Assembly (NCBI RefSeq): GCF_014281055.1
Contig: NZ_JACRSE010000001.1
Location: forward strand, 496,001-560,000
Length of the DNA: 64,000 nt
DNA from: Fluviispira vulneris
GTDB taxonomy: Bacteria; Bdellovibrionota_B; Oligoflexia; Silvanigrellales; Silvanigrellaceae
Direction of reading: 5' to 3'
In this document: piece by piece, positions 1 to 64,000 of the stretch
How positions within the stretch are numbered: the first letter of the stretch is position 1
How the letters are laid out: each line of letters opens with the position of its first letter
The notes under the pieces: model-generated
Databases searched by the model: none
What the model was told of the DNA's origin: nothing
The model's input: the letters and a program-made list of their open reading frames with translations, nothing else
Program-made: the position numbers and the translations under genes

Positions 1-1725
1 ATTGCAGACAGTGGTGTCGATTTTAATCATCCAAACTTGCAAGATAGTCTATTATCTGACAGCTCACTTGATTTTTTGCAAACACCTATTGCTGAAAATA
101 TGAATCCAGAAGTCCATATCGGCCTCACTGAAAAGGATACAGAATCTAACCATGGAACCAGTGTCGCTGGCATTATTGCTGCAAGGCCACTTGGAAATGA
201 TTTTACAGGTATAGCGCCTAGAGTAAAAATAGGTTCAGCAAACTTAATAAGTGTTTTAAACAATAAAAACACGGTTTCTTTAATCAATGATAGACTAAAA
301 ACCTATGATTATGCTTTGAAAAAAAAATACAATATTATTAATGAAAGCTTTGGTGGCTCATTTTTAGGTTATTACAGTGAAAATGATAAAAAAGAAAATT
401 TTATTATAAATAATACAATAAAAAACAGCTATAAATTATCAAACAGTTCTGAAGGGTTTATCATTGTAAAATCTGGAGGGAATTACACTTGCAATTCTGA
501 TAAAGCTTTAAATTCAAAAAATATGGATGAGTATCTGATTTATAATGGAGTTACAACATTAACTGAAGAGCAAAAGTTATACTTTAAATCGTTACGTCCT
601 ACTATGTCTCAAGTGAATTTAATTAGTTCAAATCCGTATACTATTTCTGTTGCAAATGCTATGTCGCATGGAATTATAAATAACTCTTCTAGTATTGGCG
701 CAAACCTTTGGATAACAGCCTTTGGTGGTAATAATCAAAGTGCGCAAAAAAATGACAATCTTCGCTCAGCTGTGGCAAAAAGTGATTTAAATGAGGAAAA
801 AAATTTACCTGCAATTTTCACAACGCGAATCCATAATAATCCTTTTAATTATGATTTCATCTTTGATACTCGTAAATTACCAACTGAAATGAGAAATAAT
901 TATACAATAAGTTTTTCAGGTACTTCTGCAGCAGCACCTATGGTGACTGGAGTGATTGCACTTATGTTAGAAGCTAATCCAAATTTATCTTTACGCGATG
1001 TAAAATATATTTTAGCAAAGACAGCCAATCATTCCAAAGTATCCCAATTTCAACCAAAGCCATACTGTATAAAAGTTTTAGAAGATCTGAAACATTTTCA
1101 TGATAATTTTAATGATTTTTGGGATGAAGATCAATGGATCGTTAATCATTCAGCAGAAAAATTTCATTTTAGTTATTATTATGGATTTGGTCTAATCGAT
1201 GCGAATAGAGCAATAGAGGAAGCTCGTAAAATAAGTGAATATCCAAAATTTATCGGAAGAGCAGAGGAATTTGTTTTTGAAAAAGAGTTTTCTGAATATA
1301 TCGGACCGAATGAAAGCAAAGTTTTTGAAATTAATGTACCAAAAAAAATTAAGATTGAATCAATACAAGTTACACCTGTTATTGATATTGCACAAGCAGA
1401 TGGGATTGGTATAAAAATAGAATCTCCTTCTCAAACTAAAAGTATATTATTATATCCAGGAAATTCATTGTTTAAGCAAAAAAATAACAATTTAGGTGCT
1501 CTTAACTATCCAATTTTCTATATGCATCAATTAACACAGAACGATGAATCAAATTTATCTTACTTATCAAATGCTTTTTATCAGGAGTCATCTAAAGGTT
1601 TATGGAAAGTAACGATATTAAATAGCACTAAAGAACCATACGAAAATGAGACGCTCGATTTTTTTTATTTGAATGCCGGAATGAAAGGAATTAGAATTAA
1701 AATAATAGGGCAAGAAATTAATTAA
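1..1725 (+). CDS. Secreted S8 subtilisin-like serine protease with P-domain-like C-terminus (5' end outside window)
   Basis: The reading frame is open from base 1, so the start, signal peptide and any propeptide lie upstream; 574 residues are visible. All three catalytic blocks of the subtilase family are present: Asp in IADSGVDFNHP (visible residue 3), His in NHGTSVAGI (residue 51) and Ser in SGTSAAAPM (residue 309). About 150 residues after the catalytic domain look like a proprotein-convertase P-domain (beta-rich, with PNESKVFEINVP and SKGLWKVTILNS). The protein probably acts outside the cytoplasm on protein substrates. A TTG inside the frame at 37 cannot be the true start because the Asp box lies before it. 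It ends 14 bases before the convergent FmdB-like gene. Confidence 0.93.
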   Translation: MADSGVDFNHPNLQDSLLSDSSLDFLQTPIAENMNPEVHIGLTEKDTESNHGTSVAGIIAARPLGNDFTGIAPRVKIGSANLISVLNNKNTVSLINDRLKTYDYALKKKYNIINESFGGSFLGYYSENDKKENFIINNTIKNSYKLSNSSEGFIIVKSGGNYTCNSDKALNSKNMDEYLIYNGVTTLTEEQKLYFKSLRPTMSQVNLISSNPYTISVANAMSHGIINNSSSIGANLWITAFGGNNQSAQKNDNLRSAVAKSDLNEEKNLPAIFTTRIHNNPFNYDFIFDTRKLPTEMRNNYTISFSGTSAAAPMVTGVIALMLEANPNLSLRDVKYILAKTANHSKVSQFQPKPYCIKVLEDLKHFHDNFNDFWDEDQWIVNHSAEKFHFSYYYGFGLIDANRAIEEARKISEYPKFIGRAEEFVFEKEFSEYIGPNESKVFEINVPKKIKIESIQVTPVIDIAQADGIGIKIESPSQTKSILLYPGNSLFKQKNNNLGALNYPIFYMHQLTQNDESNLSYLSNAFYQESSKGLWKVTILNSTKEPYENETLDFFYLNAGMKGIRIKIIGQEIN

Positions 1726-1739
1726 TCAGTTGGATAGAA

Positions 1740-2033
1740 TTAATGTTTACATCCCATCCCACAGACATGCCGCATAGCTAAGCGCGCAGCTTTTGCAGCC
1801 GGGGAGTCTCCTTTGGATTTGTCAAAGACCGAATAATTATTTGCTACAGCGCTTGAAGTCTGTGCTTGAGAGTTAATATTAAAAGCAGCGACTGCTCGAT
1901 GAACTGCGTGACCGCAAGTTGGGCACGTTTTTAGTGGTTCGGAATTGAGTGATTGTAAGGAGTCGAAAAAACAGCAATCATTAACAAGCTCATTTTCGGA
2001 CCAAATTGTAGGTTCGTAAACATATATTGGCAA
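1740..2033 (-). CDS. FmdB-like putative zinc-ribbon protein
   Basis: This 97-aa protein begins MPIYVYEP, the usual opening of FmdB/CxxC_CxxC_SSSS small zinc-ribbon proteins, and has the second knuckle CPTCG at residues 37-41. The first CxxC of the family is missing; only an adjacent Cys pair at 20-21 is present, so zinc binding may be altered. The start is a TTG at 2033 with AGAGG seven bases upstream; it fits the family N-terminus and no ATG lies nearby. The C-terminal half is Ala/Ser-rich and ends in a Cys/His cluster (CGMGCKH) that could supply replacement ligands. Function in this family is poorly defined and often called regulatory. Confidence 0.7.
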   Translation of the reverse strand: MPIYVYEPTIWSENELVNDCCFFDSLQSLNSEPLKTCPTCGHAVHRAVAAFNINSQAQTSSAVANNYSVFDKSKGDSPAAKAARLAMRHVCGMGCKH

Positions 2034-2300
2034 AGTTAACCTCTTAAATAAATAATTTTATATAGGAAAACGAGTATGATTCCAAAATAAAATTTGAAAT
2101 CAATTATAAACAAAAAAATATAAATTCAGAATGAATAGTTGTCAAATCATATTCTATTTAATATATTTTATAGCTTTTTTTATTTTGATATCAATAGAAA
2201 AATTCAGATTTTAAAAATTGATTTTCTAGCAAATTAAATATATTATGTGTAGGTTATTTGTTCATACTTCGTTCTTTATTTACGATAAGGAAAACCTGTT

Positions 2301-3296
2301 TTGAATTCTAAAAAAGAAAAACTAGATTTTTATTTAAAAGAGTTTATGCAATTAGAAAAAAAATTTCATGGGGATCCATCAAACTCTCTCACTTTAAATT
2401 TTAATAAGCATAAAGGACATCTTGTAATTGCTGGACTTATCCATGGTAACGAAACAGGTTCACTTCCCGCAGTTCTTAAATGTATAAAAAAACTTTTAGA
2501 TAAAGATCTCAGCTATGGTGGAAAGGTTACTTTTCTCCTTGGCAATATTGAGGCTGCCCAAAAAGATTTGCGTTATATTGAAAGCGATCTCAACCGTAGC
2601 TTCGGTGAGAGCTATAAAGGCGAATTCTCCAATGAGCGGAAACGCGCAATCGAACTTATGCCACTCTTAAAAAGTGCAGATGTTTTTATAGATCTCCATC
2701 AAACCATAATGCCTAGCCTCAAACCATTCTATATATTCGAAATGAATCATGATAGTTACCATTGGGCACGGGCACTGGGAGGAGCATCCACACTGGTCAC
2801 TCGTAAAAAAGGAGCTTCCTTTTCCCAAGTTGGAATGTGCAGTGACGAATATGTCCGCAGTTTGAATAAAGTAGGCATTACCCTTGAACTGGGTGAACAG
2901 GGTTTTTCAGAATCAGCAGAAATTCTTGCGTTTTCTGTTCTGAAAAGAGCTCTTAATTGCATGGATAAAGTATTTAAAAGTGGTATCCCCATCGAAAAGC
3001 TGAGTCGAAAAAATAGCGACTTTGAGTTTTTAACTATTTCGCATAGAGAGCCCTTTGACTCCCCTAAGAAATGTTTAAATACTGGGTTCCGTAATTTTCA
3101 CAAGCTTTCTAAAAATATGATCGTAGGCGCGGATGAAAAGCAGAATCCCTTAGAATGCCCAAGAGATGGGTATATTTTATTCCCAAAATATCCCATACGA
3201 AACAGCTTAGGCGAAGCATCTTTGCCCTTGCCAGGAGAGATTTACGTCATTGCAGAACCGACTCTTATTCATCCACTCAATTGGTTAAAAACTTAA
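2301..3296 (+). CDS. Succinylglutamate desuccinylase/aspartoacylase-family zinc hydrolase (M14-like)
   Basis: The 331-aa protein has the AstE/AspA metal-site pattern: HGNE at residues 48-51 (His and Glu zinc ligands), DLNRSF at 96-101 (substrate binding) and IDLHQT at 130-135 (third ligand His133), with a likely catalytic Glu in TLELGEQ near 197. Family members remove acyl groups from N-acyl amino acids in the cytoplasm. The C-terminal third is beta-rich, as in aspartoacylases. The start is TTG at 2301, with TAAGGA about ten bases upstream. No arginine-succinyltransferase pathway genes lie nearby, so the true substrate is open. It is divergent from the FmdB-like gene across 267 AT-rich bases that should hold both promoters. 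Confidence 0.82.
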   Translation: MNSKKEKLDFYLKEFMQLEKKFHGDPSNSLTLNFNKHKGHLVIAGLIHGNETGSLPAVLKCIKKLLDKDLSYGGKVTFLLGNIEAAQKDLRYIESDLNRSFGESYKGEFSNERKRAIELMPLLKSADVFIDLHQTIMPSLKPFYIFEMNHDSYHWARALGGASTLVTRKKGASFSQVGMCSDEYVRSLNKVGITLELGEQGFSESAEILAFSVLKRALNCMDKVFKSGIPIEKLSRKNSDFEFLTISHREPFDSPKKCLNTGFRNFHKLSKNMIVGADEKQNPLECPRDGYILFPKYPIRNSLGEASLPLPGEIYVIAEPTLIHPLNWLKT

Positions 3297-3413
3297 AGAT
3301 CACTATAAACTTTGCTCAAGCTTGCTAAAATTTTGACGAAATTTAAGAAGAAGCGTTTAATTATTATTTTTGTTAGATTTCAGATGTTCAAAATTATCTT
3401 TGAGACTCAATGT

Positions 3414-3995
3414 ATGTCGAATAAATTACTACAGTTTATTATCATAATACTTTGCACTTTTCTTTTTCTATCATGTGGAAAGAAAAGCGCCACTGTCGCA
3501 CCTCAACATCCAATTCCTTTTGGGATAGAGCTCTATCATTTTTTTCCGACTGACGGACTCACAAATACAAGTCGTGATTTAAGCTATTATGTTATAAAAT
3601 TTGATATTAACTGCGATGGAAAATCTTTCAAAGAAATAACTATTAGCAATGGACCAAAAATTCTAAAAGTTGTGAAAGACAAAGCCTGCACCGTTAAAAT
3701 TGAAGAAATTGATTTAGGCAGTCACAGTACTGTGAAAAACAAATATTTACCAGAAAGTGGAAAAGAATTAACTCTAAATGTCTCTAAGAATCTTGATTTT
3801 ATCCTACCAAATAAACCTCAGCAATATAAAACCGCTTTTGGGTATAATTTCTATATCAATGCTGTTTCATTAAAACCTGGATTATTTTTTATTCTATTTT
3901 CAAGCGATCAGACAAACGTTCAGGGTTTATCGTTTAAATTAAATGCTATAGATATATTTAATAAAACTAAGTTCAGTGGATTTCCCAAAAAATAA
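3414..3995 (+). CDS. Putative lipoprotein of unknown function
   Basis: From the ATG at 3414 the 193-aa product opens with a positively charged, strongly hydrophobic signal peptide ending in LFLSC, a lipobox with Cys21, so it is probably lipid-anchored in the envelope. The frame stays open to a TTG at 3312, but that would bury the signal peptide behind 34 residues, so I prefer 3414. The mature part has four Cys (counting the lipid-modified one) and predicted beta strands, with no motif I recognise. It lies downstream of the M14-like hydrolase in the same direction and converges on the acetoacetyl-CoA synthetase gene with an 11-base gap. Confidence 0.6.
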   Translation: MSNKLLQFIIIILCTFLFLSCGKKSATVAPQHPIPFGIELYHFFPTDGLTNTSRDLSYYVIKFDINCDGKSFKEITISNGPKILKVVKDKACTVKIEEIDLGSHSTVKNKYLPESGKELTLNVSKNLDFILPNKPQQYKTAFGYNFYINAVSLKPGLFFILFSSDQTNVQGLSFKLNAIDIFNKTKFSGFPKK

Positions 3996-4006
3996 AATAT
4001 CAATCA

Positions 4007-6034
4007 TCAATCCATATTTAATTCTATTATATTTTTAAAAAAAGCAAGACATTCAGGATTAGCCATGGACTCTTTATTTTTTATCTCAATATTGTGAATT
4101 GTATTACGCACAGCTATTTCAACAATTTTTCCTGATTTCGTTTTTGGAATGTCAGGAATTGCTATAATTTTTGCAGGTACATGTCTCGGTGAACAATTTT
4201 TCCGTAAAGCACTTTTAATATCAGTTATTAATTTTTCTGTTAAGGTGACGGATTCACGCAAACGCAAAAATAGAATTATTCGATTGTCGTTTTTCCAGTT
4301 TTGATCGACTGCTATACATTCTAATACTTCTTCAAATTGCTCTACTTGTCGATATATTTCAGCCGTTCCAATCCGCACTCCACCAGGATTTAAAGTGGCA
4401 TCAGAGCGCCCATAAATAATAATCCCATTGTGTTGTGTAATTTCTATCCAATCACCATGATGCCAAATATTTTTAAAGCGCTCAAAATAACTCGCTTTAT
4501 ATTTAATTTTTTCCGGATCATTCCAAAAATAAATCGGCTGGGATGGAAATGGAAATGAGCAAACCATTTCTCCTTTTTGTTGAACAACACTTTCTCCATT
4601 TTCATTAAATACTTCAACTTTCATTCCTAACCCACGGGTTTGAATCTCACCTCGATAAACTTTGCCAATGGGATTTCCTAATACAAAGCAAGATATAATA
4701 TCTGTTCCACCTGAAAGAGAGGAGAGGCAGATGTCTTTCTTAATGCTTTCATAAACATAATCGAAACTTTCTGCTTGTAACGGCGATCCCGTTGAACCAA
4801 TAGTTTTTAATGTTTTAAATTCATAAATCGTGTTTGGCTGACAATGCGATTTCTTAAGGGAATCAATATACTTTGCAGATGTTCCAAAAAATTGAGCTTT
4901 TTCTTCATCAATATATTTTAATAAAACTTGCGAATCAGGTGAAAAAGGCGATCCATCATAAAGTAACAAAGAGCATTCGGACGCCAATGCAGAGACCAAC
5001 CATTGCCACATCATCCAACCACAAGTCGAATAATAAAATATTTTTTCATTCGCTTTAAAATCACAATGAAGAATATGTTCCTTTAAATGCTGTAAAAGAG
5101 TACCTCCAGCCCCATGGACAATGCATTTAGGGATCCCCGTCGTACCAGAAGAATACATAATATAGAGTGGATGATTAAAAGGCAGCTGCTTAAAAATAAG
5201 CTCTTTTTCTTTATACAACTCTATTATTTCGGGATAAACATGCAGAGAATAATTTTGAATATTTCTCTGCATGTTTAAAGAAATTTTTTCATTAAAATAT
5301 GAAATACAAATAATATTTTTAAGAGAAGGAAGATTTTTTATAATCTCACTTACTTTATCTTGGCTATCAATAACTTTCCCGTTATAAACACATTTATCTG
5401 TGTAAATAAATAAAATAGGTTCTATTTGCCCAAAGCGGTCAATAACCCCTTGCACTCCAAAATCTGGTGAACAAAAGGAACAAATAGCTCCCAAACTTGC
5501 AGCAGCTAATAGGAAAACAACGGCTTCAATTGAGTTGGGCACAAATAAAGCAATTCGATCATTTGCTGTTATACCAATTTCAACTAAAAACTGTTGTAAT
5601 TTAGAAACTTGTATTTGAAGTTCTTGAAACGAAATATTCCGAGAAAAAATATTCTCTGCCCGAAAATAGAGAGCAGTTTCATTGTTTTTTTTTCTAAGTA
5701 AATTTTCTGCGAAATTGAGTCGTGCTTGAGAAAACCATTGAGCATTTATAAAATCATCCGCATTTTGTAAAATGCTTTCACCCTTTATTTCTGCTTTTAT
5801 TTGGCAAAAATCCCAAAGGCTAGACCAAAATTTTTCACACCCATTGTCATTCGTATTTGTTGAGATAGACCAATTATAAAGTTCTTCATAATTTGAAAGA
5901 TTAAGCGAATATTTATTGTTAATATATTTGATAAATCGAACAAGATTAGAAGACTCAAATCTTTCTTTAGATGGTTCCCATAAACAAGTGGCTTCATCAC
6001 TCGACAAATAATAAAATGCTTTTCTCAAGAGCAT
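4007..6034 (-). CDS. aacS: Acetoacetyl-CoA synthetase (acetoacetate--CoA ligase)
   Basis: A 675-aa ANL-superfamily adenylating enzyme. The phosphate-binding loop YSSGTTGIPK sits at 294-303, the acetoacetyl-CoA-synthetase-like stretch STCGWMMWQWLVSALA follows, and the C-terminal catalytic Lys lies in PKTKSGKIVE. Length and the extended N-terminal ACAS_N region fit acetoacetate ligases (about 650 aa) rather than shorter acyl-CoA synthetases. It activates acetoacetate with ATP and CoA in the cytoplasm, feeding ketone bodies or polyhydroxybutyrate breakdown products to acetyl-CoA or lipid synthesis. The ATG at 6034 has AGAGGA ten bases upstream and lies 3 bases after the thioesterase stop, so the two are surely co-transcribed. 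Confidence 0.9.
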   Translation of the reverse strand: MLLRKAFYYLSSDEATCLWEPSKERFESSNLVRFIKYINNKYSLNLSNYEELYNWSISTNTNDNGCEKFWSSLWDFCQIKAEIKGESILQNADDFINAQWFSQARLNFAENLLRKKNNETALYFRAENIFSRNISFQELQIQVSKLQQFLVEIGITANDRIALFVPNSIEAVVFLLAAASLGAICSFCSPDFGVQGVIDRFGQIEPILFIYTDKCVYNGKVIDSQDKVSEIIKNLPSLKNIICISYFNEKISLNMQRNIQNYSLHVYPEIIELYKEKELIFKQLPFNHPLYIMYSSGTTGIPKCIVHGAGGTLLQHLKEHILHCDFKANEKIFYYSTCGWMMWQWLVSALASECSLLLYDGSPFSPDSQVLLKYIDEEKAQFFGTSAKYIDSLKKSHCQPNTIYEFKTLKTIGSTGSPLQAESFDYVYESIKKDICLSSLSGGTDIISCFVLGNPIGKVYRGEIQTRGLGMKVEVFNENGESVVQQKGEMVCSFPFPSQPIYFWNDPEKIKYKASYFERFKNIWHHGDWIEITQHNGIIIYGRSDATLNPGGVRIGTAEIYRQVEQFEEVLECIAVDQNWKNDNRIILFLRLRESVTLTEKLITDIKSALRKNCSPRHVPAKIIAIPDIPKTKSGKIVEIAVRNTIHNIEIKNKESMANPECLAFFKNIIELNMD

Positions 6035-6037
6035 AAG

Positions 6038-6481
6038 CTAATTATCCTCTAATATAAAATTATGCGGGGAGGGCTTCCCAAATTTATCTATTTTTACAAA
6101 GACCAGATCACAGTTTAGAATAATACGGAGACGGTCATCGCTGTCAATCTGTTTTGCTCGTGCCACACATTCCACTGTAATTGATGTTTTACCTACTTTT
6201 TTTACACGACATAATAGCTCAAGAACATCGCCTAATCGAGAAGGCTCATTGTATAAAACCTCGGATATTTTTTTTGTTACAATAAGATGTGTTTTTAATT
6301 TTTCCATTACAAAAATACCAGCACATTCATCGACCCACTGAATAAGCAAACCACCAAAAAGTGTATTTGCTGCATTTAGATGTGCACTCAATACCAAATG
6401 CGATGTTACGCGTGTGTACTTGTTTTCATTGATTTTAATTTCACTTTGTTTTTTGACTTCGATTTGTTCTACAGTTGACAT
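6038..6481 (-). CDS. Hotdog-fold acyl-CoA thioesterase (YciA/BFIT type)
   Basis: The 147-aa protein matches the single-hotdog acyl-CoA hydrolase pattern: LSAHLNAANTLFGGLLIQWVD carries the central helix and its catalytic Asp region, followed by a basic beta strand near VGKTSITVECVAR. Family members hydrolyse short- or medium-chain acyl-CoA in the cytoplasm. AAAGAGGA lies about seven bases before the ATG at 6481. It is the first gene of a two-gene operon with acetoacetyl-CoA synthetase, which suggests a role in balancing acyl- or acetoacetyl-CoA pools; that substrate link is inference from context. Confidence 0.85.
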   Translation of the reverse strand: MSTVEQIEVKKQSEIKINENKYTRVTSHLVLSAHLNAANTLFGGLLIQWVDECAGIFVMEKLKTHLIVTKKISEVLYNEPSRLGDVLELLCRVKKVGKTSITVECVARAKQIDSDDRLRIILNCDLVFVKIDKFGKPSPHNFILEDN

Positions 6482-6570
6482 AAAAAATCCTCTTTCGTTA
6501 GGATAGTTGTACTAAAAGTTAAAAATAGAGCTATAATGTAGAAAAATCAATTTATTTAGAAAGCAGAGAA

Positions 6571-7554
6571 ATGACTCCAGAGCAAAAAGCTGCAGCAATT
6601 CTTGCCTTAGCAGGAGAAGAAAACGCCAGTCAACTTGTACAAAACATACCAAAACATGAGATAAAAAGAATTTTTCGAGCATTTAGCCGTTTGCCACAAA
6701 TGACAGACAAAGACATCGATAAAATTGCTAAAGAATTTTTAGAAATTATAAAAAAAATAAATTCTGAGAAACATGATTTCTCTATTGAAAAAGTAAAAAA
6801 AATATTAAAATCAGCAAATGGAACATTAAAAGATGACAATTGGTTTGAGAGTATTTCCGATGCTTTTATTGTGGATGATATTAGAAGACTCCTAGAAATA
6901 ATTGATAATAGATCTCTGTCAAATTGGCTCAAAAATGAACTTCCACAAACCATGTCTCTCGTCTTGTCTATATGTACACCTGAAAAATCATCTGCACTTT
7001 TTAAATTTATGCCTGAGTCTATACGCTCAGAACTCATATTACGCATCAGTCAGATGAATCACGTTGACACCTTAGAACTTGAAAACTTGCATGAAGAACT
7101 CGAAAAATTAAATAAGAATTTTAAAACTGTCATCACCTCAGCAGGCGGATTCGAAAAAATTTTGGCAGTCCTCCAAGCTTCACCCGTTGAGCAGAGACAA
7201 AAACTGCTTGAAGGAATCACCTTAAGGGATCCAGACCTAGCCCAAAAACTACAATTTGAGCTGATATCAGTTGCAAAAATTTCCGAACTGGATGCTCTGC
7301 ATTTAGGTATTTTATGCAGCAATCTCTCAGATAAAATTTTGAATTTAGCCCTCCGACTCGAGCCCACTGATATTAAAGAGAAATATTTAAGTGCCGTGTC
7401 TAAAAAAAGGAGGCATTTGCTAGAAGAAAGCCTGAATGAAGGAAAAGTTAGCAAAAAAGAGGCTGAAGAGGCGGCTTCTTTGCTTGTAAAAAAAGCATTG
7501 TCTTTGAAAGATGAGGGTAAAATAGTGTTTCCATGGGAAGAGACTTTGATATAA
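6571..7554 (+). CDS. FliG-like protein (orphan, degenerate flagellar motor-switch homologue)
   Basis: At 327 aa the protein has the length and three-part plan of FliG. The N-terminal segment (KAAAILALAGEENASQLV, residues 6-23) resembles FliG-N. The middle domain carries NELPQTMSLVLSICTPEKS, a version of the EHPQ block in which His became Leu. The C-terminal part starts with GGFEKILAVLQASP and ends SLKDEGKI. The torque helix of FliG-C, rich in Arg and Asp/Glu in motor proteins, reads SELDALHLGILCSNLSDKI here, and the MFxFED and ALKGA blocks are lost. No flagellar gene lies nearby. It may be a divergent paralogue with another assembly role; FliG ancestry is the best fit but not certain. Confidence 0.7.
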   Translation: MTPEQKAAAILALAGEENASQLVQNIPKHEIKRIFRAFSRLPQMTDKDIDKIAKEFLEIIKKINSEKHDFSIEKVKKILKSANGTLKDDNWFESISDAFIVDDIRRLLEIIDNRSLSNWLKNELPQTMSLVLSICTPEKSSALFKFMPESIRSELILRISQMNHVDTLELENLHEELEKLNKNFKTVITSAGGFEKILAVLQASPVEQRQKLLEGITLRDPDLAQKLQFELISVAKISELDALHLGILCSNLSDKILNLALRLEPTDIKEKYLSAVSKKRRHLLEESLNEGKVSKKEAEEAASLLVKKALSLKDEGKIVFPWEETLI

Positions 7555-7601
7555 AAGAGCTTTGCTGCTTGATGCACTTATATTAATTGATGGAGAACAC
7601 T

Positions 7602-8573
7602 ATGAGTCACAAAGAATATCCAGTCACTGTTGTCACCGGATTCCTTGGTTCAGGAAAAACAACACTTCTTAACCGTATGCTTTCTGAAAACCATGGAAAG
7701 AAAATTGCGGTGATTTTAAATGAAATCGGTGATGTCAATTTAGATTCAGAATTGGTTGTGCAGAGTATTGGTGAAGAACTTAAAATCATGAATAACGGCT
7801 GTGTTTGCTGCACTGTCCGTGGTGATCTCACAAAAATCTGCCTCGATCTCATTGCTAAAAAAATTGATTTTGACCATCTTGTCATTGAAACGACTGGTAT
7901 GGCTGATCCAAGCCCGGTTGCACAAACATTTTTTATGGACGAAAATCTGCGCAAGTATTTCTTTCTCGATGCTGTTATTACAGTTGTAGATGCAAAACAT
8001 ATCGATCAAAATTTATCTGAAATTAAAGAAACGCAAGATCAAATTGGATTTGCAGATGTTATTTTATTAAACAAAATAGATACAATTAAAGAAACAGAAA
8101 TTGCAGAAGTTGAGAAAAAAATAAAACATATTAACTCAATTGCTCGCATTTTTAAAACTGTAAATTCCAATATTCAAATAGCAGAAGTTCTTGGCATTAA
8201 TGCATTCGATTTGCAAGCAAGAGCAGAACTCAATCCAGACATAACAAAAGAATATCATGAACACAATCATGATGATGCTATTCAAAGTATTTATCTTGAA
8301 GAAAAACGTCCTCTCGACATGGAGCGCTTAAATAGATTTATGCAGCTTGTAATTGCTGAATTAGGTAATCAAGTTTTACGTTATAAAGGTGTCTTAAACG
8401 TAAAAGATGAGCCAAACCGTATCGTTTTTCAAGGTGTTCATACGACGATGGGAAGCAATGAAGACAGACCTTGGGGAGCGGGCGAAGAAAGAAAAACAAG
8501 AATGGTCTTTATTGGCAGACATCTGCCAAAAGAAGTATTAGAAGAAGGTTTATCTCTCTGTATTGCTAAGTGA
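7602..8573 (+). CDS. CobW/G3E-family GTPase, putative metallochaperone
   Basis: The G3E family signature is complete: P-loop GFLGSGKTT near residue 13, the metal-binding CVCC motif at 67-70 (GCVCCTVRGDL), ETTGMADP as switch region and LNKID as guanine specificity motif, then the CobW C-terminal domain. A short His-containing stretch (YHEHNHDD) in the linker could bind metal. Such proteins insert zinc or cobalt into client proteins using GTP in the cytoplasm. In-frame TTG and ATG codons lie at 7587 and 7590, but GGAGA sits 5-6 bases before the ATG at 7602, giving 323 aa. No Zur-type operator or zinc transporter is visible nearby, so the metal is unknown. Confidence 0.92.
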   Translation: MSHKEYPVTVVTGFLGSGKTTLLNRMLSENHGKKIAVILNEIGDVNLDSELVVQSIGEELKIMNNGCVCCTVRGDLTKICLDLIAKKIDFDHLVIETTGMADPSPVAQTFFMDENLRKYFFLDAVITVVDAKHIDQNLSEIKETQDQIGFADVILLNKIDTIKETEIAEVEKKIKHINSIARIFKTVNSNIQIAEVLGINAFDLQARAELNPDITKEYHEHNHDDAIQSIYLEEKRPLDMERLNRFMQLVIAELGNQVLRYKGVLNVKDEPNRIVFQGVHTTMGSNEDRPWGAGEERKTRMVFIGRHLPKEVLEEGLSLCIAK

Positions 8574-8593
8574 TAAACTCATAAATATAAAAG

Positions 8594-9694
8594 TCACTGG
8601 CTTTCGGCTGATTGAAATTGAACGATATTATAAACGGCTTCATTGGCTTTCTTATAATATTGAAAACCATCTATGTTTACAGGTTTAACATATCTATCAT
8701 CGTCATTAATTATAAAAACTATTTGACCATTAATAATGGTCAAACCTTCTGATTTGTTATTGAATTTTAAGGGAACAGAATTTTGCATAACAAGATGAGG
8801 AGCATTTCCTTGATTGATTTCATCTTGATTGAGCGTCCACAGATAAGCACCAATACTTCCACTTTTCGATTCAAAACTTGTCAATAATAAAAGTCTATTG
8901 TTGTATTTATCCCATTCAATACTCGATAGACCTATCTCTTCATTGACGAATTTCTTTGATTCATTGAATTCATATACTAATTTAAAATCATCATTTAAAT
9001 AAATTTCATCATTATTTTCGCAGTAACTCACTGATATAAATTTAATTGTATAATTAAAATCTTTATAACTGTTACCTTGTTCTCTCACACCGATTAAAAA
9101 TTGATTCGTAGGCATGATAGCTAAACCTTCAATTTTAAAATAATTAGGACTGCCAAGTGCTTTGGAAATATATTTACGCAGATCTTTGGATTCACCATCA
9201 CTCGTTTTTATTTGCATATAATTTACTTTATTGAAATCATGTGATTTCCAATAAATAAGCGTGCCATTTGTATCGAACTTTTCATCTTTCTGGTAATCAA
9301 ATGCAGTGATAGCAAAAAGATATTTCTCGTCAAAAGAAACCGTAATGTCTTCAATTTTTCTTGGTTGAATAAAATGTCTCTGAGTGTGATATGTTACTTT
9401 TTGTGGTTTTTTATGCCAGAGAGAATTATAGTCAATAGAAAAAACAGGAGAAAGAGGAGGATTTAAAGGTTTGTCATTACCAAAAACCAATTTATTATCA
9501 TAAAAGACGACGGCGGAAGCTTCACAATGAGCAACCTTATGATCGGCAGTTCTTGTTCCTTCAGGAAAACAAGTGATAATCCCGTTTTTTGATATTATTG
9601 CTTGATCATTTAGAATTTTTTGCTGATTATTCTTATTTATTGAAATACAAGAAACAAAAGTTAATAATGAAAAACATATAAACTGAATCCTCAT
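8594..9694 (-). CDS. Putative lipoprotein with beta-propeller-like domain
   Basis: The product has a signal peptide ending in LTFVSC, a lipobox, so it is probably an envelope lipoprotein. Repeated blade-like segments occur, including EDITVSFDEKYLFAITAF, KIEGLAIMPTNQFLIGVREQ and NNKSEGLTIINGQIVFIIND. These resemble the phytase-like/DUF3616 type of beta-propeller, where Glu-Gly pairs recur in each blade; the match is by eye only. The frame opens at GTG 9700, but CGGAGTG sits just before the ATG at 9694, which I take as the start (366 aa). It converges on the CobW gene with a 20-base gap and shares a divergent promoter region with the SOUL gene. Confidence 0.6.
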   Translation of the reverse strand: MRIQFICFSLLTFVSCISINKNNQQKILNDQAIISKNGIITCFPEGTRTADHKVAHCEASAVVFYDNKLVFGNDKPLNPPLSPVFSIDYNSLWHKKPQKVTYHTQRHFIQPRKIEDITVSFDEKYLFAITAFDYQKDEKFDTNGTLIYWKSHDFNKVNYMQIKTSDGESKDLRKYISKALGSPNYFKIEGLAIMPTNQFLIGVREQGNSYKDFNYTIKFISVSYCENNDEIYLNDDFKLVYEFNESKKFVNEEIGLSSIEWDKYNNRLLLLTSFESKSGSIGAYLWTLNQDEINQGNAPHLVMQNSVPLKFNNKSEGLTIINGQIVFIINDDDRYVKPVNIDGFQYYKKANEAVYNIVQFQSAESQ

Positions 9695-9931
9695 ACTCAC
9701 TCCGAAAATAATACTTAAATTGAAAAAATGACTCTATATAAGTTCAAAAAACTTATATAAAAATGTAGCTCAAAGATTGCGTCAATATAAAAAAAATTGC
9801 AAATCACAAAATAACAAGTTCAGGTACAACATAATTCATACCAGTTTTCCAATCAGTCAAAAATCCTTTGAGGATTTTCAATTGAATGTTTATCACAATC
9901 CATTTATTCTTAAAGAGTATTGGGGGTTTCT

Positions 9932-10486
9932 ATGGCAAAAAGCGAAGAAGCAAAGTATAAAGTCACTGTCTCAGATGGTGCTTTTGAAATCCGCGAATAT
10001 GCAGAAATGATCGTGGCACAAGTCGAAACTTCGGGTGAACAAAAAGATGCATTACAGGAAGGCTTTTTTCTTTTGGCAAATTATATTTTTGGAAACAATA
10101 CGACCCAGAAAAAAATTCCAATGACAGCACCCATCAGCCGGCGCAGTGAAAAAATTCCAATGACCATTCCAGTCATCCAAAAAAGATCGGGTGAGGTCAA
10201 TTGGCAAATTGAATTCATTATGCCCGCTTTTTTTAATTTAGAAAACATTCCAATTCCTAATAATTCAAGGGTTCAATTGATTGAAAGAGACATACAAAAT
10301 TTTCTCGTTGTCAGATATAAAGGCAGAAATACTAAAAAAAATATACAAATTCATTTAGATAAAATTATATTATATGCGCAAGAAAAAAATATTAAAATAA
10401 AAGGGCCATTTTTCTTAGCATATTACAATCCTCCATGGACTCTTCCCTTTTTTCGCAGAAATGAAATCATGTTCGAAATTATATAG
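9932..10486 (+). CDS. SOUL-family heme-binding-like protein
   Basis: The 184-aa protein shows the SOUL/HBP pattern: an N-terminal FEIREYAEMIVAQVET strand, the IPMTAPI block repeated as a second KIPMTIPVI block, and a C-terminal YYNPPWTLPFFRRNE segment typical of the family. Members bind heme or other hydrophobic ligands; the bacterial role is not defined. There is no signal peptide, so it should be cytoplasmic. The frame could start at TTG 9920, but GGGGGT lies just upstream of the ATG at 9932. It is monocistronic by position and converges on the EcsC-family gene. Confidence 0.85.
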   Translation: MAKSEEAKYKVTVSDGAFEIREYAEMIVAQVETSGEQKDALQEGFFLLANYIFGNNTTQKKIPMTAPISRRSEKIPMTIPVIQKRSGEVNWQIEFIMPAFFNLENIPIPNNSRVQLIERDIQNFLVVRYKGRNTKKNIQIHLDKIILYAQEKNIKIKGPFFLAYYNPPWTLPFFRRNEIMFEII

Positions 10487-10490
10487 CTCA

Positions 10491-10525
10491 GAATAAAATC
10501 TTGCATGAATCAAATGGTTTTATTC
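10491..10525. terminator. Weak hairpin between convergent SOUL and EcsC genes
   Basis: Eight-base arms GAATAAAA (10491-10498) and TTTTATTC (10518-10525) can pair across a 19-base loop. It lies at the end of two convergent genes and may act as a weak bidirectional terminator. The stem is AT-only except for one G-C pair, so support is modest. Confidence 0.3.
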
Positions 10526-11170
10526 AGATTTGATATCAGGATCTACATTTAAAAAAGCTTTTTTTGCAACTTCACCAATGATATTCGTCGTGACTGCATC
10601 GAATGTTCCGCCAATAACGGCTCCGATTAATGGAACGGCTTTACCCATATTGACAGCGCTTTTTTCACCAAATTTAGCCAAAAGACGAAAACCAACGGCT
10701 TTATTTATTTGTTGAATTGTTTCTAAACTCAATTTGTGAATAACTGTATGCAATAACTTTGAACCAATGTCGATCCCTACATTTTTCAAAATATCACCAC
10801 CCGCTGATCCGCACATACAAGCAAAGATCATCGTTTTCACTCTGTCATCTTTCACATCGTAGCCGTTCATAATCGCAATTGCTGCTATCATCCGCACTTG
10901 AACGAACATAACACTCGCTAAATTTACTGGTATAGCTACAGGCACAGTGACAAAGCCACCAAGTCCAGAGGCAAAGCCAAAAGCCGCAGCTTTTGTATTC
11001 TGCCACCGGATAAGGGAATCCACTTTCTCGGCAAGTGTCCCTTTTTCTTTTAAATAATCTTCTGCAAGCGAATAAGCGCTGTCCAACCCCGGCAACGATT
11101 GTGTTATTGCTTTGCTATAAGCCCAATCGAGTGCCTTCATAATTAGAGATTCATTTAACTTCTTTGACAT
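10520..11170 (-). CDS. EcsC-family protein
   Basis: The 216-aa sequence matches the EcsC family: a Gly/Ala-rich hydrophobic core (ASGLGGFVTVPVAIPVNLAS, about residues 68-87), then VQVRMIAAIAIMNGYD, a conserved family block, and a C-terminal PLIGAVIGGTFDAVTTN hydrophobic hairpin. Members are membrane-associated proteins named after the Bacillus ecs locus, where EcsC accompanies an ABC transporter, but the biochemical role is unknown. No ABC genes are adjacent here. The ATG at 11170 follows a weak AAGTGAG site. Confidence 0.82.
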   Translation of the reverse strand: MSKKLNESLIMKALDWAYSKAITQSLPGLDSAYSLAEDYLKEKGTLAEKVDSLIRWQNTKAAAFGFASGLGGFVTVPVAIPVNLASVMFVQVRMIAAIAIMNGYDVKDDRVKTMIFACMCGSAGGDILKNVGIDIGSKLLHTVIHKLSLETIQQINKAVGFRLLAKFGEKSAVNMGKAVPLIGAVIGGTFDAVTTNIIGEVAKKAFLNVDPDIKSE

Positions 11171-11281
11171 AAACTCACTTTCTCACCCACTGCAGATAAC
11201 TACAGCATTTCCAACCTCAGGAAAATAAATGCTAGATACCACACTCAATGCAGAAAAAGCAGCTTAGCTCAATTTAGCAAA

Positions 11282-12013
11282 TTACAAAAATGCTCTCCAA
11301 AGCAAAGCACCAAAAATACCACCAACGAGAGGACCTAAAACAGGAATCCATGCATATCCCCAATCTGATTTCCCTTTTCCTGAAATGGGCAGGAGAGAGT
11401 GAGCTATGCGCGGAGCTAAATCACGTGCGGGATTGATTGCACAACCTGTAGCCCCGCCTAAAGAAAGAATCACAGCCCAAACAAGTAAACCGACAAAATA
11501 TGGGCCCATAGCAGGTGAAATCGCACCATTGTTTGTCGCTTTGCCGAAAATCGCTCCTATACCGAAAACAAGGACACAGGTGCCAATCACTTCATTCATA
11601 AAATTTGCCCCTGAGCTACGGATGGCAGGTCCTGTCGAAAAAACGGATAAAATTGTAGAAGGATCTTTTGTTTCTTTCCAGTGTGAATAATAGGCAAGCC
11701 AAACGATGACAGAGCCAACGAAACAACCGAGAAATTGAGCGAGAATGATTGGTGTGAGTTGCTCTAATGTATATATACCCCCTAATAAATACTTAGCGAG
11801 TGTTACAGCAGGATTAAGATCTGCTTGGACAGAACCGGTGGATTTAGCCACGAAAACAGCACCCATGACAGCAAAACCCCAACCTATCGCGATTGCCAGC
11901 CACCCAGTATTCAAACCCTTTGATTTTGTTAACACGCAATTCGCAACGACACCTCCGCCAAAAAGCATTAAAAAAATGCACCCTAAAAATTCACCCAGTA
12001 CAATATCTTCCAT
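11282..12013 (-). CDS. glpF: MIP-family aquaglyceroporin (glycerol facilitator type)
   Basis: A 243-aa inner-membrane channel of six helices and two half-helices. Both NPA boxes are intact: LNPAVTLA (NPA at 67-69) and INPARDLAPR (194-196, followed by Arg197 and Asp198). The Asp after the second NPAR is the hallmark of glycerol-conducting members rather than strict water channels. The frame extends to 12061, but AGGAGG eight bases before the ATG at 12013 settles the start. It has no glpK or glpD neighbours, so passive glycerol or other small polyol uptake is inferred from sequence alone. Confidence 0.9.
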   Translation of the reverse strand: MEDIVLGEFLGCIFLMLFGGGVVANCVLTKSKGLNTGWLAIAIGWGFAVMGAVFVAKSTGSVQADLNPAVTLAKYLLGGIYTLEQLTPIILAQFLGCFVGSVIVWLAYYSHWKETKDPSTILSVFSTGPAIRSSGANFMNEVIGTCVLVFGIGAIFGKATNNGAISPAMGPYFVGLLVWAVILSLGGATGCAINPARDLAPRIAHSLLPISGKGKSDWGYAWIPVLGPLVGGIFGALLWRAFL

Positions 12014-12097
12014 GATATGAACCTCCTGCTGTTCTAAAAAAAAATATACCAATGGATACAAACGGAACCATTCTTATAGCATGATTTAAAATTCATG

Positions 12098-12116
12098 AGT
12101 GTTTCTAAAAAACACT
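12098..12116. promoter_or_regulatory. Perfect 7-bp hairpin in the glpF/ruvA divergent region
   Basis: Arms AGTGTTT (12098-12104) and AAACACT (12110-12116) enclose CTAAA. It lies about 85 bases upstream of the glpF start and 180 before ruvA. It could be an operator or a structured leader element for glpF; there is no T-run typical of a terminator. Role unknown. Confidence 0.3.
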
Positions 12117-12295
12117 ATTTTAAATTATTTGTCTATAACACATTTAAAAAATTAATCTTTCCATCACACACTTTACACATGGCAAATACAAGAGTTAATA
12201 CAAAAATGATTGCTTTATGTATGATGAAAGCTGAAGAAACTTATTCAGCATTGTATAAATGAGAGATCATTGTAATACAAGAAAGGAACAAATAA

Positions 12296-12997
12296 ATGAT
12301 AGGTTCTTTGCGTGGAATATTAATTAACAAAAATCCAGAGAGTATTCTTTTGGATGTAAATGGAGTTGGCTATGAATTAGAAGTTCCTGCATCTACATTG
12401 TGCTTACTTCCTCCCTCAAACCAAGAAACCTATATCTATGTATTAACACACGTTAGAGAAGATGCTATTCGTTTATTTGGATTTATTTCTCATTTCGATA
12501 AAAAAGTCTTTCAAGAACTCATTTCTGTTTCAGGAGTCGGACCGAAAGCAGCACTTGCCCTGTTAGGTTCTGTGGATGGACACGATCTTTGTGAAATTAT
12601 CAACTGTGGACAAATTGCAAAATTAACAGCCATCCCTGGAATTGGTCCAAAAACAGCTGAACGCCTCATTCTCGAACTTAAAACGAAAGTGCAAAAATTA
12701 TTGGCTCGTCATAAAGATGATGTGGAGATTCAAAAATCAAATATCACTAAAAACATTGCAGGTTCAATAATAACTGAAAATAAAATCACCCAGAAAATTG
12801 AACAAAAAATAATTCGCAGACAAATTGTTGAAGATCTCAAAAGCGGACTGACAAATTTAGGTTATAAAGATAAGCAATTTACTGAAGTTGTGAATAGTTT
12901 CGAACAACGAATGCAACTTGGCGAAGAAATCACCTTAGAAGTTGCATTAAAAGAAGCACTCTGTAAACTTTCTGAAAGAATACTCCAAAAAAACTAA
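12296..12997 (+). CDS. ruvA: Holliday junction branch migration protein RuvA
   Basis: The N-terminal OB domain (MIGSLRGILINKNPESILLD onward) and the two helix-hairpin-helix motifs (ISVSGVGPKAALALL and LTAIPGIGPKTAERLI) identify RuvA, which forms the tetrameric junction-binding core of the RuvAB branch-migration motor. At 233 aa it is about 30 residues longer than typical RuvA; the extra length is a charged, Lys/Gln/Ile-rich linker (about residues 145-180) before domain III, the RuvB-contacting part. AAAGGA precedes the ATG at 12296. ruvB follows after 11 bases, so the two form an operon. ruvC is not in the window. Confidence 0.96.
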   Translation: MIGSLRGILINKNPESILLDVNGVGYELEVPASTLCLLPPSNQETYIYVLTHVREDAIRLFGFISHFDKKVFQELISVSGVGPKAALALLGSVDGHDLCEIINCGQIAKLTAIPGIGPKTAERLILELKTKVQKLLARHKDDVEIQKSNITKNIAGSIITENKITQKIEQKIIRRQIVEDLKSGLTNLGYKDKQFTEVVNSFEQRMQLGEEITLEVALKEALCKLSERILQKN

Positions 12998-13008
12998 GGT
13001 AATAAACA

Positions 13009-14025
13009 ATGGAAACAAGTGTTCATGCAAACCTGGAAAATGCTCTTACTATGCAAGAACTTGCTAAAGAAATCATTGAGCCACATTTAAACTTAAGACC
13101 AAAAAGTTTTGAAGATTATCCTGGACAAGAGCGCATCTGTGAAAATTTAAAAATATATACCAAAGCCGCTAAAATGCGGGGTAAAATGCTTGATCATTGC
13201 CTTTTTCATGGACCACCTGGTCTTGGCAAAACAACACTAGCAGGTATTATTGCAGAAAATATGGAATGTCAGATAAAAATAACTTCTGGCCCTGTTATTG
13301 AACGTGCTGCCGATCTTATGGGTATTCTTGCAAGTCTAGAAAGCAAAACAATTTTATTTATCGATGAAATCCATCGCCTACCAGCAAATGTTGAAGAAAT
13401 TTTATATTCTGCAATGGAAGATATGCGCTTAGATATTTTAATCGGCCAAGGACCAACTGCACGAACTGTAAAATTCGACCTTCCACCTTTTTGTTTAATA
13501 GGAGCCACGACACGGGCCGGTTCTATTTCTGCTCCTTTAAGAGATCGTTTTGGTATACAAGAACATCTAGATTATTATTCCAATGAATCTCTTTGCAAAA
13601 TCATTATGCGTAGTGCGCGTATTATGCATACAAATATTGAAGAAAGCGCTGCGCAATGCTTGGCGAAAAGATGCCGTGGAACACCTCGTATTGCCAACCA
13701 ACTTTTACGCAGAGTTCTTGATTTTGCTTTAGTTGCTAATAAAACGATTATCGATGTGGAAATTATTGATAGAGCGCTTGAGCGATTGGGAGTAGATTGC
13801 GAAGGACTTTCGCATATGGATAGAGATTTTCTCAGAATAATGCATGAACGATATAATGGTGGACCTGTCGGTCTAGAAGCTATTTCCGCAGCACTCAATG
13901 AAGAAAAGAGCACTTTAGAAGATGTGTATGAGCCTTATTTAGTTTATCGTGGATTTATCTTAAGAACGGCAAGAGGACGAATGCTTTCTCCCTTAGGAAA
14001 AGAGCATTTATTAAAATTTATTTAA
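13009..14025 (+). CDS. ruvB: Holliday junction DNA helicase RuvB
   Basis: The 338-aa AAA+ ATPase carries Walker A GPPGLGKTT (68-76), Walker B LFIDEIHR (Asp119, Glu120), the sensor segment GATTRAGSIS, and the C-terminal winged-helix with YLVYRGFILRTARGR. RuvB hexamers pump DNA through the RuvA-bound junction. Residues RPKSFEDYPGQ near 30 are the usual RuvB opening. AAGGT precedes the ATG at 13009. Its last 8 bases overlap the 3' end of the convergent solute-binding protein gene, so no terminator separates them. Confidence 0.97.
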   Translation: METSVHANLENALTMQELAKEIIEPHLNLRPKSFEDYPGQERICENLKIYTKAAKMRGKMLDHCLFHGPPGLGKTTLAGIIAENMECQIKITSGPVIERAADLMGILASLESKTILFIDEIHRLPANVEEILYSAMEDMRLDILIGQGPTARTVKFDLPPFCLIGATTRAGSISAPLRDRFGIQEHLDYYSNESLCKIIMRSARIMHTNIEESAAQCLAKRCRGTPRIANQLLRRVLDFALVANKTIIDVEIIDRALERLGVDCEGLSHMDRDFLRIMHERYNGGPVGLEAISAALNEEKSTLEDVYEPYLVYRGFILRTARGRMLSPLGKEHLLKFI

Positions 14026-14773
14026 TCTTTAGTTTTGAATATTTATCAATAATATCTTTGTATTCCTGACTCTTAATAACATTATTAAGTCCTTGTTGAA
14101 AAAGAATCGATTTATTTATATTTTTCTTAGAAAAAGCAACAAAGCGAGGAACTTTTTTAATAGAACTTGGTAAAAAGCGCACTTTATCAAAAACCTCATG
14201 TTCCTTTGCTTCGTAAGTTAGAGTAGCAAGATCTCCTATGATAACGTCTACATCTTTTTCTAACAATTTCTGTATAAGTTTGTGATTATTTGTGAATTCA
14301 ACTTTGTTTAAATTGTTATTTTGATCAAATTCTTTTGTATAGTTAAAGCCTTTTACCACTCCAATTTTTTGTAACTTAAAGTCTTCTAATTTTTTCCAAT
14401 CTTTTAAGTTTGAATCTGTTCTCACCATAAAGACCATGATTCCTTCACGAATTGGGCCTATAAGAATAAACTTATTTCTTCTCTCTTTGGTCTCTACCAT
14501 TTGCCAAACAAAATCGATTTCGTTATCTTCTAAATAATTGACCACAGTTTGCCAAGGATAAGTTTCTTTAGTGTATTTAACTCCTATTTTATGCATAACT
14601 AATTCTACAATTTCTGTATCCATCCCAACCATTTTTCCATCTTTAATATAATTGTATGGTGGAAAATTTGCTTCACATGCACCTTTCCAAACTTCTTCTG
14701 AGTAAACAGGGATAAAGCTAATAAAATATAAAATTAAAATATTTTTTATTAATTTAATAAAACCATCTAACAT
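14018..14773 (-). CDS. Periplasmic solute-binding protein, family 3 (SBP_bac_3)
   Basis: From the ATG at 14773 (GAGGGTG just upstream) the product is 251 aa with a signal peptide ending near VYSEE. The mature part reads as a polar-amino-acid-type binding protein: WKGACEANFPPYNYIKDGKM, then GMDTEIVELVMHKIG, then KIGVVKGFNY and a final KYSKLK helix. It should bind a small ligand in the periplasm, but no permease or ATPase gene lies beside it, so it may serve a distant transporter or a sensor. An in-frame upstream ATG at 14794 has no ribosome binding site. The 3' end overlaps ruvB by 8 bases. Confidence 0.8.
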   Translation of the reverse strand: MLDGFIKLIKNILILYFISFIPVYSEEVWKGACEANFPPYNYIKDGKMVGMDTEIVELVMHKIGVKYTKETYPWQTVVNYLEDNEIDFVWQMVETKERRNKFILIGPIREGIMVFMVRTDSNLKDWKKLEDFKLQKIGVVKGFNYTKEFDQNNNLNKVEFTNNHKLIQKLLEKDVDVIIGDLATLTYEAKEHEVFDKVRFLPSSIKKVPRFVAFSKKNINKSILFQQGLNNVIKSQEYKDIIDKYSKLKIK

Positions 14774-14849
14774 ATCACCCTCGGATCGGCTCATCAGCTA
14801 TTCCAAACTGATTAAATGCCACATCACTATCGGAACTTTAATTAAATTA

Positions 14850-15416
14850 TTAATTTTTTATAATTTTTAAGCAAATGACGTTGCCAAGAACAAACCAAGG
14901 GCGTTTTACACTTTCGAATTCTTCGAAAGTTTCTTTCGGGACTCCAACGTATTGCATATTATTTACAATTCTCGCAATGGCACGAAACTCTCCGCCACCA
15001 CAGGTTGGCAAGAGATCGATATAGTCTTCCGCTTTTGCTAAAGATTTAAATGGCAAATAAACGTCTGTATTGCGAAAAGCCACTCTATCTTCTTTGTTAA
15101 AAGTAAATGGCAAAGATTCGTTTGGGTTGGGGTTGTCTAAAACAACAATTTCTACAGGCATAAAATCCATATACCAGATGGCTGCAAGGGAGCGTAATTT
15201 TTTTCCATCAATATATTCAACCTCTTGAACGACAAAACGCCATTTTTCCAAATCATAATATTCAAACCACGTGCGTTTTAAAGGAATAAATATCGGTTGA
15301 ATAAATTTGTTTCTTCCTGTATTTCCTTGGTTTTTTGTGGATTGGCACGAAATAAAAAATGAAAGTAGCATATAAGTCAAAAATTTTGCTAATGATGGAT
15401 GGTATCGTATGCACAT
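14850..15416 (-). CDS. Putative lipoprotein of unknown function
   Basis: The 188-aa product starts with a signal sequence ending in LSFFISC, a plausible lipobox (Cys24), so it is probably lipid-anchored in the envelope. The mature region includes VVQEVEYIDGKKLRSLAAIW, DNPNPNESLPF and a TCGGGEFRAIARIV stretch; I recognise no family. AAAGGT precedes the ATG at 15416. It is divergent from lepA and lies upstream of the solute-binding protein in the same direction, separated by 76 bases. Confidence 0.6.
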   Translation of the reverse strand: MCIRYHPSLAKFLTYMLLSFFISCQSTKNQGNTGRNKFIQPIFIPLKRTWFEYYDLEKWRFVVQEVEYIDGKKLRSLAAIWYMDFMPVEIVVLDNPNPNESLPFTFNKEDRVAFRNTDVYLPFKSLAKAEDYIDLLPTCGGGEFRAIARIVNNMQYVGVPKETFEEFESVKRPWFVLGNVICLKIIKN

Positions 15417-15493
15417 AGTACCTTTGTGATGACCTCGCTTGGGAACCCTTTTGCGCTATCGGATTGAAACGAATTTAATTAAGGCAGAACAGA

Positions 15494-17314
15494 ATGAGCA
15501 AAACAGCAAATGCAGAACCGAATTTAATAAGAAATTTTTGTATAATTGCGCATATCGACCACGGTAAATCAACCCTTGCAGACCGCCTCCTCGAAATGAC
15601 GGGTGCTGTCGCTGATAGAGAAAAACAAGCTCAAATTCTCGATAGTATGGATCTCGAACGCGAGAGAGGCATTACCATCAAAGCTCAGACAGCAACTGTT
15701 GATTACAAAGCAAAAGATGGACAAATATACACATTAAATCTCATAGACACCCCCGGTCACGTGGATTTTACTTATGAAGTGAGTCGGAGTTTGACAGCCT
15801 GTGAAGGTGCGTTGCTTGTCGTAGATGCCACTCAAGGTGTTGAAGCACAAACGGTTGCCAATGTTTATTTAGCTGCAGATAACAACGTTGAAGTTCTTCC
15901 TGTCATTAATAAAGCAGATTTACCAAGCGCAGATTATGAAAGAGTTTGCTTACAAATAGAAGAAGAACTTGCAATAGATACAACAAATGCAATTAAATGC
16001 AGTGCAAAAACAGGTATGGGTGTTCCAGACATTCTTGAAGCGATTATACATAATATTCCTGCACCAGATGATACGCGTGAAAAGCCTTTACGAGCGCTTA
16101 TTTTTGATAGCTGGTTTGACACCTATCAAGGTGTAATTGTTCTTGTGCGCGTTGTAGATGGACAAGTCAAAATCGGTGACCAAATAAAAATGATGCACTC
16201 AGGAAAAACCTTTGAAGTGCAAAAACTTGGGATTATGTGTGTCAAAGCCTTTCCTAGAGAAAGCCTGAGTTCAGGTGAAGTGGGATATATCATCGCAAAT
16301 GTTAAAGACGTTAAAGACTCTCGTGTTGGTGATACGATCTGTCATGCCAATGACGAAGTCGATGCTTTGCCTGGATTTAAAAAAGCAAAACAAATGGTTT
16401 TTGCAGGGATATTCCCAGTTGAAACCAATCAATATGAATCTTTGAAAGATGCCCTTGCAAAGTTAACGTTAAATGACAGCTCGTTAAGTTATGAACCTGA
16501 AACTTCTGTGGCCTTAGGTTTTGGCTTCCGCTGCGGTTTTCTAGGTCTTCTTCATATGGAAATCATTCAAGAGCGCCTTGAACGTGAGTACAATATGAAC
16601 GTAATTTTCACGGCACCCACTTGCGTTTACATTGTGGAAACAACAAAAGGGGAAGAATTAAAAGTCGATAACCCTGCAAATTTACCTCCACCAACGAACA
16701 TTGCTAAATTCTCAGAACCGGTTGTAAAAGCGACTTTCCATATGCCACAAGAACATTTAGGCGCTGTTATGTCCCTGCTCATAGAGCGCAGAGGCGTGCA
16801 AACAAAAATGGAATATTTGACCCAAAGTCGCGTCATGCTTCAGTATGAACTGCCTTTAAATGAAATGGTTTTTGACTTTTTTGACCGCTTAAAAAGTATA
16901 TCCAGAGGCTACGCTAGCATGGACTATGAATTCCTCTGCTATAGAGAGAGTGAATTGGTAAAACTCGATATCCTTGTCAATGGTGAACCCCTTGATGCAC
17001 TTTCTTGCATCGTTCACCGGAGCAATTCTTTTGAGCGAGGACGCTTGCTCGTTAAAAAATTAAGAGGAGTGATTCCACGTCAACAGTTTGAAGTAGCCTT
17101 ACAAGCAGCTATAGGTTCGAAGGTGATCGCCCGAGAAACATTGAGTGCAATGCGTAAAGACGTCACTGCAAAATGCTATGGTGGAGATATTTCACGTAAG
17201 CGCAAATTGCTCGATAAGCAAAAAGAGGGCAAAAAGCGTATGAAACAAGTTGGTAGTGTTGAAATTCCACAAGAAGCATTTATGGCAATACTTAACCTAT
17301 CAGATGTGGAATGA
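15494..17314 (+). CDS. lepA: Elongation factor 4 (LepA, ribosomal back-translocase GTPase)
   Basis: The 606-aa translational GTPase has G1 AHIDHGKST (19-27), [11 protein letters not shown] as G3, NKADLP as G4 and the LepA-specific C-terminal domain ([20 protein letters not shown]), which separates it from EF-G. It acts on stalled or mistranslocated 70S ribosomes. AAGGCAG lies seven bases before the ATG at 15494. The stop codon overlaps the start of the downstream MFS gene (ATGA), so the two are translationally coupled. Confidence 0.97.
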
Positions 17315-18504
17315 TGAAACAGAACGGCAAAAAAATTTTCTTTCTTATTTATTTAGTATTGTTCGAATTTGCTGTTTATTTATCAAACGATATGATCCTT
17401 CCTGCATTGACAAATGTTGTGAAGGATTTTAATGCGCCAACGAGTCTGATACCTCTATCTCTCGGAATTTTTTTAGTAGGATCCCTTTCTATCCAACTCA
17501 TTGTGGGCCCTTTTTCTGACCGTTATGGCAGAAGACCCACAATGTTTTTTGGTGGTTTAATTGTATTAATTGGTAATATTCTTGGAGCAGTTGCACCAAA
17601 TATGCCCCTCTTTTTTGTTGCCCGCATAATGCAAGGCATGGGTCCTTGTTTTATCGGCGTGGCAGGATATGCGTGCGTGCATGAATTGTATGAAGAAAAA
17701 GAAGCTGTGCATGTGATTTCGTGGATGGCGTCTGTTGCTTTATTGGCCCCCATGATGGGTCCCATCTTAGGCAGCCTTATTATGATATTCGAAGGCTGGC
17801 GGATGATATTTTACACCACATTTATTCTATGTTTTATAGGGCTTGTGGGGCTTTGGTTTTATATGCCAGAGACCTTAAACAAAACAAAAGCGAGACCTAT
17901 TCATCTTATAAGCATTCTGAAAAACTATATTGAAATAATAAAAGTAAAAAGATTTTTATATGGCAGTTTAAGCTATGGATTTTTATTCGGAGCTTTGATG
18001 ATTTGGATCTCAAGCTCTCCACTTATTTTACAAGATATGCTGGGTCTCAATGCCATTGAGTTTAGTTTGGTACAAATTCCTATCTTTTTATCTTTTATTT
18101 TAGGAACTTTTATTCTTCGTTACCTTACGAATTTACTCACAATCGAAAGATGTATGTTTATCGGATTGATTATATGTTCTTTTGGTTTCTTAACCTTAAT
18201 TGGCATGACTTTCCTATATCCTACAAGCATATTGCTTCTTATTATTTCTATAGCAATATTTGACTTTGGTTATGGTATTCTTGCTGCTCCACTGAATCGA
18301 ATTGTCCTAGACTCAACCCATCATTCTAAAGGCATAGCCTCAGCATTATTTTATTTTATTTCCTTTGCTATTGGCTCATCTACATGTGCAATTTATGGCG
18401 AAATTTATAACGGAAAAATGTTTTCATTTACATTTTTTATCTGTGTCATAATGCTCATTTCATTTGGACTTCTGTTAAAGATGAGAAGAGAAAAACCAGA
18501 GTGA
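17311..18504 (+). CDS. MFS transporter, Bcr/CflA drug-resistance type
   Basis: The 397-aa protein has about 12 membrane helices and the MFS motif [12 protein letters not shown] in the loop between helices 2 and 3. [19 protein letters not shown] near the N-terminus and [15 protein letters not shown] fit the Bcr/CflA family of proton-driven exporters (drugs, sulfonamides, dipeptides). The ATG at 17311 overlaps the lepA stop by four bases; a second ATG follows directly at 17314. Coupling to lepA is probably a matter of expression rather than shared function. The exported substrate cannot be read from sequence. Confidence 0.88.
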
Positions 18505-18583
18505 TCTAAGCATTCTTTGCCCCTTTCCTTGCCATCGCTTATCGCTTACTATGAGCTATAAACTCGTAAGAATGAGGTTGAAT

Positions 18584-19567
18584 ATGTCCGCTTTGCGCTG
18601 CCAAGAAATTCTTCGAATATTATCTGAATACTCGTTAAAAGCTGAATTTCAGCACGAACGACAAATTGCTCGCGAACTCTTTTCAATTGCCACGGGCAAG
18701 GTCAACGATGATGATCCTTTTTTTGAACAAAGAATGGCATCATTTCAAGAATTTTTTATTTTTGAATATAGACTGTCTGAGGGATTTTCTGGTTCAACCG
18801 TTTTCGAAACTTTTTTATACAATGGTCAGTCCTGTTTTAATCTGGATGATATTATTAAATATGAACAACTAAGAACGTTCCGCCACTCCTTATTTCAAGT
18901 AGAGTCGCATAAAGATGAATCACTTATCGTAACAGATTTACTAGCGGATCGAATTGATGTCGTATATCCTTTGCCAGAATATTCCTTCGCAGGCTTTGAT
19001 ATCAAACAGATTTTTGAAGGCCGTTTAATCACATTTGACAATGTAAATTATTTTACCAAAGCTTTTATTTTACATTCTAAACTCGTAAAGCATATTATTG
19101 AAAAAAATATAAATGAATTCTTAAAAGGCAATAGTTATTGCCAAGCAAAGAATAGAATTGATTGGCGGGAAGAACTCGGAAGAAGAAATGGGTTACTTTA
19201 TTCTGTGACTGAACAAAAGCTGCAAATTCAGAATGCCGAAAGAAAAAAATCAATTGATTTATTGAACGTAACAAAAAAATTAGCAGAAATGCCTCGCATA
19301 ATAAGTTCTCGCAATCTTGTCATGGCTTTGGGAACCCAAGAGGAAATCTCTCCTTTTGTTCCAGAGACTCCATTTTATGATGTGTTACCTCTTCTCCATG
19401 GTCTCGCTTACTGCGAAATAAGAAGTTATCGTTACAAACACATCGACCCAATAAAAGTATATGAGATGGGAACTGATAAATCGCTTGATATCCCTGGAAT
19501 ACCTAAAGTGACAAAACCAACAATTGATGACGATGATGTCGGAAAATATAGTCTTAAAACCTTATAA
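18584..19567 (+). CDS. Conserved-looking cytoplasmic protein of unknown function
   Basis: I do not recognise this 327-aa protein. It has no signal peptide or membrane helix. The N-terminal half has FEQRMASFQEFFIFEYRLSE and an LADRIDVVYPLPEYSFAGFD segment, and the C-terminal half has LIFSVTE-like helices and a GLAYCEIRSYRYKHIDPIKV block. The tail is acidic (TIDDDDVGKY). In-frame ATGs lie upstream at 18551 and 18572, but GAGG sits seven bases before the ATG at 18584. It follows the MFS gene after 79 bases and may be transcribed alone. Codon use matches its neighbours, so recent transfer is not suggested. Confidence 0.7.
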   Translation: MSALRCQEILRILSEYSLKAEFQHERQIARELFSIATGKVNDDDPFFEQRMASFQEFFIFEYRLSEGFSGSTVFETFLYNGQSCFNLDDIIKYEQLRTFRHSLFQVESHKDESLIVTDLLADRIDVVYPLPEYSFAGFDIKQIFEGRLITFDNVNYFTKAFILHSKLVKHIIEKNINEFLKGNSYCQAKNRIDWREELGRRNGLLYSVTEQKLQIQNAERKKSIDLLNVTKKLAEMPRIISSRNLVMALGTQEEISPFVPETPFYDVLPLLHGLAYCEIRSYRYKHIDPIKVYEMGTDKSLDIPGIPKVTKPTIDDDDVGKYSLKTL

Positions 19568-19632
19568 TAGACGAAATTATTATATTTCATTATTAATTTA
19601 ATTTAAAAGATTTTACGCATAGTAATTTAAAA

Positions 19633-20838
19633 TTAAGCCTGCTCAAAAGAAATTAATGTGATTTCAGAATCGGCATCCAAGCGAACAGGCGGCCCCCAAT
19701 ATCCTGTTCCACGACTGACATAAACCCACATTTTTCGATACAATGTCAAACCCGGATGAAAAGGCTGTATAAGGTGAATCAGCCAGGTTCCAGGCCAGAG
19801 CTGTCCACCATGGGTATGTCCTGATAATTGTAAGTTGTAGTAACCAAGTTCAGCGGAATCATATGCAGTCACAGGCTGATGCGCTAACAATACTTTCAAA
19901 TCTGCAAGTTTAGGCGCACCAATGATTGACTTTTTAGGACTGCATTTTTGAGAGCGATTAAAGCGTTCTGCTTGGAGATCGGTGACTCCCCCAATGACAA
20001 CGAGAGATCTGCCTATTTTTAATAATCGGTGTTCATTTTCTAAAAATGTAAAACCAATTTCTTCCATATAACGAGCCCAGCCAGATGCACCCCAATAATA
20101 TTCATGGTTACCATTTACATAAAACAGACCATGCTTTGCTTTTAAGCGCTCAAGGGGAGAAACCCAATCTTTCAATTTAGCAACATATCCATCAACAAGA
20201 TCACCTGTTATTACAATAATATCAGCATTTAATTCATTAACTTTTTCGACTACCCGCTCAACATATTCTTTATCAATCGTTATGCCAATATGAAAATCAG
20301 TTAATTGAACAATTTTAAATGATTTTAAATCAGGATGAAGTTTCTCAATTGGTACTTTAACGTTTTTTACATTTGGTGTGCGACGGGCATTATTATAAGC
20401 ACGCCCAAAAAGGCAAAAAGCAACAACTGTAGCTATTGAAAATAAAAAACGTCTTCTCTCATTATGAATATTTCCTTCTAGACTTGGCTTTTTTAATTCA
20501 TCTATGTAGTTTTTTCTTTTAAAATAATAAACAATTCGTCTAATAATATTAAGACAGTCTGCAACGAAGAATAATGTCACTAGAATTAATAATAAACCCA
20601 AGAGCACATAACTTATCCACTCTATCTGTGGAAAATATTCAGGTAAAGCTATTTTTTGCATCCTTGTTAAGCGATTACCAAAAAATCCGAACGCAATTAA
20701 AAGAATATAAAAAAACACACTAAACCAAACGATGAATTTATTTTTTGGTTTAAAGACTATAAGGAAACAACGAACCAAATAAAAAAATGTTAGAATAAAA
20801 AATATAGAAACAAGTAGACTAAAAACAGTTATTTGCAT
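19633..20838 (-). CDS. Membrane-anchored calcineurin-like metallophosphoesterase
   Basis: This 401-aa protein has about four predicted membrane helices in residues 1-150, then a phosphoesterase domain with every metal-site motif: LTDFHIG (Asp181, His183), GDLVDG (Asp213), GNHEYY (Asn244, His245), LLAHQP (His320) and SGHTHGG (His341, His343). It resembles the YkuE/YaeI group, some of which act on UDP-diacylglucosamine or other membrane lipids. A twin-arginine-like RRRFLF precedes the last helix at about 128-133. AAAGGTT lies eight bases before the ATG at 20838. It follows the PotD-like gene by 14 bases, so the two are an operon. Confidence 0.88.
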   Translation of the reverse strand: MQITVFSLLVSIFFILTFFYLVRCFLIVFKPKNKFIVWFSVFFYILLIAFGFFGNRLTRMQKIALPEYFPQIEWISYVLLGLLLILVTLFFVADCLNIIRRIVYYFKRKNYIDELKKPSLEGNIHNERRRFLFSIATVVAFCLFGRAYNNARRTPNVKNVKVPIEKLHPDLKSFKIVQLTDFHIGITIDKEYVERVVEKVNELNADIIVITGDLVDGYVAKLKDWVSPLERLKAKHGLFYVNGNHEYYWGASGWARYMEEIGFTFLENEHRLLKIGRSLVVIGGVTDLQAERFNRSQKCSPKKSIIGAPKLADLKVLLAHQPVTAYDSAELGYYNLQLSGHTHGGQLWPGTWLIHLIQPFHPGLTLYRKMWVYVSRGTGYWGPPVRLDADSEITLISFEQA

Positions 20839-20852
20839 TTTCGAACCTTTTT

Positions 20853-21845
20853 TTATTTTTTATAAAAATCATTGAGAATATTTTCAATTCTTCTCGGCAG
20901 AGGAAAATCATCATCATATAGAACCCAATTTTTAGCAGATGAACCTTCATAGCTTTGAGTCTTATAACTCAAATAATTATCATTTGAAATCAAAAAATCC
21001 TTTTTTATTTTTAAAAATTTAATAAAACTTTGTGCTAAATTATCCTGCACAGTATCGGCTACAATAGCTGCACCTATGCGATCATAAAATGTGATTTGCT
21101 TCGGTATTATAAACTTCAAGTCAGGCACTACTTTTTTATACTTTAAATAATCGGATCGAAAGACAACTGCTGCTTCTATTTTATTGCCTAAAAATGCTAA
21201 TTCTAATGGATAATCTATATTTGCACTTTGCAATTTTAAACTTTGTAACCATTTAAGACTTGCTTCTGGAATAAACCAAGAGGTGCTCGTGATTTCTTTG
21301 CCAGTTGCAAGTAATGCAAGTAAAAGTTGATGTTTTGGTGAATTAGAAACAAATACTCTTTGCCGCCAATAAGGATTTTCATCTTGATTTATTAATAAAT
21401 CCCAGCTATAATCATTTCCTTTTATTGTTAAAGATTTTCGATTGTAGGCTATACCCATGGGATCAATGAGCATGGTTATATAGGATCTTCCATCTGCATT
21501 TAACTTTGATCGCTGATCGAGGGGGTATTGTGACTTCACTGCAACGATACTTTCATCTGTTATGGAACGGAGAAGACGCAGAAGAAATAGACTTTGGAGA
21601 ATTCTTTCATCTGCAATGACCACGTCGTAGTTTCTTAATCCTGCTTTGAGTCTGGAATCATATTCAAAACGACTCCCTATGAATTCCATTCGCACATTTG
21701 AGTGGCTCTCTTCTTCGAATTGTGCAATAATCTTAGGTGTTAAAACTCCAATTGGGGCAAGAATATTGAGAACAGGTTTATAAGCAACTGCCCAACTCAT
21801 ATTTGAGACAAGACATAAAACTGCAATGAAATATAAACGAAACAA
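20853..21845 (-). CDS. PotD-like periplasmic solute-binding protein
   Basis: The 330-aa product resembles spermidine/putrescine-type binding proteins: LNILAPIGVLTPKIIAQFEE at the mature N-terminus, YDVVIADE, MLIDPMGIAYNRKSL, and ENILNDFYKK at the end. The frame is open to 21869, with an ATG at 21863. However, AAAGGAG lies within that codon run, eight bases before a TTG at 21845, and starting there gives a clean signal peptide ending in MSWA. I take TTG 21845 as the start. No permease or ATPase is linked; the only partner is the downstream phosphoesterase gene. The ligand is unknown. Confidence 0.75.
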   Translation of the reverse strand: MFRLYFIAVLCLVSNMSWAVAYKPVLNILAPIGVLTPKIIAQFEEESHSNVRMEFIGSRFEYDSRLKAGLRNYDVVIADERILQSLFLLRLLRSITDESIVAVKSQYPLDQRSKLNADGRSYITMLIDPMGIAYNRKSLTIKGNDYSWDLLINQDENPYWRQRVFVSNSPKHQLLLALLATGKEITSTSWFIPEASLKWLQSLKLQSANIDYPLELAFLGNKIEAAVVFRSDYLKYKKVVPDLKFIIPKQITFYDRIGAAIVADTVQDNLAQSFIKFLKIKKDFLISNDNYLSYKTQSYEGSSAKNWVLYDDDFPLPRRIENILNDFYKK

Positions 21846-21954
21846 AATAACTTCTCCTTTCATCTGCAATTGATCTTACTGTGACATTATGGCACAAAAG
21901 CACTCTTGATGCTTGATGAACAGCTTAAAGCAACCAACAAGGATAAATTGAGAA

Positions 21955-23256
21955 ATGGCAAAGTTTAGATATATCGATGCAGAAGAAAATAGCCGTGATC
22001 CTTTCGCAAGTGAAAGCGACACAACCAATGAATTCGAAGAATTGCTTAAAGATGACAAAAATATTCCAACAGCCCGTCGCTACCGTATGGGCGAGTCTGT
22101 TACAGGCGCAGTGATTTCAGCAAGTTCTGAATTTATATTTGTCGACCTTGGTGGGAAAAGCTCTGGCTCCCTCTCAACAGAAGAATTCACAAGTGCAGGT
22201 CTTTCTACCCCAAAAGTGGGTGAAAACATTTCCGCATTTGTACGTTCCGACAATGGATCCGAGATTTTATTGACACGCACATTGAGACGCAATGAAGCAG
22301 ATGACTCTTTGTTAAGAAATGCTTACGAAGCCCGCATTCCAGTGGAAGCTAAAGTGGAAAAAGCAATTAAAGGAGGTTTTGAAGCAGTCATTGGGGCAAA
22401 ACGTTGTTTTATTCCACTTGGACAAATGGACATAATGCATTTTGACAATCCTGAAGTTTATGTTGGCAATACCTTTAAATTTTTAATTTCAGAATTCAAA
22501 GGCCGTAATGTTGTATTGACACGTAAAGCAATTTTACGCGAAGAAATGGATAGCAAAATTCAAACTGTTCTCCAAGGTCTTGAAATTGGTCAAAGCCATG
22601 TTGCGACTATCACGCGTCTTGTCGATTTTGGTGCCTTTGCATCTATCGATGGGGTAGAAGGTCTCATACCATTGAGTGAACTTGGTTGGAAACGCGTTAA
22701 AAAAGCCGATGAAGTCGTTCGTTTAGGTGAACAAGTCACAGTTAAAATCATTAAAATTGAACGCAGCCCGAAATTAAAAATTGCTCTAAGTCTCAAAGAT
22801 GCAGGCGAAGATCCTTGGATTGCCAATGCTACACGTTTGCACCCAGGTGAGGTATTACAAGGGACCGTCGTGCGCATGATCGACGGAGGTGCTTTTGTCA
22901 ATGTGGCTGAAGGTGTGGATGGTCTTGTTCCAATTAGCCAGATTACTTGGGAAAAAAGGATTAATCATCCCAAAGATATCTTGCAAATTGGCCAAGCTGT
23001 AAAAGTGCATGTCCTCACAGCGGACTTGGGAGCTCATCGTTTAAGTCTTTCTATTAAGGGTCCAATGCCTGAAGAACTTGCAAATAAATTCAAAGGCAAA
23101 AAGCGCGATGAATCTTCACTCAGCGAAGAAGAAAAAAATCTTATGAAACAGTGGGAAGATTATAGAGCAAACGAAGCAAAAGTCTTTACACCTGCGAATA
23201 GAGAAGATACAAGTATTTTTGCTGCTGCTTTCAACAAAGCAAGTAAGAAAAAGTAA
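21955..23256 (+). CDS. S1 RNA-binding protein with four S1 repeats
   Basis: The 433-aa protein has four S1/OB-type repeats: about 46-115 (MGESVTGAVISASSEFIFVD), 128-195 (weaker), 214-285 (VATITRLVDFGAFASIDGVE) and 300-371 (LQGTVVRMIDGGAFVNVAEG). The acidic N-terminus and Lys-rich tail have no match I know. It should bind RNA in the cytoplasm. It lies directly upstream of the six-repeat ribosomal protein S1 gene, separated by a terminator, and is probably a paralogue or truncated relative of S1 with a regulatory or ribosome-linked job. Its codon use is ordinary, unlike the strongly biased rpsA next door. Confidence 0.85.
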   Translation: MAKFRYIDAEENSRDPFASESDTTNEFEELLKDDKNIPTARRYRMGESVTGAVISASSEFIFVDLGGKSSGSLSTEEFTSAGLSTPKVGENISAFVRSDNGSEILLTRTLRRNEADDSLLRNAYEARIPVEAKVEKAIKGGFEAVIGAKRCFIPLGQMDIMHFDNPEVYVGNTFKFLISEFKGRNVVLTRKAILREEMDSKIQTVLQGLEIGQSHVATITRLVDFGAFASIDGVEGLIPLSELGWKRVKKADEVVRLGEQVTVKIIKIERSPKLKIALSLKDAGEDPWIANATRLHPGEVLQGTVVRMIDGGAFVNVAEGVDGLVPISQITWEKRINHPKDILQIGQAVKVHVLTADLGAHRLSLSIKGPMPEELANKFKGKKRDESSLSEEEKNLMKQWEDYRANEAKVFTPANREDTSIFAAAFNKASKKK

Positions 23257-23292
23257 CAAATCCTATACAGTTTTACATAAACATGCTAGGTT

Positions 23293-23322
23293 TGTGCGGG
23301 TTCGAAACTCGCACAGTTTTTT
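23293..23322 (+). terminator. Rho-independent terminator after the four-S1-repeat gene
   Basis: TGTGCGGGTT (23293-23302) pairs with AACTCGCACA (23306-23315) through one G-U pair, with a 3-base loop, and is followed by a T-run from 23317. It ends transcription 37 bases after the stop and separates the two S1-domain genes. The inner part (GGGTTCGAAACTC) looks like a tRNA T-arm, but no tRNA body surrounds it. Confidence 0.75.
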
Positions 23323-23415
23323 ATCATTTAACATAGCCAAATTATTGGCTTTTCCCGTAGAATTGAAAGTTTCAAACTTCAGTTGATACGGCCCATAGAA
23401 AGGTATTTTGCTCAT

Positions 23416-25179
23416 ATGGCAAGTCTTCACTCCGACGTCTCAAAGAAAAAAGTTAATTACAACTCCCTCGAATGGCTTGACGAAGACGTAGATTTCTTAT
23501 CTCAAGAAGAAATTCCTGATGGTTTTGCTGCTCTTTTTAAAGCTCAAGAAGAGTCACAAAATGTTGTTAAAGAAGGCCAAGTTGTTAAAGGCCGTATTAT
23601 CGAAATCAAAGACGAAAATGTTGTTATCGACATTGGTCACAAATCTGCAGGCGAAATCCCAAAGAGCGAATTCACAGCAGAAAACGCTGTTTTCTCACTT
23701 AAAGTTGGTGATGTTGTTGACGTTTTTGTTGACGTTTTTGAAGACGACGAAGGCGAGCTTGTTCTTTCTAAAGACAAAGCAGACATGCTTAAAGCTTGGG
23801 ATCGTATCTCTGAAGCATTTGAAAAAGACGAACTTGTTGAAGGTAAAATCGTTGGTCGCGTTAAAGGTGGTCTTTCTGTCGATATCGGTGTGAAGGCATT
23901 CCTTCCTGGCTCCCAAGTTGACCTTCGCCCTGTGCGCAACCTTGAAAAACTTCTTGGTCAAGTTCTTCAATTCAAAATCATTAAATTTAACAAAAAACGT
24001 GGAAACATCGTTCTCTCCCGTCGTGTTCTTCTTGAACAAGACCGTGAACGCATGAGAAGCGAAACACTCAAAGGTCTTCAAGTTGGCTCCTCCATGATCG
24101 GTATTGTTAAAAACATTACAGATTACGGTGCGTTTATTGACCTTGGCGGAATCGACGGACTCCTTCATATCACAGATATGTCTTGGGGACGCCTCAACAG
24201 TCCATCTGAAATCCTCAACGTTGGTGATGAAATCAACGTTAAAGTTCTCAGCTTTGACCCAGGCAGCAACCGCGTTTCTCTCGGCTTAAAACAATTGCAA
24301 AATGATCCATGGGTTTCTGTTGCTGAAAAATATGCTTCCGCACAACGCCTTCGTGGAAAAGTCGTTAGCTTAACTGACTACGGCGCATTTGTTGAACTCG
24401 AACCAGGCGTTGAAGGTCTTATCCACGTTACAGAAATGACTTGGAACCGTCGTATCAAACACCCAAGCAAAATCGTTAACATCGGTGACGAAGTTGATGT
24501 TGTTGTTTTAGCTGTTGATCTCGAAAACCACCGCATTTCTCTTGGTATGAAACAAACTGAACCAAATCCTTGGGAAATCGTGACACAAAAATACCAAGTT
24601 AATGATGTTATTCGCGGCAAAATCCGCAACATCACTGATTTCGGAATCTTTGTTGGTATTGAAGAAGGTGTTGATGGTCTTATCCATGTTTCTGACATCA
24701 GCTACACAGAACGCATTAAGCACCCACAAGACCTTTATAAAAAAGGCGACGAAGTGGAAGCTAAGGTTCTCCAAATCGACGTTGAAAACATGCGCTTCTC
24801 CCTTGGAATCAAACAACTTGGCGAAGATCCATACGAATTGGCTGCTAAGAAATTTGTTCCTGGTACAAAAGGCAAAGGCAAAATCACACGCATCGCTGAA
24901 TTCGGCGCATTTGTTGAAATTGCTCCAGGCGTAGAAGGACTCATTCACACAAGTGAACTTGAAAATCCAAATGCAACTGTTGACACTGAAATCGACTATG
25001 TTGTTCTCAGCGTAGACTTTGCAGAACGCCGTTTTGAACTTTCACAAAAAGCTGCAACTCGCGGCCTTGACGAAACTCACAACAAGGCTATTCAAGCTGC
25101 TCTCAACAACGAAGCTGCTCCACAAAACAGTTTTGCTGAAGCTTTTGCTCGCGCAAAGGCAACTAAAGACAGCAACTAA
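23416..25179 (+). CDS. rpsA: 30S ribosomal protein S1
   Basis: A 587-aa protein with six S1 repeats, the usual number for proteobacterial-type S1, at roughly 53-121, 138-203, 223-292, 308-377, 394-463 and 480-547; repeats 3 to 6 each carry the DYGAFIDL/DFGIFVGI type strand followed by EGLIHVT/DGLIHVS. S1 binds mRNA leaders and delivers them to the 30S subunit. The reading frame is open from TTG 23383, but GAAAGGT lies upstream of the ATG at 23416, chosen here. Codon use is strongly biased (GTT, CTT, ATC, AAC), as expected for a very highly expressed gene and distinct from its neighbours. Confidence 0.96.
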   Translation: MASLHSDVSKKKVNYNSLEWLDEDVDFLSQEEIPDGFAALFKAQEESQNVVKEGQVVKGRIIEIKDENVVIDIGHKSAGEIPKSEFTAENAVFSLKVGDVVDVFVDVFEDDEGELVLSKDKADMLKAWDRISEAFEKDELVEGKIVGRVKGGLSVDIGVKAFLPGSQVDLRPVRNLEKLLGQVLQFKIIKFNKKRGNIVLSRRVLLEQDRERMRSETLKGLQVGSSMIGIVKNITDYGAFIDLGGIDGLLHITDMSWGRLNSPSEILNVGDEINVKVLSFDPGSNRVSLGLKQLQNDPWVSVAEKYASAQRLRGKVVSLTDYGAFVELEPGVEGLIHVTEMTWNRRIKHPSKIVNIGDEVDVVVLAVDLENHRISLGMKQTEPNPWEIVTQKYQVNDVIRGKIRNITDFGIFVGIEEGVDGLIHVSDISYTERIKHPQDLYKKGDEVEAKVLQIDVENMRFSLGIKQLGEDPYELAAKKFVPGTKGKGKITRIAEFGAFVEIAPGVEGLIHTSELENPNATVDTEIDYVVLSVDFAERRFELSQKAATRGLDETHNKAIQAALNNEAAPQNSFAEAFARAKATKDSN

Positions 25180-25202
25180 AAAGTTTGCTTGTTCCAGTCT
25201 TT

Positions 25203-25254
25203 AAAGCTCTCACATGAATGTGCTATGTTCACATGATTGTGAGAGCTTTTTTTT
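25203..25254 (+). terminator. Strong rho-independent terminator after rpsA
   Basis: AAAGCTCTCACA (25203-25214) pairs perfectly with TGTGAGAGCTTT over 12 bases; inside it ATGTG and CACAT form a second 5-bp stem around CTATGTT. An eight-base T-run follows. This closes the rpsA transcript 23 bases after its stop. Confidence 0.9.
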
Positions 25255-25292
25255 AAGCTTTTTATTTTAAATCAAGAATAGAAAGAACGAGT

Positions 25293-26297
25293 ATGGATGA
25301 GAACCAAAACAATAAACGCCCTCGAATTATTTTAACAGTTTTAGCGACAATAGGCTCTATTGCTATTATTTTTGTTATTTTATTTATTTCAATGTTAGCA
25401 TATACTATTCATTCTATATCAGGTGGAGTAAAAAATTTATCGAGCTCTTTTAATAACTCTTCTGCAAGCTCAGGTGCGAATTTTACTGTTCCCGCAGGAA
25501 CATCAGAATATATCGCAGGAGTAAAACTCACAGGTGAAATATCTGCAGAAACTGCCAATGAAGTGCTCGAAAAACTTAACACTGCCAAAGAAGACAAGAA
25601 TGCAGTGGGTGTTCTGTTTGAAGTGAGCAGTCCTGGTGGCGCTGTCGTCGCAAGTCAAGAAATGTATGACGCAATAAGTGAAGTGCGCAGCAAAAAACCT
25701 GTGGTTGTTTATGTTCGCGATATGGCCGCAAGCGGTTCCTATTATTCCAGCGCATCAGCAGATAAAATCATTGCTAATAGAGGAAGTTTAATTGGCAGTA
25801 TTGGAGTGATTCTCAGCAATATTGAAACAGATAAACTTATTTCATTCCTTAAGTTGAATCCAGTGACTTTAAAAACGGGTGCACTCAAAGATGCAGGCTC
25901 ACCTCTTCGCCCTATGAATGAAAACGATAAAAAATATTTGCAAACCTTAATTGAAAATATGCGCTCACAATTTGTTGCCGATGTGAAAGCGGGGCGCAAA
26001 ATGCCCGACTCCACTCTTAGCTATATGTCCGATGGACGGGTTGTTTTAGCGAATGAAGCTTTAAAATTAAAATTAATCGATGGAATTGGTACAAAACAGA
26101 CTGCGCTTGAGGAAATTGCAAAAATTGCTCAACTGAAAAAGACCCCTAATTTATTTTATTACGAAAATATTCAACCATTTTCAGAATTGTTTTCGCAAAA
26201 ATTTATCGGTGGTACTTCAAAAATTCTAAGTGAAACTGCTAAAAGTCTTATCATAAACACTGAGAAAAAATCCGAATTGCCAAAAGCTCAATATTAA
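25293..26297 (+). CDS. sppA: Signal peptide peptidase SppA (S49, short form)
   Basis: The 334-aa protein has one N-terminal membrane helix (about 12-38) and one S49 protease domain. The catalytic Ser147 lies in MAASGSYY and Lys199 in GALKDAGSP; SSPGGAVVASQEM is the conserved oxyanion-side block. Short SppA proteins assemble as octamers and degrade released signal peptides in the membrane or periplasm. A Ser-rich linker of about 20 residues follows the helix. It begins 38 bases after the rpsA terminator and so has its own promoter. It converges on the YggT-family gene. Confidence 0.94.
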   Translation: MDENQNNKRPRIILTVLATIGSIAIIFVILFISMLAYTIHSISGGVKNLSSSFNNSSASSGANFTVPAGTSEYIAGVKLTGEISAETANEVLEKLNTAKEDKNAVGVLFEVSSPGGAVVASQEMYDAISEVRSKKPVVVYVRDMAASGSYYSSASADKIIANRGSLIGSIGVILSNIETDKLISFLKLNPVTLKTGALKDAGSPLRPMNENDKKYLQTLIENMRSQFVADVKAGRKMPDSTLSYMSDGRVVLANEALKLKLIDGIGTKQTALEEIAKIAQLKKTPNLFYYENIQPFSELFSQKFIGGTSKILSETAKSLIINTEKKSELPKAQY

Positions 26298-26329
26298 AAA
26301 AATTCTAAAAATAAGAGTGGAGCTTAAAG

Positions 26330-26629
26330 TTAAATATAGAACCCGAGCGAGCTTCCCACGGTTTGAATCACAATCATTAAACAACCGACAGCAAGGATGA
26401 GAACCATAGGTGAAAGATCGTAATAACCCTGTTGGTTCCTCACTAAAAGTTTTGGAAACTTTTTGACTAAAGCACGACAGGGTGGAGCTGTAATTGCATT
26501 GAGAAAACCAACAATTGGGTTCAAAGGATTTGCGCCTACTAAACTTAACACACCTGTAATAACTAAACAAAGCATATAAAAATAGAGTAAATAATAAGCT
26601 ATTTTAAAAATAATTTCGATTAAAAGCAT
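26330..26629 (-). CDS. YggT-family integral membrane protein
   Basis: From the ATG at 26629 (GGGGAGA just upstream) the 99-aa protein shows the YggT pattern: two hydrophobic segments around a loop containing NPLNPIVGFLNAITAPPCRA, which matches the family's NP..FL...T.P block, then SPMVLILAVGCLMIVIQTVG. Members are small inner-membrane proteins linked loosely to division or osmotic stress; the biochemical role is unknown. The frame continues upstream to 26683, but that start has no good ribosome site. It converges on sppA. Confidence 0.85.
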   Translation of the reverse strand: MLLIEIIFKIAYYLLYFYMLCLVITGVLSLVGANPLNPIVGFLNAITAPPCRALVKKFPKLLVRNQQGYYDLSPMVLILAVGCLMIVIQTVGSSLGFYI

Positions 26630-26768
26630 ATTCTCCCCAAAATAAAGAGCAGTCAAAAAAATTATAATTAGTTTTAAAGACAATGAAAAACTTTTAGAGT
26701 CAAATTCTTCTCAATTTAGAATTAATCGATAACTCCGAAAAGCAATTTAGATCATAGTCACTTAAAGA

Positions 26769-27821
26769 ATGGACTCAATAAAAGTGAAAACAGCAAGTAT
26801 TGTATTACCACCCAAAACAACAGTAGTTCAAGAAGGAGATGAGACAAAAGGTATTTATGTGATCCAAGAAGGAAAAGTCGAGTTAATCAAAACAGTTGAA
26901 GGATTTGAAATCAGTTTAGGTGAAATATCACGCGGTGACATAATTGGGATGAACACTCTCATGAGCCGTGAGAGGCACGTCTTGACTGCAAGAACGATCG
27001 TTCAGACAGTCGCTCTTTTTTATTCGACAGATTCCATTATTCCGTTTTTTAATGATGCAAATCCAATTGTCAGCACATTCATTAAAGCAATTTGTGAACG
27101 AGTCAATTATTTAAGTGACCTAGCAATTGAAGGAAAAATGAATGAAAAAAAACTCGAAAAAAATTCGGGTACTGCTCATCAACATGCTGCACAACTTGCT
27201 CATTTACTTGCTGCTTTTGTCAGACAAGGAACTATAGAACATGATGATAATAAAATTTACCCACTCAAATCATTTTTAATTAATGGTGAAATAATTCTAT
27301 TTAGAAAGTTTGATTATTTGGAAAAAATCTTTACAGCCTTTTCAACAAGTGGGTTGATTAAAGTTGTTTTCGATAAAAAATATGGAAATATTATTCTAAA
27401 ACCCAATGTACAATTGATCGAAGATTTCGCCATATTCTCAACAAATGTAGGAAAAAAAGGCATTGCTGCATTTGTCCCTATCAAATGCCATAATTGGATG
27501 AGCGGACTTATACGCATTCACAAACGAAATAAAGATAACAACGGTGCTTTTCCGAAGAAAGATTTTCCAAATATGATCAATCGTGAACTCGGTCGACAAG
27601 ATGGTGAAGAGATAATGCATAAATTGATGGGTTATAAGCTCATTACAGAAAAAGGCGCAGATGAAGGCAGCAAACGAATTTTCTATAATGCCATTCAATT
27701 ACAGAAAAGGATTATCTTTGAAAGCATTTCACGGGCCGTAAACGACCTCGACAGTGGCAAAGCTGTTGAGAAAAAAGAAGGAGGTAAAACCGAGGAGAAA
27801 AAAGGTTCTACTCGGAGTTGA
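26769..27821 (+). CDS. Cyclic-nucleotide-binding-fold protein, first of a paralogous pair flanking cheV
   Basis: The 350-aa protein starts with a cNMP-binding fold (about 10-115; PPKTTVVQEGDETKGIYVIQ, then GDIIGMNTLMSRERHV). The canonical Glu of the phosphate-binding cassette is replaced by Met61, so cNMP binding is doubtful. A His/Gln-rich helix HQHAAQLAHLLAAFVRQG (137-154) follows, then two segments that could be winged helices (YLEKIFTAFSTSGLIKVVFD and a GRQDGEEIMHKLMGYKLI region). The tail is Lys/Glu-rich (about 330-350). There is no CRP-type DNA-binding helix-turn-helix. It is paralogous along its whole length to the gene at 28893. It likely works with the CheV protein encoded 61 bases downstream. 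Confidence 0.85.
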   Translation: MDSIKVKTASIVLPPKTTVVQEGDETKGIYVIQEGKVELIKTVEGFEISLGEISRGDIIGMNTLMSRERHVLTARTIVQTVALFYSTDSIIPFFNDANPIVSTFIKAICERVNYLSDLAIEGKMNEKKLEKNSGTAHQHAAQLAHLLAAFVRQGTIEHDDNKIYPLKSFLINGEIILFRKFDYLEKIFTAFSTSGLIKVVFDKKYGNIILKPNVQLIEDFAIFSTNVGKKGIAAFVPIKCHNWMSGLIRIHKRNKDNNGAFPKKDFPNMINRELGRQDGEEIMHKLMGYKLITEKGADEGSKRIFYNAIQLQKRIIFESISRAVNDLDSGKAVEKKEGGKTEEKKGSTRS

Positions 27822-27882
27822 GTGAAGATTACCTGAAAAATCCCGATAGGAATTAGAAAAGTGAAACTTTTAGGGAGTTGAA

Positions 27883-28896
27883 GTGGTAAATATCGGCAGA
27901 CCCATGTTTCAAGTGGGTAGCAACATTTTTGAACTGATTGAATTCACTGCGACGAAGACAGGTGTTCCTGGTGCTTCTGACCGCAAAACCCCGATATTAT
28001 ATGGAGTCAATGTTGCTAAAGTGAGAGAAGTTATCAGGCTTCCCACTATTGTACCCTGCTTAACCAATGCGCCAGAAGTTCTAGGAGTCTTTAATCTCAG
28101 AGGACTGCCTATCCCCGCAATCCATCTGGCAAAAGCTTTAGGTTATGATGAAGAACCCGTGACACCTACAAGTCAAGTCATAGTGACAGAGTTTTCAAGC
28201 CGCCGTGCGGGTTTCGTTGTTGCAGGTACTCGAAGGATTCGGCGGGTGAGCTGGGATAAAGTTTTACCTCCGTCAAGCGATGCGTTTAATACAATCACAG
28301 GAATGATGCTGATCGAAAATCAAGATTTTATTTTTATTCTCGATTTTGAACGCATTCTTTTAGACATAGAAGGACGCAGCACAGGCCAAGGATCTTCTGG
28401 TTACAGTGCAAACGAAGGAATGATCCAACCTGCAGGAGGAGGAGCACAAGCTCCACCCGCTCAGCAAGGAGGAGCACCGGCAGGGAAAGGAACAAAACCA
28501 CTTATCCTGGTTGTCGATGACTCGCCTACCGCTCGGCGTGCGATTTGTGATATGCTGCGGGGTATGCAGCTTGATATAATAGAATATACAAATGGTGAAA
28601 GTGCTTGGAAAGACTTGCTGAACGCTGAAGAAGGCTCAGATCTGAGTAAAGTGCAACTCATTGTCAGTGATGTGGAAATGCCAAAACTAGATGGTTATTC
28701 TCTAGTAAAACGTATCCGCGGCAACGAAAAACTGAAGAAAATGCCAATTATTCTTCACTCCAGTTTAACAGGAGATGTTAACCGCGATCGTGCTAAGCAA
28801 GCAGGAGCAGATGCTTATGTTGGTAAACTGAATCGCAAAGAAATTGTGGAAGCCCTCAAAGCAGCACTCCCACCCACTTGGACTGGCGCAGCATGA
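27883..28896 (+). CDS. cheV: CheV-type chemotaxis coupling protein (CheW domain plus receiver)
   Basis: The 337-aa protein has a CheW-like domain (about 10-165; GVNVAKVREVIRLP and GVFNLRGLPIPAIHL), a Gly/Ala/Pro/Gln-rich linker (165-205) and a receiver domain with the full acceptor set: Asp212-Asp213 in VVDDSPTARR, Asp263 in SDVEMPKLDGY and Lys315 in VGKL. CheV couples chemoreceptors to CheA and tunes the coupling by phosphorylation. Start is GTG at 27883 with AGGGAG before it. The 3' end overlaps the next cNMP-fold gene by ATGA, indicating translational coupling. No cheA, cheY or receptor gene is adjacent. Confidence 0.94.
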   Translation: MVNIGRPMFQVGSNIFELIEFTATKTGVPGASDRKTPILYGVNVAKVREVIRLPTIVPCLTNAPEVLGVFNLRGLPIPAIHLAKALGYDEEPVTPTSQVIVTEFSSRRAGFVVAGTRRIRRVSWDKVLPPSSDAFNTITGMMLIENQDFIFILDFERILLDIEGRSTGQGSSGYSANEGMIQPAGGGAQAPPAQQGGAPAGKGTKPLILVVDDSPTARRAICDMLRGMQLDIIEYTNGESAWKDLLNAEEGSDLSKVQLIVSDVEMPKLDGYSLVKRIRGNEKLKKMPIILHSSLTGDVNRDRAKQAGADAYVGKLNRKEIVEALKAALPPTWTGAA

Positions 28897-29852
28897 AACC
28901 AGATACCTTAACCTTTGCCCCTCAACAAATTATATTTAATGAAGGTGAAGAGAGTAATGGTATTTATCTAATTCAAGAAGGTGTTGTTGAAATCTTTCGT
29001 GTGCGTGAAGGAACAGAAGTTAATCTGGGTACCTTAAAACAAAACGATGTTTTAGGCACACTCACTGTTTTGTCAAAAGAACCCAGAACAGCATCGGCAC
29101 GCGCGACAGCAAAATGCACAGTCCTTTTTTTTCAAAGCCAAGGTCTTAAAGAATCTTTTAAGGAAATTCCTCTCTGGAGCCAAGCTGTTATAAAAGATGC
29201 CATTGGGCGAGTTAAACATGTCAATGAATTACTCATAGAAGCAAAATTAAATGAAAAGAAACTTTTGCGCACCGTAGGTTCTTCTCATCACCATTCTGCA
29301 CAACTTGCTTATTTATTAGCATCTTTAGTGCGCAAAGGCGCTATTTTAAATGATACTCAGGTTTCTATTTACCCAACGAAAGATTTTATAACCTGTGCAG
29401 AATTAATTCTAATGAAAAAGTATTCATATTTGGAACAAATATTTAAAGCATTTAATGAATGTGGTTTGATAAAAGAAATGGATGATAAAAAATATGGCAA
29501 GATATTGATGAAACCAAACCCTGGTTTAATGGAAGAATTTGCAGCATTTTCACTTAATATTGCAAAAAAAGGATCGCTTACATTTCTCTCACAAAAATTT
29601 TATCCTTGGATGAGTGCTGTTGCAAGAATCAGCAAAAAAAATAACAATCAAGAAAATTTTAAACGCTCTGATTTAGCGCTATTATTACAAACAGAACTTG
29701 GACGTGAAGATGGTGAATTTATCGTTTCAGAGTTAATACAGCATGGAATATTAAGCGAAAAAGACAATAATGTGAATTTTTCGACCAATAAATTACAAAA
29801 AACAGTTGTTTTCGAAAGCCTTTCAAGGATTTTAAAAGATATTACGCTTTAG
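28893..29852 (+). CDS. Cyclic-nucleotide-binding-fold protein, second of the paralogous pair flanking cheV
   Basis: The 319-aa product is co-linear with the protein at 26769: a cNMP fold (APQQIIFNEGEESNGIYLIQ, then NDVLGTLTVLSKEPRTASAR), a matching HHHSAQLAYLLASLVRKG helix, YLEQIFKAFNECGLIKEMDD and a C-terminal GREDGEFIVSELIQHGIL. The cassette keeps Arg in PRTAS but has Thr where the ribose-binding Glu is expected. It has no DNA-binding HTH like CRP. The start ATG overlaps the cheV stop (28893-28896), and lacks its own clear ribosome site, so it depends on cheV translation. An in-frame TTG at 28878 lies inside cheV. Likely a stoichiometric partner of CheV. Confidence 0.86.
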   Translation: MKPDTLTFAPQQIIFNEGEESNGIYLIQEGVVEIFRVREGTEVNLGTLKQNDVLGTLTVLSKEPRTASARATAKCTVLFFQSQGLKESFKEIPLWSQAVIKDAIGRVKHVNELLIEAKLNEKKLLRTVGSSHHHSAQLAYLLASLVRKGAILNDTQVSIYPTKDFITCAELILMKKYSYLEQIFKAFNECGLIKEMDDKKYGKILMKPNPGLMEEFAAFSLNIAKKGSLTFLSQKFYPWMSAVARISKKNNNQENFKRSDLALLLQTELGREDGEFIVSELIQHGILSEKDNNVNFSTNKLQKTVVFESLSRILKDITL

Positions 29853-29912
29853 TTTTGTGATTTTTTCAATTCTATCTCACTTGCTTTTTTATAATTAAAT
29901 ATTTAGATTAAC

Positions 29913-29936
29913 TTCTCAAAAAATAATTTTTGAGAA
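29913..29936. promoter_or_regulatory. Perfect 10-bp palindromic hairpin upstream of the trypsin-like gene
   Basis: TTCTCAAAAA (29913-29922) and TTTTTGAGAA (29927-29936) are exact inverted repeats around ATAA. It lies 37 bases before the start of the protease gene and 60 bases after the cNMP-fold gene. No T-run follows on the + strand, so an operator or weak terminator are both possible; the mechanism is not shown. Confidence 0.35.
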
Positions 29937-29973
29937 ATTGATCAACTCTCATTTATATAATATAAGGTAACAC

Positions 29974-31026
29974 ATGAAACATCATATTAAATTAATTACG
30001 TTTGCTTCAATTGTTTCTGTTTCTCTTGTTGGATGTGGAGAAATATTGTATAAATTACGCACTGAAAAAAAATGTGATCCAAATAATATTGAAAAAGGCA
30101 TATACGCTGGATGTGAAATAACTGCAGAAGTCGAGAATAAACTACCCGAAATATCATCAAGTGTTTTAATTAGAACGAGTTATCAAGAAACTGAACGTGC
30201 TAGCATATGTACAGGTAATTTTATTGCAGAAAATATAATTTTAACGGCAGGCCATTGCCTTATAAAGAAAAACGAAGAAAATGAAATTTTAAAAGTAGTA
30301 CAAATAGCGATCGACAATAAAAAAACAGTGCATACCCATTATATGGCAAAACAGATAGATGACCCTGTTTATATTGTTCATCCGCATTATAGTGCCAATG
30401 CTAAATACGTCAAAGAAACAAAAAACAAAAATAATTCAAAACCATTTGATATAAGTGATTTTGCAGATCTTGCACTTATTTATTCGACTTACAGTGCCAC
30501 TGAATTAAATGCAAAAATAATTTCACTAAGTGAATCCACAAAAGCCAATGAAAGAGTGTATTTCGTAGGATACGGTCAATTGACCGATACAGATGATGAT
30601 TCAAAAATTAAAGAAAAAAAATGGGGCACAGCTTATACGACTCAAATCTACAATTTGGATATAAATAAAAAACGATTCCGAGATAAAAATAATAAATTTT
30701 GGGATATCATTGATTACTGGAACAAACATTTGTCTAAATATATCTCTGGGCAATATAAAACAAAATCACCTGCTGAAAGTTTTCTTTTTACCAACGGTTA
30801 TAAAAATGAAGAAGGAATTTGCAGTGGTGACTCAGGGGGAGTTATTTTTATCAAACGAAACAATGAATTTTTAGGTGCAGGAGTTGTGCATGCTTCTTCT
30901 GGAGAATGTTCTGAGAAAGTAAGTTTGAATATGAGAATTGGTGCTTATAAAGATTGGATTTCGAGTGAAAGCAAAGAATTAGAAAGAATACATCGAACAG
31001 AACAAAGAATCCAATTTGTTCCTTAA
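29974..31026 (+). CDS. Trypsin-like (S1) serine protease, lipoprotein
   Basis: The 350-aa protein has a signal peptide with lipobox SLVGC (Cys21), so it should be lipid-anchored. A complete S1 triad is visible: TAGHC (His93), DFADLALI (Asp165) and GICSGDSGG (Ser287), with Cys pairs at 79/95 and further positions that suggest disulfides. About 60 residues between the Asp and Ser blocks (about 205-265) are charged and longer than in trypsin. It likely cleaves extracellular or surface proteins. AAGGT lies five bases before the ATG at 29974. The 3' end overlaps convergent pstB by four bases. Confidence 0.92.
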
Positions 31027-31883
31027 CCAAATTTACCATGCACATAATCCAAAGATTTTTTATCTTTTGGATTAGAAAAAAATGTTTTGGTATCTGAAGC
31101 TTCTACAATTTCCCCACCAATCATGAAGACAGTGTCATCACTTGAACGCATAGCTTGCTGCATATTGTGTGTGACCATAACGATGGTAAAATCTTTTTTG
31201 AGTTCTGCTAGCAGCTGTTCAATCTTTTGTGTCGAAATAGGATCGAGTGCTGAACAAGGTTCATCGAGTAAAAGAATATCGGGTTTAACTGCTATGGTAC
31301 GTGCAATACACAAACGCTGCTGTTGACCACCGGAAAGTCCAAGTCCAGAAGTATGTAAGTGATCTTTTACTTCATCCCATAAAGCCGCTGCTCGCAATGC
31401 CCATTCTACTCTTTTTGCAAGATCTTTTTTATTTAATTTCTCGTGCATTTTAACTGCAAAAGAAATATTTTCAAAAATAGTCATTGGAAATGGAGTTGGT
31501 TTTTGAAAGACCATGCCCACTTTAGTTCTCAGTTCAATGAGATCGACTTTTGGATCAAGTATATTTTTACCGTTGATAAGAATTGTTCCATAAGCTTTTT
31601 GCTCAGGATAAAGGCTATAAATACGATTAATTGTTCTCAATAAAGTGGATTTACCAGAACCAGATGGACCAATCAGAGCAGTAATTTTATTTTTCTTAAA
31701 AGCGATATTTATATTTTTTAAACGGTGTTTGTTACCATAATAAAAGTTAACATCTTGAAGTGAAATATGAGCACTGTCGCGCAATACGACAATATTGTCT
31801 AAGTCAGAAGGTGAATTTGTCAGAGCTGAACTTGCTTGCCCTGCAAATTCTAATTGTTTCGACTTTCGAGAAAAAATACTCAT
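31023..31883 (-). CDS. pstB: Phosphate ABC transporter ATP-binding protein PstB
   Basis: The 286-aa ATPase has Walker [10 protein letters not shown], signature LSGGQQQR, Walker [13 protein letters not shown] and the phosphate-type block [20 protein letters not shown]. It drives high-affinity phosphate uptake with PstSCA. The ATG at 31883 overlaps the pstA stop (ATGA) and has GGGGGA before it; upstream in-frame residues to 31985 lie inside pstA and are not used. About 40 residues precede the ATPase core. phoU does not follow; the next gene downstream is the convergent protease. Confidence 0.96.
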
Positions 31884-32728
31884 GAACGATTTCCCCCAGG
31901 TTTTGCAAAATAGCGAGTTAAGATATTTAAAAATAAAACTAAGACAGTAATCAGGAGCGCTCCCCCCCATGCGAGCTCTTGCCAATTACCATATGGACTC
32001 ATGGCAAATTGATAAATTGTCACAGGTAAGTTTGCGATGGGTTGAACGAGACTCGTGCTCCAGAACTGGTTGTTTAAGGATGTGAAAAGCAGAGGTGCCG
32101 TTTCTCCAGAAATACGTGCGACAGCTAGCAATATCCCTGTTAAAATTCCTTGTTTTGACGCCTTCCAAGCAATGTGGATAATGACACGCCATTTTGGTAG
32201 GCCAAGGGCAATCGCAGCTTCACGCAGTTCATTGGGTACGAGATTGAGCATATCTTCAGTGCTGCGGGTAATAATAGGACATGCAATCATAGCTAGGGAA
32301 ATAGCCCCTGCTAGTGCTGAATAATTACCCATCGGATGCACAAAAACAGTATAAACAAATAATCCTACGATAATGGATGGAGCACTTAACCAAACATCAT
32401 TCACAAAACGAATTGTCGAAGCAATTTTTTTACCACGCACATACTCGGATAAATAGGTTGCCGCAAAAATACCAACAGGAGTTGCAACTACCACAGCTAA
32501 AACTGTGATCATAAAGCTGCCTACAATGGCATTGCGCAATCCCCCTCTTGTGTGTTCCGGTGGAGGGGTATCTACCACAAAGAAATTCCAATTTAGTGCG
32601 GGTAATCCTTTTATCAATAAAGCATAGAAGATAGAACTTAATATCGTAATGCCAAACAGCACTGCTAGGATACATAAAATACTAAAAGTATTATTTTTTG
32701 TTTTTCTTAAAATCAGAATTCTTTTCAT
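31880..32728 (-). CDS. pstA: Phosphate ABC transporter permease PstA
   Basis: A 282-aa inner-membrane permease with about six helices; [20 protein letters not shown] and the EAA-loop segment [20 protein letters not shown] are typical of PstA. It forms the channel together with PstC. AGGAG lies seven bases before the ATG at 32728 and overlaps the end of pstC, whose stop is two bases upstream; the stop overlaps the pstB start. The gene order pstS-pstC-pstA-pstB is the standard one. Confidence 0.96.
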
Positions 32729-32730
32729 AT

Positions 32731-33648
32731 TTACGCTCCTGCACTTTTTTTATTGATTTTTAACAAAAAAAGTCTCGCAAAACCTAAGATTAGGCAAGAT
32801 AATATAAAAAGAATAACACCAAGTTCAAGCAGAGATGCAGGATACAAACGACCCGTTGCTTCATTAAATTCATTGGCAATAGAAGCTGAGATTGTTGTGC
32901 CTGGCATAAATAAAGAAGCTGTTAATTGCTTTGCATTACCAATAACAAAAGTAACAGCCATCGTTTCGCCGAGTGCTCTGCCAAGGCCGAGCATTAGACT
33001 CCCAATCATTCCTTTGCGCACATATGGGAAAATAACTTTCCGCACAACTTCAAAGCGGGTTGCACCAATGCCATAGGCTGCTTCTTTCAAAACAGGAGGT
33101 ACTGAACGAAACATTTCAATAAGAGTAGAAGAAATATATGGGATGATCATAATGGCAAGGATAAGACCCGCTGTAAAAATACCTATTCCAAGCGGTGGTC
33201 CTCCAAACAGAATGTTAAGATATGGAATATCTTGAACAAAATCAATCACTTGAGGTTGAATGTGATTGGCTAAAAAAGGTGCTAAAACTAAAAGGCCCCA
33301 CATTCCATAAATAATGCTTGGGATACCAGCCATGAGATCAATCAGCGTTCTCACTATCTTCGCAATTTTCCCTTTGGAAATTTCCGAAATAAATACAGCG
33401 ATACCAATACTTAGAGGCACACCTATAAACATAGCAATGATAGAAGTCATGAGTGTGCCACTGATAGCACTGAGAGCTCCGAAATCTCCATTAACAGGGT
33501 CCCAAACATCACTGATTAGAAATTGAAAGCCAAAGGCATGTAAAGCAGGAGCACTTGCGACTATTAAAGACAAAAAAACACAAATTAACAACAAAAACGC
33601 GAGCCAGGAAAAAGCTTTTGTTAAGTTAGAGAAAACCAGATCGCCCAA
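32731..33648 (-). CDS. pstC: Phosphate ABC transporter permease PstC
   Basis: The 305-aa permease has six predicted helices, with DVWDPVNGDFGALSAISGTL (the PstC W-x-P block) and the EAA segment VLKEAAYGIGATRFEVVRKV. It pairs with PstA in the inner membrane. TTG codons at 33654 and 33648 are both possible starts; GGAG lies one or two bases before the first but seven before the second, so I prefer 33648. It follows pstS after about 50 bases. Confidence 0.95.
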   Translation of the reverse strand: MGDLVFSNLTKAFSWLAFLLLICVFLSLIVASAPALHAFGFQFLISDVWDPVNGDFGALSAISGTLMTSIIAMFIGVPLSIGIAVFISEISKGKIAKIVRTLIDLMAGIPSIIYGMWGLLVLAPFLANHIQPQVIDFVQDIPYLNILFGGPPLGIGIFTAGLILAIMIIPYISSTLIEMFRSVPPVLKEAAYGIGATRFEVVRKVIFPYVRKGMIGSLMLGLGRALGETMAVTFVIGNAKQLTASLFMPGTTISASIANEFNEATGRLYPASLLELGVILFILSCLILGFARLFLLKINKKSAGA

Positions 33649-33699
33649 TTTCAATCTCCATTTTTATAACGCAAAAAGACAACAAGTTTTGAACTTGAA

Positions 33700-34818
33700 T
33701 TAAGTTCCTTGCTTTACCCAAATAGGTGATTTGTCTTTACTCGCTTTTATCTCTTCAGACCATTTTTTTTCAATAAATTTGTTAGTCTTTTCTGGAATTG
33801 GTATATAATCTAATAATTCTGCTGATTTCGATCCATGATGAAAGACATAATGAAAGAATTTTAAAACGTCTTTGCCCGTATCAACATTGTCTTGATATTT
33901 GTGAAGGAGTACAAATGTGGAAGCTGTGATAGGCCAAGAATGCTCACCTTTTTGATTGGCAAGCAAAATATACATCCCTGGGGTTGTTTCCCATTCAGCA
34001 TTGAGAGCCGCTGCTTGAAAAGATTTTTTAAAGGCTTCGCTTACTTTTGCAGGATTCTCGAGGTCATTTGCTTCAATCTGTGGCACAACATTTCCATGAG
34101 CATTCTTAAGTCGAACCCAAGCGAGTTTATTTTGCAATGCATAAGCATATTCAACATAGCCAATTGAGCCAGGAGCTCTTTTTACCATTGAGGTCACGCC
34201 TTCATTGCCTTTACCACCAAAACCAGTGACACCCGCAGGCCAAGAGACCGCTGTTCCTGTTCCTGCTTTCCACTCGCCTCCGCTTGCTTTATCAAGAAAA
34301 TACGTGAAGTTGAAAGTCGTACCAGATGCATCGGAGCGATACACTGCAGTAATAGCTTTACTAGGCAATTTTAGGCTGGGGTTGAGTTCCTGAATACGTT
34401 TATCATCCCATTTTTTAATTTTACCGCTGTAAATTTCTGCGAGCAATTTAGCATCAAGCACCAATTTCCCTTTTGTAATATTATCAATATTGACAACAGG
34501 AACTATGCCACCAATGACTGCAGGAAATTGCAATAAGTTTTTCTTTTCAAGTTCTTCATTTTTTAAAGGCATGTCCGATGCACCAAAATCGACGATTTTT
34601 GCTTCGATTTGTTTAAGACCAGCACCAGATCCTGTGGATTGATAATTGATTTTAATATTTGTTTCTTTGTTGTAATCGGATGACCATTTGTATAAAACTG
34701 GAGCAATAAAGGTTGAGCCGGCTCCTGTAACTAAATTTGTAGCATGTGCTAAGAATCCGCTCGAACAGGCAACGGACAAAGTAATTAAACGAGTTACATT
34801 AGAAAAAATAGGTCTCAT
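33700..34818 (-). CDS. pstS: Phosphate-binding periplasmic protein PstS
   Basis: The 372-aa protein has a signal peptide ending near AHA and the PstS ligand motifs: TGAGSTFIAPVLYKWSSDY, NYQSTGSGAGLKQI, VDFGASDMPL and RSDASGTTFNFT. It captures phosphate in the periplasm and hands it to PstCA. GAGGT lies about nine bases before the ATG at 34818. It is first in the pstSCAB operon, whose promoter lies in the 34819-35115 interval shared with the divergent Dph6-like gene. Confidence 0.96.
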   Translation of the reverse strand: MRPIFSNVTRLITLSVACSSGFLAHATNLVTGAGSTFIAPVLYKWSSDYNKETNIKINYQSTGSGAGLKQIEAKIVDFGASDMPLKNEELEKKNLLQFPAVIGGIVPVVNIDNITKGKLVLDAKLLAEIYSGKIKKWDDKRIQELNPSLKLPSKAITAVYRSDASGTTFNFTYFLDKASGGEWKAGTGTAVSWPAGVTGFGGKGNEGVTSMVKRAPGSIGYVEYAYALQNKLAWVRLKNAHGNVVPQIEANDLENPAKVSEAFKKSFQAAALNAEWETTPGMYILLANQKGEHSWPITASTFVLLHKYQDNVDTGKDVLKFFHYVFHHGSKSAELLDYIPIPEKTNKFIEKKWSEEIKASKDKSPIWVKQGT

Positions 34819-35115
34819 AAAAAATAAACCTCACAAAAAATGAATGAGCCTGTTAGAGAGTTTTAAACTCAAGCGCCTTACCTTTTAAGAGATAGTATAA
34901 ATTTATCGGAATTTATATTTGTTTGTTGTTAAAAGAATTTGGCTAAAATGTGCCAATTTATAAAATGTGAAACAAAAAAGACACATAAATGTCACAGAAA
35001 AAGTAGTAATTTTCAGCAAAATCTCAATGATTGTCAAAATTGAAATTTTTGCTATATTTAATTTGCTTTTTTCTATTTTTCTTTTTTCACTTTGTCTTTT
35101 AAAGGAAATGCCGTT
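34819..35115. other. AT-rich divergent intergenic region between pstS and the Dph6-like gene
   Basis: About 300 bases without a supported gene. They must hold the pst promoter on the minus strand and the promoter of the Dph6-like gene on the plus strand. A TATACT hexamer on the minus strand (34894-34899) is a possible pst -10 element. Nothing else is strong enough to call. Confidence 0.5.
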
Positions 35116-35778
35116 TTGGAACAAAAAAACCTTTTTTGTATGTGGTCTGGAGGCCATGACAGCTGTTTAGCACTCTATTATGCACAAAAAACAAATCATG
35201 TTAAATGTATAATTACACCCATTATGGAAACAAATGTTGGTTATCGATCACAAGGTTTGTCTCCACATATATTACGGGCGCAAGCTGATCTTCTCGGAAT
35301 ACCTTTGCTCATTTTTAATACATCTTTTCAAGAATTTGAAAGAAATTACGAAATGACAATAGCATCCTTAAAAAAACATAATATTGAAGGTGGATTTTAT
35401 AGTGAAATAACTCAAGAGGAGCGCAAACATATAAATGAAATTATCTGCGAGCGACAAAAAATGAAAAGTTTTTTCCCTTTGTGGCAAAAAAGTAAGGAAG
35501 CAGCTCTTTCTGAATTGCTTGAATTGGGTTTTAAAGCTAAAATCATTGCCATCAATGAAAAAAATTTAACGAGAGATTTCCTAGGAAAGAATATAGACAA
35601 AGATATAATTGAAGAGTTTCGCAATCGAAAAATAGATATTTGGGGTGAAAATGGGGAATTTCAAACAATTTTGCATGAGGCTCCTTTCTTTAAAGAAAAT
35701 CTTATATTAAAAGAAGGTGATATCAATTTACGCAACGGATATTGGGCTTTGGATATTTCTATAGTGAATGCAAATTAA
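35116..35778 (+). CDS. Dph6-related PP-loop ATPase (adenine nucleotide alpha hydrolase family)
   Basis: The 220-aa protein starts with the PP-loop motif CMWSGGHDSCLALY, a His-for-Lys variant of SGGKDS, then SPHILRAQADLLGIPLLIF, and the family-diagnostic DIWGENGEFQTILHEAPFF block near the end. Family members use ATP to activate a carboxylate for amidation; in eukaryotes Dph6 makes diphthamide, but bacteria lack that target, so the substrate is unknown. The frame opens at TTG 35092, but AAAGGA lies nine bases before TTG 35116, which also places the SGG motif at the usual N-terminal position. Confidence 0.88.
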   Translation: MEQKNLFCMWSGGHDSCLALYYAQKTNHVKCIITPIMETNVGYRSQGLSPHILRAQADLLGIPLLIFNTSFQEFERNYEMTIASLKKHNIEGGFYSEITQEERKHINEIICERQKMKSFFPLWQKSKEAALSELLELGFKAKIIAINEKNLTRDFLGKNIDKDIIEEFRNRKIDIWGENGEFQTILHEAPFFKENLILKEGDINLRNGYWALDISIVNAN

Positions 35779-35867
35779 TTTCTTGCATTTATTGCACGTA
35801 TTTTTCCAATGTCTTATAAAAATTAATAAATGTTTTAAAACAGGCAATTTTAATTGGAGTGCAAAAC

Positions 35868-37703
35868 ATGATTCAAGGACCAAATTGGGATAACTCACAA
35901 GAATATCCAGCCATTAAAAGTAAAGAATTTGACCACGATATGCAGTCTGTTCTTCATGCAATCACACAGATTGAAGAATTATCTAAAACTATTTCTATTC
36001 AGTTAAAAAATATTGAAAAAATTGCTACAGAAAAATCAAAAGAAATTATCAAGACTGCCCAAGAAATATACAAAATTTATGACATGGCCAACAAACTGGC
36101 GATGAATTTATCCACTTTTACTCAATGTATTTTATCTGTGAATGGCAAAGATGAACAAGCAAAACAAATGATGGTAAAATGCCAAGGGCTGTATGCACAT
36201 CTTGCTCAGGCATACAAACCTTTAGCACTTTTTCTTATATTAGCTCCTGATAATATGATTGAAGAGTATTTAAAAAATGAAAAAACAAAGGAACAAAAAT
36301 TCCAAATTGAGCATGAGAGAAAAACAAAGGAAACACTTTTAAGTCTCGAAGAAGAAACTCTGATCACTTCACTCGCCATCGATGGGCACACAGCTTGGGA
36401 CAATTTATATAATAATATAGCATCACTTATTGAATGCGATGTTCATTTGCCTACGGGCAGAGAGAAAATGGGCGTTGCCAAAGCCACGGCTCTTTTACAA
36501 GACTCTGACAGCAAAGTGAGAAGTGCTGCGTACCAAGCAATTCAAGAGGGATGGGAAAAAAACGTCGAAGTCTGTGCCCAATCGCTCAATTCCCTGGCGG
36601 GTTGGCGGCATACAATTTGTAAAAAACGTTCAACCCAAATTCCTCAAAACTTTCTCAGTTCCCCTCTTCATGAAAACAGAATGACGGCTGAAACCCTGGA
36701 CACCTTGTTTTCTGTCATACACGAAGGCAAGGAGTTAGGACAAAAAGCCTTACGTCTAAAAGCAAAAGCTGCAGGACTCAAACAGTTGCATCCAAGCGAT
36801 CTTTTTGCTCCCCCTCCTAAATTTGCAGAAGCAGAAACACAATCAAAGTTCACCTTTGCAGAAGGACTGCAAATCGTCATTGATGCTTTTTCTGATGTCG
36901 ATCCCAAAATGGGTGAATTTGCTGAAATGATGCATAAAAACAAATGGATTGAAGGCAGTGTGGGAGACAATAAGCGCCCAGGAGCCTATTGCACAACTTT
37001 TGAAAAATCAGCGACACCACGTGTTTATATGACTTATATGGGGGGGCTGGGAGATATTTCGACCCTTGCCCATGAACTCGGCCATGCTTTTCATAGCTGG
37101 GTCATGCGTGATTTGCCACAGGTTCAAACCGCTTACCCTATGAATCTTGCAGAAACTGCAAGTCTTTTTGCAGAAACGGTCGTTAGCAATGCTCTGATGA
37201 AAAAAGCCAAAAGCAAAGAAGAGCAATTCCCAATAGCTTTCAATGATGCTGAAAATGCAGCTACCTTTTTACTCAATATCCCTGCACGTTTCCGCTTTGA
37301 AAAAGAATTTTATGAAATGCGTCTCAATCAAAACTTAAGCGTAGATGATTTTAAGCAGCTAATGGATAAATCCTGGAGGTTTTATTATGGCGATACACTT
37401 AGTGAAATGAATACATTATTTTGGGCGAGTAAATTACATTTTTATATTTCAGATTTAAGCTTTTATAATTTCCCATATTCATTTGGTTATTTATTTAGTT
37501 TAGGTGTTTACGCGCAAAGGGAAAAACTTGGCAAGGATTTTTATAAAAATTATATAAATTTATTACGAGATACTGGCCGTATGACAGCAGAAGATTTAGT
37601 TAAAACTCACCTTAATGAGGATATTAAAAAACCTGAGTTCTGGCGAGGCAGCTTAAAAATAATTGAAAAACAAATTATTCATTTAGAAAAAATATTAAAC
37701 TAA
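35868..37703 (+). CDS. pepF: M3-family oligoendopeptidase F
   Basis: A 611-aa zinc peptidase with HELGH at 402-406 inside STLAHELGHAFHSWVM and the downstream Glu ligand in NLAETASLFAETV. Residues before the metal site (KRPGAYCTTFEKSATPRVYM) fit the PepF group. It should cleave short peptides in the cytoplasm. GGAG lies eight bases before the ATG at 35868; the frame is open from a GTG at 35859. It converges on the NMT1/THI5-like gene with a nine-base gap. Confidence 0.94.
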   Translation: MIQGPNWDNSQEYPAIKSKEFDHDMQSVLHAITQIEELSKTISIQLKNIEKIATEKSKEIIKTAQEIYKIYDMANKLAMNLSTFTQCILSVNGKDEQAKQMMVKCQGLYAHLAQAYKPLALFLILAPDNMIEEYLKNEKTKEQKFQIEHERKTKETLLSLEEETLITSLAIDGHTAWDNLYNNIASLIECDVHLPTGREKMGVAKATALLQDSDSKVRSAAYQAIQEGWEKNVEVCAQSLNSLAGWRHTICKKRSTQIPQNFLSSPLHENRMTAETLDTLFSVIHEGKELGQKALRLKAKAAGLKQLHPSDLFAPPPKFAEAETQSKFTFAEGLQIVIDAFSDVDPKMGEFAEMMHKNKWIEGSVGDNKRPGAYCTTFEKSATPRVYMTYMGGLGDISTLAHELGHAFHSWVMRDLPQVQTAYPMNLAETASLFAETVVSNALMKKAKSKEEQFPIAFNDAENAATFLLNIPARFRFEKEFYEMRLNQNLSVDDFKQLMDKSWRFYYGDTLSEMNTLFWASKLHFYISDLSFYNFPYSFGYLFSLGVYAQREKLGKDFYKNYINLLRDTGRMTAEDLVKTHLNEDIKKPEFWRGSLKIIEKQIIHLEKILN

Positions 37704-37711
37704 TATTTTTT

Positions 37712-38713
37712 CTAGGGTAAAAATTTATTATTTATATAGCTGTCTGCCTTTGGGATCTCTTTAATAAGTCCGACATCTTTCATCCATTTAGCATAATAAT
37801 TAAATTTTTTAACATCTTGGTAACCCCATTTTTCCGCATTAGATTTATATAAATTAGCTAAAAATTCAGCAGATTTTTTAACCAATACTGGATCTAGCTC
37901 AGGTACGGATTGCAACACATCTTCAGCCGCTTCATTTGGTTTTTCGATAGCAATATTAAATCCTTCAGCTGTAGCTTTGAGAAAAGCTCTTACTTTTTCC
38001 GGATTTTCTTTTATCATTTTTTCACTGGTAATAATAAGTGGAGATGGTTTGTCAAACACAGGAAATTGATCGGCAGGACAATAGGTCTCTATTTCTACGT
38101 TTTTTAATTGGGCTGCAAGGATATTCCAACCTAAATATTCCCAGGTAAAATCGACATTATTAACTGTAGCCTGGAGAAAATCTTGCGTACCAGTTGTGAG
38201 CATTTGCACTTTTGAAAAATCAGCACCGTTATTTTCCATCACATATTTTAAAGTTGCGTTTTCTTCTGGACTCCCCCAACCTCCATATCTTTTTCCTTCA
38301 AACCCTTTAATATCAGAAATATTCGCTGACTTTCTCCAGACAAAGCAAGACGTATTCGCTTGAATAATAGCTGCTATCGATACAACAGGAACGCCCATAT
38401 TACGAGCATAAATTATGTTGTTTGCATAGCTGATCCCAAAATCGGCTTTGCCAGTTCCGACCAATGTCGTCGCAGTTGTCTGAGTCGGATTTAAAATTTT
38501 CAGATCTATTCCCAATTTCTCATAAAAACCCCTTATTTTCCCAACATAAAATCCAGTGTGATTTGTATTGGGCATCCAATCCAATAGCAAAGTAACAGAC
38601 TGAGCCCCACGCTCTAAACTTGCAGTAGGCTTTTTATTTTTAAAGAAAATAAAAAACAAACTCAGCAAAATGACGCTGGCACAAGTTAATATTAGGATAT
38701 ATCTTTTTGACAT
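37712..38713 (-). CDS. NMT1/THI5-like (SsuA/ThiY-type) periplasmic substrate-binding protein
   Basis: The 333-aa protein has an N-terminal hydrophobic helix (signal or anchor, about 5-25) and the NMT1/THI5 fold: VTLLLDWMPNTNHTGFYVGK, ADFGISYANNIIYARNMGVP, YGGWGSPEENATLKYV and a final KWMKDVGLIKEIPK. Relatives bind pyrimidine precursors of thiamine or sulfonates for ABC import. GGGGG lies about four bases before the ATG at 38713. No thiXZ or ssuBC genes are adjacent and no TPP riboswitch is visible upstream, so both ligand and transporter are open. Confidence 0.85.
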   Translation of the reverse strand: MSKRYILILTCASVILLSLFFIFFKNKKPTASLERGAQSVTLLLDWMPNTNHTGFYVGKIRGFYEKLGIDLKILNPTQTTATTLVGTGKADFGISYANNIIYARNMGVPVVSIAAIIQANTSCFVWRKSANISDIKGFEGKRYGGWGSPEENATLKYVMENNGADFSKVQMLTTGTQDFLQATVNNVDFTWEYLGWNILAAQLKNVEIETYCPADQFPVFDKPSPLIITSEKMIKENPEKVRAFLKATAEGFNIAIEKPNEAAEDVLQSVPELDPVLVKKSAEFLANLYKSNAEKWGYQDVKKFNYYAKWMKDVGLIKEIPKADSYINNKFLP

Positions 38714-39056
38714 TAATCCCCCACTTATTCATGTAAATTAAGAATTTCTAGACACAATTTTTACTTCCTACAAGACATTTTGGAAGCTCATTATAAAAGT
38801 TATAGATACACTGATTTCAGAAAAAATATAAGGCCTAACCTACATTAAATTTCAACGGTATTTTGCTTCTCACTGCATTTGAGTTGTCAATCGACTCTCT
38901 TGCCAGACAAAAAAAATGAGGCTGCCCCTCAATTTTGTCATTCTTTTATTTCCAAATCTTATTATTATATGTTACCTGCATGCTCGGCAATTGATGCCTT
39001 CCTATTGTTACCTTTACTTCGTTCGTCTTTTAGATTTTAGGGGGTGCTATACCATC
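38714..39056. other. Divergent intergenic region between the NMT1-like gene and the amino-acid ABC operon
   Basis: About 340 bases carrying no gene I can support. It must contain promoters for both flanking units. I looked for riboswitch-like conserved blocks and terminator hairpins and saw none. An open frame reaches back from the ABC ATPase to 38916, but it encodes no domain and has no ribosome site. Confidence 0.5.
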
Positions 39057-39830
39057 ATGATAAGTGCAACTGGCGCATATATTTCAGTAAAAAATCTGAA
39101 AAAAAAACATGGTGATCTTGATGTGTTGTGTGGAATCGATCTCGAAGTCACACCTGGAGAACTTACTGTTTTAATTGGTCCTTCTGGATGTGGTAAATCC
39201 ACTTTGCTCCGATGTCTAAACGGGCTCGAGACGCTTGACTCTGGGTCCATAGTTATAAATGGCGTTGCACTTGAACGAAGTGAAAATACAAAATCTAATA
39301 TGAGAGATTTTGATAAAAAAGCTCGTGCTATACGTGAAAATGTTGGAATGGTTTTTCAAAGTTTTAACCTCTTTCCTCATCTCACTTTATTAGAAAATAT
39401 TACAAAAGCTCCTGTCGTTGTAAAGAAAATGAATGTTGATTTGGCACGCAAAAGAGCTAAAGAACTCCTGATCAAAGTGGGTTTAGAACGTCATGCCGAT
39501 CATTATCCTTGCCAACTTTCCGGAGGACAGCAACAACGAGCTGCTATCGCAAGAGCTTTGGCTATGTCACCTAAAGCCATCCTTTATGATGAGCCAACCT
39601 CCGCACTCGATCCCGATCTTGTCCACGAAGTTCTTCAAGTTATGCGCACATTAGATGACGAAGGGATGACTCAGATCGTGGTCACCCATGAAATGCGTTT
39701 TGCGCGCGATGTTGCAGACCATATTGTCCATATGCAAGAAGGCCGCATCGTCGAAATGGGAACCCCTGAAGAGATTTTTTCATCACCAAAGGATGAAAGA
39801 ACACGCCGTTTTCTAAGAAATTTCCTTTAA
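39057..39830 (+). CDS. Polar amino-acid ABC transporter ATP-binding protein (GlnQ type)
   Basis: The 257-aa ATPase has Walker A GPSGCGKST, signature [15 protein letters not shown], Walker B ILYDEPTSALDP and the GlnQ-like VTHEMRFARDVADHIVHMQE segment. It powers uptake of an amino acid through the fusion protein encoded next. The ATG at 39057 follows AGGGGG at a long spacing of about 12 bases. In-frame codons upstream to 38916 would add a hydrophobic stretch not found in the family. The gene is the first of a three-gene set with the binding-protein/permease fusion (15-base gap) and the aminopeptidase. Confidence 0.92.
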   Translation: MISATGAYISVKNLKKKHGDLDVLCGIDLEVTPGELTVLIGPSGCGKSTLLRCLNGLETLDSGSIVINGVALERSENTKSNMRDFDKKARAIRENVGMVFQSFNLFPHLTLLENITKAPVVVKKMNVDLARKRAKELLIKVGLERHADHYPCQLSGGQQQRAAIARALAMSPKAILYDEPTSALDPDLVHEVLQVMRTLDDEGMTQIVVTHEMRFARDVADHIVHMQEGRIVEMGTPEEIFSSPKDERTRRFLRNFL

Positions 39831-39845
39831 AAGAAAGGTGATTAA

Positions 39846-41378
39846 GTGCACATGCTGAAAAATCGAAACTTTTTTGTTACTTTATTTTGTTTTTTCTTTT
39901 CGCTTCAAGCATTTTGTAAAGAAAAGGAAATTCTTCGCTGGGGCAGCGATGCGAACAGCGGCGCCCCTTATGTTTTTCGCGATGCTAAAAATCCTGAAAA
40001 AATAATTGGACTTGATGTTGATATTATTAAAGCAGTTGCTAAAAAACTCAATATGCAACCTGTTTTCGTGCAAAATCTTTGGGATGGACTTATTCCTGGT
40101 CTCAATGCGGGCAATTACGATTTGGTGATCGATGGTCTTGAAATAATCGAAGAAAGAAAACAATCAATCAGCTTTTCACGCCCCTATTATATCACTTACG
40201 AACAACTTGTCGTTAATAAAAATAATCACGAAATTTCGGAATTAAATGACCTAAAAGGAAAAAGAGTCGCTACTCTCCCTGCATCTTTAGCATACAAAAT
40301 TCTCGAAGACGTAGGTGGTGTTAACATAAAAAAATATGGTGAAGAGGTTAATGCATATGCAGATCTTGCAGCAGGAGATCGTCTCGATGCAGTTTTACTT
40401 GATGCACCTATTGCGCAGTATTATGCAAAACACAATCCAAAACTTAAGTTTGTTGGGCCACCCATTGGTTATATGAAATATGGAATTGCCTTTAAAAAAG
40501 ATAATATTGTCTTAAAAAACAAAGTTAATAAAGCCCTCGATGCGCTAATTAAAGATGGCACAATTCAAAGCATTCTTGAAAAATGGGGCCTTTGGAATAG
40601 CAAAATTGCGGAAGCTTGGGGAGTCGATCCTGAACCCAAAAGCGAAGATATTGGCTATAAAGATTACCTTAGAAGTATGAATCTTGAACGTACATTTATC
40701 GATAAAGTAAAACTCTATGTCGATTTTCTTCCACTTCTCGCTAAAGGTGCTGTGCGTACCTTGGAAATTTCAATATTAGCAATGGTTGTAGCAGTCGTTT
40801 TTGGCCTTTTTATTGCACTGATAAGACTTTACGCACATCCTATACTCTCAAAAATTGCCTTAACTTATGTAGAAATAATAAGAGGAACTCCTCTCTTAAT
40901 TCAGCTTTACCTTATATTTTATGGTTTACCAAACTTGGGAATTAAATTAGATCCATTCTTAGCTGCAGTTATTGGACTTGGCATGAATTACGCAGCAAGC
41001 GAAGCAGAAAATTATCGTGCAGGAATTTCTTCTATTCCGCACAGCCAAATGGACGCAGCCTTTGCGCTCGGAATGTCACGCTTAGAATCTCTCCGTCATA
41101 TTGTCATTCCACAAGCAATGCGTGTTGTAATTCCTCCAGTTACCAATGATTTCATTGCTCTGATCAAAGATTCTTCCCTAGTCTCTGTCATCACATTGGT
41201 TGAGCTGACTACTGTGTACGGACAACTTGCATCAACTTATTTTGATTATTTGGGAATTGGACTTCTCACAGCAGCAATGTATTTTTTAATAGGATTACCA
41301 TTTGCGCGTCTTTCCAGAATGGCAGAAAAATATTACTCTGTGAATTATAAAAAACAGCTTAAGGGTGTTCAATCTTAA
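39846..41378 (+). CDS. Amino-acid ABC transporter: fused substrate-binding protein and permease
   Basis: The 510-aa protein begins with a signal peptide, then a family-3 binding domain (about 27-250; LRWGSDANSGAPYVFRD, LDVDIIKAVAKKLN, YDLVIDGLEI) and a permease domain (about 290-500) with LLAKGAVRTLEISILAMVVA, IEIIRGTPLLIQLYLIFYGL-like helices and the EAA motif around GMSRLESLRHIVIPQAMR. Such fusions are known in GlnPQ-type importers, tethering the binding protein at the membrane. GTG at 39846 has AAGGTG at normal spacing; an ATG at 39852 is also possible. Confidence 0.92.
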   Translation: MHMLKNRNFFVTLFCFFFSLQAFCKEKEILRWGSDANSGAPYVFRDAKNPEKIIGLDVDIIKAVAKKLNMQPVFVQNLWDGLIPGLNAGNYDLVIDGLEIIEERKQSISFSRPYYITYEQLVVNKNNHEISELNDLKGKRVATLPASLAYKILEDVGGVNIKKYGEEVNAYADLAAGDRLDAVLLDAPIAQYYAKHNPKLKFVGPPIGYMKYGIAFKKDNIVLKNKVNKALDALIKDGTIQSILEKWGLWNSKIAEAWGVDPEPKSEDIGYKDYLRSMNLERTFIDKVKLYVDFLPLLAKGAVRTLEISILAMVVAVVFGLFIALIRLYAHPILSKIALTYVEIIRGTPLLIQLYLIFYGLPNLGIKLDPFLAAVIGLGMNYAASEAENYRAGISSIPHSQMDAAFALGMSRLESLRHIVIPQAMRVVIPPVTNDFIALIKDSSLVSVITLVELTTVYGQLASTYFDYLGIGLLTAAMYFLIGLPFARLSRMAEKYYSVNYKKQLKGVQS

Positions 41379-41392
41379 GGAAGTGTGAGAAA

Positions 41393-42889
41393 ATGAAGAC
41401 AAGAGTGACTATCGATTTATTAAATAAAATTCCTGTAAACTGCGAAACAGTATTTAATATTTTTTGTGAAGACAGCAATAGTGACATAGATTTTGGAAAA
41501 ATAATTGAGAAATACAAAGAAGCCCACTTCATTGGTAAAGTAGGAGATAAAAAAACATTATCTCAAGACAATCAAACTTATATTTCATTTGGAGCTGGCT
41601 CTACTGCAAAAAACGATAATTTATCTGGATTCCGCAAAGCTATTGGTAAAGTTATTAGCGAAGCAAAAGAACAAAATTTACACGAAATAATTGTCGAAAT
41701 TATTCCGAGTCGTAATACAGATATAAATTATATTGCTTATGTTTTTGCAGAAACTGTTACTTTAGCTCTTTATTCATTTGAACATATTTATTCGAATCAA
41801 TCTTTTCCACAAAAGAAAATGATTTCTGTTGAAAATATTAAATTAAAGTTTTCCCTTAAAAACATTGAACAAGAAACTATTTTAAATTCAATTGCAAAAG
41901 GAATAAATAGAGGTCAAAGTTTAAATTTCGCCAGATATTTAAGCGACCTACCAGCTAACCAACTACGACCAAAAGATTTAGTGACTTTAACAAGTGAACA
42001 GCTTTCAAAATTCAAAAATATTCAGACCACTTTGTTAGATAAATCAGAACTTGAAAAACAAGGTTTTGGAGGAATTATTGCTGTTGGCAAAGGCAGTGTT
42101 CATGAACCTTATTTAGCCATTTTTGATTACAACCCACCCAACGCAAAAAAAACCGTCGTGGTGATTGGCAAAGGTGTTACTTTTGACACGGGTGGCTATT
42201 CGATCAAAGGGAAAAAGCATCACAATGAGATGAAATATGACATGTCTGGCGCTGCAAACGTATTCTCTGCCGCATATACCGCAGCAGCCGAAGAAATACC
42301 CATCCGTGTGATCAGTATGATTGTCTGTGTCGAAAATGCTATTGGCGATCATGCGCAAAGACCGAGCGATGTGTACAAAGCTTGGAATGGTAAACTAGTT
42401 GATGTCTTTAACACGGATGCAGAAGGACGATTGATTTTAGCCGATGCTATTGCGTTTTCAGCATCGTTTGCACCGAGTTTAATTGTAGATATTGCTACAT
42501 TAACTGGGGGTGCGAGCCAAATTGCAGGCAACTTAGCAGCTATTCTTTGCTCAAATAATGAACAAATGATTGGACAGGTGAAAGAAGCTTCTGCCCTAGC
42601 AGGAGAAAAGTTTGTCCACCTCGAAATATTACCGGAAGCAATTGAAAATATTAAAGGCACTGTTTCCGATTTCACAAATATGAATAACAAATGGAGTGAA
42701 GGAGCAGCTACAATGCATGCGGCCGCTTTTTTGCAAGCATTTGTTCCGAATAATACAGATTGGGTACATTTTGATATTGCCAATGTATCCGAAAACTCCA
42801 AAGACAATGGATATTTGGCACCAAACTCTTCAGCAGCCTATGGAGCGCGGACAATTGTAAATCTACTCGAAAAGCTTGCCGAAAATTAG
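41393..42889 (+). CDS. Leucyl aminopeptidase (M17, PepA-like)
   Basis: The 498-aa metallopeptidase has the M17 catalytic core: IGKGVTFDTGGYSIK (Lys260, Asp265), MKYDMSGAANV (Asp283) and the NTDAEGRL signature at 340-347 (Asp342, Glu344, Arg346). It removes N-terminal residues from peptides in the cytoplasm. The N-terminal 170 residues are divergent, as in most M17 enzymes. It starts 14 bases after the ABC fusion gene, so it is likely in the same transcript and turns imported or internal peptides into amino acids. Confidence 0.93.
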   Translation: MKTRVTIDLLNKIPVNCETVFNIFCEDSNSDIDFGKIIEKYKEAHFIGKVGDKKTLSQDNQTYISFGAGSTAKNDNLSGFRKAIGKVISEAKEQNLHEIIVEIIPSRNTDINYIAYVFAETVTLALYSFEHIYSNQSFPQKKMISVENIKLKFSLKNIEQETILNSIAKGINRGQSLNFARYLSDLPANQLRPKDLVTLTSEQLSKFKNIQTTLLDKSELEKQGFGGIIAVGKGSVHEPYLAIFDYNPPNAKKTVVVIGKGVTFDTGGYSIKGKKHHNEMKYDMSGAANVFSAAYTAAAEEIPIRVISMIVCVENAIGDHAQRPSDVYKAWNGKLVDVFNTDAEGRLILADAIAFSASFAPSLIVDIATLTGGASQIAGNLAAILCSNNEQMIGQVKEASALAGEKFVHLEILPEAIENIKGTVSDFTNMNNKWSEGAATMHAAAFLQAFVPNNTDWVHFDIANVSENSKDNGYLAPNSSAAYGARTIVNLLEKLAEN

Positions 42890-42938
42890 AAAAATTGCAA
42901 AATATATTTATAATGTTTCGTCAACTTTTGTAATTTTT
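42890..42938 (+). terminator. Possible AT-rich terminator after the aminopeptidase gene
   Basis: AAAAATTGCAAAA (42890-42902) can pair with TTTTGTAATTTTT (42926-42938) over 13 bases with one G-U pair; the loop is 23 bases. It lies directly after the stop codon. The stem is weak and the loop long, so confidence is low. Confidence 0.3.
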
Positions 42939-43040
42939 ATAATTGATTCTTCTATGAGAAATTTCTAATATATAATAAAATGCAAATGAGTTTTTTGTTA
43001 ATTTTTTTTATAGCAATATAAAAGATTATTCAGGATTAAA

Positions 43041-44093
43041 ATGCCAAAATTTATTAAAATTTTAATATTACTATATTTATTTTTTTGGACACAATACTCG
43101 TTTGCTATTTATTATGCATCCGATAGATACACAAACAGTGGAGATCCTGAATTTATTGGTCTCGCAGGCACTTCATAAGCATCAAAAGATGTCAGCTTCA
43201 CTTATTACAATAATCCGTCCATTTTAGGTTTGAAAACAGATACCGTTGATCCAAAATTTATTTTTTATCAGGGGGATGATAATTTACCAGTTGTGAATAA
43301 CTCTATTCCAAATGGTGCAAATAATATTTATGGTGTTGGTATTGGTATATCAGCAAAATTCACAGAGCGTTTGGGCATGTCTATTTCGTATTTTGCAGAA
43401 TATGAAGGATATTCTAGCAATTTTAAAGTGGACACTGTCACTGTTGGAACTGGTTTTTTAAATTTAAATGCAGGGTATAAAATCAATGACAATTTGAGTC
43501 TTGGTTTAGGATTCTCATACGTTCAAAAAAATTTAACGAGAGAAAATAAACTTGGTGAATATTTTACGGATTACTTTAGTAATAATATAGATCCAAATGA
43601 AGATATTTCTTTTATTGAACCTGGAAAATTGCAAATTGGTGCTATGTATTCACCAAATATTAATTTTAATTATTTTTCAAAGTTGGATTTGATGACTCAA
43701 TTGCAACTCTATTATTATAATACTGAATTTACTATTTTTTCACCCTACTCACTATTAAACGAAAATACATTAAACACTCAATTACTTTCAACTACTTTGT
43801 CTGATAATAATTCGCGTTATTCACATTCTCCTCGCTTTGTGCCGAAAATTGGCCTTCGTTTGCTAAAAGAATATTCTAAACAATACAGTTATAAACTTCT
43901 CGTTGGCACCTATCTTGAGCCTGCAACCCAAGATAATACACTGTCACGTCCACATTTGACTTTTGGGGTTATTAACAAACTGAAATATATTAATCTTGGT
44001 TTTTCAGCTGATTTTGGTCATGCCAATCAAGATTTTAGTAATTATTTTATTTTTTGTTTATCTTTTGGCCTTAATTTCGACGAAATTTTTTAA
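43041..44093 (+). pseudogene. FadL/OmpP1-like outer-membrane protein gene with in-frame TAA
   Basis: From ATG 43041 (AGGA six bases upstream) the frame encodes a signal peptide ending QYSFA, then DPEFIGLAGTS, and stops at TAA 43176-43178 (codon 46). The same frame then continues without interruption as ASKDVSFTYYNNPSIL to the natural stop at 44093, giving 305 further codons. The split falls inside the FadL-type motif in which Gly/Ala residues precede an Asp and YYNPA. The rest is a beta-barrel pattern (alternating aromatic strands, LGLGFSYVQKN, NKLKYINLGFSADFG) ending in Phe. Internal ATG/TTG starts near 43230 would lack a signal peptide. A nonsense mutation, a sequencing error or readthrough could explain it. 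Confidence 0.8.
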
Positions 44094-44097
44094 AAAT

Positions 44098-45468
44098 TTA
44101 TTTATATCTAGCAAGTGCAAAAGCAACTCGTCCCAATTTTTCTGCATAACCACTCGCAACAACTGTGCCATCTTTTTGTAAAGACAAACTCTGTAAATAA
44201 GAATAATTTCCTATTTTAGTCTGTACCATACCATTGTTGCCAAAATTATTGTGCACGTTGCCATTTAGATCATATTTATACATAGTAAATACAGAAGATA
44301 TATCTGGTCCTGTAGCATAACCACCGGCTAAAATCGCCCCCTCAGGTAAAACAATCACAGAACAAGTGTAGGCAGAACGATTTGAGTTTGGGATAATTTG
44401 ATTTAAAATTAAACCATTTTCACCAAAATTTGATTGTAAATTACCTTTATTATCAAACTTAGCAATCGTAAAGAAACTAATACGTTCTACACCTTCTGAA
44501 TATCCTCCCGCAATAAGGGCTCCATCTGCACTCACTGCTAAAGAAAGCACATAGGATGCCATACCTATCGGAGTCAATGACACACCATTCGCACCAAAAC
44601 TTGAGTCAAGTTTGCCTAAAGAGTTATATTTTGCAAGTGCATATACTTTAGTAAATAGATCGATATTTACATAGCCACCAGCAACGATAGAATTATCTGG
44701 CAAAGTGATCGCAGTGAAAAATTGACTTGAAAGTCCCGACTGAGTGAGAACAATTCCATCATCACCAAACTCTTCAACTAATGTTCCATATCCATTGTAT
44801 TTTGCTAGAGTCATTATTGGCGATTTATCGTCCTGCAATGAATATCCTGCAGCTAAAATATTTCCATCATTTAACAAAGTGAGACTGCGGATCATGGAAG
44901 TAGAATTGCCAATTAATGTTTGCACAATTCCGCGTGAACCAAAGGTAGGATTGATTCTGCCATCCGGTTTGTATTTAACTAATGTAAATAAAGAGTTATT
45001 TGCACAATTTTTAGAATAACCACCCGCAATGATAGATCCATCTGGCATTGCCACAAGTGCATTGATAGCCGCTTCTCCGCCAATGGCCGTTTGCACAATA
45101 CCACCCGTACCAAAACTGCTGCTTAAAGAACCATCTTTATTATATTTTGCTAAGGTAAAAACACTTGTGCCATTGTTTAATATTGAAAACCCACCTGCTA
45201 TCACCGAACCATCGGCAAGTACCACATGTGATGAGATTTGTGATTTTGTATTGATAGTTGTTTGCACAATTCCTTTTTTTGCAAAAGATTTATCTAATAT
45301 TCCATTAAATATAGAATAATTTAAATTTTCTTGCTCTAAAAAACTATATCTTGCTGACGATATATTACTATTAATTTGCTTAAATAAATTATCATTCTGC
45401 CCACAGCCTGACAGAAAAAGACATATACATAAGAAAGAAAAAGAAATTTTTGTGTAAAATTCTTTCAT
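44098..45468 (-). CDS. Delta-60 repeat beta-propeller-like lipoprotein
   Basis: The 456-aa product has a lipobox signal peptide ending in LFLSGC. About seven copies of a roughly 55-residue repeat follow, each with a core like LSSSFGTGGIVQT, INPTFGSRGIVQT, LVEEFGDDGIVLT or LDSSFGANGVSLT, followed by DGSIIAGGYS and LAKYNKDG segments. These are delta-60 repeats, known mainly from secreted proteins of myxobacteria and related groups, and probably form a beta-propeller. AAAGGA precedes the ATG at 45468. It converges on the FadL-like pseudogene, leaving four bases between the two stops. Confidence 0.88.
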   Translation of the reverse strand: MKEFYTKISFSFLCICLFLSGCGQNDNLFKQINSNISSARYSFLEQENLNYSIFNGILDKSFAKKGIVQTTINTKSQISSHVVLADGSVIAGGFSILNNGTSVFTLAKYNKDGSLSSSFGTGGIVQTAIGGEAAINALVAMPDGSIIAGGYSKNCANNSLFTLVKYKPDGRINPTFGSRGIVQTLIGNSTSMIRSLTLLNDGNILAAGYSLQDDKSPIMTLAKYNGYGTLVEEFGDDGIVLTQSGLSSQFFTAITLPDNSIVAGGYVNIDLFTKVYALAKYNSLGKLDSSFGANGVSLTPIGMASYVLSLAVSADGALIAGGYSEGVERISFFTIAKFDNKGNLQSNFGENGLILNQIIPNSNRSAYTCSVIVLPEGAILAGGYATGPDISSVFTMYKYDLNGNVHNNFGNNGMVQTKIGNYSYLQSLSLQKDGTVVASGYAEKLGRVAFALARYK

Positions 45469-45528
45469 AGTTTTTCCTTTATTTTTTTAAATAAATATCA
45501 TATTATTTTATTTTAAATTGTAATTAAT

Positions 45529-45567
45529 AAAAAAGACACCGCGCGTCATTTTTTTGACTCTCAGTGT
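45529..45567 (-). terminator. Rho-independent terminator (minus strand) after the small unknown gene
   Basis: On the minus strand ACACTGAGAGTCA pairs with TGACGCGCGGTGT (two mismatches and one G-U in 13 bases) around an A-rich loop, followed by CTTTTTT. It sits 33 bases after the stop of the 45600-45905 gene, which supports that gene being transcribed. Confidence 0.7.
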
Positions 45568-45599
45568 TTGATTAGAGATGTTAATTTTAGAAAAAATGC

Positions 45600-45905
45600 T
45601 TAACGCTTTTGATATTCTCTTAAATAGGCGGGTATTTCTGTTTCAAGCTCTTTCACCAATTCCGTTTTATATTTACATTCATAGTTATAATTGCCTTTTA
45701 AAATAAATTCACAATCCAGCTCAGAAACTTTTTTTAGACTGTGAACTTGGTCGGTTTCTTGGCAATAGGCTTCAGTATAAATTTCTGCTGCTTGTTGTGA
45801 GTTTAAGGCGAAGACAACCGCTTCTTTGAGCCACAGATCTCTTTTAAAAAAATCTTGCTTCAAAATTAAAAAATAATGCCCTGTTTTAATTTTCTGATAA
45901 CCCAT
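45600..45905 (-). CDS. Small protein of unknown function
   Basis: A 101-aa protein from the ATG at 45905, or 108 aa from GTG 45926; neither has a clear ribosome site. It is rich in Lys, Glu and aromatic residues, with WLKEAVVFALNSQQAAEIYT as a likely helix and three Cys (two in a C-x-F to YNYECKYK region). No signal peptide or membrane helix. I do not recognise a family. The terminator just downstream and the isolated position support a real, singly transcribed gene. Confidence 0.55.
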   Translation of the reverse strand: MGYQKIKTGHYFLILKQDFFKRDLWLKEAVVFALNSQQAAEIYTEAYCQETDQVHSLKKVSELDCEFILKGNYNYECKYKTELVKELETEIPAYLREYQKR

Positions 45906-46152
45906 AAATACAATACTCAAACTCACTTTAATTCATTATAAATTCGCACTATTCCATGCGGGAAATGAATTTAGATGTACTCAAAAGCTCATGTTCCAAT
46001 TGCAGTATAAGGAGAGCTTCTTATTTTGCAACTTAATTATTTCTGAGATCCTAAACAAACCATTTATTTAAGTCGTTGCCAAAAGAACTCAACATGTTGT
46101 AAAGCCATATGGAACAGGGACACATTTTTCCCACGTATACAGGAGTTCTTTC

Positions 46153-47604
46153 ATGACACAAGCGCACAAAGAAGTGCGGGTTCGCATTGCACCTAGCCCA
46201 ACTGGAGATCCGCACATTGGGACTGCTTATATAGCATTATTTAATTATGTATTTACTAAAAAGCACAACGGAAAATTCATTATCCGTATTGAAGATACCG
46301 ATCAAAAACGCTATCGTGCTGACAGTGAAGCCATGATCCTCAGTGCCCTCAAATGGGTAGGAATTCAATGGGACGAAGGTCCTGACATTGGTGGACCCTA
46401 CGCACCTTATAAGCAAAGTGAAAGAAAAGAGAGCTACAGAGAATATGCTGAAGTTTTGGTCAATAAAGGCCATGCTTATCGTTGTTTTTGTACGCCTCAG
46501 CGCCTTGACGAATTGCGGAAAGCGCAACAAGCACAAAAATTACCCCCTGGTTATGATAGACTTTGTCGCGACTTACCTAAAGAAGATGCGGATAAAAAAC
46601 TCGCGCAAAATCTCCCCCATGTCATTCGTATGAAGATGCCTATGACTGGTAAAACTATTTTTAAAGACACATTACGTGGAAATATCGAGTTTGAAAACGA
46701 TGGTGTTGATGATCAAGTCCTCTTAAAAACCGATGGTTTTCCAACGTATCATCTTGCCGTTGTTGTTGACGATCACCAAATGAAAATAACCCATGTTATT
46801 CGAGGTGAAGAGTGGATATCTTCAACTCCTAAGCATGTAATGTTGTATGAAATGTTTGGTTGGGAACAACCTGAATTTTGTCATTTACCGCTTTTAAGAA
46901 ACTCCGATAAATCAAAAATCTCGAAACGAAAAAATCCTACGTCGATCAATTATTACCGTCGTAAGGGAATTCTTCCTTCTGCTTTGCGCAACTTTCTTGC
47001 GCTCATGGGTTGGAATTTTGGTGACAACCGCGAAATGTTCAGCACCAGCGAAATGATAGAAGGCTTTACCTGGGACAGAATGACCCTGGGCGGCCCCGTG
47101 TTTGACCTTAAAAAACTAGCTTGGTTAAATGGACAATATTTAAAACAAGATAGTAACGAAAAGTGGCTCGCTAATCTAAAAGAAGTTGTTTTTAATGATG
47201 ATTATTTATTAAAAATAATTCCACTTATCAAAGAGAGAGTTGAAAAATTTGAAGATTTTATAGACAATACTGCTTTTTTCTTTCAAGGCGATCTCAGCTA
47301 TAACAATGCCCCACTTATTCCGAAAGGCCGCACTGCAGCCGAAGTCATGGGCTATCTAAATGACCTTGTGTTAAAACTTGATGTCTGTGAAAATTGGAAA
47401 CATGATGAGATCCACAACATATTTAACGAATATCTTGCTGAAAAAGGTTTGAAACCAAAAGATGTCTTTATGCCAATGCGTGTTGCTGTGACTGGTAGTA
47501 AAGAAACTCCACCTTTGTTTGAATGCATTGAAGTCTTAGGCAAAGATATTGTCCAAAGAAGAACTCGACTCGCAATTGATTATTTAAAAACAATAAAAGA
47601 ATAA
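46153..47604 (+). CDS. gltX: Glutamyl-tRNA synthetase
   Basis: The 483-aa class I synthetase has the HIGH-type motif IAPSPTGDPHIGTAY, the KMSKS-type loop SDKSKISKRK, and the Glu-specific segment IIRIEDTDQKRYR. The zinc-like region RCFCTPQRLDELRK is present. It charges tRNA-Glu (and perhaps tRNA-Gln, if this organism uses the amidation route). AGGAG lies eight bases before the ATG at 46153. It is followed after nine bases by an M16 peptidase gene and then a kinase-like gene, all in one direction. Confidence 0.97.
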   Translation: MTQAHKEVRVRIAPSPTGDPHIGTAYIALFNYVFTKKHNGKFIIRIEDTDQKRYRADSEAMILSALKWVGIQWDEGPDIGGPYAPYKQSERKESYREYAEVLVNKGHAYRCFCTPQRLDELRKAQQAQKLPPGYDRLCRDLPKEDADKKLAQNLPHVIRMKMPMTGKTIFKDTLRGNIEFENDGVDDQVLLKTDGFPTYHLAVVVDDHQMKITHVIRGEEWISSTPKHVMLYEMFGWEQPEFCHLPLLRNSDKSKISKRKNPTSINYYRRKGILPSALRNFLALMGWNFGDNREMFSTSEMIEGFTWDRMTLGGPVFDLKKLAWLNGQYLKQDSNEKWLANLKEVVFNDDYLLKIIPLIKERVEKFEDFIDNTAFFFQGDLSYNNAPLIPKGRTAAEVMGYLNDLVLKLDVCENWKHDEIHNIFNEYLAEKGLKPKDVFMPMRVAVTGSKETPPLFECIEVLGKDIVQRRTRLAIDYLKTIKE

Positions 47605-47613
47605 CGAGGAAAA

Positions 47614-50367
47614 ATGCTCAATTCAAAAAACAAGATTATTCACCGCTATTTATCCAATGGGATGGAAATTTATTTACACCCTTCGGATTTTGCTCCCATC
47701 GTTTCTATACAAGTGCTCGTCAAAACAGGCTCATTGGATGAAGAAGAGTTTGAAGGAGGTGTAGCGCATGTTCTTGAGCATATGTTATTTAAAGGAACAA
47801 AAAAATTTCCTGAAACAGGACAAATAGCATCCACTGTCGAATTTGAAGGTGGAGATATCAATGCTTATACCACATTCGATCACACAAATTACCACCTCAC
47901 TGCACCTGCTGCATTTGCTAAAAAAGGCGCTGAACTTTTACTCGATGTTGTGCAAAATAGCTTACTCGATAAAGATGAACTGTCCCGAGAACTCGAAGTT
48001 GTCATCGAGGAAATAAGAAGAAGTAGAGACAATCCCAATGCCGTCGTTTCCCACAATTTATTTTCCCTCTTTTATGAGGGAACAAATATGGCTAGGCCGG
48101 TGATTGGCTATCAAAATGTTGTTGAAAAATTCACACGAGAAACGGTCCATAATTTTTATAAAAAATGGTACACACCCAACAACATGATTTTTATTGCTTC
48201 TGGTGATTTTGACTCTCAAGATATGTATAATTATCTTGAAAAACTCAGTTATGAATTTCCACCCAAAACTGTGCCACAACGCACTCGACCAGCGCAGTTA
48301 AGCCATACACAAAAAAAGAATCCTACAGCAAAAATAGAGCGTGGCCCTTGGCAAGAAGCGCGTGTCCAATTGGCAACCTTGGCTCCTAACTTAGAAAACT
48401 TTGACATGCCAAGCTGGGATGTATTTGCTTCGATATTGGGCGAATCTGATTCCTCTCGTTTGATCCGTATTTTACGAGAAGAAACTCAGCTTGTCACAAG
48501 TATTGATTGCTCCTGTTACACACCAAAATACCCCAGCGGTCTTTTGGGAGTTGGCTTTTTTGGCATGGCACACAACTGCTTAGCAGCCTTAAAAACAATC
48601 GTACAGGAAATTCGCCGCTTGGCTGAAGTTCCACCGACCCACGAAGAGCTCAATCGCGTACTCAATACTCTCAAAGCACAGCGTATTTATTCGCGAGAAA
48701 GTATGGATGGTATTTCAAGAAGTGCTGGTATGAGCTTGCAAACTTCACAAAAAATGGAATTTGAAAACTTTTATATGAATTCTGTTTCGAAAATAACCAC
48801 AAAAAACATTCAAGAAATAGCTCAAAAAGTTGTCAATCAGTTAGAAGCAGGACATTTTCATATATCAGTTGCTTTGGGCAATGAAACTCTTCCTGATGTC
48901 ACTGAAAAAGATTTTATAGAATCAGTGACACATGCTGTCAATATGACACATCACAATACTGAACCCATTGAAACAAGCTTACAAAAGAGCAACAGTCCCG
49001 ACTTCAGTAAAGATAACTGGATAGATACTTACGACTTAAAAGTGTCTAAATTGAACACGGATGTAAAACAAATTGAAATCCCATTGCCTTTTGGGAAAAT
49101 TCTCAAAATCAATTATCGCGAATCAAAAAGATTGCCCATCACCAGCGCAATGTTGGTGCTTAAAGGCGGACTTGTATATGAACCACAACATAAAAATGGC
49201 GTGGGTGGCTTGACCGCAAGCATGCTGACAAGAGGAACTAAAAGACAAAATTATCGAAAATTTATTGATGAACTCGAAGACAATGCCTCGAGCATCAGTG
49301 CTTTTTCATCTCGGGATCTCTTTGGCATGCGCTTTGATTCCATTAGTGAAAACAGCCTACGCACTGCACAAATGATGCTTGACTGTCTGTTCCGTCCTGA
49401 ATTTTCAGCAACCGAATGGCAACGCATTCATAAAGAAACTCTTGAAATTCTTGTTGCACAAAAAGACAGTCCATCTGCACGTTTGGCACGTATTTCTCAA
49501 CCTCTGTTATTTCCAAATCATCCATATGCATTATCAGGAATGGGTACAGAGAAATCACTAAATAATGTCACTCGCGAAGATGCACAGGAATTTTGGGCAA
49601 ATCTTTTTCACGCCAAGGAATTCGTTTTTTCTATTTCGGGTGAGTTCGATCTCCGTTCTTTTGTTAACTTAATTGAGTCTGAATTTAAAACATTCTTAGA
49701 TTTAAATTATGTAGAAAAAAGTAGGCCTGAGCCTGTTTTTGCCCCACATCCTGAAGAGACAGCTGAACAAGTTGGCTTTGACGAGTTGAAAAGAGAACAG
49801 GCGCATATCATGTTGTCCTTCCGTTCTTTTTCTCTCTCCGACTCAAGACGCACAGCTCTTGAACTTGCAGCAAATATTTTGGCAGGACAAGGTGGTAGGC
49901 TCTTTTTAGACCTGCGTGACAAGCGCTCCCTTGCGTATGCCGTCAGTGCGTCACAGACACCCAATCTACTTGCAGGAGTCTTTACAACTTATATAGCAAC
50001 TTCTGCTCACAAAGCTAAAGAAGCTATTGAAGGTTTAAAGGAACATATTGAAAGACTTGCCTGTGAACCTCCGAGTGAAGAGGAGCTATTGCGTGCACAA
50101 CATTCTGTTTTAGGGTCACAAAGCATAGAATCTCAGCACTATAACTATCAAACATCACAACTTGCGATGAGCGACGTATACGGTTTGACTTTCGATAACT
50201 TTTTGCGCTTTGCAGAACGTGTCAATGCGGTCACTCCTGAAATGGTCAGTAACGTGCTAAAGTCTTTAATATGTGAAAATTTACCAATCATAAGTATTGT
50301 GGGACCAAAAGAAACTTGGATTCCACAAAAATCCGACAAGGTCCTGCAATGGAATTTAACCCGATGA
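47614..50367 (+). CDS. M16-family zinc metallopeptidase, two-domain (pitrilysin type)
   Basis: The 917-aa protein carries the inverted zinc motif HVLEH (His52, Glu55, His56) in GGVAHVLEHMLFKGTKKFPE, with the third ligand Glu at 132/133 in EVVIEEIRRSRDNP. A second, inactive M16 half begins near residue 490 (IPLPFGKILKINYRES), as in two-domain members that form a closed chamber. No signal peptide is visible, so it may be cytoplasmic. Start ATG 47614 follows GAGGA. It overlaps no gene and lies between gltX and the kinase-like gene with gaps of 9 and 8 bases. Confidence 0.93.
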   Translation: MLNSKNKIIHRYLSNGMEIYLHPSDFAPIVSIQVLVKTGSLDEEEFEGGVAHVLEHMLFKGTKKFPETGQIASTVEFEGGDINAYTTFDHTNYHLTAPAAFAKKGAELLLDVVQNSLLDKDELSRELEVVIEEIRRSRDNPNAVVSHNLFSLFYEGTNMARPVIGYQNVVEKFTRETVHNFYKKWYTPNNMIFIASGDFDSQDMYNYLEKLSYEFPPKTVPQRTRPAQLSHTQKKNPTAKIERGPWQEARVQLATLAPNLENFDMPSWDVFASILGESDSSRLIRILREETQLVTSIDCSCYTPKYPSGLLGVGFFGMAHNCLAALKTIVQEIRRLAEVPPTHEELNRVLNTLKAQRIYSRESMDGISRSAGMSLQTSQKMEFENFYMNSVSKITTKNIQEIAQKVVNQLEAGHFHISVALGNETLPDVTEKDFIESVTHAVNMTHHNTEPIETSLQKSNSPDFSKDNWIDTYDLKVSKLNTDVKQIEIPLPFGKILKINYRESKRLPITSAMLVLKGGLVYEPQHKNGVGGLTASMLTRGTKRQNYRKFIDELEDNASSISAFSSRDLFGMRFDSISENSLRTAQMMLDCLFRPEFSATEWQRIHKETLEILVAQKDSPSARLARISQPLLFPNHPYALSGMGTEKSLNNVTREDAQEFWANLFHAKEFVFSISGEFDLRSFVNLIESEFKTFLDLNYVEKSRPEPVFAPHPEETAEQVGFDELKREQAHIMLSFRSFSLSDSRRTALELAANILAGQGGRLFLDLRDKRSLAYAVSASQTPNLLAGVFTTYIATSAHKAKEAIEGLKEHIERLACEPPSEEELLRAQHSVLGSQSIESQHYNYQTSQLAMSDVYGLTFDNFLRFAERVNAVTPEMVSNVLKSLICENLPIISIVGPKETWIPQKSDKVLQWNLTR

Positions 50368-50375
50368 GGTAAGGA

Positions 50376-51848
50376 ATGGGTCATACACTGACATTTGAGA
50401 ACTCAAATCAGAATGACCTAAATTTCTTTTATTTTTTTCAAAATTCAAAATATCCTCTGTTTATTCTAAAAAAAAATGGCATTATATTAAAAGCAAACTC
50501 GGCAGCAAATAAATACAATTTAAAAGAAAATACGGATTTATTTGCATTTGTCATTGAATTAGAGGCTCAGCAAGCAAAAGAAAAATTAAAAAAACTTGAA
50601 AATGAAGAGCCGCTCAGTCTTTCCGTAAAAATTGATTTCTCATCATTTCCCAATTTTCTTTTGCAAACTTCTTGGAAAGTCATACTTTTAGATGCAGAAC
50701 ACTTCGCCTTTTCTTGTGAAGAATTGCATCAATATTCTCCAGAAGATTTCCTTTTGCACAAAGGACTCATGCGTATTATTTTTGACAGCGATCCCAATTT
50801 AATTGGGATTGTGAATCGTATTGGACACTATTTATTTGTTAACAAAGCTCTTTATGATTTTGCTGGAAAAAATAATGAAAATAATATAGAGAAACTCAAT
50901 AAATTAATAGAAGAGGGAGAAATATCCTTACCAGGCAACGATTTACACGATAAAGAAATCGTGCAAAATCCCATTTCAGAAGTTGAGCTCACCACCGATC
51001 ACTCTGGCAATCCAATCTGGTTTGAAAACACTAAAGTTCCAATACAATTGCCATTTGGCGAGCAGGTGCAATTGATAATCTCTAAAAATCTTACTAAATG
51101 GAAAGTTACAGAAAAGAAACTCGAAGACATCCATGAAGTTTTAGATTATTATCGAAAAATTTCATATTTAGGAGAAATCCTTGCGAAAACAGCAGTCGAT
51201 CTTCGTAATCCTTTAACTTTAATTCTGAACTTCATGAATAATGTGCGACAAAATAAAAATGAAATCAATACGCTTGAATTGGATACTGTGCAGATATCGT
51301 TGCAAACTATAGATAGTTTCATAGAAAAAATAGAAAAATCCTTCAGAGTCATGCGAAGTATTGCCAAAAACAATGTTTCTGTGCGTGTTGAAAATATAAA
51401 AATAAGTGATTTAATATCAAACACTCTTAATGTCTTAATCGATAAACTCAAAGCATTTGATATTAAACTAAACATAAATTATTCAGGGCTTGAAGAACAA
51501 GAAATATCATGTCAGCCAATAAATTTTAATATTGCTTTTCGATTTTTATTTTTAAACAGCATTGACTCTATCATAATTAGCCAAACAAATGAAAATAGAC
51601 TTATAGAAATAAATATTTCTAAAAAGGAAAAAAGAATATCTATAGATTTATCTAACAATGGAGCACAAATATTAGAAGAGTATAAAAATAAAATTTTTGA
51701 ACCATTTTTTACTACAAAACCAACAGGTAAGGGCAGTGGTCTCAGTTTAAATATTGCAAAAAATATAATAGAACAAATGAATGGAACAATAACTTTTCAA
51801 TCAAATGAGAAAAAAACTACTTTTACAATAGAATTGCCCTGTTTATAA
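50376..51848 (+). CDS. PAS-containing histidine-kinase-like protein lacking the phosphoacceptor His
   Basis: The 490-aa protein has a PAS-like start (FFYFFQNSKYPLFILKKNG), a second PAS domain (about 130-240), a dimerisation helix pair and a C-terminal HATPase domain (about 380-490). In the H-box the expected HE(I/L)RNPL reads VDLRNPL: the acceptor position is Val274. In the ATPase part the N-box Asn394 (LNSIDSI) and the GKGSGLSLN loop are present, but the G1 Asp is Asn427 (NNGAQI). No signal peptide or membrane helix. It looks like a pseudokinase or a sensor acting without autophosphorylation. GAGG lies seven bases before the ATG. Its last 6 bases overlap the convergent exonuclease. Confidence 0.8.
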   Translation: MGHTLTFENSNQNDLNFFYFFQNSKYPLFILKKNGIILKANSAANKYNLKENTDLFAFVIELEAQQAKEKLKKLENEEPLSLSVKIDFSSFPNFLLQTSWKVILLDAEHFAFSCEELHQYSPEDFLLHKGLMRIIFDSDPNLIGIVNRIGHYLFVNKALYDFAGKNNENNIEKLNKLIEEGEISLPGNDLHDKEIVQNPISEVELTTDHSGNPIWFENTKVPIQLPFGEQVQLIISKNLTKWKVTEKKLEDIHEVLDYYRKISYLGEILAKTAVDLRNPLTLILNFMNNVRQNKNEINTLELDTVQISLQTIDSFIEKIEKSFRVMRSIAKNNVSVRVENIKISDLISNTLNVLIDKLKAFDIKLNINYSGLEEQEISCQPINFNIAFRFLFLNSIDSIIISQTNENRLIEINISKKEKRISIDLSNNGAQILEEYKNKIFEPFFTTKPTGKGSGLSLNIAKNIIEQMNGTITFQSNEKKTTFTIELPCL

Positions 51849-52457
51849 AGTAACATACCGACAGACTGAAGATACAAAAACATCTACACCATGCTTAGCT
51901 ATCATCGACTCTGCTAAATATAAAGTCATAAAAACATCATCGAGAGCTCTATGTTCTTTTCCAACATAATTAACACCATACTGCTTCGCCAATTCATGCA
52001 ATTTGCCTTTATTGGTTTTATTTATTTTCTTATGCAGTTCATATAAATCCAGAGCATTTTGAAATTGTGGTAAGGGGAATTTATATCTTTTATTTTGAAT
52101 TTGTGCAGCAGGGAGATCGGAGCTTAAAATATTATAGCCAAGAACGACACAGCCATTGGCTATTTCAATAAATTCTTTTGCCCAAGTGTCTCCCCATGTG
52201 GGAAATGTCTCTAACTTTTCTGGAACCACTCCTGTTAATTTTTTAACAAATTCTGTTATCTCAGATTCTGGATTCACATAAGAAGAGTGGATAGAAACGT
52301 TACCGTTCAAATCAACTTTTGCAATTGCAACCTCGAAAATCCCTCCTAAAGTTGATGTAGGATGAGTTGAAGTTTCAAAGTCGATCACAGCCACTGGTTT
52401 TTCAAATAAACAAGCCAAAAATCCAAGTTCTGGACAGTATTGAGAGATTGCTTGCAT
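51843..52457 (-). CDS. DnaQ-like 3'-5' exonuclease (DEDDh)
   Basis: The 204-aa protein has the DEDDh set: AVIDFETST (Asp26, Glu28), VLGYNILSSDL (Asp114) and EHRALDDV (His169, Asp174). The order and spacing fit RNase T/DnaQ-type exonucleases, which remove nucleotides from 3' ends of DNA or RNA. It is preceded by three bases from the ketosynthase gene, so the two are co-transcribed, although no shared pathway is evident. It is not the polymerase-fused form; no polymerase gene lies nearby. Confidence 0.85.
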   Translation of the reverse strand: MQAISQYCPELGFLACLFEKPVAVIDFETSTHPTSTLGGIFEVAIAKVDLNGNVSIHSSYVNPESEITEFVKKLTGVVPEKLETFPTWGDTWAKEFIEIANGCVVLGYNILSSDLPAAQIQNKRYKFPLPQFQNALDLYELHKKINKTNKGKLHELAKQYGVNYVGKEHRALDDVFMTLYLAESMIAKHGVDVFVSSVCRYVTL

Positions 52458-52460
52458 ATC

Positions 52461-54083
52461 TTAGTTGACTCGTGCAATCACACAACTTGAAGTTCCCCCA
52501 AGACCCATACTCAATTTACCGCAATAAATTCCTTGGCTATCCGTTGTTAAGTTAATTATTTTATCGAGTAAGAGATTGCGATCCAGCGAAGCAATTTTTG
52601 GATTTACTTTTGCAGGATCTATTCCAGAAGGCATAACATTGTATGTTTTCGCTCCTGTTTTGATTGTGCCTAAAAGTTGAGCGGTCAACTCCCATCCCCC
52701 TCCGACACACATTCCGTGCCCAAAGATGCCTTTTCTTGCAGAGATATATGCTTTTTTTGGTACAAATTCGTCAATTAGACAAAATTCGTTCCAATCCCCT
52801 GGAGTTCCTGTTGCATGCATATCCCAAAGCTGAATTTGGCTCGGGTCAATTTGCGCCTGAGCAAAAGCTCTGCGAATAGCTAATTTTGGTCCTTCTTTAG
52901 ACGGAGTGATAATGTGCTCAGCATCACTGCTGACCCCAGCTCCTAAGATTTCAACAGGCATAGGTTGTATTTCGAATTTTTGCATAGCATCTTCTGCTGC
53001 AATAATCCAAGTACAAGCTCCACCAGAAATATGTGTGCCTCTCAAATCGCAAAATGGAACCCCATGACTGTCACCTAAAACTGCAAGGCGTCCTGCATAA
53101 AATGCGGAAACCAATTCATTGGTTGGATTTGCATCCACCGCACCGATAATAGCAAGGTCAGTACGCCCACTTTGTATTTCAAGCATGGCATTGTCTATTA
53201 AAGCTCCAAAAGAAGCACATGCTGCACTAGATCCACTCGATGTTCCATGTAAATTTAACAGCATAGAAACCTGAGAAGCAGCTACATTTGGGATGTTCCA
53301 AAGTAAATTTGGCGATATACTTTCCCAAGGGGGAGTAGGAAATTTATATTTTTCATATAATTCTTTACGGGCTTTGGTTTTTCCGCGAATCAAACCCAGT
53401 TTGGCACTTTCAATATCGTTGCCAACAACAGGTTGACTTTCAATTGCTTTTAATTCCGTTAAATATTCTTCAAATAAGCTCGATTTTTTGCACCAATATG
53501 CATTCCAATTTTTTAAAGCAGCTATTCGCTCGTAAGAGTCGGGTGCAAATGATGCTGGATATTCTGGCGCATGGGGATCGATTGCGTTTTTGTTTAAATG
53601 ATCAGCACACGCTTGATTGCGTTTAGGATCTGCCCAAAAAGAATTCCATTTAAAAAGACTCTCGTCAAATTCACGCGCTGCTTGAAAGTTAACAGGTAGA
53701 TCAGCGAGTCCTGTCGCATATTGAATTGTTACTTTTGGATCGAGAATTTTAATTGCTTTTTCTAAAGCAGGATTAGCAGAAATAGCATCGATTAAACTAC
53801 CGACTCCATATTTAACTAAATCACCACTTTTATCGTTTAATAAGGAATATCTTTTCGGTCCATGTCTTTCTTCCAACCAATTCTTATAAACGGAGAAATC
53901 GAATTTGGGCGCACCGACTAAAAATGCATTGGATAATGACTCTTTTAATGACAGTACAGATTTTCCCTTAGCTATCATGTCAAGAAATTCATTCAAATTG
54001 GATGCTCCAGGAGCAACAACCGATGCAGCATAAAGAAAGACCTTTCTGCGAGCATTTTGAGCAGGACAAGAACTTTTAGACAT
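52461..54083 (-). CDS. Beta-ketoacyl synthase-like protein with a long insertion
   Basis: The 540-aa protein has the thiolase-fold Cys-His-His triad of condensing enzymes: Cys289 in SSAACASFGALIDNA, His423 in WDMHATGTPGDWNE and His456 in GIFGHGMCVGGGW. Other KS blocks fit, such as YATGLADL and WNIPNVAASQVSML. Between them (about 130-255) lies a stretch of some 90 extra residues, Lys/Glu/Trp-rich, absent from FabF-type enzymes. No acyl carrier protein, ketoreductase or other fatty-acid gene is near. It may act on an unusual acyl substrate or in a stand-alone condensation. AAAGGAA precedes the ATG at 54083. Confidence 0.75.
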   Translation of the reverse strand: MSKSSCPAQNARRKVFLYAASVVAPGASNLNEFLDMIAKGKSVLSLKESLSNAFLVGAPKFDFSVYKNWLEERHGPKRYSLLNDKSGDLVKYGVGSLIDAISANPALEKAIKILDPKVTIQYATGLADLPVNFQAAREFDESLFKWNSFWADPKRNQACADHLNKNAIDPHAPEYPASFAPDSYERIAALKNWNAYWCKKSSLFEEYLTELKAIESQPVVGNDIESAKLGLIRGKTKARKELYEKYKFPTPPWESISPNLLWNIPNVAASQVSMLLNLHGTSSGSSAACASFGALIDNAMLEIQSGRTDLAIIGAVDANPTNELVSAFYAGRLAVLGDSHGVPFCDLRGTHISGGACTWIIAAEDAMQKFEIQPMPVEILGAGVSSDAEHIITPSKEGPKLAIRRAFAQAQIDPSQIQLWDMHATGTPGDWNEFCLIDEFVPKKAYISARKGIFGHGMCVGGGWELTAQLLGTIKTGAKTYNVMPSGIDPAKVNPKIASLDRNLLLDKIINLTTDSQGIYCGKLSMGLGGTSSCVIARVN

Positions 54084-54358
54084 GCGACAATTCCTTTTGA
54101 ATTAGGGAACATGGGAAAGTAAATACTTACAATTTTATCCTAACTCTTTTTAAGAGTACAGCTTGTTGTAAATGAAACTCACCTTCAAATATAGCTTTTT
54201 AACATAAAAAAGCAAAAACTCTAAGTGACAAATCTCGCCTCTTAAAGCTCATGTCCCCTCAATATCACTCAAAATAAAATGTGACAAAGAAAAGAGAGAA
54301 AATTCAAGTTCACTGTTAAAAAAATTTTTTGGGTAGTAAAAAATATGAATAAAAAGAA

Positions 54359-55390
54359 TTAATCTTGCCTTTTTTTTGTGTCATTGAGTACGGTGAGATC
54401 GGTCTTCCCTTTTTGTGAATTGTACCATTTTTCAGCAATTATTTTAAATCCATGATCTTCTTGGCGCAAATAGAGAAACTTGCGGCCAAAATCATCTTTT
54501 TCTGGCGAAGAATATTTTTGAAAAAATTCGACAAGCAATTGATTGCGGAAAGCTAGAATTTTGGGTTCACTGATTTGCACAGTTATTGAGCCTTTACGCG
54601 TCTCAGATAGTTTTGCTTTAAATTCACGCCAGTCTTCTTTGTTTTTACCAAGTGATTGAAAGTGATCAGAATAAAAGCTGATATATTTTGCAAAATCTGA
54701 GTTTTCCCAACTTTTTCGCCAGGCTTCTACCATTTCTATCACATTTTGCCGTTGTTTTTGAATGGCAGCCATACTGATCGTCTGCATTTCGTCAACAATG
54801 ACAACAGGTGTTTGAAATGCACTGACATATTGAGCGATATCAATAATATCTTCATTTTTTAAGGCCACACAACCTTCGGTATCAAACGGACGAAGCATAC
54901 GAGCATCGCTGTCAACGCCATGAATCCAGATTCCTGAACCTGTTTTACGCTGCCGTTTATCAAAAATATTTGGATAGTCGAGCATAAATGCCCGTGGTCC
55001 ATATTTTCGTGCACTCGGCCCCATCTGCCGCAAAAGTTCTGAACTGTCTTTTTGGCCTACAATAAAATAAATACCCTCAGGTGTCCTATTGTCACCCCTG
55101 TGTTTTTTATCACCCTGTTCTTTTCCAGTGATTGCCAAATACGTACGAACTAATGTGTAATTGCCATCTGGGAGAAGTTTAAAAACACTCAGTCTATGAA
55201 AGTTTTTTTCAACCACCATGGCATAGGTAGGATGATAAGCACCTAAACTAATAAATGACGATGGAATTCCATTCAGCGCAGTGACTGAAGCTTGGCCAAA
55301 AGGCTTTTCTGCAAAAGCAAAATTTCCTACATATATGTTAAAAAGAATGACAATAAACTTGATGAACATACGATAGGATTTAGTCTTCAC
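54359..55390 (-). CDS. L,D-transpeptidase (YkuD) with C-terminal NTF2-like domain
   Basis: The 343-aa protein has a signal peptide ending FAFA, a YkuD domain with the catalytic block IWIHGVDSDARMLRPFDTEG then Cys174 (HG...GC pattern; His157), and a C-terminal part (about 215-330; AWRKSWENSDFAKYISFYSD) resembling NTF2-like or SnoaL folds seen in some enterobacterial LdtA-type proteins. It cross-links or anchors peptidoglycan in the periplasm. The frame extends to TTG 55399, but GGGAG lies eight bases before the GTG at 55390, which I use. Confidence 0.88.
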   Translation of the reverse strand: MKTKSYRMFIKFIVILFNIYVGNFAFAEKPFGQASVTALNGIPSSFISLGAYHPTYAMVVEKNFHRLSVFKLLPDGNYTLVRTYLAITGKEQGDKKHRGDNRTPEGIYFIVGQKDSSELLRQMGPSARKYGPRAFMLDYPNIFDKRQRKTGSGIWIHGVDSDARMLRPFDTEGCVALKNEDIIDIAQYVSAFQTPVVIVDEMQTISMAAIQKQRQNVIEMVEAWRKSWENSDFAKYISFYSDHFQSLGKNKEDWREFKAKLSETRKGSITVQISEPKILAFRNQLLVEFFQKYSSPEKDDFGRKFLYLRQEDHGFKIIAEKWYNSQKGKTDLTVLNDTKKRQD

Positions 55391-55421
55391 AATACACAAG
55401 CTCCCGTAAGATCAGATGTAT

Positions 55422-56441
55422 TTACCTTAGCAGAGTCTCCACTCGTGAACGGATTCCCGATGAAAGCCGCACGCCCATATGTGAAACGGTGTCAGCTGCC
55501 AAAACTGTAGCAATTTGGCCAGCTTGCTCGAGTGTTAGCCCTTTACAAAGACCAAACATAAAACCACCCGCAAACATATCCCCTGCACCAGTAGTATCGG
55601 CAACTTCTACTTTTAGTGCAGGAATAAATGTTAAATTTCCATCATGGGCAATATATGCTCCTTTTTCCCCATCCTTTACTATTGCAAGCTGAATGGTTTT
55701 AGCGAGTTCGAGCGCTGCTTTATCTGGACTCAAACCGACGAGCATTTTAGCTTCTTCTGCATTCAAAAAGACAAGATGGGTTTTTTCGAGCAAACTCAAA
55801 ATTGCTTTCTGACCATGACGAGCAATCACAAAGGGATCAGCAACATCAAAAGCAACTTTAACATTATTATTCAAAGCGTGATCGATCGCTGAGTGAAGGG
55901 CGTCAATTTGATTTTGTGTATCGAGCATATAGCCTGTGGTAAAGAAAATCTTTGTGTTCGCAATATCATCATAAGGGACGTGATTTACAGTATAGCTACG
56001 GCACGCACCTAGATAAGTATTGAGGGTACGCTCACTGTCTGGCGTAACAACAACAAGACAAGTTCCCGTGTGAACATTCTCGACAACCGTCAAACGATTG
56101 AGAATTCCGAGTTCATTCATGCGACTCGCAAATGCTTTGCCGTAAGAGTCATTGCCCACAGAACTGCTATAACTCGTTTTTGCACCTAAAACTGCCAATC
56201 CACGAATTGCATTGGATGCACTTCCACCCAATTCAATTTCAGGCTTTGCATTGCCTAAGTTTTTCAAGACATTTTTTTGCGTGTCTTCATCAACAAGCTG
56301 CATAACTCCTTTGGTCATACCAAAGGATTTTAGGTCAGAATCATTAGCTCTCACAAGCATATCTATAAGAGCATTTTCAATTGCGACCACATCATATCGA
56401 TGATTAAATTGTTCTATTGAAAAAAAAGAGTTCTGAAGCAT
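55422..56441 (-). CDS. PfkB-family sugar/nucleoside kinase
   Basis: The 339-aa kinase has the PfkB N-terminal ELGGSASNAIRGLAVLGAKT block and the C-terminal signature DTTGAGDMFAGGF (GAGD at 285-288, catalytic Asp288). The closest type by motif is the ribokinase/adenosine-kinase group (cd01168-like), but the substrate is uncertain. It would phosphorylate a sugar or nucleoside with ATP in the cytoplasm. AGGA precedes the ATG at 56441. It is in the same direction as the YkuD gene 31 bases downstream and may share its transcript. Confidence 0.88.
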   Translation of the reverse strand: MLQNSFFSIEQFNHRYDVVAIENALIDMLVRANDSDLKSFGMTKGVMQLVDEDTQKNVLKNLGNAKPEIELGGSASNAIRGLAVLGAKTSYSSSVGNDSYGKAFASRMNELGILNRLTVVENVHTGTCLVVVTPDSERTLNTYLGACRSYTVNHVPYDDIANTKIFFTTGYMLDTQNQIDALHSAIDHALNNNVKVAFDVADPFVIARHGQKAILSLLEKTHLVFLNAEEAKMLVGLSPDKAALELAKTIQLAIVKDGEKGAYIAHDGNLTFIPALKVEVADTTGAGDMFAGGFMFGLCKGLTLEQAGQIATVLAADTVSHMGVRLSSGIRSRVETLLR

Positions 56442-56509
56442 ATCTTATAAATCCTATGTCTTTGCTAAATAGCAGAATTAAGTAACACCAAAGGGTCATA
56501 TGAAATCTT

Positions 56510-57493
56510 TTACTGAGTTGTAAAGGGGCCAAAAATTTTAAAATCAACTCCACCCAATAAATCTCTTACTACAACCACCCCCCCCACAGAAGTTCCAGCT
56601 GTGGTTTCTGGATTCCAAGTCGTGGTTGAAGCCGTATCGAGATCGAGTGAGCCACTGCTCACATACCACTGAATACGGGTCGACGCTTGAAAAAGTGAAC
56701 TATTTGCATCACGACCTGTTGGAACACTTGGAATAGTTACGGGCGCAGAGATTGTATTGTCAGAGTTTGCATTGATGGTGCTGTTAGCAATAGGAGAAAG
56801 CGTGCCGAATTGGCTTGGATTGTTGGTAACGGCGAGGCCATTTTGTATAGAATCTCTTTTAGCTTGACTCGTTACAGCTTCAACGTCGGTTGATGACCAG
56901 AAAGCATCCCCTTTCGTAGGCAAAAAGTAAAATGTATAAAAACCTTTATCCGAGCTTACGCCTGAGGTGGCTGTGTAGTTGATCATAAAAGCGGGAATAT
57001 CTTTGACTTGAGTAACATTGGCTTGCAAATTTCCAACTGTCAGAGCTGCGCAATTCAGTGGGTAAGTAAAAACTGTTAGTCTAAAGGGTGAAGTTAAGAC
57101 GTTAGTCGTTGTTGTCGGTGTTGATGAACCTCCCGTAAAAACTGCAGACAAGGAAAGACTTGTGCCCGAAATTCCGTTTGGTAACCCTCTTCCCCCTCCC
57201 CCCTTCGCTAAATAGTAAAAACCAATGGGCGCTATTTTGAGACTGTCTATTGTCATGGTTGGGGTTTCATTTGTAGGAGAAATCACGACAAAATATAAAT
57301 CTGTTGCTGTGCAGCCTGGGCGATTGGGCATTTGCTGCGTACTTGTTTGCGAAGTTGTTCCCGTAAAGGGAGCGGTTGACTGCATGAGAACCGCCACCAC
57401 GCGCACTTGGTTTATGGTGTAATAAGTTGAGTCAGGTTTCTTACAACTGCTAATGAAAAGTATGATAAAAAATATAGAAAGAAATCTTATCAT
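56510..57493 (-). CDS. Putative surface lipoprotein, partner of the TonB receptor
   Basis: From ATG 57493 (GAGGTG upstream) the 327-aa product has a lipobox signal peptide ending in LFISSC. The mature part is Thr/Ser/Pro-rich with beta-like stretches (TDLYFVVISPTNETPTMTID, AFMINYTATSGVSSDKGFYT). A Gly-rich YYLAKGGGGRGLPNGISG region is notable. I recognise no family. An earlier ATG at 57508 lies within the ribosome site and is less likely. It follows the TonB-dependent receptor after 62 bases in the same direction, so it probably belongs to the same system, like other receptor/lipoprotein pairs. Confidence 0.6.
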   Translation of the reverse strand: MIRFLSIFFIILFISSCKKPDSTYYTINQVRVVAVLMQSTAPFTGTTSQTSTQQMPNRPGCTATDLYFVVISPTNETPTMTIDSLKIAPIGFYYLAKGGGGRGLPNGISGTSLSLSAVFTGGSSTPTTTTNVLTSPFRLTVFTYPLNCAALTVGNLQANVTQVKDIPAFMINYTATSGVSSDKGFYTFYFLPTKGDAFWSSTDVEAVTSQAKRDSIQNGLAVTNNPSQFGTLSPIANSTINANSDNTISAPVTIPSVPTGRDANSSLFQASTRIQWYVSSGSLDLDTASTTTWNPETTAGTSVGGVVVVRDLLGGVDFKIFGPFTTQ

Positions 57494-57555
57494 TGTTAGA
57501 CACCTCATTTACTGAATACTCTCTTAACATTTGCTATAAAATTCTTTCTTAATTC

Positions 57556-60030
57556 TTAAAATTTAGCAATTACACCTATAGATGGCAGAATAGGCAATCC
57601 TGAAACATAGACTTGTTTTGAGTAATCTCGATTATAACCATTGTAAGCCACGTTGCTGCGATTGAATATATTTAAAATATCTAGATAAGAAGTCAGAGTC
57701 CAATCCGGAAAGAGAAAATCATATTCAGTTCTAAAATCTACTTGAAAAGTATAAGGCAGGCGTGCATCATTTTTACTGATTAAATAGGTATTCCCATCAC
57801 TCGCAGGTGAATATTTCCCAGTATTCTGATCATAAGTACCACCAGGAATCGTTGAATAAGGCGTGCCTGAAATAAATTGAACACGTGTCCCTGCGTTCCA
57901 ACGGCTGGTTATTTTTTGACCATAGACCAAGTTGATAGAGTGCGTTCTATCATAATTTGAATACCGCCAGATACCGCTACCCGGATCTCTTTCTTTTGCT
58001 TCGCTGATACCATAGCTCAACCAACCAAACCAGATGCCAGAAGCCTTTTTCTTAAGAAAGAATTCTAAGCCCTGAGCTTGTAACTCGATACTATTTTCAT
58101 ATTTATTGGCTGTATTCATAACTGCTGGACCGACCAATGAATGACTCGATTTCACCCAACCTTGTACATCCATTGAGAAATCATTCCAAAACTTAGCTTC
58201 ATATCCAAGCACATACTGTGTGCTGCGTTCGAGGGAAAGATTTGTATTGCCATAGCCTTCGGCAATGTATTGAGGTTGTGGGTATTGACTGTAATAGCCT
58301 CCCCCTGCTTTCAATGTGTGGCCATCCATAAACTCATAGCGCACACCAATGCGGGGATCGATGGCAAACTCATTTCTATGCGAGCCGATAATCATATTTA
58401 AACCTGGATTTATAATAAATTTTTTGAAGGGAGAAAAGGTGATATCAACAAAAGCATCTCCATAAAAACTGTCTACTTTTAATGTCTGTTGCACAGTAGG
58501 AGCTAACTCTGGATCAAATGATGGTGTAAAACCACCACCTGGAATTTGAATGGCATCTATCGTCACTTCATAATGCTGATATTTAGGGCGAACTCCTACA
58601 GTAAAGGAAAAGCTTTCATGTACCTTCTTTTCTAAAATAAAACCGAGTGCATAATACTGACTCGCAATATCAATACTATTTCCAAAAATCGATTGATTTA
58701 AGACATAATAACGTTGTTGTGCAGTGAAACGAAAACCTAAACCATTGCCTAAATTAAAGCTGTACCTTAAGCCTGTTGTTTCCATATAGTTTTCAAAACT
58801 AAAACTGTTTTGTCCAGAAGCTGTTGTGCTATTTCCTATCGGCGCAGCAAGTGAAGCAGAGTCATCAGCTCCTAATAAATACAACTGCCAAGTGCCGCGC
58901 GAATGATTGCCATTTAATATCAATTGATAATCAGTTGCTTGAGGAATCGCTATAAAACTTGTATTATTTGATAATTTTGCTATAAGAGGCTTATATAACT
59001 CTAAATAAGTTCTGCGAAATCCTACTCGATAACCAATTGCGTCATTAGGGTTGTCTGTCGCTTTATTTATGATATCTCTGTTGTCATTCGATTGACTTTG
59101 TCCAGCTTTATTTTCACTCCCGTTACTTTGATCATTTTTATTCAGCTTATTTTCACTCCCGTTACTTTGATCATTTTGTGCGACTTTCATTTCAGAATAA
59201 ACATTTTCGATTTTTCCTGAATTATTAATTTCTTCATTGCCAAACATATTTCCTTCTAAGAATATTCCGCTTTGGAGCAGTCCCACTTCTATTTCACCGG
59301 AAAGTCTGCTTGGTACATTGCCGAAGCTTCGTAATTGTATAACCCCACCAATTGAGTCCGAGTAAAAAGCGCTGAATGCTCCTGGATAAAAATCCATTGA
59401 TTCAATCATTCGAGTCGGAACTATGGTTTGCACCCCACCAAAATGGAAAACAAAAGGTAACAATAAATCATCGTAATAATAGGAGTTGTCCCCGGGTGCT
59501 CCCCCGCGCACAACGAGGTCAGCACTGCCAGGGTTTGCGGGGAGAACGGAAGGCAGAGTTTGAAGGGCTTTCACTGCATCGCCGCCGGTACCAGCAACAT
59601 GCGCCATTTCTTCCTGATCAAAAGTGTTTTGTGAAATTTCATTTTTGCGCCGAGCACGAATAATTCCTGTTCCACCATATTCTGCTGAAGGTTCAAGCAT
59701 ATAAGGAGACGACATTTTTAATTGCCCATTTTCAATAGGAACTTGCAGATCTTGAAAGTTTTCTGCACGTATAATAAGTCCTTTACAATTCTTTGGCACC
59801 TTAATAGAAAAAAATCCTTTTTTATCTGTGCGAACAAAATTCAATTTATTATCTGAATTTATAATAAGCGCATTTTCAATTGGTGATAAATTACCGAGTG
59901 GGCGCACTTGTCCTGTGAGAATGATATCATGAGCACTGCTTTCTTTTTCAGAATTTCTATTTTGTGAAAATACATTAAAATGATTTATGGTTATGAGCAT
60001 AGCTATGATTAAAAACCAATATTTTTTCAT
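57556..60030 (-). CDS. TonB-dependent outer-membrane receptor with carboxypeptidase-regulatory-like domain
   Basis: The 824-aa protein has a signal peptide (to about FSQ), a carboxypeptidase-regulatory-like beta domain (about 36-100; TGQVRPLGNLSPIENALI), a plug (about 150-245; GDAVKALQTLPSV, LVVRGGAPGDNSYYYDD) and a beta-barrel ending in Phe. It should import a large ligand across the outer membrane using TonB energy; the ligand is unknown. A 39-base tandem duplication (59109-59177) adds two NDQSNGSENK copies in an Asn/Gln/Ser-rich loop near residue 290. ExbB, ExbD and TonB are not in the window. The downstream lipoprotein is probably co-expressed. Confidence 0.92.
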   Translation of the reverse strand: MKKYWFLIIAMLITINHFNVFSQNRNSEKESSAHDIILTGQVRPLGNLSPIENALIINSDNKLNFVRTDKKGFFSIKVPKNCKGLIIRAENFQDLQVPIENGQLKMSSPYMLEPSAEYGGTGIIRARRKNEISQNTFDQEEMAHVAGTGGDAVKALQTLPSVLPANPGSADLVVRGGAPGDNSYYYDDLLLPFVFHFGGVQTIVPTRMIESMDFYPGAFSAFYSDSIGGVIQLRSFGNVPSRLSGEIEVGLLQSGIFLEGNMFGNEEINNSGKIENVYSEMKVAQNDQSNGSENKLNKNDQSNGSENKAGQSQSNDNRDIINKATDNPNDAIGYRVGFRRTYLELYKPLIAKLSNNTSFIAIPQATDYQLILNGNHSRGTWQLYLLGADDSASLAAPIGNSTTASGQNSFSFENYMETTGLRYSFNLGNGLGFRFTAQQRYYVLNQSIFGNSIDIASQYYALGFILEKKVHESFSFTVGVRPKYQHYEVTIDAIQIPGGGFTPSFDPELAPTVQQTLKVDSFYGDAFVDITFSPFKKFIINPGLNMIIGSHRNEFAIDPRIGVRYEFMDGHTLKAGGGYYSQYPQPQYIAEGYGNTNLSLERSTQYVLGYEAKFWNDFSMDVQGWVKSSHSLVGPAVMNTANKYENSIELQAQGLEFFLKKKASGIWFGWLSYGISEAKERDPGSGIWRYSNYDRTHSINLVYGQKITSRWNAGTRVQFISGTPYSTIPGGTYDQNTGKYSPASDGNTYLISKNDARLPYTFQVDFRTEYDFLFPDWTLTSYLDILNIFNRSNVAYNGYNRDYSKQVYVSGLPILPSIGVIAKF
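59109..59177 (-). repeat. 39-base tandem duplication inside the TonB receptor gene
   Basis: Two identical 30-base copies (59109-59138 and 59148-59177) at a 39-base period encode NDQSNGSENK twice, in frame, in an extracellular-type loop of the barrel. This looks like a recent in-frame expansion by slippage or unequal exchange. Confidence 0.85.
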
Positions 60031-60128
60031 AGAACTCTTCTCTTTGTGCTTGTTACAAAAATGATGTTTATATTAGCACGAATTTTTTTTTTTAAAGAAT
60101 TCTTGTGGAAAATTTTTATAGGCTCTTT

Positions 60129-60512
60129 TTAATTTAATATAATTAATTTCCTAGCAAATAATATTCCTAGAAATGTAAGAATAATTCCTACAAAAGGACT
60201 TAAAAAAAGATAGGAAAATGCATAACTCAATTTCCCTTCTTCCAATAACTTTACAGCTTCTAAGGTATATGAGGAAAAAGTTGTAAATCCACCTAAGAAA
60301 CCGACCATAATTCCCAACCTTAGCTCATGGGAAATCTGGAGTTTTTCTACCCCTAAGACATAGATAAAACCGATTAAAAATGAACCAATCACATTGATTA
60401 AAAATGTACTCATAGGAAAAGGTGATGAAAATATTTTATTTATTAAATAACCAGAGAAATATCGACAAAAAACCCCTAGCATACCCAAAACACCAATATA
60501 AAAAAAACTCAC
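60129..60512 (-). CDS. crcB: Fluoride channel CrcB/Fluc
   Basis: The 127-aa protein has the Fluc signature GGFTTFSSYTLE and the pore Asn in STFLINVIGSFLIG, with four membrane helices. Two such subunits assemble antiparallel as an anion channel that exports fluoride. The frame is open to TTG 60548, but GGAGG five bases before GTG 60512 and the typical family length support this start. I find no fluoride (crcB) riboswitch pattern upstream. Confidence 0.94.
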   Translation of the reverse strand: MSFFYIGVLGMLGVFCRYFSGYLINKIFSSPFPMSTFLINVIGSFLIGFIYVLGVEKLQISHELRLGIMVGFLGGFTTFSSYTLEAVKLLEEGKLSYAFSYLFLSPFVGIILTFLGILFARKLIILN

Positions 60513-60716
60513 ATCCACCTCCACGTAAAATGATAAATTTTTAAGCAAATATCAGATCAAATCAGTGCCAATTCCATGTAGATTTTAATTTTAGCAATTT
60601 ACAAATAAGATAGGAGAGAATAAAAAACTTTAATCCTGCAGATCTTATTTTGTAGGGTATCTTTATTGGATTTTAACAAAATCCACAAACTAATAAACTA
60701 AGGTAAAATCACATTT

Positions 60717-62363
60717 ATGCGACTCCCTGCAAAAGACTTTTTCTTAAAAAAAAACTTAGAACAAGAATTCCAGTTTAGAAGCAAATGGTTTATCGGCTCA
60801 ATCCTTATTTTCTTATGCTTTAGACTTTATTGGATTGCGTATTTTCCTATGGGCAATGATGAGGTTTATTATTGGGATTGGTCACGCAACATACAGCTAA
60901 GTTATCTCGATGCTCCTCCTTTTGTTGCTTGGATTTCCTATCTCGGTTCACTCATGTTTTCTGGGTCATTGGGTGCACGCTTTCTTTTACCTATCATTCA
61001 TGTTTTTTCAACATTATTTTTAGTTTTATCTGGGCAAAAGTATGCAGAATTAACAGCAAAAAAATTTAACAATGAATCTGCTCTCACCCTCGTAATTTTA
61101 ACACAACTTATTCCTGTATTTAACTTAGAAGGTATTTTTCTTTTACCAGATGCATCTTTATTACTTGGTATTTCAGGAGCGCTTTATTTTTTACTAAGTT
61201 CATTTAATACTAAAGTAAATTCATTAAAATATAAATTCCCAATCAAGAATGCATTTCTTTTTGGTCTATTTTTAGGAATTTCTGCATTATCCAAATACCA
61301 TGCTCTGCCAATTGCAATTGGTTTTTTTCTAGCTGCTGCCTATATTAAACTTAAAATAAATAAAACTTTTGATTTCACCTTTTGGTGTGTAGCAATTGTT
61401 GTCTCGATCTGTGTAGCAAGCCCAGTCTTTATCTGGAATTATCAAAATAATTTTGCTTCATTTCACTTTCAAAGCCAACATGGCTTTGCTGATTTCTCGT
61501 TAAGTTATAAAAATTTCTTTCGCTTTATTTTGGGCACAATCTTTTATTTGTTACCTTGGTTTTTTGTTCTTTTTTTAGCTTTTATTATTAAAAGTTTTAA
61601 GGAACGCATTCAGAATAACTCATTTTATATGATAAGCACTCTACCGTTTCTTATATTGCTCGGCATTATTTCCTATTCTGCACTTGGCAAAGATGCCCTG
61701 CCCCACTGGACAATGCCTGGTTTTTATCTGCTCATTCCATGTGTTGCCCTCAACTGGCAACCTTTTACAGGAGCAAAAGCCCGCAGATGGAAAGTATATA
61801 TTTCTATCTCACTTTTTCTATCCACAGTGTTACCAACACTTTTCAGTATCAAAGAATTTAACAATTTTCTCATAAAATCTTTTGTGTACTTTACTGGCAA
61901 TGCCGATCCTCTGACTCAAGCTTTTTTATGGCAAAATCTGCAAACAGAGCTCAGAAATCAACTCAATATTAAAATCAAAACCCAAGCGTATCCTAAACTT
62001 CCACAAATGGATTCGTGTGCAAATGGTTATAAAATAGCTTCGCTTAGATGGTACTGGACTGCTCAGATGGCTTTTCATTTTAACGAACAACCCAAAATAT
62101 ATAATTTTGATTTCACAAGCTCTTCATTTTACACATGGCGAGACGATCTTACTCAATTAGCTGGTTGTAAATTTATTGTGCTCGGAAGTTTAAGTCATTA
62201 TAATGAAAAGAAAATTGAGCAGGTGATGAAGATAGAATATTTAGAAAACTTTTATTTGTCACCTTTTGACGATACGAAAATAGTCTTGATTAAAGGAACA
62301 ATGAAAAATAAAGAAATTCTTCAAGAGGTTTATGAAAAAAGCAAAAATGAAATCAATTTTTAA
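60717..62363 (+). CDS. GT39/ArnT-type membrane glycosyltransferase
   Basis: The 548-aa protein has about 11-12 membrane helices and the PMT_2/ArnT opening block NDEVYYWDWSRNIQLSYLDA followed by PPFVAWI, where the acidic residues and the YxDxPP-type motif are typical of lipid-linked-sugar transferases. A conserved loop ALSKYHALP follows. It likely moves a sugar from a polyprenyl-phosphate donor to a cell-envelope acceptor such as lipid A or a protein. AAGGT precedes the ATG at 60717. No lipid A or polyprenyl genes are adjacent, so the acceptor is unknown. Confidence 0.88.
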   Translation: MRLPAKDFFLKKNLEQEFQFRSKWFIGSILIFLCFRLYWIAYFPMGNDEVYYWDWSRNIQLSYLDAPPFVAWISYLGSLMFSGSLGARFLLPIIHVFSTLFLVLSGQKYAELTAKKFNNESALTLVILTQLIPVFNLEGIFLLPDASLLLGISGALYFLLSSFNTKVNSLKYKFPIKNAFLFGLFLGISALSKYHALPIAIGFFLAAAYIKLKINKTFDFTFWCVAIVVSICVASPVFIWNYQNNFASFHFQSQHGFADFSLSYKNFFRFILGTIFYLLPWFFVLFLAFIIKSFKERIQNNSFYMISTLPFLILLGIISYSALGKDALPHWTMPGFYLLIPCVALNWQPFTGAKARRWKVYISISLFLSTVLPTLFSIKEFNNFLIKSFVYFTGNADPLTQAFLWQNLQTELRNQLNIKIKTQAYPKLPQMDSCANGYKIASLRWYWTAQMAFHFNEQPKIYNFDFTSSSFYTWRDDLTQLAGCKFIVLGSLSHYNEKKIEQVMKIEYLENFYLSPFDDTKIVLIKGTMKNKEILQEVYEKSKNEINF

Positions 62364-62364
62364 C

Positions 62365-62769
62365 TCAATTAAATGATTTTAAAATTTGCAGAACATCATG
62401 CAGAGCACAGCGTACTATTTCAATTTCCCATGTGTGTCCTTTAGCGAATCTTTCTAAGTTTTCTATCCAAGCAATTATGGACCGAGTGACATCTTTGATA
62501 GAATGTCCTTCTTTAATATCGAGATCATCATCGGACATATGCTCTAAATAAGACTTCCAAGATGACTTAGGTGAGTCGAGCATATTGACGAGACGATTCA
62601 ATCTTTTTGTTTGATCTTGACCTTCCCAATCTCCACTGACTTGAAACGGATACCAATCGAGTTCATGGCGATGGAGCCACAAATGTGCACCGTTACTTAA
62701 AGCAATTCTCCTGAAATCATCGGGCAAAGCATTTTGAAAACCGTCAGGTCTTTTCCAGATTACATGCAT
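62365..62769 (-). CDS. Hypothetical protein
   Basis: From the ATG at 62769, with AGAGGT eight bases upstream, the product is a 134-aa soluble protein starting MHVIWKRPDGFQNALPDDFR. It is rich in Trp, His, Asp and Glu and ends in helical segments (IIAWIENLERFAKGHTWEIE). Longer in-frame starts up to 62862 would add a hydrophobic stretch without a ribosome site. I do not recognise a family. It lies convergent with the glycosyltransferase gene, with one base between the two stops. Confidence 0.6.
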   Translation of the reverse strand: MHVIWKRPDGFQNALPDDFRRIALSNGAHLWLHRHELDWYPFQVSGDWEGQDQTKRLNRLVNMLDSPKSSWKSYLEHMSDDDLDIKEGHSIKDVTRSIIAWIENLERFAKGHTWEIEIVRCALHDVLQILKSFN

Positions 62770-62960
62770 GTTTTGAAACCTCTCGAGCACAAAAAAATAA
62801 TTCAACACACCGCGCAGGCATGTCATAACGAGTGATAATACAAGGACATATGAAATACTCAAGTCATAACTTAGCTAAAAACACATGCACACTCAAAATA
62901 GAAATACGTGACAATTCTTGAGTGTTATGTATTAATATAACCATTAAAGAGAGTCTTTTT

Positions 62961-63254
62961 ATGACTCTCCTCGAACTACAAGAAATAAGGGGTCTTAAAT
63001 TGCCTGTCGTTAAGATTTATACCACAACTGTTTGCCCATACTGCAATGCTGCTAAAAGTTTATTTAAAAGCTTAGGCGTAAATTACGAAGAAATCAATTT
63101 GGACAATGATCCCGATTTAAGAGCTAAGCTCTCAAAAGAAAATAATGGCTGGCGTACAGTTCCTATGATCTTTATCGGCGATAAATTTATAGGTGGTTTC
63201 GACGATACCAATAAACTTTATAAAAGTGGCGAGCTTTCTAAATTATTAAGCTAA
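62961..63254 (+). CDS. grxC: Glutaredoxin (GrxC type)
   Basis: The 97-aa protein has the dithiol active site TTVCPYCNAAK near residue 24, the TVPMIFIGDKFIGGFDD block with its cis-Pro, and a C-terminal LYKSGELSKLL helix. It reduces disulfides and glutathione mixed disulfides in the cytoplasm. AAGAGAG lies six bases before the ATG at 62961, whereas an in-frame ATG at 62922 has no such site. It is followed after 39 bases by the LptE-like gene. Confidence 0.93.
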   Translation: MTLLELQEIRGLKLPVVKIYTTTVCPYCNAAKSLFKSLGVNYEEINLDNDPDLRAKLSKENNGWRTVPMIFIGDKFIGGFDDTNKLYKSGELSKLLS

Positions 63255-63293
63255 ATTAGATTTATTTAGCAGAATGTGGCTGTAGAGTATCTC

Positions 63294-63992
63294 ATGCACA
63301 TAATCTTTATTCTATTATTGGCTTTTGCATTAAATGGTTGTGTGATTGGTTTTGCCAATATGCACAACCATGTTCCAGAAGAATATGCAAAAGTTTATAT
63401 TCCAGCTGCAAATGACTTTTCTATTTACGGTGGCAATTCCTCCCGTTTGTCTTTTGCCATTCGCAGCAAATTATCTGAACGGACGGATTTCGTTTTTAGC
63501 AAACTCGAAGATGCCCGTTGGGCTTTACAAGTAAATATTCTCGATCGCATTCAAAGCATCACAGCTGTTGATTCCTGTAAAAATCCATCCACACCAAATG
63601 TGGCAAGCGGTGCTTATTCCTGTTCAAAAATTCATCCCGAAAGCCTCAATCCCACAACCAATCTCCCCTTTGACTTTAACAAGCCGACTGTTTCTCCTTC
63701 TACCGAACAGCTATCACTTGTCGTTGAAGTCAAAGCTATCGATCTCAATACCGGCAATATAATGTGGGCAAAACGCTACTCTGCCAGTAATATCTCACCA
63801 GCTGTTTTTAACGAAATTGGTGATACTGATGGTAGAACCTTAAATTATATGCAGCAGTCACCTGACTTACATGCCCTTCGGTATCAGGAGGCCGTTGACA
63901 ATGCTGTAAAAGCCTTTTCCAACGCTATTGCCAATGATGTGCAAGAAACTATCTTCAAATCTATGCAACAAAAAAACACAATTTCAAATTAA
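63294..63992 (+). CDS. LptE-like lipoprotein (putative LPS-assembly component)
   Basis: The 232-aa product has a signal peptide with lipobox ALNGC and a mature part with the LptE-like arrangement: an AKVYIPAANDFSIYG strand, SFAIRSKLSERTDFVFSKLE, an ARWALQVNILDRI strand and LVVEVKAIDLNTGNIMWAKR. LptE plugs the LptD barrel in the outer membrane. The match is by pattern only. The frame opens at GTG 63276; the ATG at 63294 begins the signal peptide but has only a weak ribosome site. It ends 8 bases before the window edge. Confidence 0.6.
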   Translation: MHIIFILLLAFALNGCVIGFANMHNHVPEEYAKVYIPAANDFSIYGGNSSRLSFAIRSKLSERTDFVFSKLEDARWALQVNILDRIQSITAVDSCKNPSTPNVASGAYSCSKIHPESLNPTTNLPFDFNKPTVSPSTEQLSLVVEVKAIDLNTGNIMWAKRYSASNISPAVFNEIGDTDGRTLNYMQQSPDLHALRYQEAVDNAVKAFSNAIANDVQETIFKSMQQKNTISN

Positions 63993-64000
63993 ATTTCCTA

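Follow-up and report, generated by a model that had tools for sequence, protein, structure and literature searches.

Why should a gene for the chemotaxis protein CheV lie between two genes whose products carry a cNMP-binding fold, and is this arrangement a signalling unit? The question is raised by a stretch of 64,000 nucleotides of the Fluviispira vulneris genome (hereafter the window), in which gene A, cheV and gene B follow one another on the forward strand. CheV is commonly regarded as a coupling or adaptation protein within the chemosensory array. The original prediction saw in the three genes a module in which CheV works with a symmetric pair of cNMP-fold partners.

Organization of the locus

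A (positions 26769-27821, + strand) encodes a protein of 350 aa that matches the Pfam family cNMP_binding (E 2e-13). It is followed by cheV (27883-28896, +), which starts with GTG and encodes 337 aa matching CheW (5e-25) and Response_reg (1.5e-17), and by B (28893-29852, +), which starts with ATG and encodes 319 aa, again with a cNMP_binding match (2e-18). The cheV stop and the B start share the 4 nt ATGA (28893-28896, +). A and B are full-length paralogues with 41% identity. The coordinates, strand and lengths originally given for the three genes are all correct, as are the ATGA overlap and the view of A and B as full-length cNMP-fold paralogues flanking cheV, and the observation of a three-gene cassette is confirmed. 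Searches of the open-access literature gave no paper on this layout, in agreement with the original remark that no described system with exactly this order was known. The gap between A and cheV is 61 nt, indicating that A is part of the cluster, yet without overlapping cheV. Purifying selection acts on A, cheV and B alike (dN 0.01-0.13 versus dS 0.6-1.8 when related species are compared), which are thus working, maintained genes. A scan for promoters and terminators gave a result near that of shuffled sequence.

Upstream of A, a divergent gene encodes a YggT-family membrane protein (26333-26632, - strand). It stays upstream of cheV in most of the Silvanigrellaceae and probably does not belong to the signalling unit; the other neighbours are mostly not the same in the window's genus as elsewhere in the family. 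Two adjoining genes further upstream (21955-25179; 433 and 598 aa) match ribosomal protein S1 models. Just 3' of B lies a gene for a trypsin-like putative lipoprotein (29974-31026), which is 44% identical to its Fluviispira copy, against about 78-98% for its neighbours, and so diverges far faster; its homologue is missing at the Spirobacillus locus. In two species of the window's genus, two extra genes are found between B and the trypsin gene (L032:9487-10402, L033:9203-10124), and those at L032:9487-10402 match the MarR and anthrone-oxygenase families.

Conservation of cheV-B and late origin of A

Adjacency of cheV and B is found in all 13 reasonably complete Silvanigrellaceae genomes, which represent five genera and include the named members Fluviispira multicolorata and Spirobacillus cienkowskii. 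These are the window's own genome and G002-G013, the 72%-complete assembly G001 being excluded; adjacency is direct in 12 of them, while in G012 the two genes sit at the ends of contigs and are oriented as expected for neighbours. The 4-nt overlap of cheV with B (ATGA or GTGA) is present in 11 of 12 family genomes and is replaced by a 9-nt gap in G011. Across the family the identity of B drops to 32-34%, and its place beside cheV is nonetheless kept.

Gene A, in contrast, is limited to the window's genus, where it is present in 7/7 genomes (G001 left out). In the tree, A and B are sister clades that together form one clade at 100/100 support, nested within the family, which places the duplication on the stem of the window's genus. 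The stem branch of A is 0.81 and that of B 0.23. The long A stem is consistent with a changed role of A, whereas B, in its position and branch length, fits the ancestral single copy. The synteny check proposed with the original prediction is therefore borne out family-wide for cheV-B, whereas the A-cheV-B order belongs to the window's genus only. The conserved unit is cheV-B, and the symmetric A/B pair, from which the original prediction started, is secondary: A-cheV-B results from a late duplication, and the other genera are single-copy. An old symmetric three-gene unit is ruled out by the tree and by these single copies, and a family-wide loss of A rather than a late gain is disfavoured by the union of A and B in one clade at 100/100.

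G001, which belongs to the same genus, is devoid of A and B, of any detectable CheW-domain protein and of YggT. It possibly lost chemotaxis together with the cheV operon; the assembly is 72% complete and YggT is missing from it too.

Fold and architecture of A and B

AF2 models built from family alignments (mean pLDDT 89 for B and 85 for A) predict that both proteins consist of a CNB fold, a long helix and then two winged-helix-like modules. B comprises a cNMP-like domain (residues about 1-125), followed by winged helix 1 (about 131-206) and winged helix 2 (about 234-295); the C-terminal tail of A is disordered. The original description of A and B as cNMP-fold proteins hence holds for the N-terminal domain and had missed the two winged-helix modules at the C-terminus.

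In a Foldseek search of the PDB, the top match of both A and B, ahead of CRP-type regulators, is Bd2879 (9sfa), which is aligned over essentially the whole chain (332-342 columns; E 8e-15 for B and 2e-14 for A). TM-scores of 0.39-0.45 indicate the same parts with the domains arranged differently. The family sequence profile, when run against the PDB, matches Bd2879 at CNB positions 6-120 only, so that the kinship rests on architecture.

No HTH_CRP match was found in A or B with Pfam. The segments predicted to form helix 3 of the winged helices lack a strongly basic character, being acidic or hydrophobic (e.g. GREDGEFIVSELI in B), which makes DNA binding by A and B not obvious. Wing 1 carries conserved Lys/Arg (DKK-Y/W-G), and winged helix 2 is net positive in all copies. 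An assignment to Pycsar-type defence effectors was rejected: the PADLOC matches span the CNB part only, and the C-terminal part is predicted to form winged helices.

State of the ligand pocket

Neither A nor B has the canonical cAMP-binding cassette made up of ribose Glu and phosphate Arg. In the alignment, none of the 20 copies has the CRP-type ribose Glu, in place of which B and the single copies have Thr (Thr56 in B) and A has Met, Ile or Leu. The phosphate Arg (Arg65 in B) is kept in B and the single copies, and is His in every A. Arg106 of the C-helix is invariant, and B has in addition Asn/Asp111. Distant members elsewhere in the class are mostly without the Glu and with the Arg. A simple cAMP receptor was discarded as the default reading because the Glu is gone throughout and the Arg is also gone in A. 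To judge from these residues, cAMP sensing by A is unlikely and A probably binds no nucleotide at all, while B may bind an atypical one. The cNMP domain would be, at best, an atypical nucleotide sensor.

Other CNB paralogues (L087, L088 and L148) retain the GE...R form. Two of these, in two further Silvanigrellaceae genera, are encoded divergently from a REC-TPR gene (L087:1833-4471, L088:3453-6244); with its intact GE...R, this separate paralogue is another case of a CNB protein paired with one that has a receiver domain. At another locus (L076:5929-7062, G000:C5), a CNB domain is fused in a single protein to an Rce1-like CAAX protease membrane domain.

CheV and its chemosensory setting

The window protein is a CheV, with an N-terminal CheW domain and a C-terminal receiver domain in one polypeptide. 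Its receiver has the residues of the phospho-acceptor site (D212, D213, D263, S293/S294 and K315). The site is fully intact in 10/12 family genomes, the exceptions being G009, with a conservative D212E, and G013, with D213N, S293A and S294G. Genome-wide, 26 CheW-domain and 30 MCP matches amount to a large chemosensory repertoire. A second CheV (357 aa) is encoded within a CheY-CheW-STAS-CheA-CheV-CheB cluster (L077:4229-9967); that genome therefore also has a conventional CheV.

The homologous CheV of other families in the class forms the sister clade to that of the Silvanigrellaceae. There, a CNB gene beside cheV was found at 0/17 loci. Instead, one homologous gene lies directly upstream of cheV at 16/16 of these non-family loci that have upstream sequence (L102-L118, e.g. 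L110:694-2451), and Pfam called it REC-PilZ in the four tested. On the 3' side, the loci tested have a gene for an Rce1-like CAAX protease, followed in one locus tested by a BFD-like ferredoxin gene. The Silvanigrellaceae retain a REC homologue of the REC-PilZ protein elsewhere in the genome; in the two examined, no PilZ domain was detected. To judge by gene order alone, CheV seems to have exchanged one partner, a putative c-di-GMP receptor, for another, a CNB-winged-helix protein.

What may CheV and B do together?

Our tentative proposal, to which we give somewhat less than even weight, is that a translationally coupled signalling operon is at work here: CheV would bind B and in this way turn array phosphorylation into a regulatory output, and A would adjust B, probably by forming a heterodimer with it. 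The CheW domain of CheV would dock in chemoreceptor-CheA arrays and CheA would phosphorylate the receiver domain. Binding of CheV to B (and A) would then let array activity set the location of B or its ability to act. B would act as a dimeric regulator shaped like CRP, with the tandem winged helices binding DNA, which is the more likely case, or another protein. A, with its eroded pocket and long stem, would pair with B without sensing a ligand itself, most simply in an A-B heterodimer. What is observed here is gene order, predicted fold and residue state, and the conserved synteny supports CheV-B coupling. The predicted signalling module of CheV with cNMP partners is in this respect partly supported; its partners, however, resemble putative transcription factors of the Bd2879 type and not simple cNMP proteins.

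A and B might instead share a transcript with cheV so that dosage or timing is matched, and have no physical contact with CheV. Translational coupling is common among genes of one process and a complex is not required for it; the overlap in 11/12 genomes fits this explanation equally well, since it may mean shared dosage only. Nevertheless, adjacency and overlap persist over five genera with little other synteny around them, which is more than one would usually expect from loose co-expression, and we regard shared expression alone as a somewhat unlikely account. Information could also flow the other way, with the CNB-winged-helix protein as an input to the array that senses a cyclic nucleotide or other small molecule, binds CheV and tunes receptor coupling. 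Phosphate Arg65, C-helix Arg106 and Asn/Asp111, all kept in B, would suit a sensor of this kind, and the REC-PilZ homologues encoded directly upstream of the non-family cheV at 16/16 loci, being putative c-di-GMP receptors, may tune the array likewise. Such an input role is unlikely, given that the ribose Glu is lost in all copies and the Arg in every A, and it leaves the two winged helices unexplained.

The winged helices bear on another explanation, namely that they are a protein-protein module and that A and B are structural array or polar adaptors which do not bind DNA. The acidic or hydrophobic helix-3 segments agree with this, as does the CheV-linked neighbour in other families, a non-DNA-binding protein. 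The conserved Lys/Arg of wing 1 and the net positive charge of winged helix 2 in all copies argue against it, and the nearest architecture is that of a putative transcription factor, Bd2879; an adaptor role seems quite improbable to us. A bolder form of the preferred reading, in which CheV couples the array to B, has CheV tether a CRP-shaped, nucleotide-independent regulator to arrays, phosphorylation directly controlling expression. By swapping partners (PilZ in most families, CNB-winged-helix in the Silvanigrellaceae), CheV would serve as a hub at which second-messenger-type effectors dock and can be exchanged. We consider this form doubtful.

In more general terms, the conserved and translationally coupled CNB-winged-helix partner, together with the conserved REC-PilZ partner in sister families, points to CheV as a protein able to connect arrays with second-messenger-type regulators. 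The cheV-B layout hints that arrays may feed straight into an unusual regulator. The duplication, with the phosphate Arg lost in one copy, provides a natural test of sensor versus partner roles.

Comparison with known systems

The closest counterpart of A and B is Bd2879 of Bdellovibrio bacteriovorus (PDB 9sfa, CASP16 target T1298), a putative transcription factor composed of an N-terminal nucleotide-binding domain, HTH1 and HTH2, whose own phosphate-binding cassette is altered (PMC12750041). A and B share with it the N-terminal CNB domain, the long C-helix, the two winged helix-turn-helix modules and an altered phosphate-binding cassette. They differ in that Bd2879 has a C-terminal zinc-finger motif and is without the phosphate Arg, which is present in B. 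No report tying Bd2879 to cheV was found in the literature, and cheV-B gives these little-studied Bd2879-like proteins a genetic context. The CNB domain of Bd1971, a cAMP-sensing EAL phosphodiesterase (PMC6717892), is close in fold to those of A and B. Unlike them, Bd1971 has an EAL output domain and retains the ribose-sensing Glu58; the phosphate Arg67 is present as well (PMC12750041).

Like the enterobacterial CheV (PMC4742279), the window CheV combines a CheW domain with a C-terminal receiver domain that has its phosphorylation residues. Its setting is different: the neighbour is a CNB-winged-helix gene (REC-PilZ in other families of the class), without a linked cheA or receptor. Nothing relevant on CheV and CNB partners turned up in the open-access literature searched.

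With the CRP/FNR regulators, A and B have in common the CNB domain, the C-helix and the C-terminal winged helix. They fall outside that group, with two winged helices where CRP/FNR proteins have one, and with neither an HTH_CRP match nor the ribose Glu. In the Pil-Chp / CyaB / Vfr system of Pseudomonas aeruginosa, chemosensory output reaches a CNB transcription factor via diffusible cAMP from a cyclase. In cheV-B, by contrast, canonical cAMP binding looks unlikely, and the genes of the chemosensory protein and of the CNB protein are physically coupled.

Follow-up and report, generated by a model that had tools for sequence, protein, structure and literature searches.

Loss of the phosphoacceptor histidine in a kinase-like protein

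The phosphoacceptor His was lost at least twice at one gene within a single genus, and the reading frame of that gene remains under selection. One copy lies in the window, i.e., the whole 64,000-nucleotide stretch of Fluviispira vulneris DNA analyzed here, where an intact open frame with Pfam domain matches (positions 50376–51848, + strand) encodes a histidine-kinase-like protein of 490 amino acids without this His. The protein was tentatively interpreted as a derived pseudo-histidine kinase, apparently a soluble orphan sensor acting by protein contact, and our confidence in this interpretation falls slightly short of even. The frame starts 8 bases past ORF 47614–50367 (+ strand), which was taken to be an M16 peptidase-like gene, as in the first-pass annotation. 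This neighbor is conserved upstream in the orthologue loci, and the earlier placement of the kinase-like gene directly after it was confirmed.

The domain bounds of the protein were set by eye on the alignment. Residues 15–131 (50418–50768) form an N-terminal PAS-like region, with sub-threshold PAS matches found only in the orthologues P0002 and P0006. Residues 132–242 (50769–51101) form a second PAS-like region, for which the PAS_4 match was sub-threshold here and above the cut-off in P0004. These are followed by the linker with a degenerate DHp region (residues 243–336, 51102–51383) and by the CA (HATPase) region (residues 337–490, 51384–51845), all on the + strand. In the Pfam scan, HATPase_c matched residues 391–488 at 60.9 bits (cut-off 26.4), and HisKA reached 14.9 bits (cut-off 26.9). 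Compared with a canonical HisKA histidine kinase, the protein thus has the HATPase_c match above the cut-off but neither the H-box His nor a HisKA match above the cut-off. An AlphaFold2 model from a three-sequence alignment had a mean pLDDT of 43.5 and was too poor for use.

The H-box reads AVDLRNPLT, with Val274 at the phosphoacceptor position (codon GTC, 51195–51197, + strand), and that of three orthologues reads AHEINNPLT. The substitution had been reported in the first-pass annotation, together with the caution that a sequencing error at these bases would overturn it. Such an error was ruled out, as GTC requires two base changes from CAT or CAC and the His is also missing from the sister species and from two further genomes. 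Phosphorylation at a different His would be the companion explanation, and His254 is indeed present upstream; however, it lies in the linker, outside the H-box, and is Gln in the sister. That either error or another His accounts for the missing residue was therefore considered highly improbable.

The remainder of the HATPase domain, earlier described as preserved, was preserved only in part. Asn394, the second N-box Asn (51555–51557, + strand), is invariant across all six aligned orthologues, as are the F-box FEPF and the three glycines of G2, which reads GKGSGLSLN in the window protein. However, the first N-box Asn is replaced by Phe390 (51543–51545, + strand); this position is Tyr in the sister and Asn in G007 and in the His-bearing orthologues. 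The G1 box does read NNGAQI, with Asn427 (51654–51656, + strand) at the position of the G1 Asp. This Asn is no mark of His loss because all three His-bearing orthologues carry it as well, and it was rejected as such; among the six aligned proteins, it occurs in five, with Asp in the sister, and the ThkA chain 3a0r reads 'nsgppi' when aligned at G1. Accordingly, the earlier proposal of a pseudokinase was retained on the grounds of the lost phosphoacceptor and the selected frame, and its G1 argument was dropped. Its further suggestion of nucleotide binding may hold, with Asn394, the F-box, and the G2 glycines in favor and the missing first N-box Asn against, and action by allostery, as it also proposed, would be conjecture. 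With a kinase fold, no phosphoacceptor, and retention by selection, the protein falls in the loosely defined class of pseudo-histidine kinases.

Orthologues and number of His losses

Eight genomes of the genus were compared, including that of the window (G000). A full-length relative was found in seven, two of which have a gap in the DHp, and none was found in the eighth (G001, 72% complete). In all seven, the gene has one and the same pair of neighbors, M16 and a gene that is presumably ketoacyl-synthase-like. The H-box states were read from six aligned proteins, with the copy of G004 judged separately and left out of the HisKA scan. The phosphoacceptor His is present in three of the seven (G002, G003, and G006, AHEINNPL), replaced by Val in G000 (AVDLRNPL) and by Phe in the sister species Fluviispira multicolorata (G005, TFDIKNPL), and lost with the H-box part of the DHp in G007 and G004. 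The latter is a Spirobacillus cienkowskii MAG, and G007 is near-identical to it, hence S. cienkowskii-type. Thus, Val274 is not fixed among the orthologues, a check that the first-pass annotation had suggested, and the orthologues with His that it had named as a refutation do exist, in three of the seven. Val is a state derived on a single branch; the sister has Phe instead, and a third lineage carries a deletion.

The three His-bearing orthologues occupy the same place and are similar to the window protein over the full length, with 43–46% identity. They differ from it in keeping the H-box and the first N-box Asn, and their HisKA scores were 43.0, 41.7, and 44.2 bits. No HisKA match at E <= 0.1 was obtained in the Pfam scan for the His-less proteins of G005 and G007. 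G000, G005, and G007 have an intact frame. The frame of the G004 copy (L016) is broken in its N-terminal third, and the near-identical G007 copy is intact; the break may be an assembly error or early decay. Separately, a gene at 51843–52457 (− strand), presumably exonuclease-like by its sequence, overlaps the 3′ end of the kinase-like gene by 6 bases and, among the seven loci, is found at this place only in G000 and F. multicolorata, i.e., the genomes with Val and Phe.

In a wider search, 16 of 58 genomes of the phylum matched at E <= 1e-45. The N-terminal half was matched only in the seven genomes of the same genus, and the others among the matches listed covered the DHp-CA part. No source outside the genus was found in the 58 genomes of the phylum. 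A search of genome contigs matched two loci, and a search of viral contigs gave no match. In other genera of the family, the M16 gene is present and adjoined by gltX where the flank shows. These flanks (L079–L084) were read by eye over about 1500 bases, less at contig ends, and no kinase gene was seen after M16 in the five other-genus genomes with a whole M16 gene (L079–L083) or in L084, where M16 is in two pieces.

The number of losses was assessed with a partitioned species tree of 13 genomes built from the GltX, M16, PfkB-type, and RpoB proteins, in which G001 is represented by RpoB only and parts are missing for some others. In this tree, G000 and G005 stand apart from a clade joining (G002, G003, G006) with (G004, G007), with a support of 91; an earlier two-gene tree had left the root open (support 50). 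The arrangement with the His-less genomes as sisters was rejected (AU p = 1.08e-8, SH p = 0.0029), and the other two of the three arrangements stand (AU 0.918 and 0.083). The rejected arrangement is the sole grouping that permits a single loss, and a single loss was thereby ruled out. As regain of the H-box was taken as unlikely, the His was therefore lost at least twice. A single loss common to G000 and G005 is the parsimonious choice; their residues differ (Val and Phe).

Constraint on the domains and selection on the frame

The DHp is the most conserved domain in the His-bearing pair G002/G006 and the least conserved in the His-less pair G000/G005. The identities of the N-terminal, PAS, DHp, and CA regions were 60.7, 71.8, 80.9, and 65.6%, respectively, in the His-bearing pair, and 65.0, 72.7, 48.9, and 56.5% in the His-less pair, although the latter is the closer of the two by M16 identity (84.7% vs. 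78.1%). The second PAS-like region is the best conserved part in the His-less sisters and about equal to that of the His-bearing pair. When columns conserved in one pair only were counted (His-less vs. His-bearing), the DHp gave 7 vs. 37 (p = 5.3e-6), the CA region 22 vs. 36 (p = 0.087), the PAS region 18 vs. 17 (p = 1.0), and the N-terminal region 28 vs. 23 (p = 0.58). Because the bounds were set by eye and one pair of each kind was compared, this test is a strong hint rather than a rate estimate that constraint has shifted away from the DHp in the His-less pair.

The kinase-like frame remains under selection. Neutral substitution was simulated with the base composition of the window at five distances (0.1 to 0.7 per site), and at every one of them the frame survived in 0 of 500 copies. 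The NG86 dN and dS between G000 and G005, values near saturation, were 0.267 and 1.411 for the whole gene, 0.381 and 2.082 for the DHp, and 0.301 and 1.014 for the CA region (dS for PAS was not computable), and 0.103 and 1.602 for M16. The ratio of the kinase tip branch to that of the species tree was about 7.0 (G000), 8.0 (G005), and 8.3 (G007) in the His-less lineages vs. about 3.5 (G006) and 2.8 (G002) in the His-bearing ones. This acceleration, from about 3 to about 7–8, would fit a slow decay in which the kinase is dispensable and the loss of His, the divergence of the DHp, and its deletion are steps toward loss of the gene, and so would the broken frame of the G004 MAG. However, the three other His-less frames are intact, simulated neutral copies lost theirs in 500 of 500 cases at every distance, and the PAS identity is on par with that of the His-bearing pair. 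Slow decay was accordingly regarded as unlikely.

One short part of the DHp departs from its general divergence. In the three His-bearing proteins, 75 DHp positions are invariant, and both His-less sisters retain 22 of them. The block NPLTxIL (residues 278–284, 51207–51227, + strand) retains six of seven such positions vs. 16 of 68 elsewhere in the DHp (Fisher p = 0.002, for a block picked after the data were seen). The block includes Asn278 at H+4, which agrees with the T/N phosphatase criterion and is Asn in the sister G005 as well. A kinase-dead phosphatase, in which Asn278 and bound nucleotide would allow dephosphorylation of a response regulator, is consistent with the retention of this Asn and block in both sisters. 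A precedent is the His-to-Ala allele of PdhS2, predicted to be kinase-negative and phosphatase-positive, which complements the deletion according to an excerpt of PMC7003649. On the other hand, DHp constraint is otherwise gone in the His-less pair, and the stretch after the block varies among G000, G005, and the His-bearing proteins. Moreover, the His itself participates in the phosphatase action of HK853 (excerpt of PMC5727384), and the genomes with a deleted DHp could not use such a mechanism. A phosphatase role was thus deemed improbable.

Comparison with known systems

Kinase-like proteins that function in the absence of phosphotransfer are exemplified by DivL and NifL, as described in excerpts of PMC4211667, PMC11509896, and PMC12540587. 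Similar to the window protein, DivL of Caulobacter carries PAS domains before a DHp-CA core and has its phosphoacceptor His replaced (Tyr550), and the DHp-CA part is often absent from its divergent relatives (excerpt of PMC4211667). DivL keeps a conserved DHp patch, through which it reads DivK~P; in the present case, conservation between the His-less sisters is lowest in the DHp. The window protein was not filed under DivL because the constraint pattern gives no support for a conserved DHp surface.

NifL, as portrayed in parts of PMC11509896 and PMC12540587, has tandem PAS domains and kinase-like H and GHKL domains, shows no kinase or phosphatase action, and gives its output by contact with NifA. 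The NifL model TIGR02938 matches residues 244–479 of the window protein at 55.7 bits, but this is far below its cut-off of 242.45, and the protein was therefore not filed under NifL. No NifA-like gene was recognized beside the kinase-like gene when the ORF list of the window was read by eye.

A ChrS variant of Corynebacterium glutamicum offers a laboratory example of an inactive kinase that still influences signaling, with ChrS/HrrS as the pair (excerpt of PMC9491836); in contrast to the natural loss in the DHp here, it arose from a laboratory frameshift in the CA domain. This precedent, together with the paralogous His-bearing kinases of the same genome, would suit a protein that pairs with an active paralogue and tunes it. 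However, the next best matches (L053, L060, L049, and L054) share the DHp-CA part only or are 26–29% identical, and it is the DHp, usually the dimer interface, that is least conserved. A heterodimer partner was hence held to be rather unlikely.

Other HATPase proteins of the genome

All 43 HATPase_c matches of the genome were viewed and sorted by eye. They comprise 25 HisKA-type proteins with the H-box His and two without it (the window protein and L097, with Gln), ten of CheA type, one GyrB-like, one MutL-like, and four without a clear H-box. Ten CheA-type proteins were thus counted in a genome of 3.6 Mb. The second His-less HisKA-type protein (L097 280–1512, G000:C1:735279-736508) has 410 amino acids and reads GISQEINNPL. 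Its relative in F. multicolorata (67% identity) keeps the His, and the G2 loop is altered in both; six other aligned relatives of the genus have the His and G2 loops closer to the normal form.

No receiver gene was recognized beside the kinase-like gene within the window. The nearest Response_reg match, and the only one in the window, lies in a CheW-receiver fusion at 27883–28896, which is presumably of CheV type.

Implications of the His losses

The pseudokinase reading is based on four states, namely His, Val, Phe, and a deleted DHp, at one syntenic place, together with the rejected single loss, the shift of constraint away from the DHp, the selected frame, and the lack of a recognized receiver gene beside the kinase-like gene in the window. 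Loss of the His on at least two occasions, in a gene that was kept, suggests a present job other than phosphate transfer. The ancestor would have been an orphan sensor histidine kinase between the M16 peptidase gene and the ketoacyl-synthase-like gene, which turned into a pseudokinase on each loss of the phosphoacceptor. In the derived pseudo-histidine kinase, the N-terminal PAS-like regions may still sense a ligand or partner, and the DHp remnant would serve mainly as a dimerization helix bundle. The CA domain may bind nucleotide weakly or be structural only, and, like NifL or DivL, the protein would give its output by direct protein contact rather than by phosphotransfer. It is possible, although doubtful, that the N-terminal half, which is specific to the genus, gave even the ancestral kinase a job independent of phosphotransfer, so that the His could be dropped more than once. 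Two points run counter to the contact-sensor reading: the fast evolution in all His-less lineages and the broken frame of G004 also fit decay, and pure PAS output would not require the kept block with Asn278.

Natural pseudo-histidine kinases such as DivL are already known. No paper on this locus was found in the literature searched, those on Silvanigrella with histidine kinases being judged by title. If the ancestral kinase did already have such a phosphotransfer-independent job, the genus would offer a natural series (His, Val, Phe, and DHp deleted) in which a sensor kinase turns, at least two independent times, into a sensor that works purely by protein contact. As active-looking and inactive forms share one syntenic place with at least two losses, it becomes possible to ask which surfaces stay constrained without phosphotransfer; the present data point to the PAS-like regions and to one short block of the DHp rather than to that domain as a whole.
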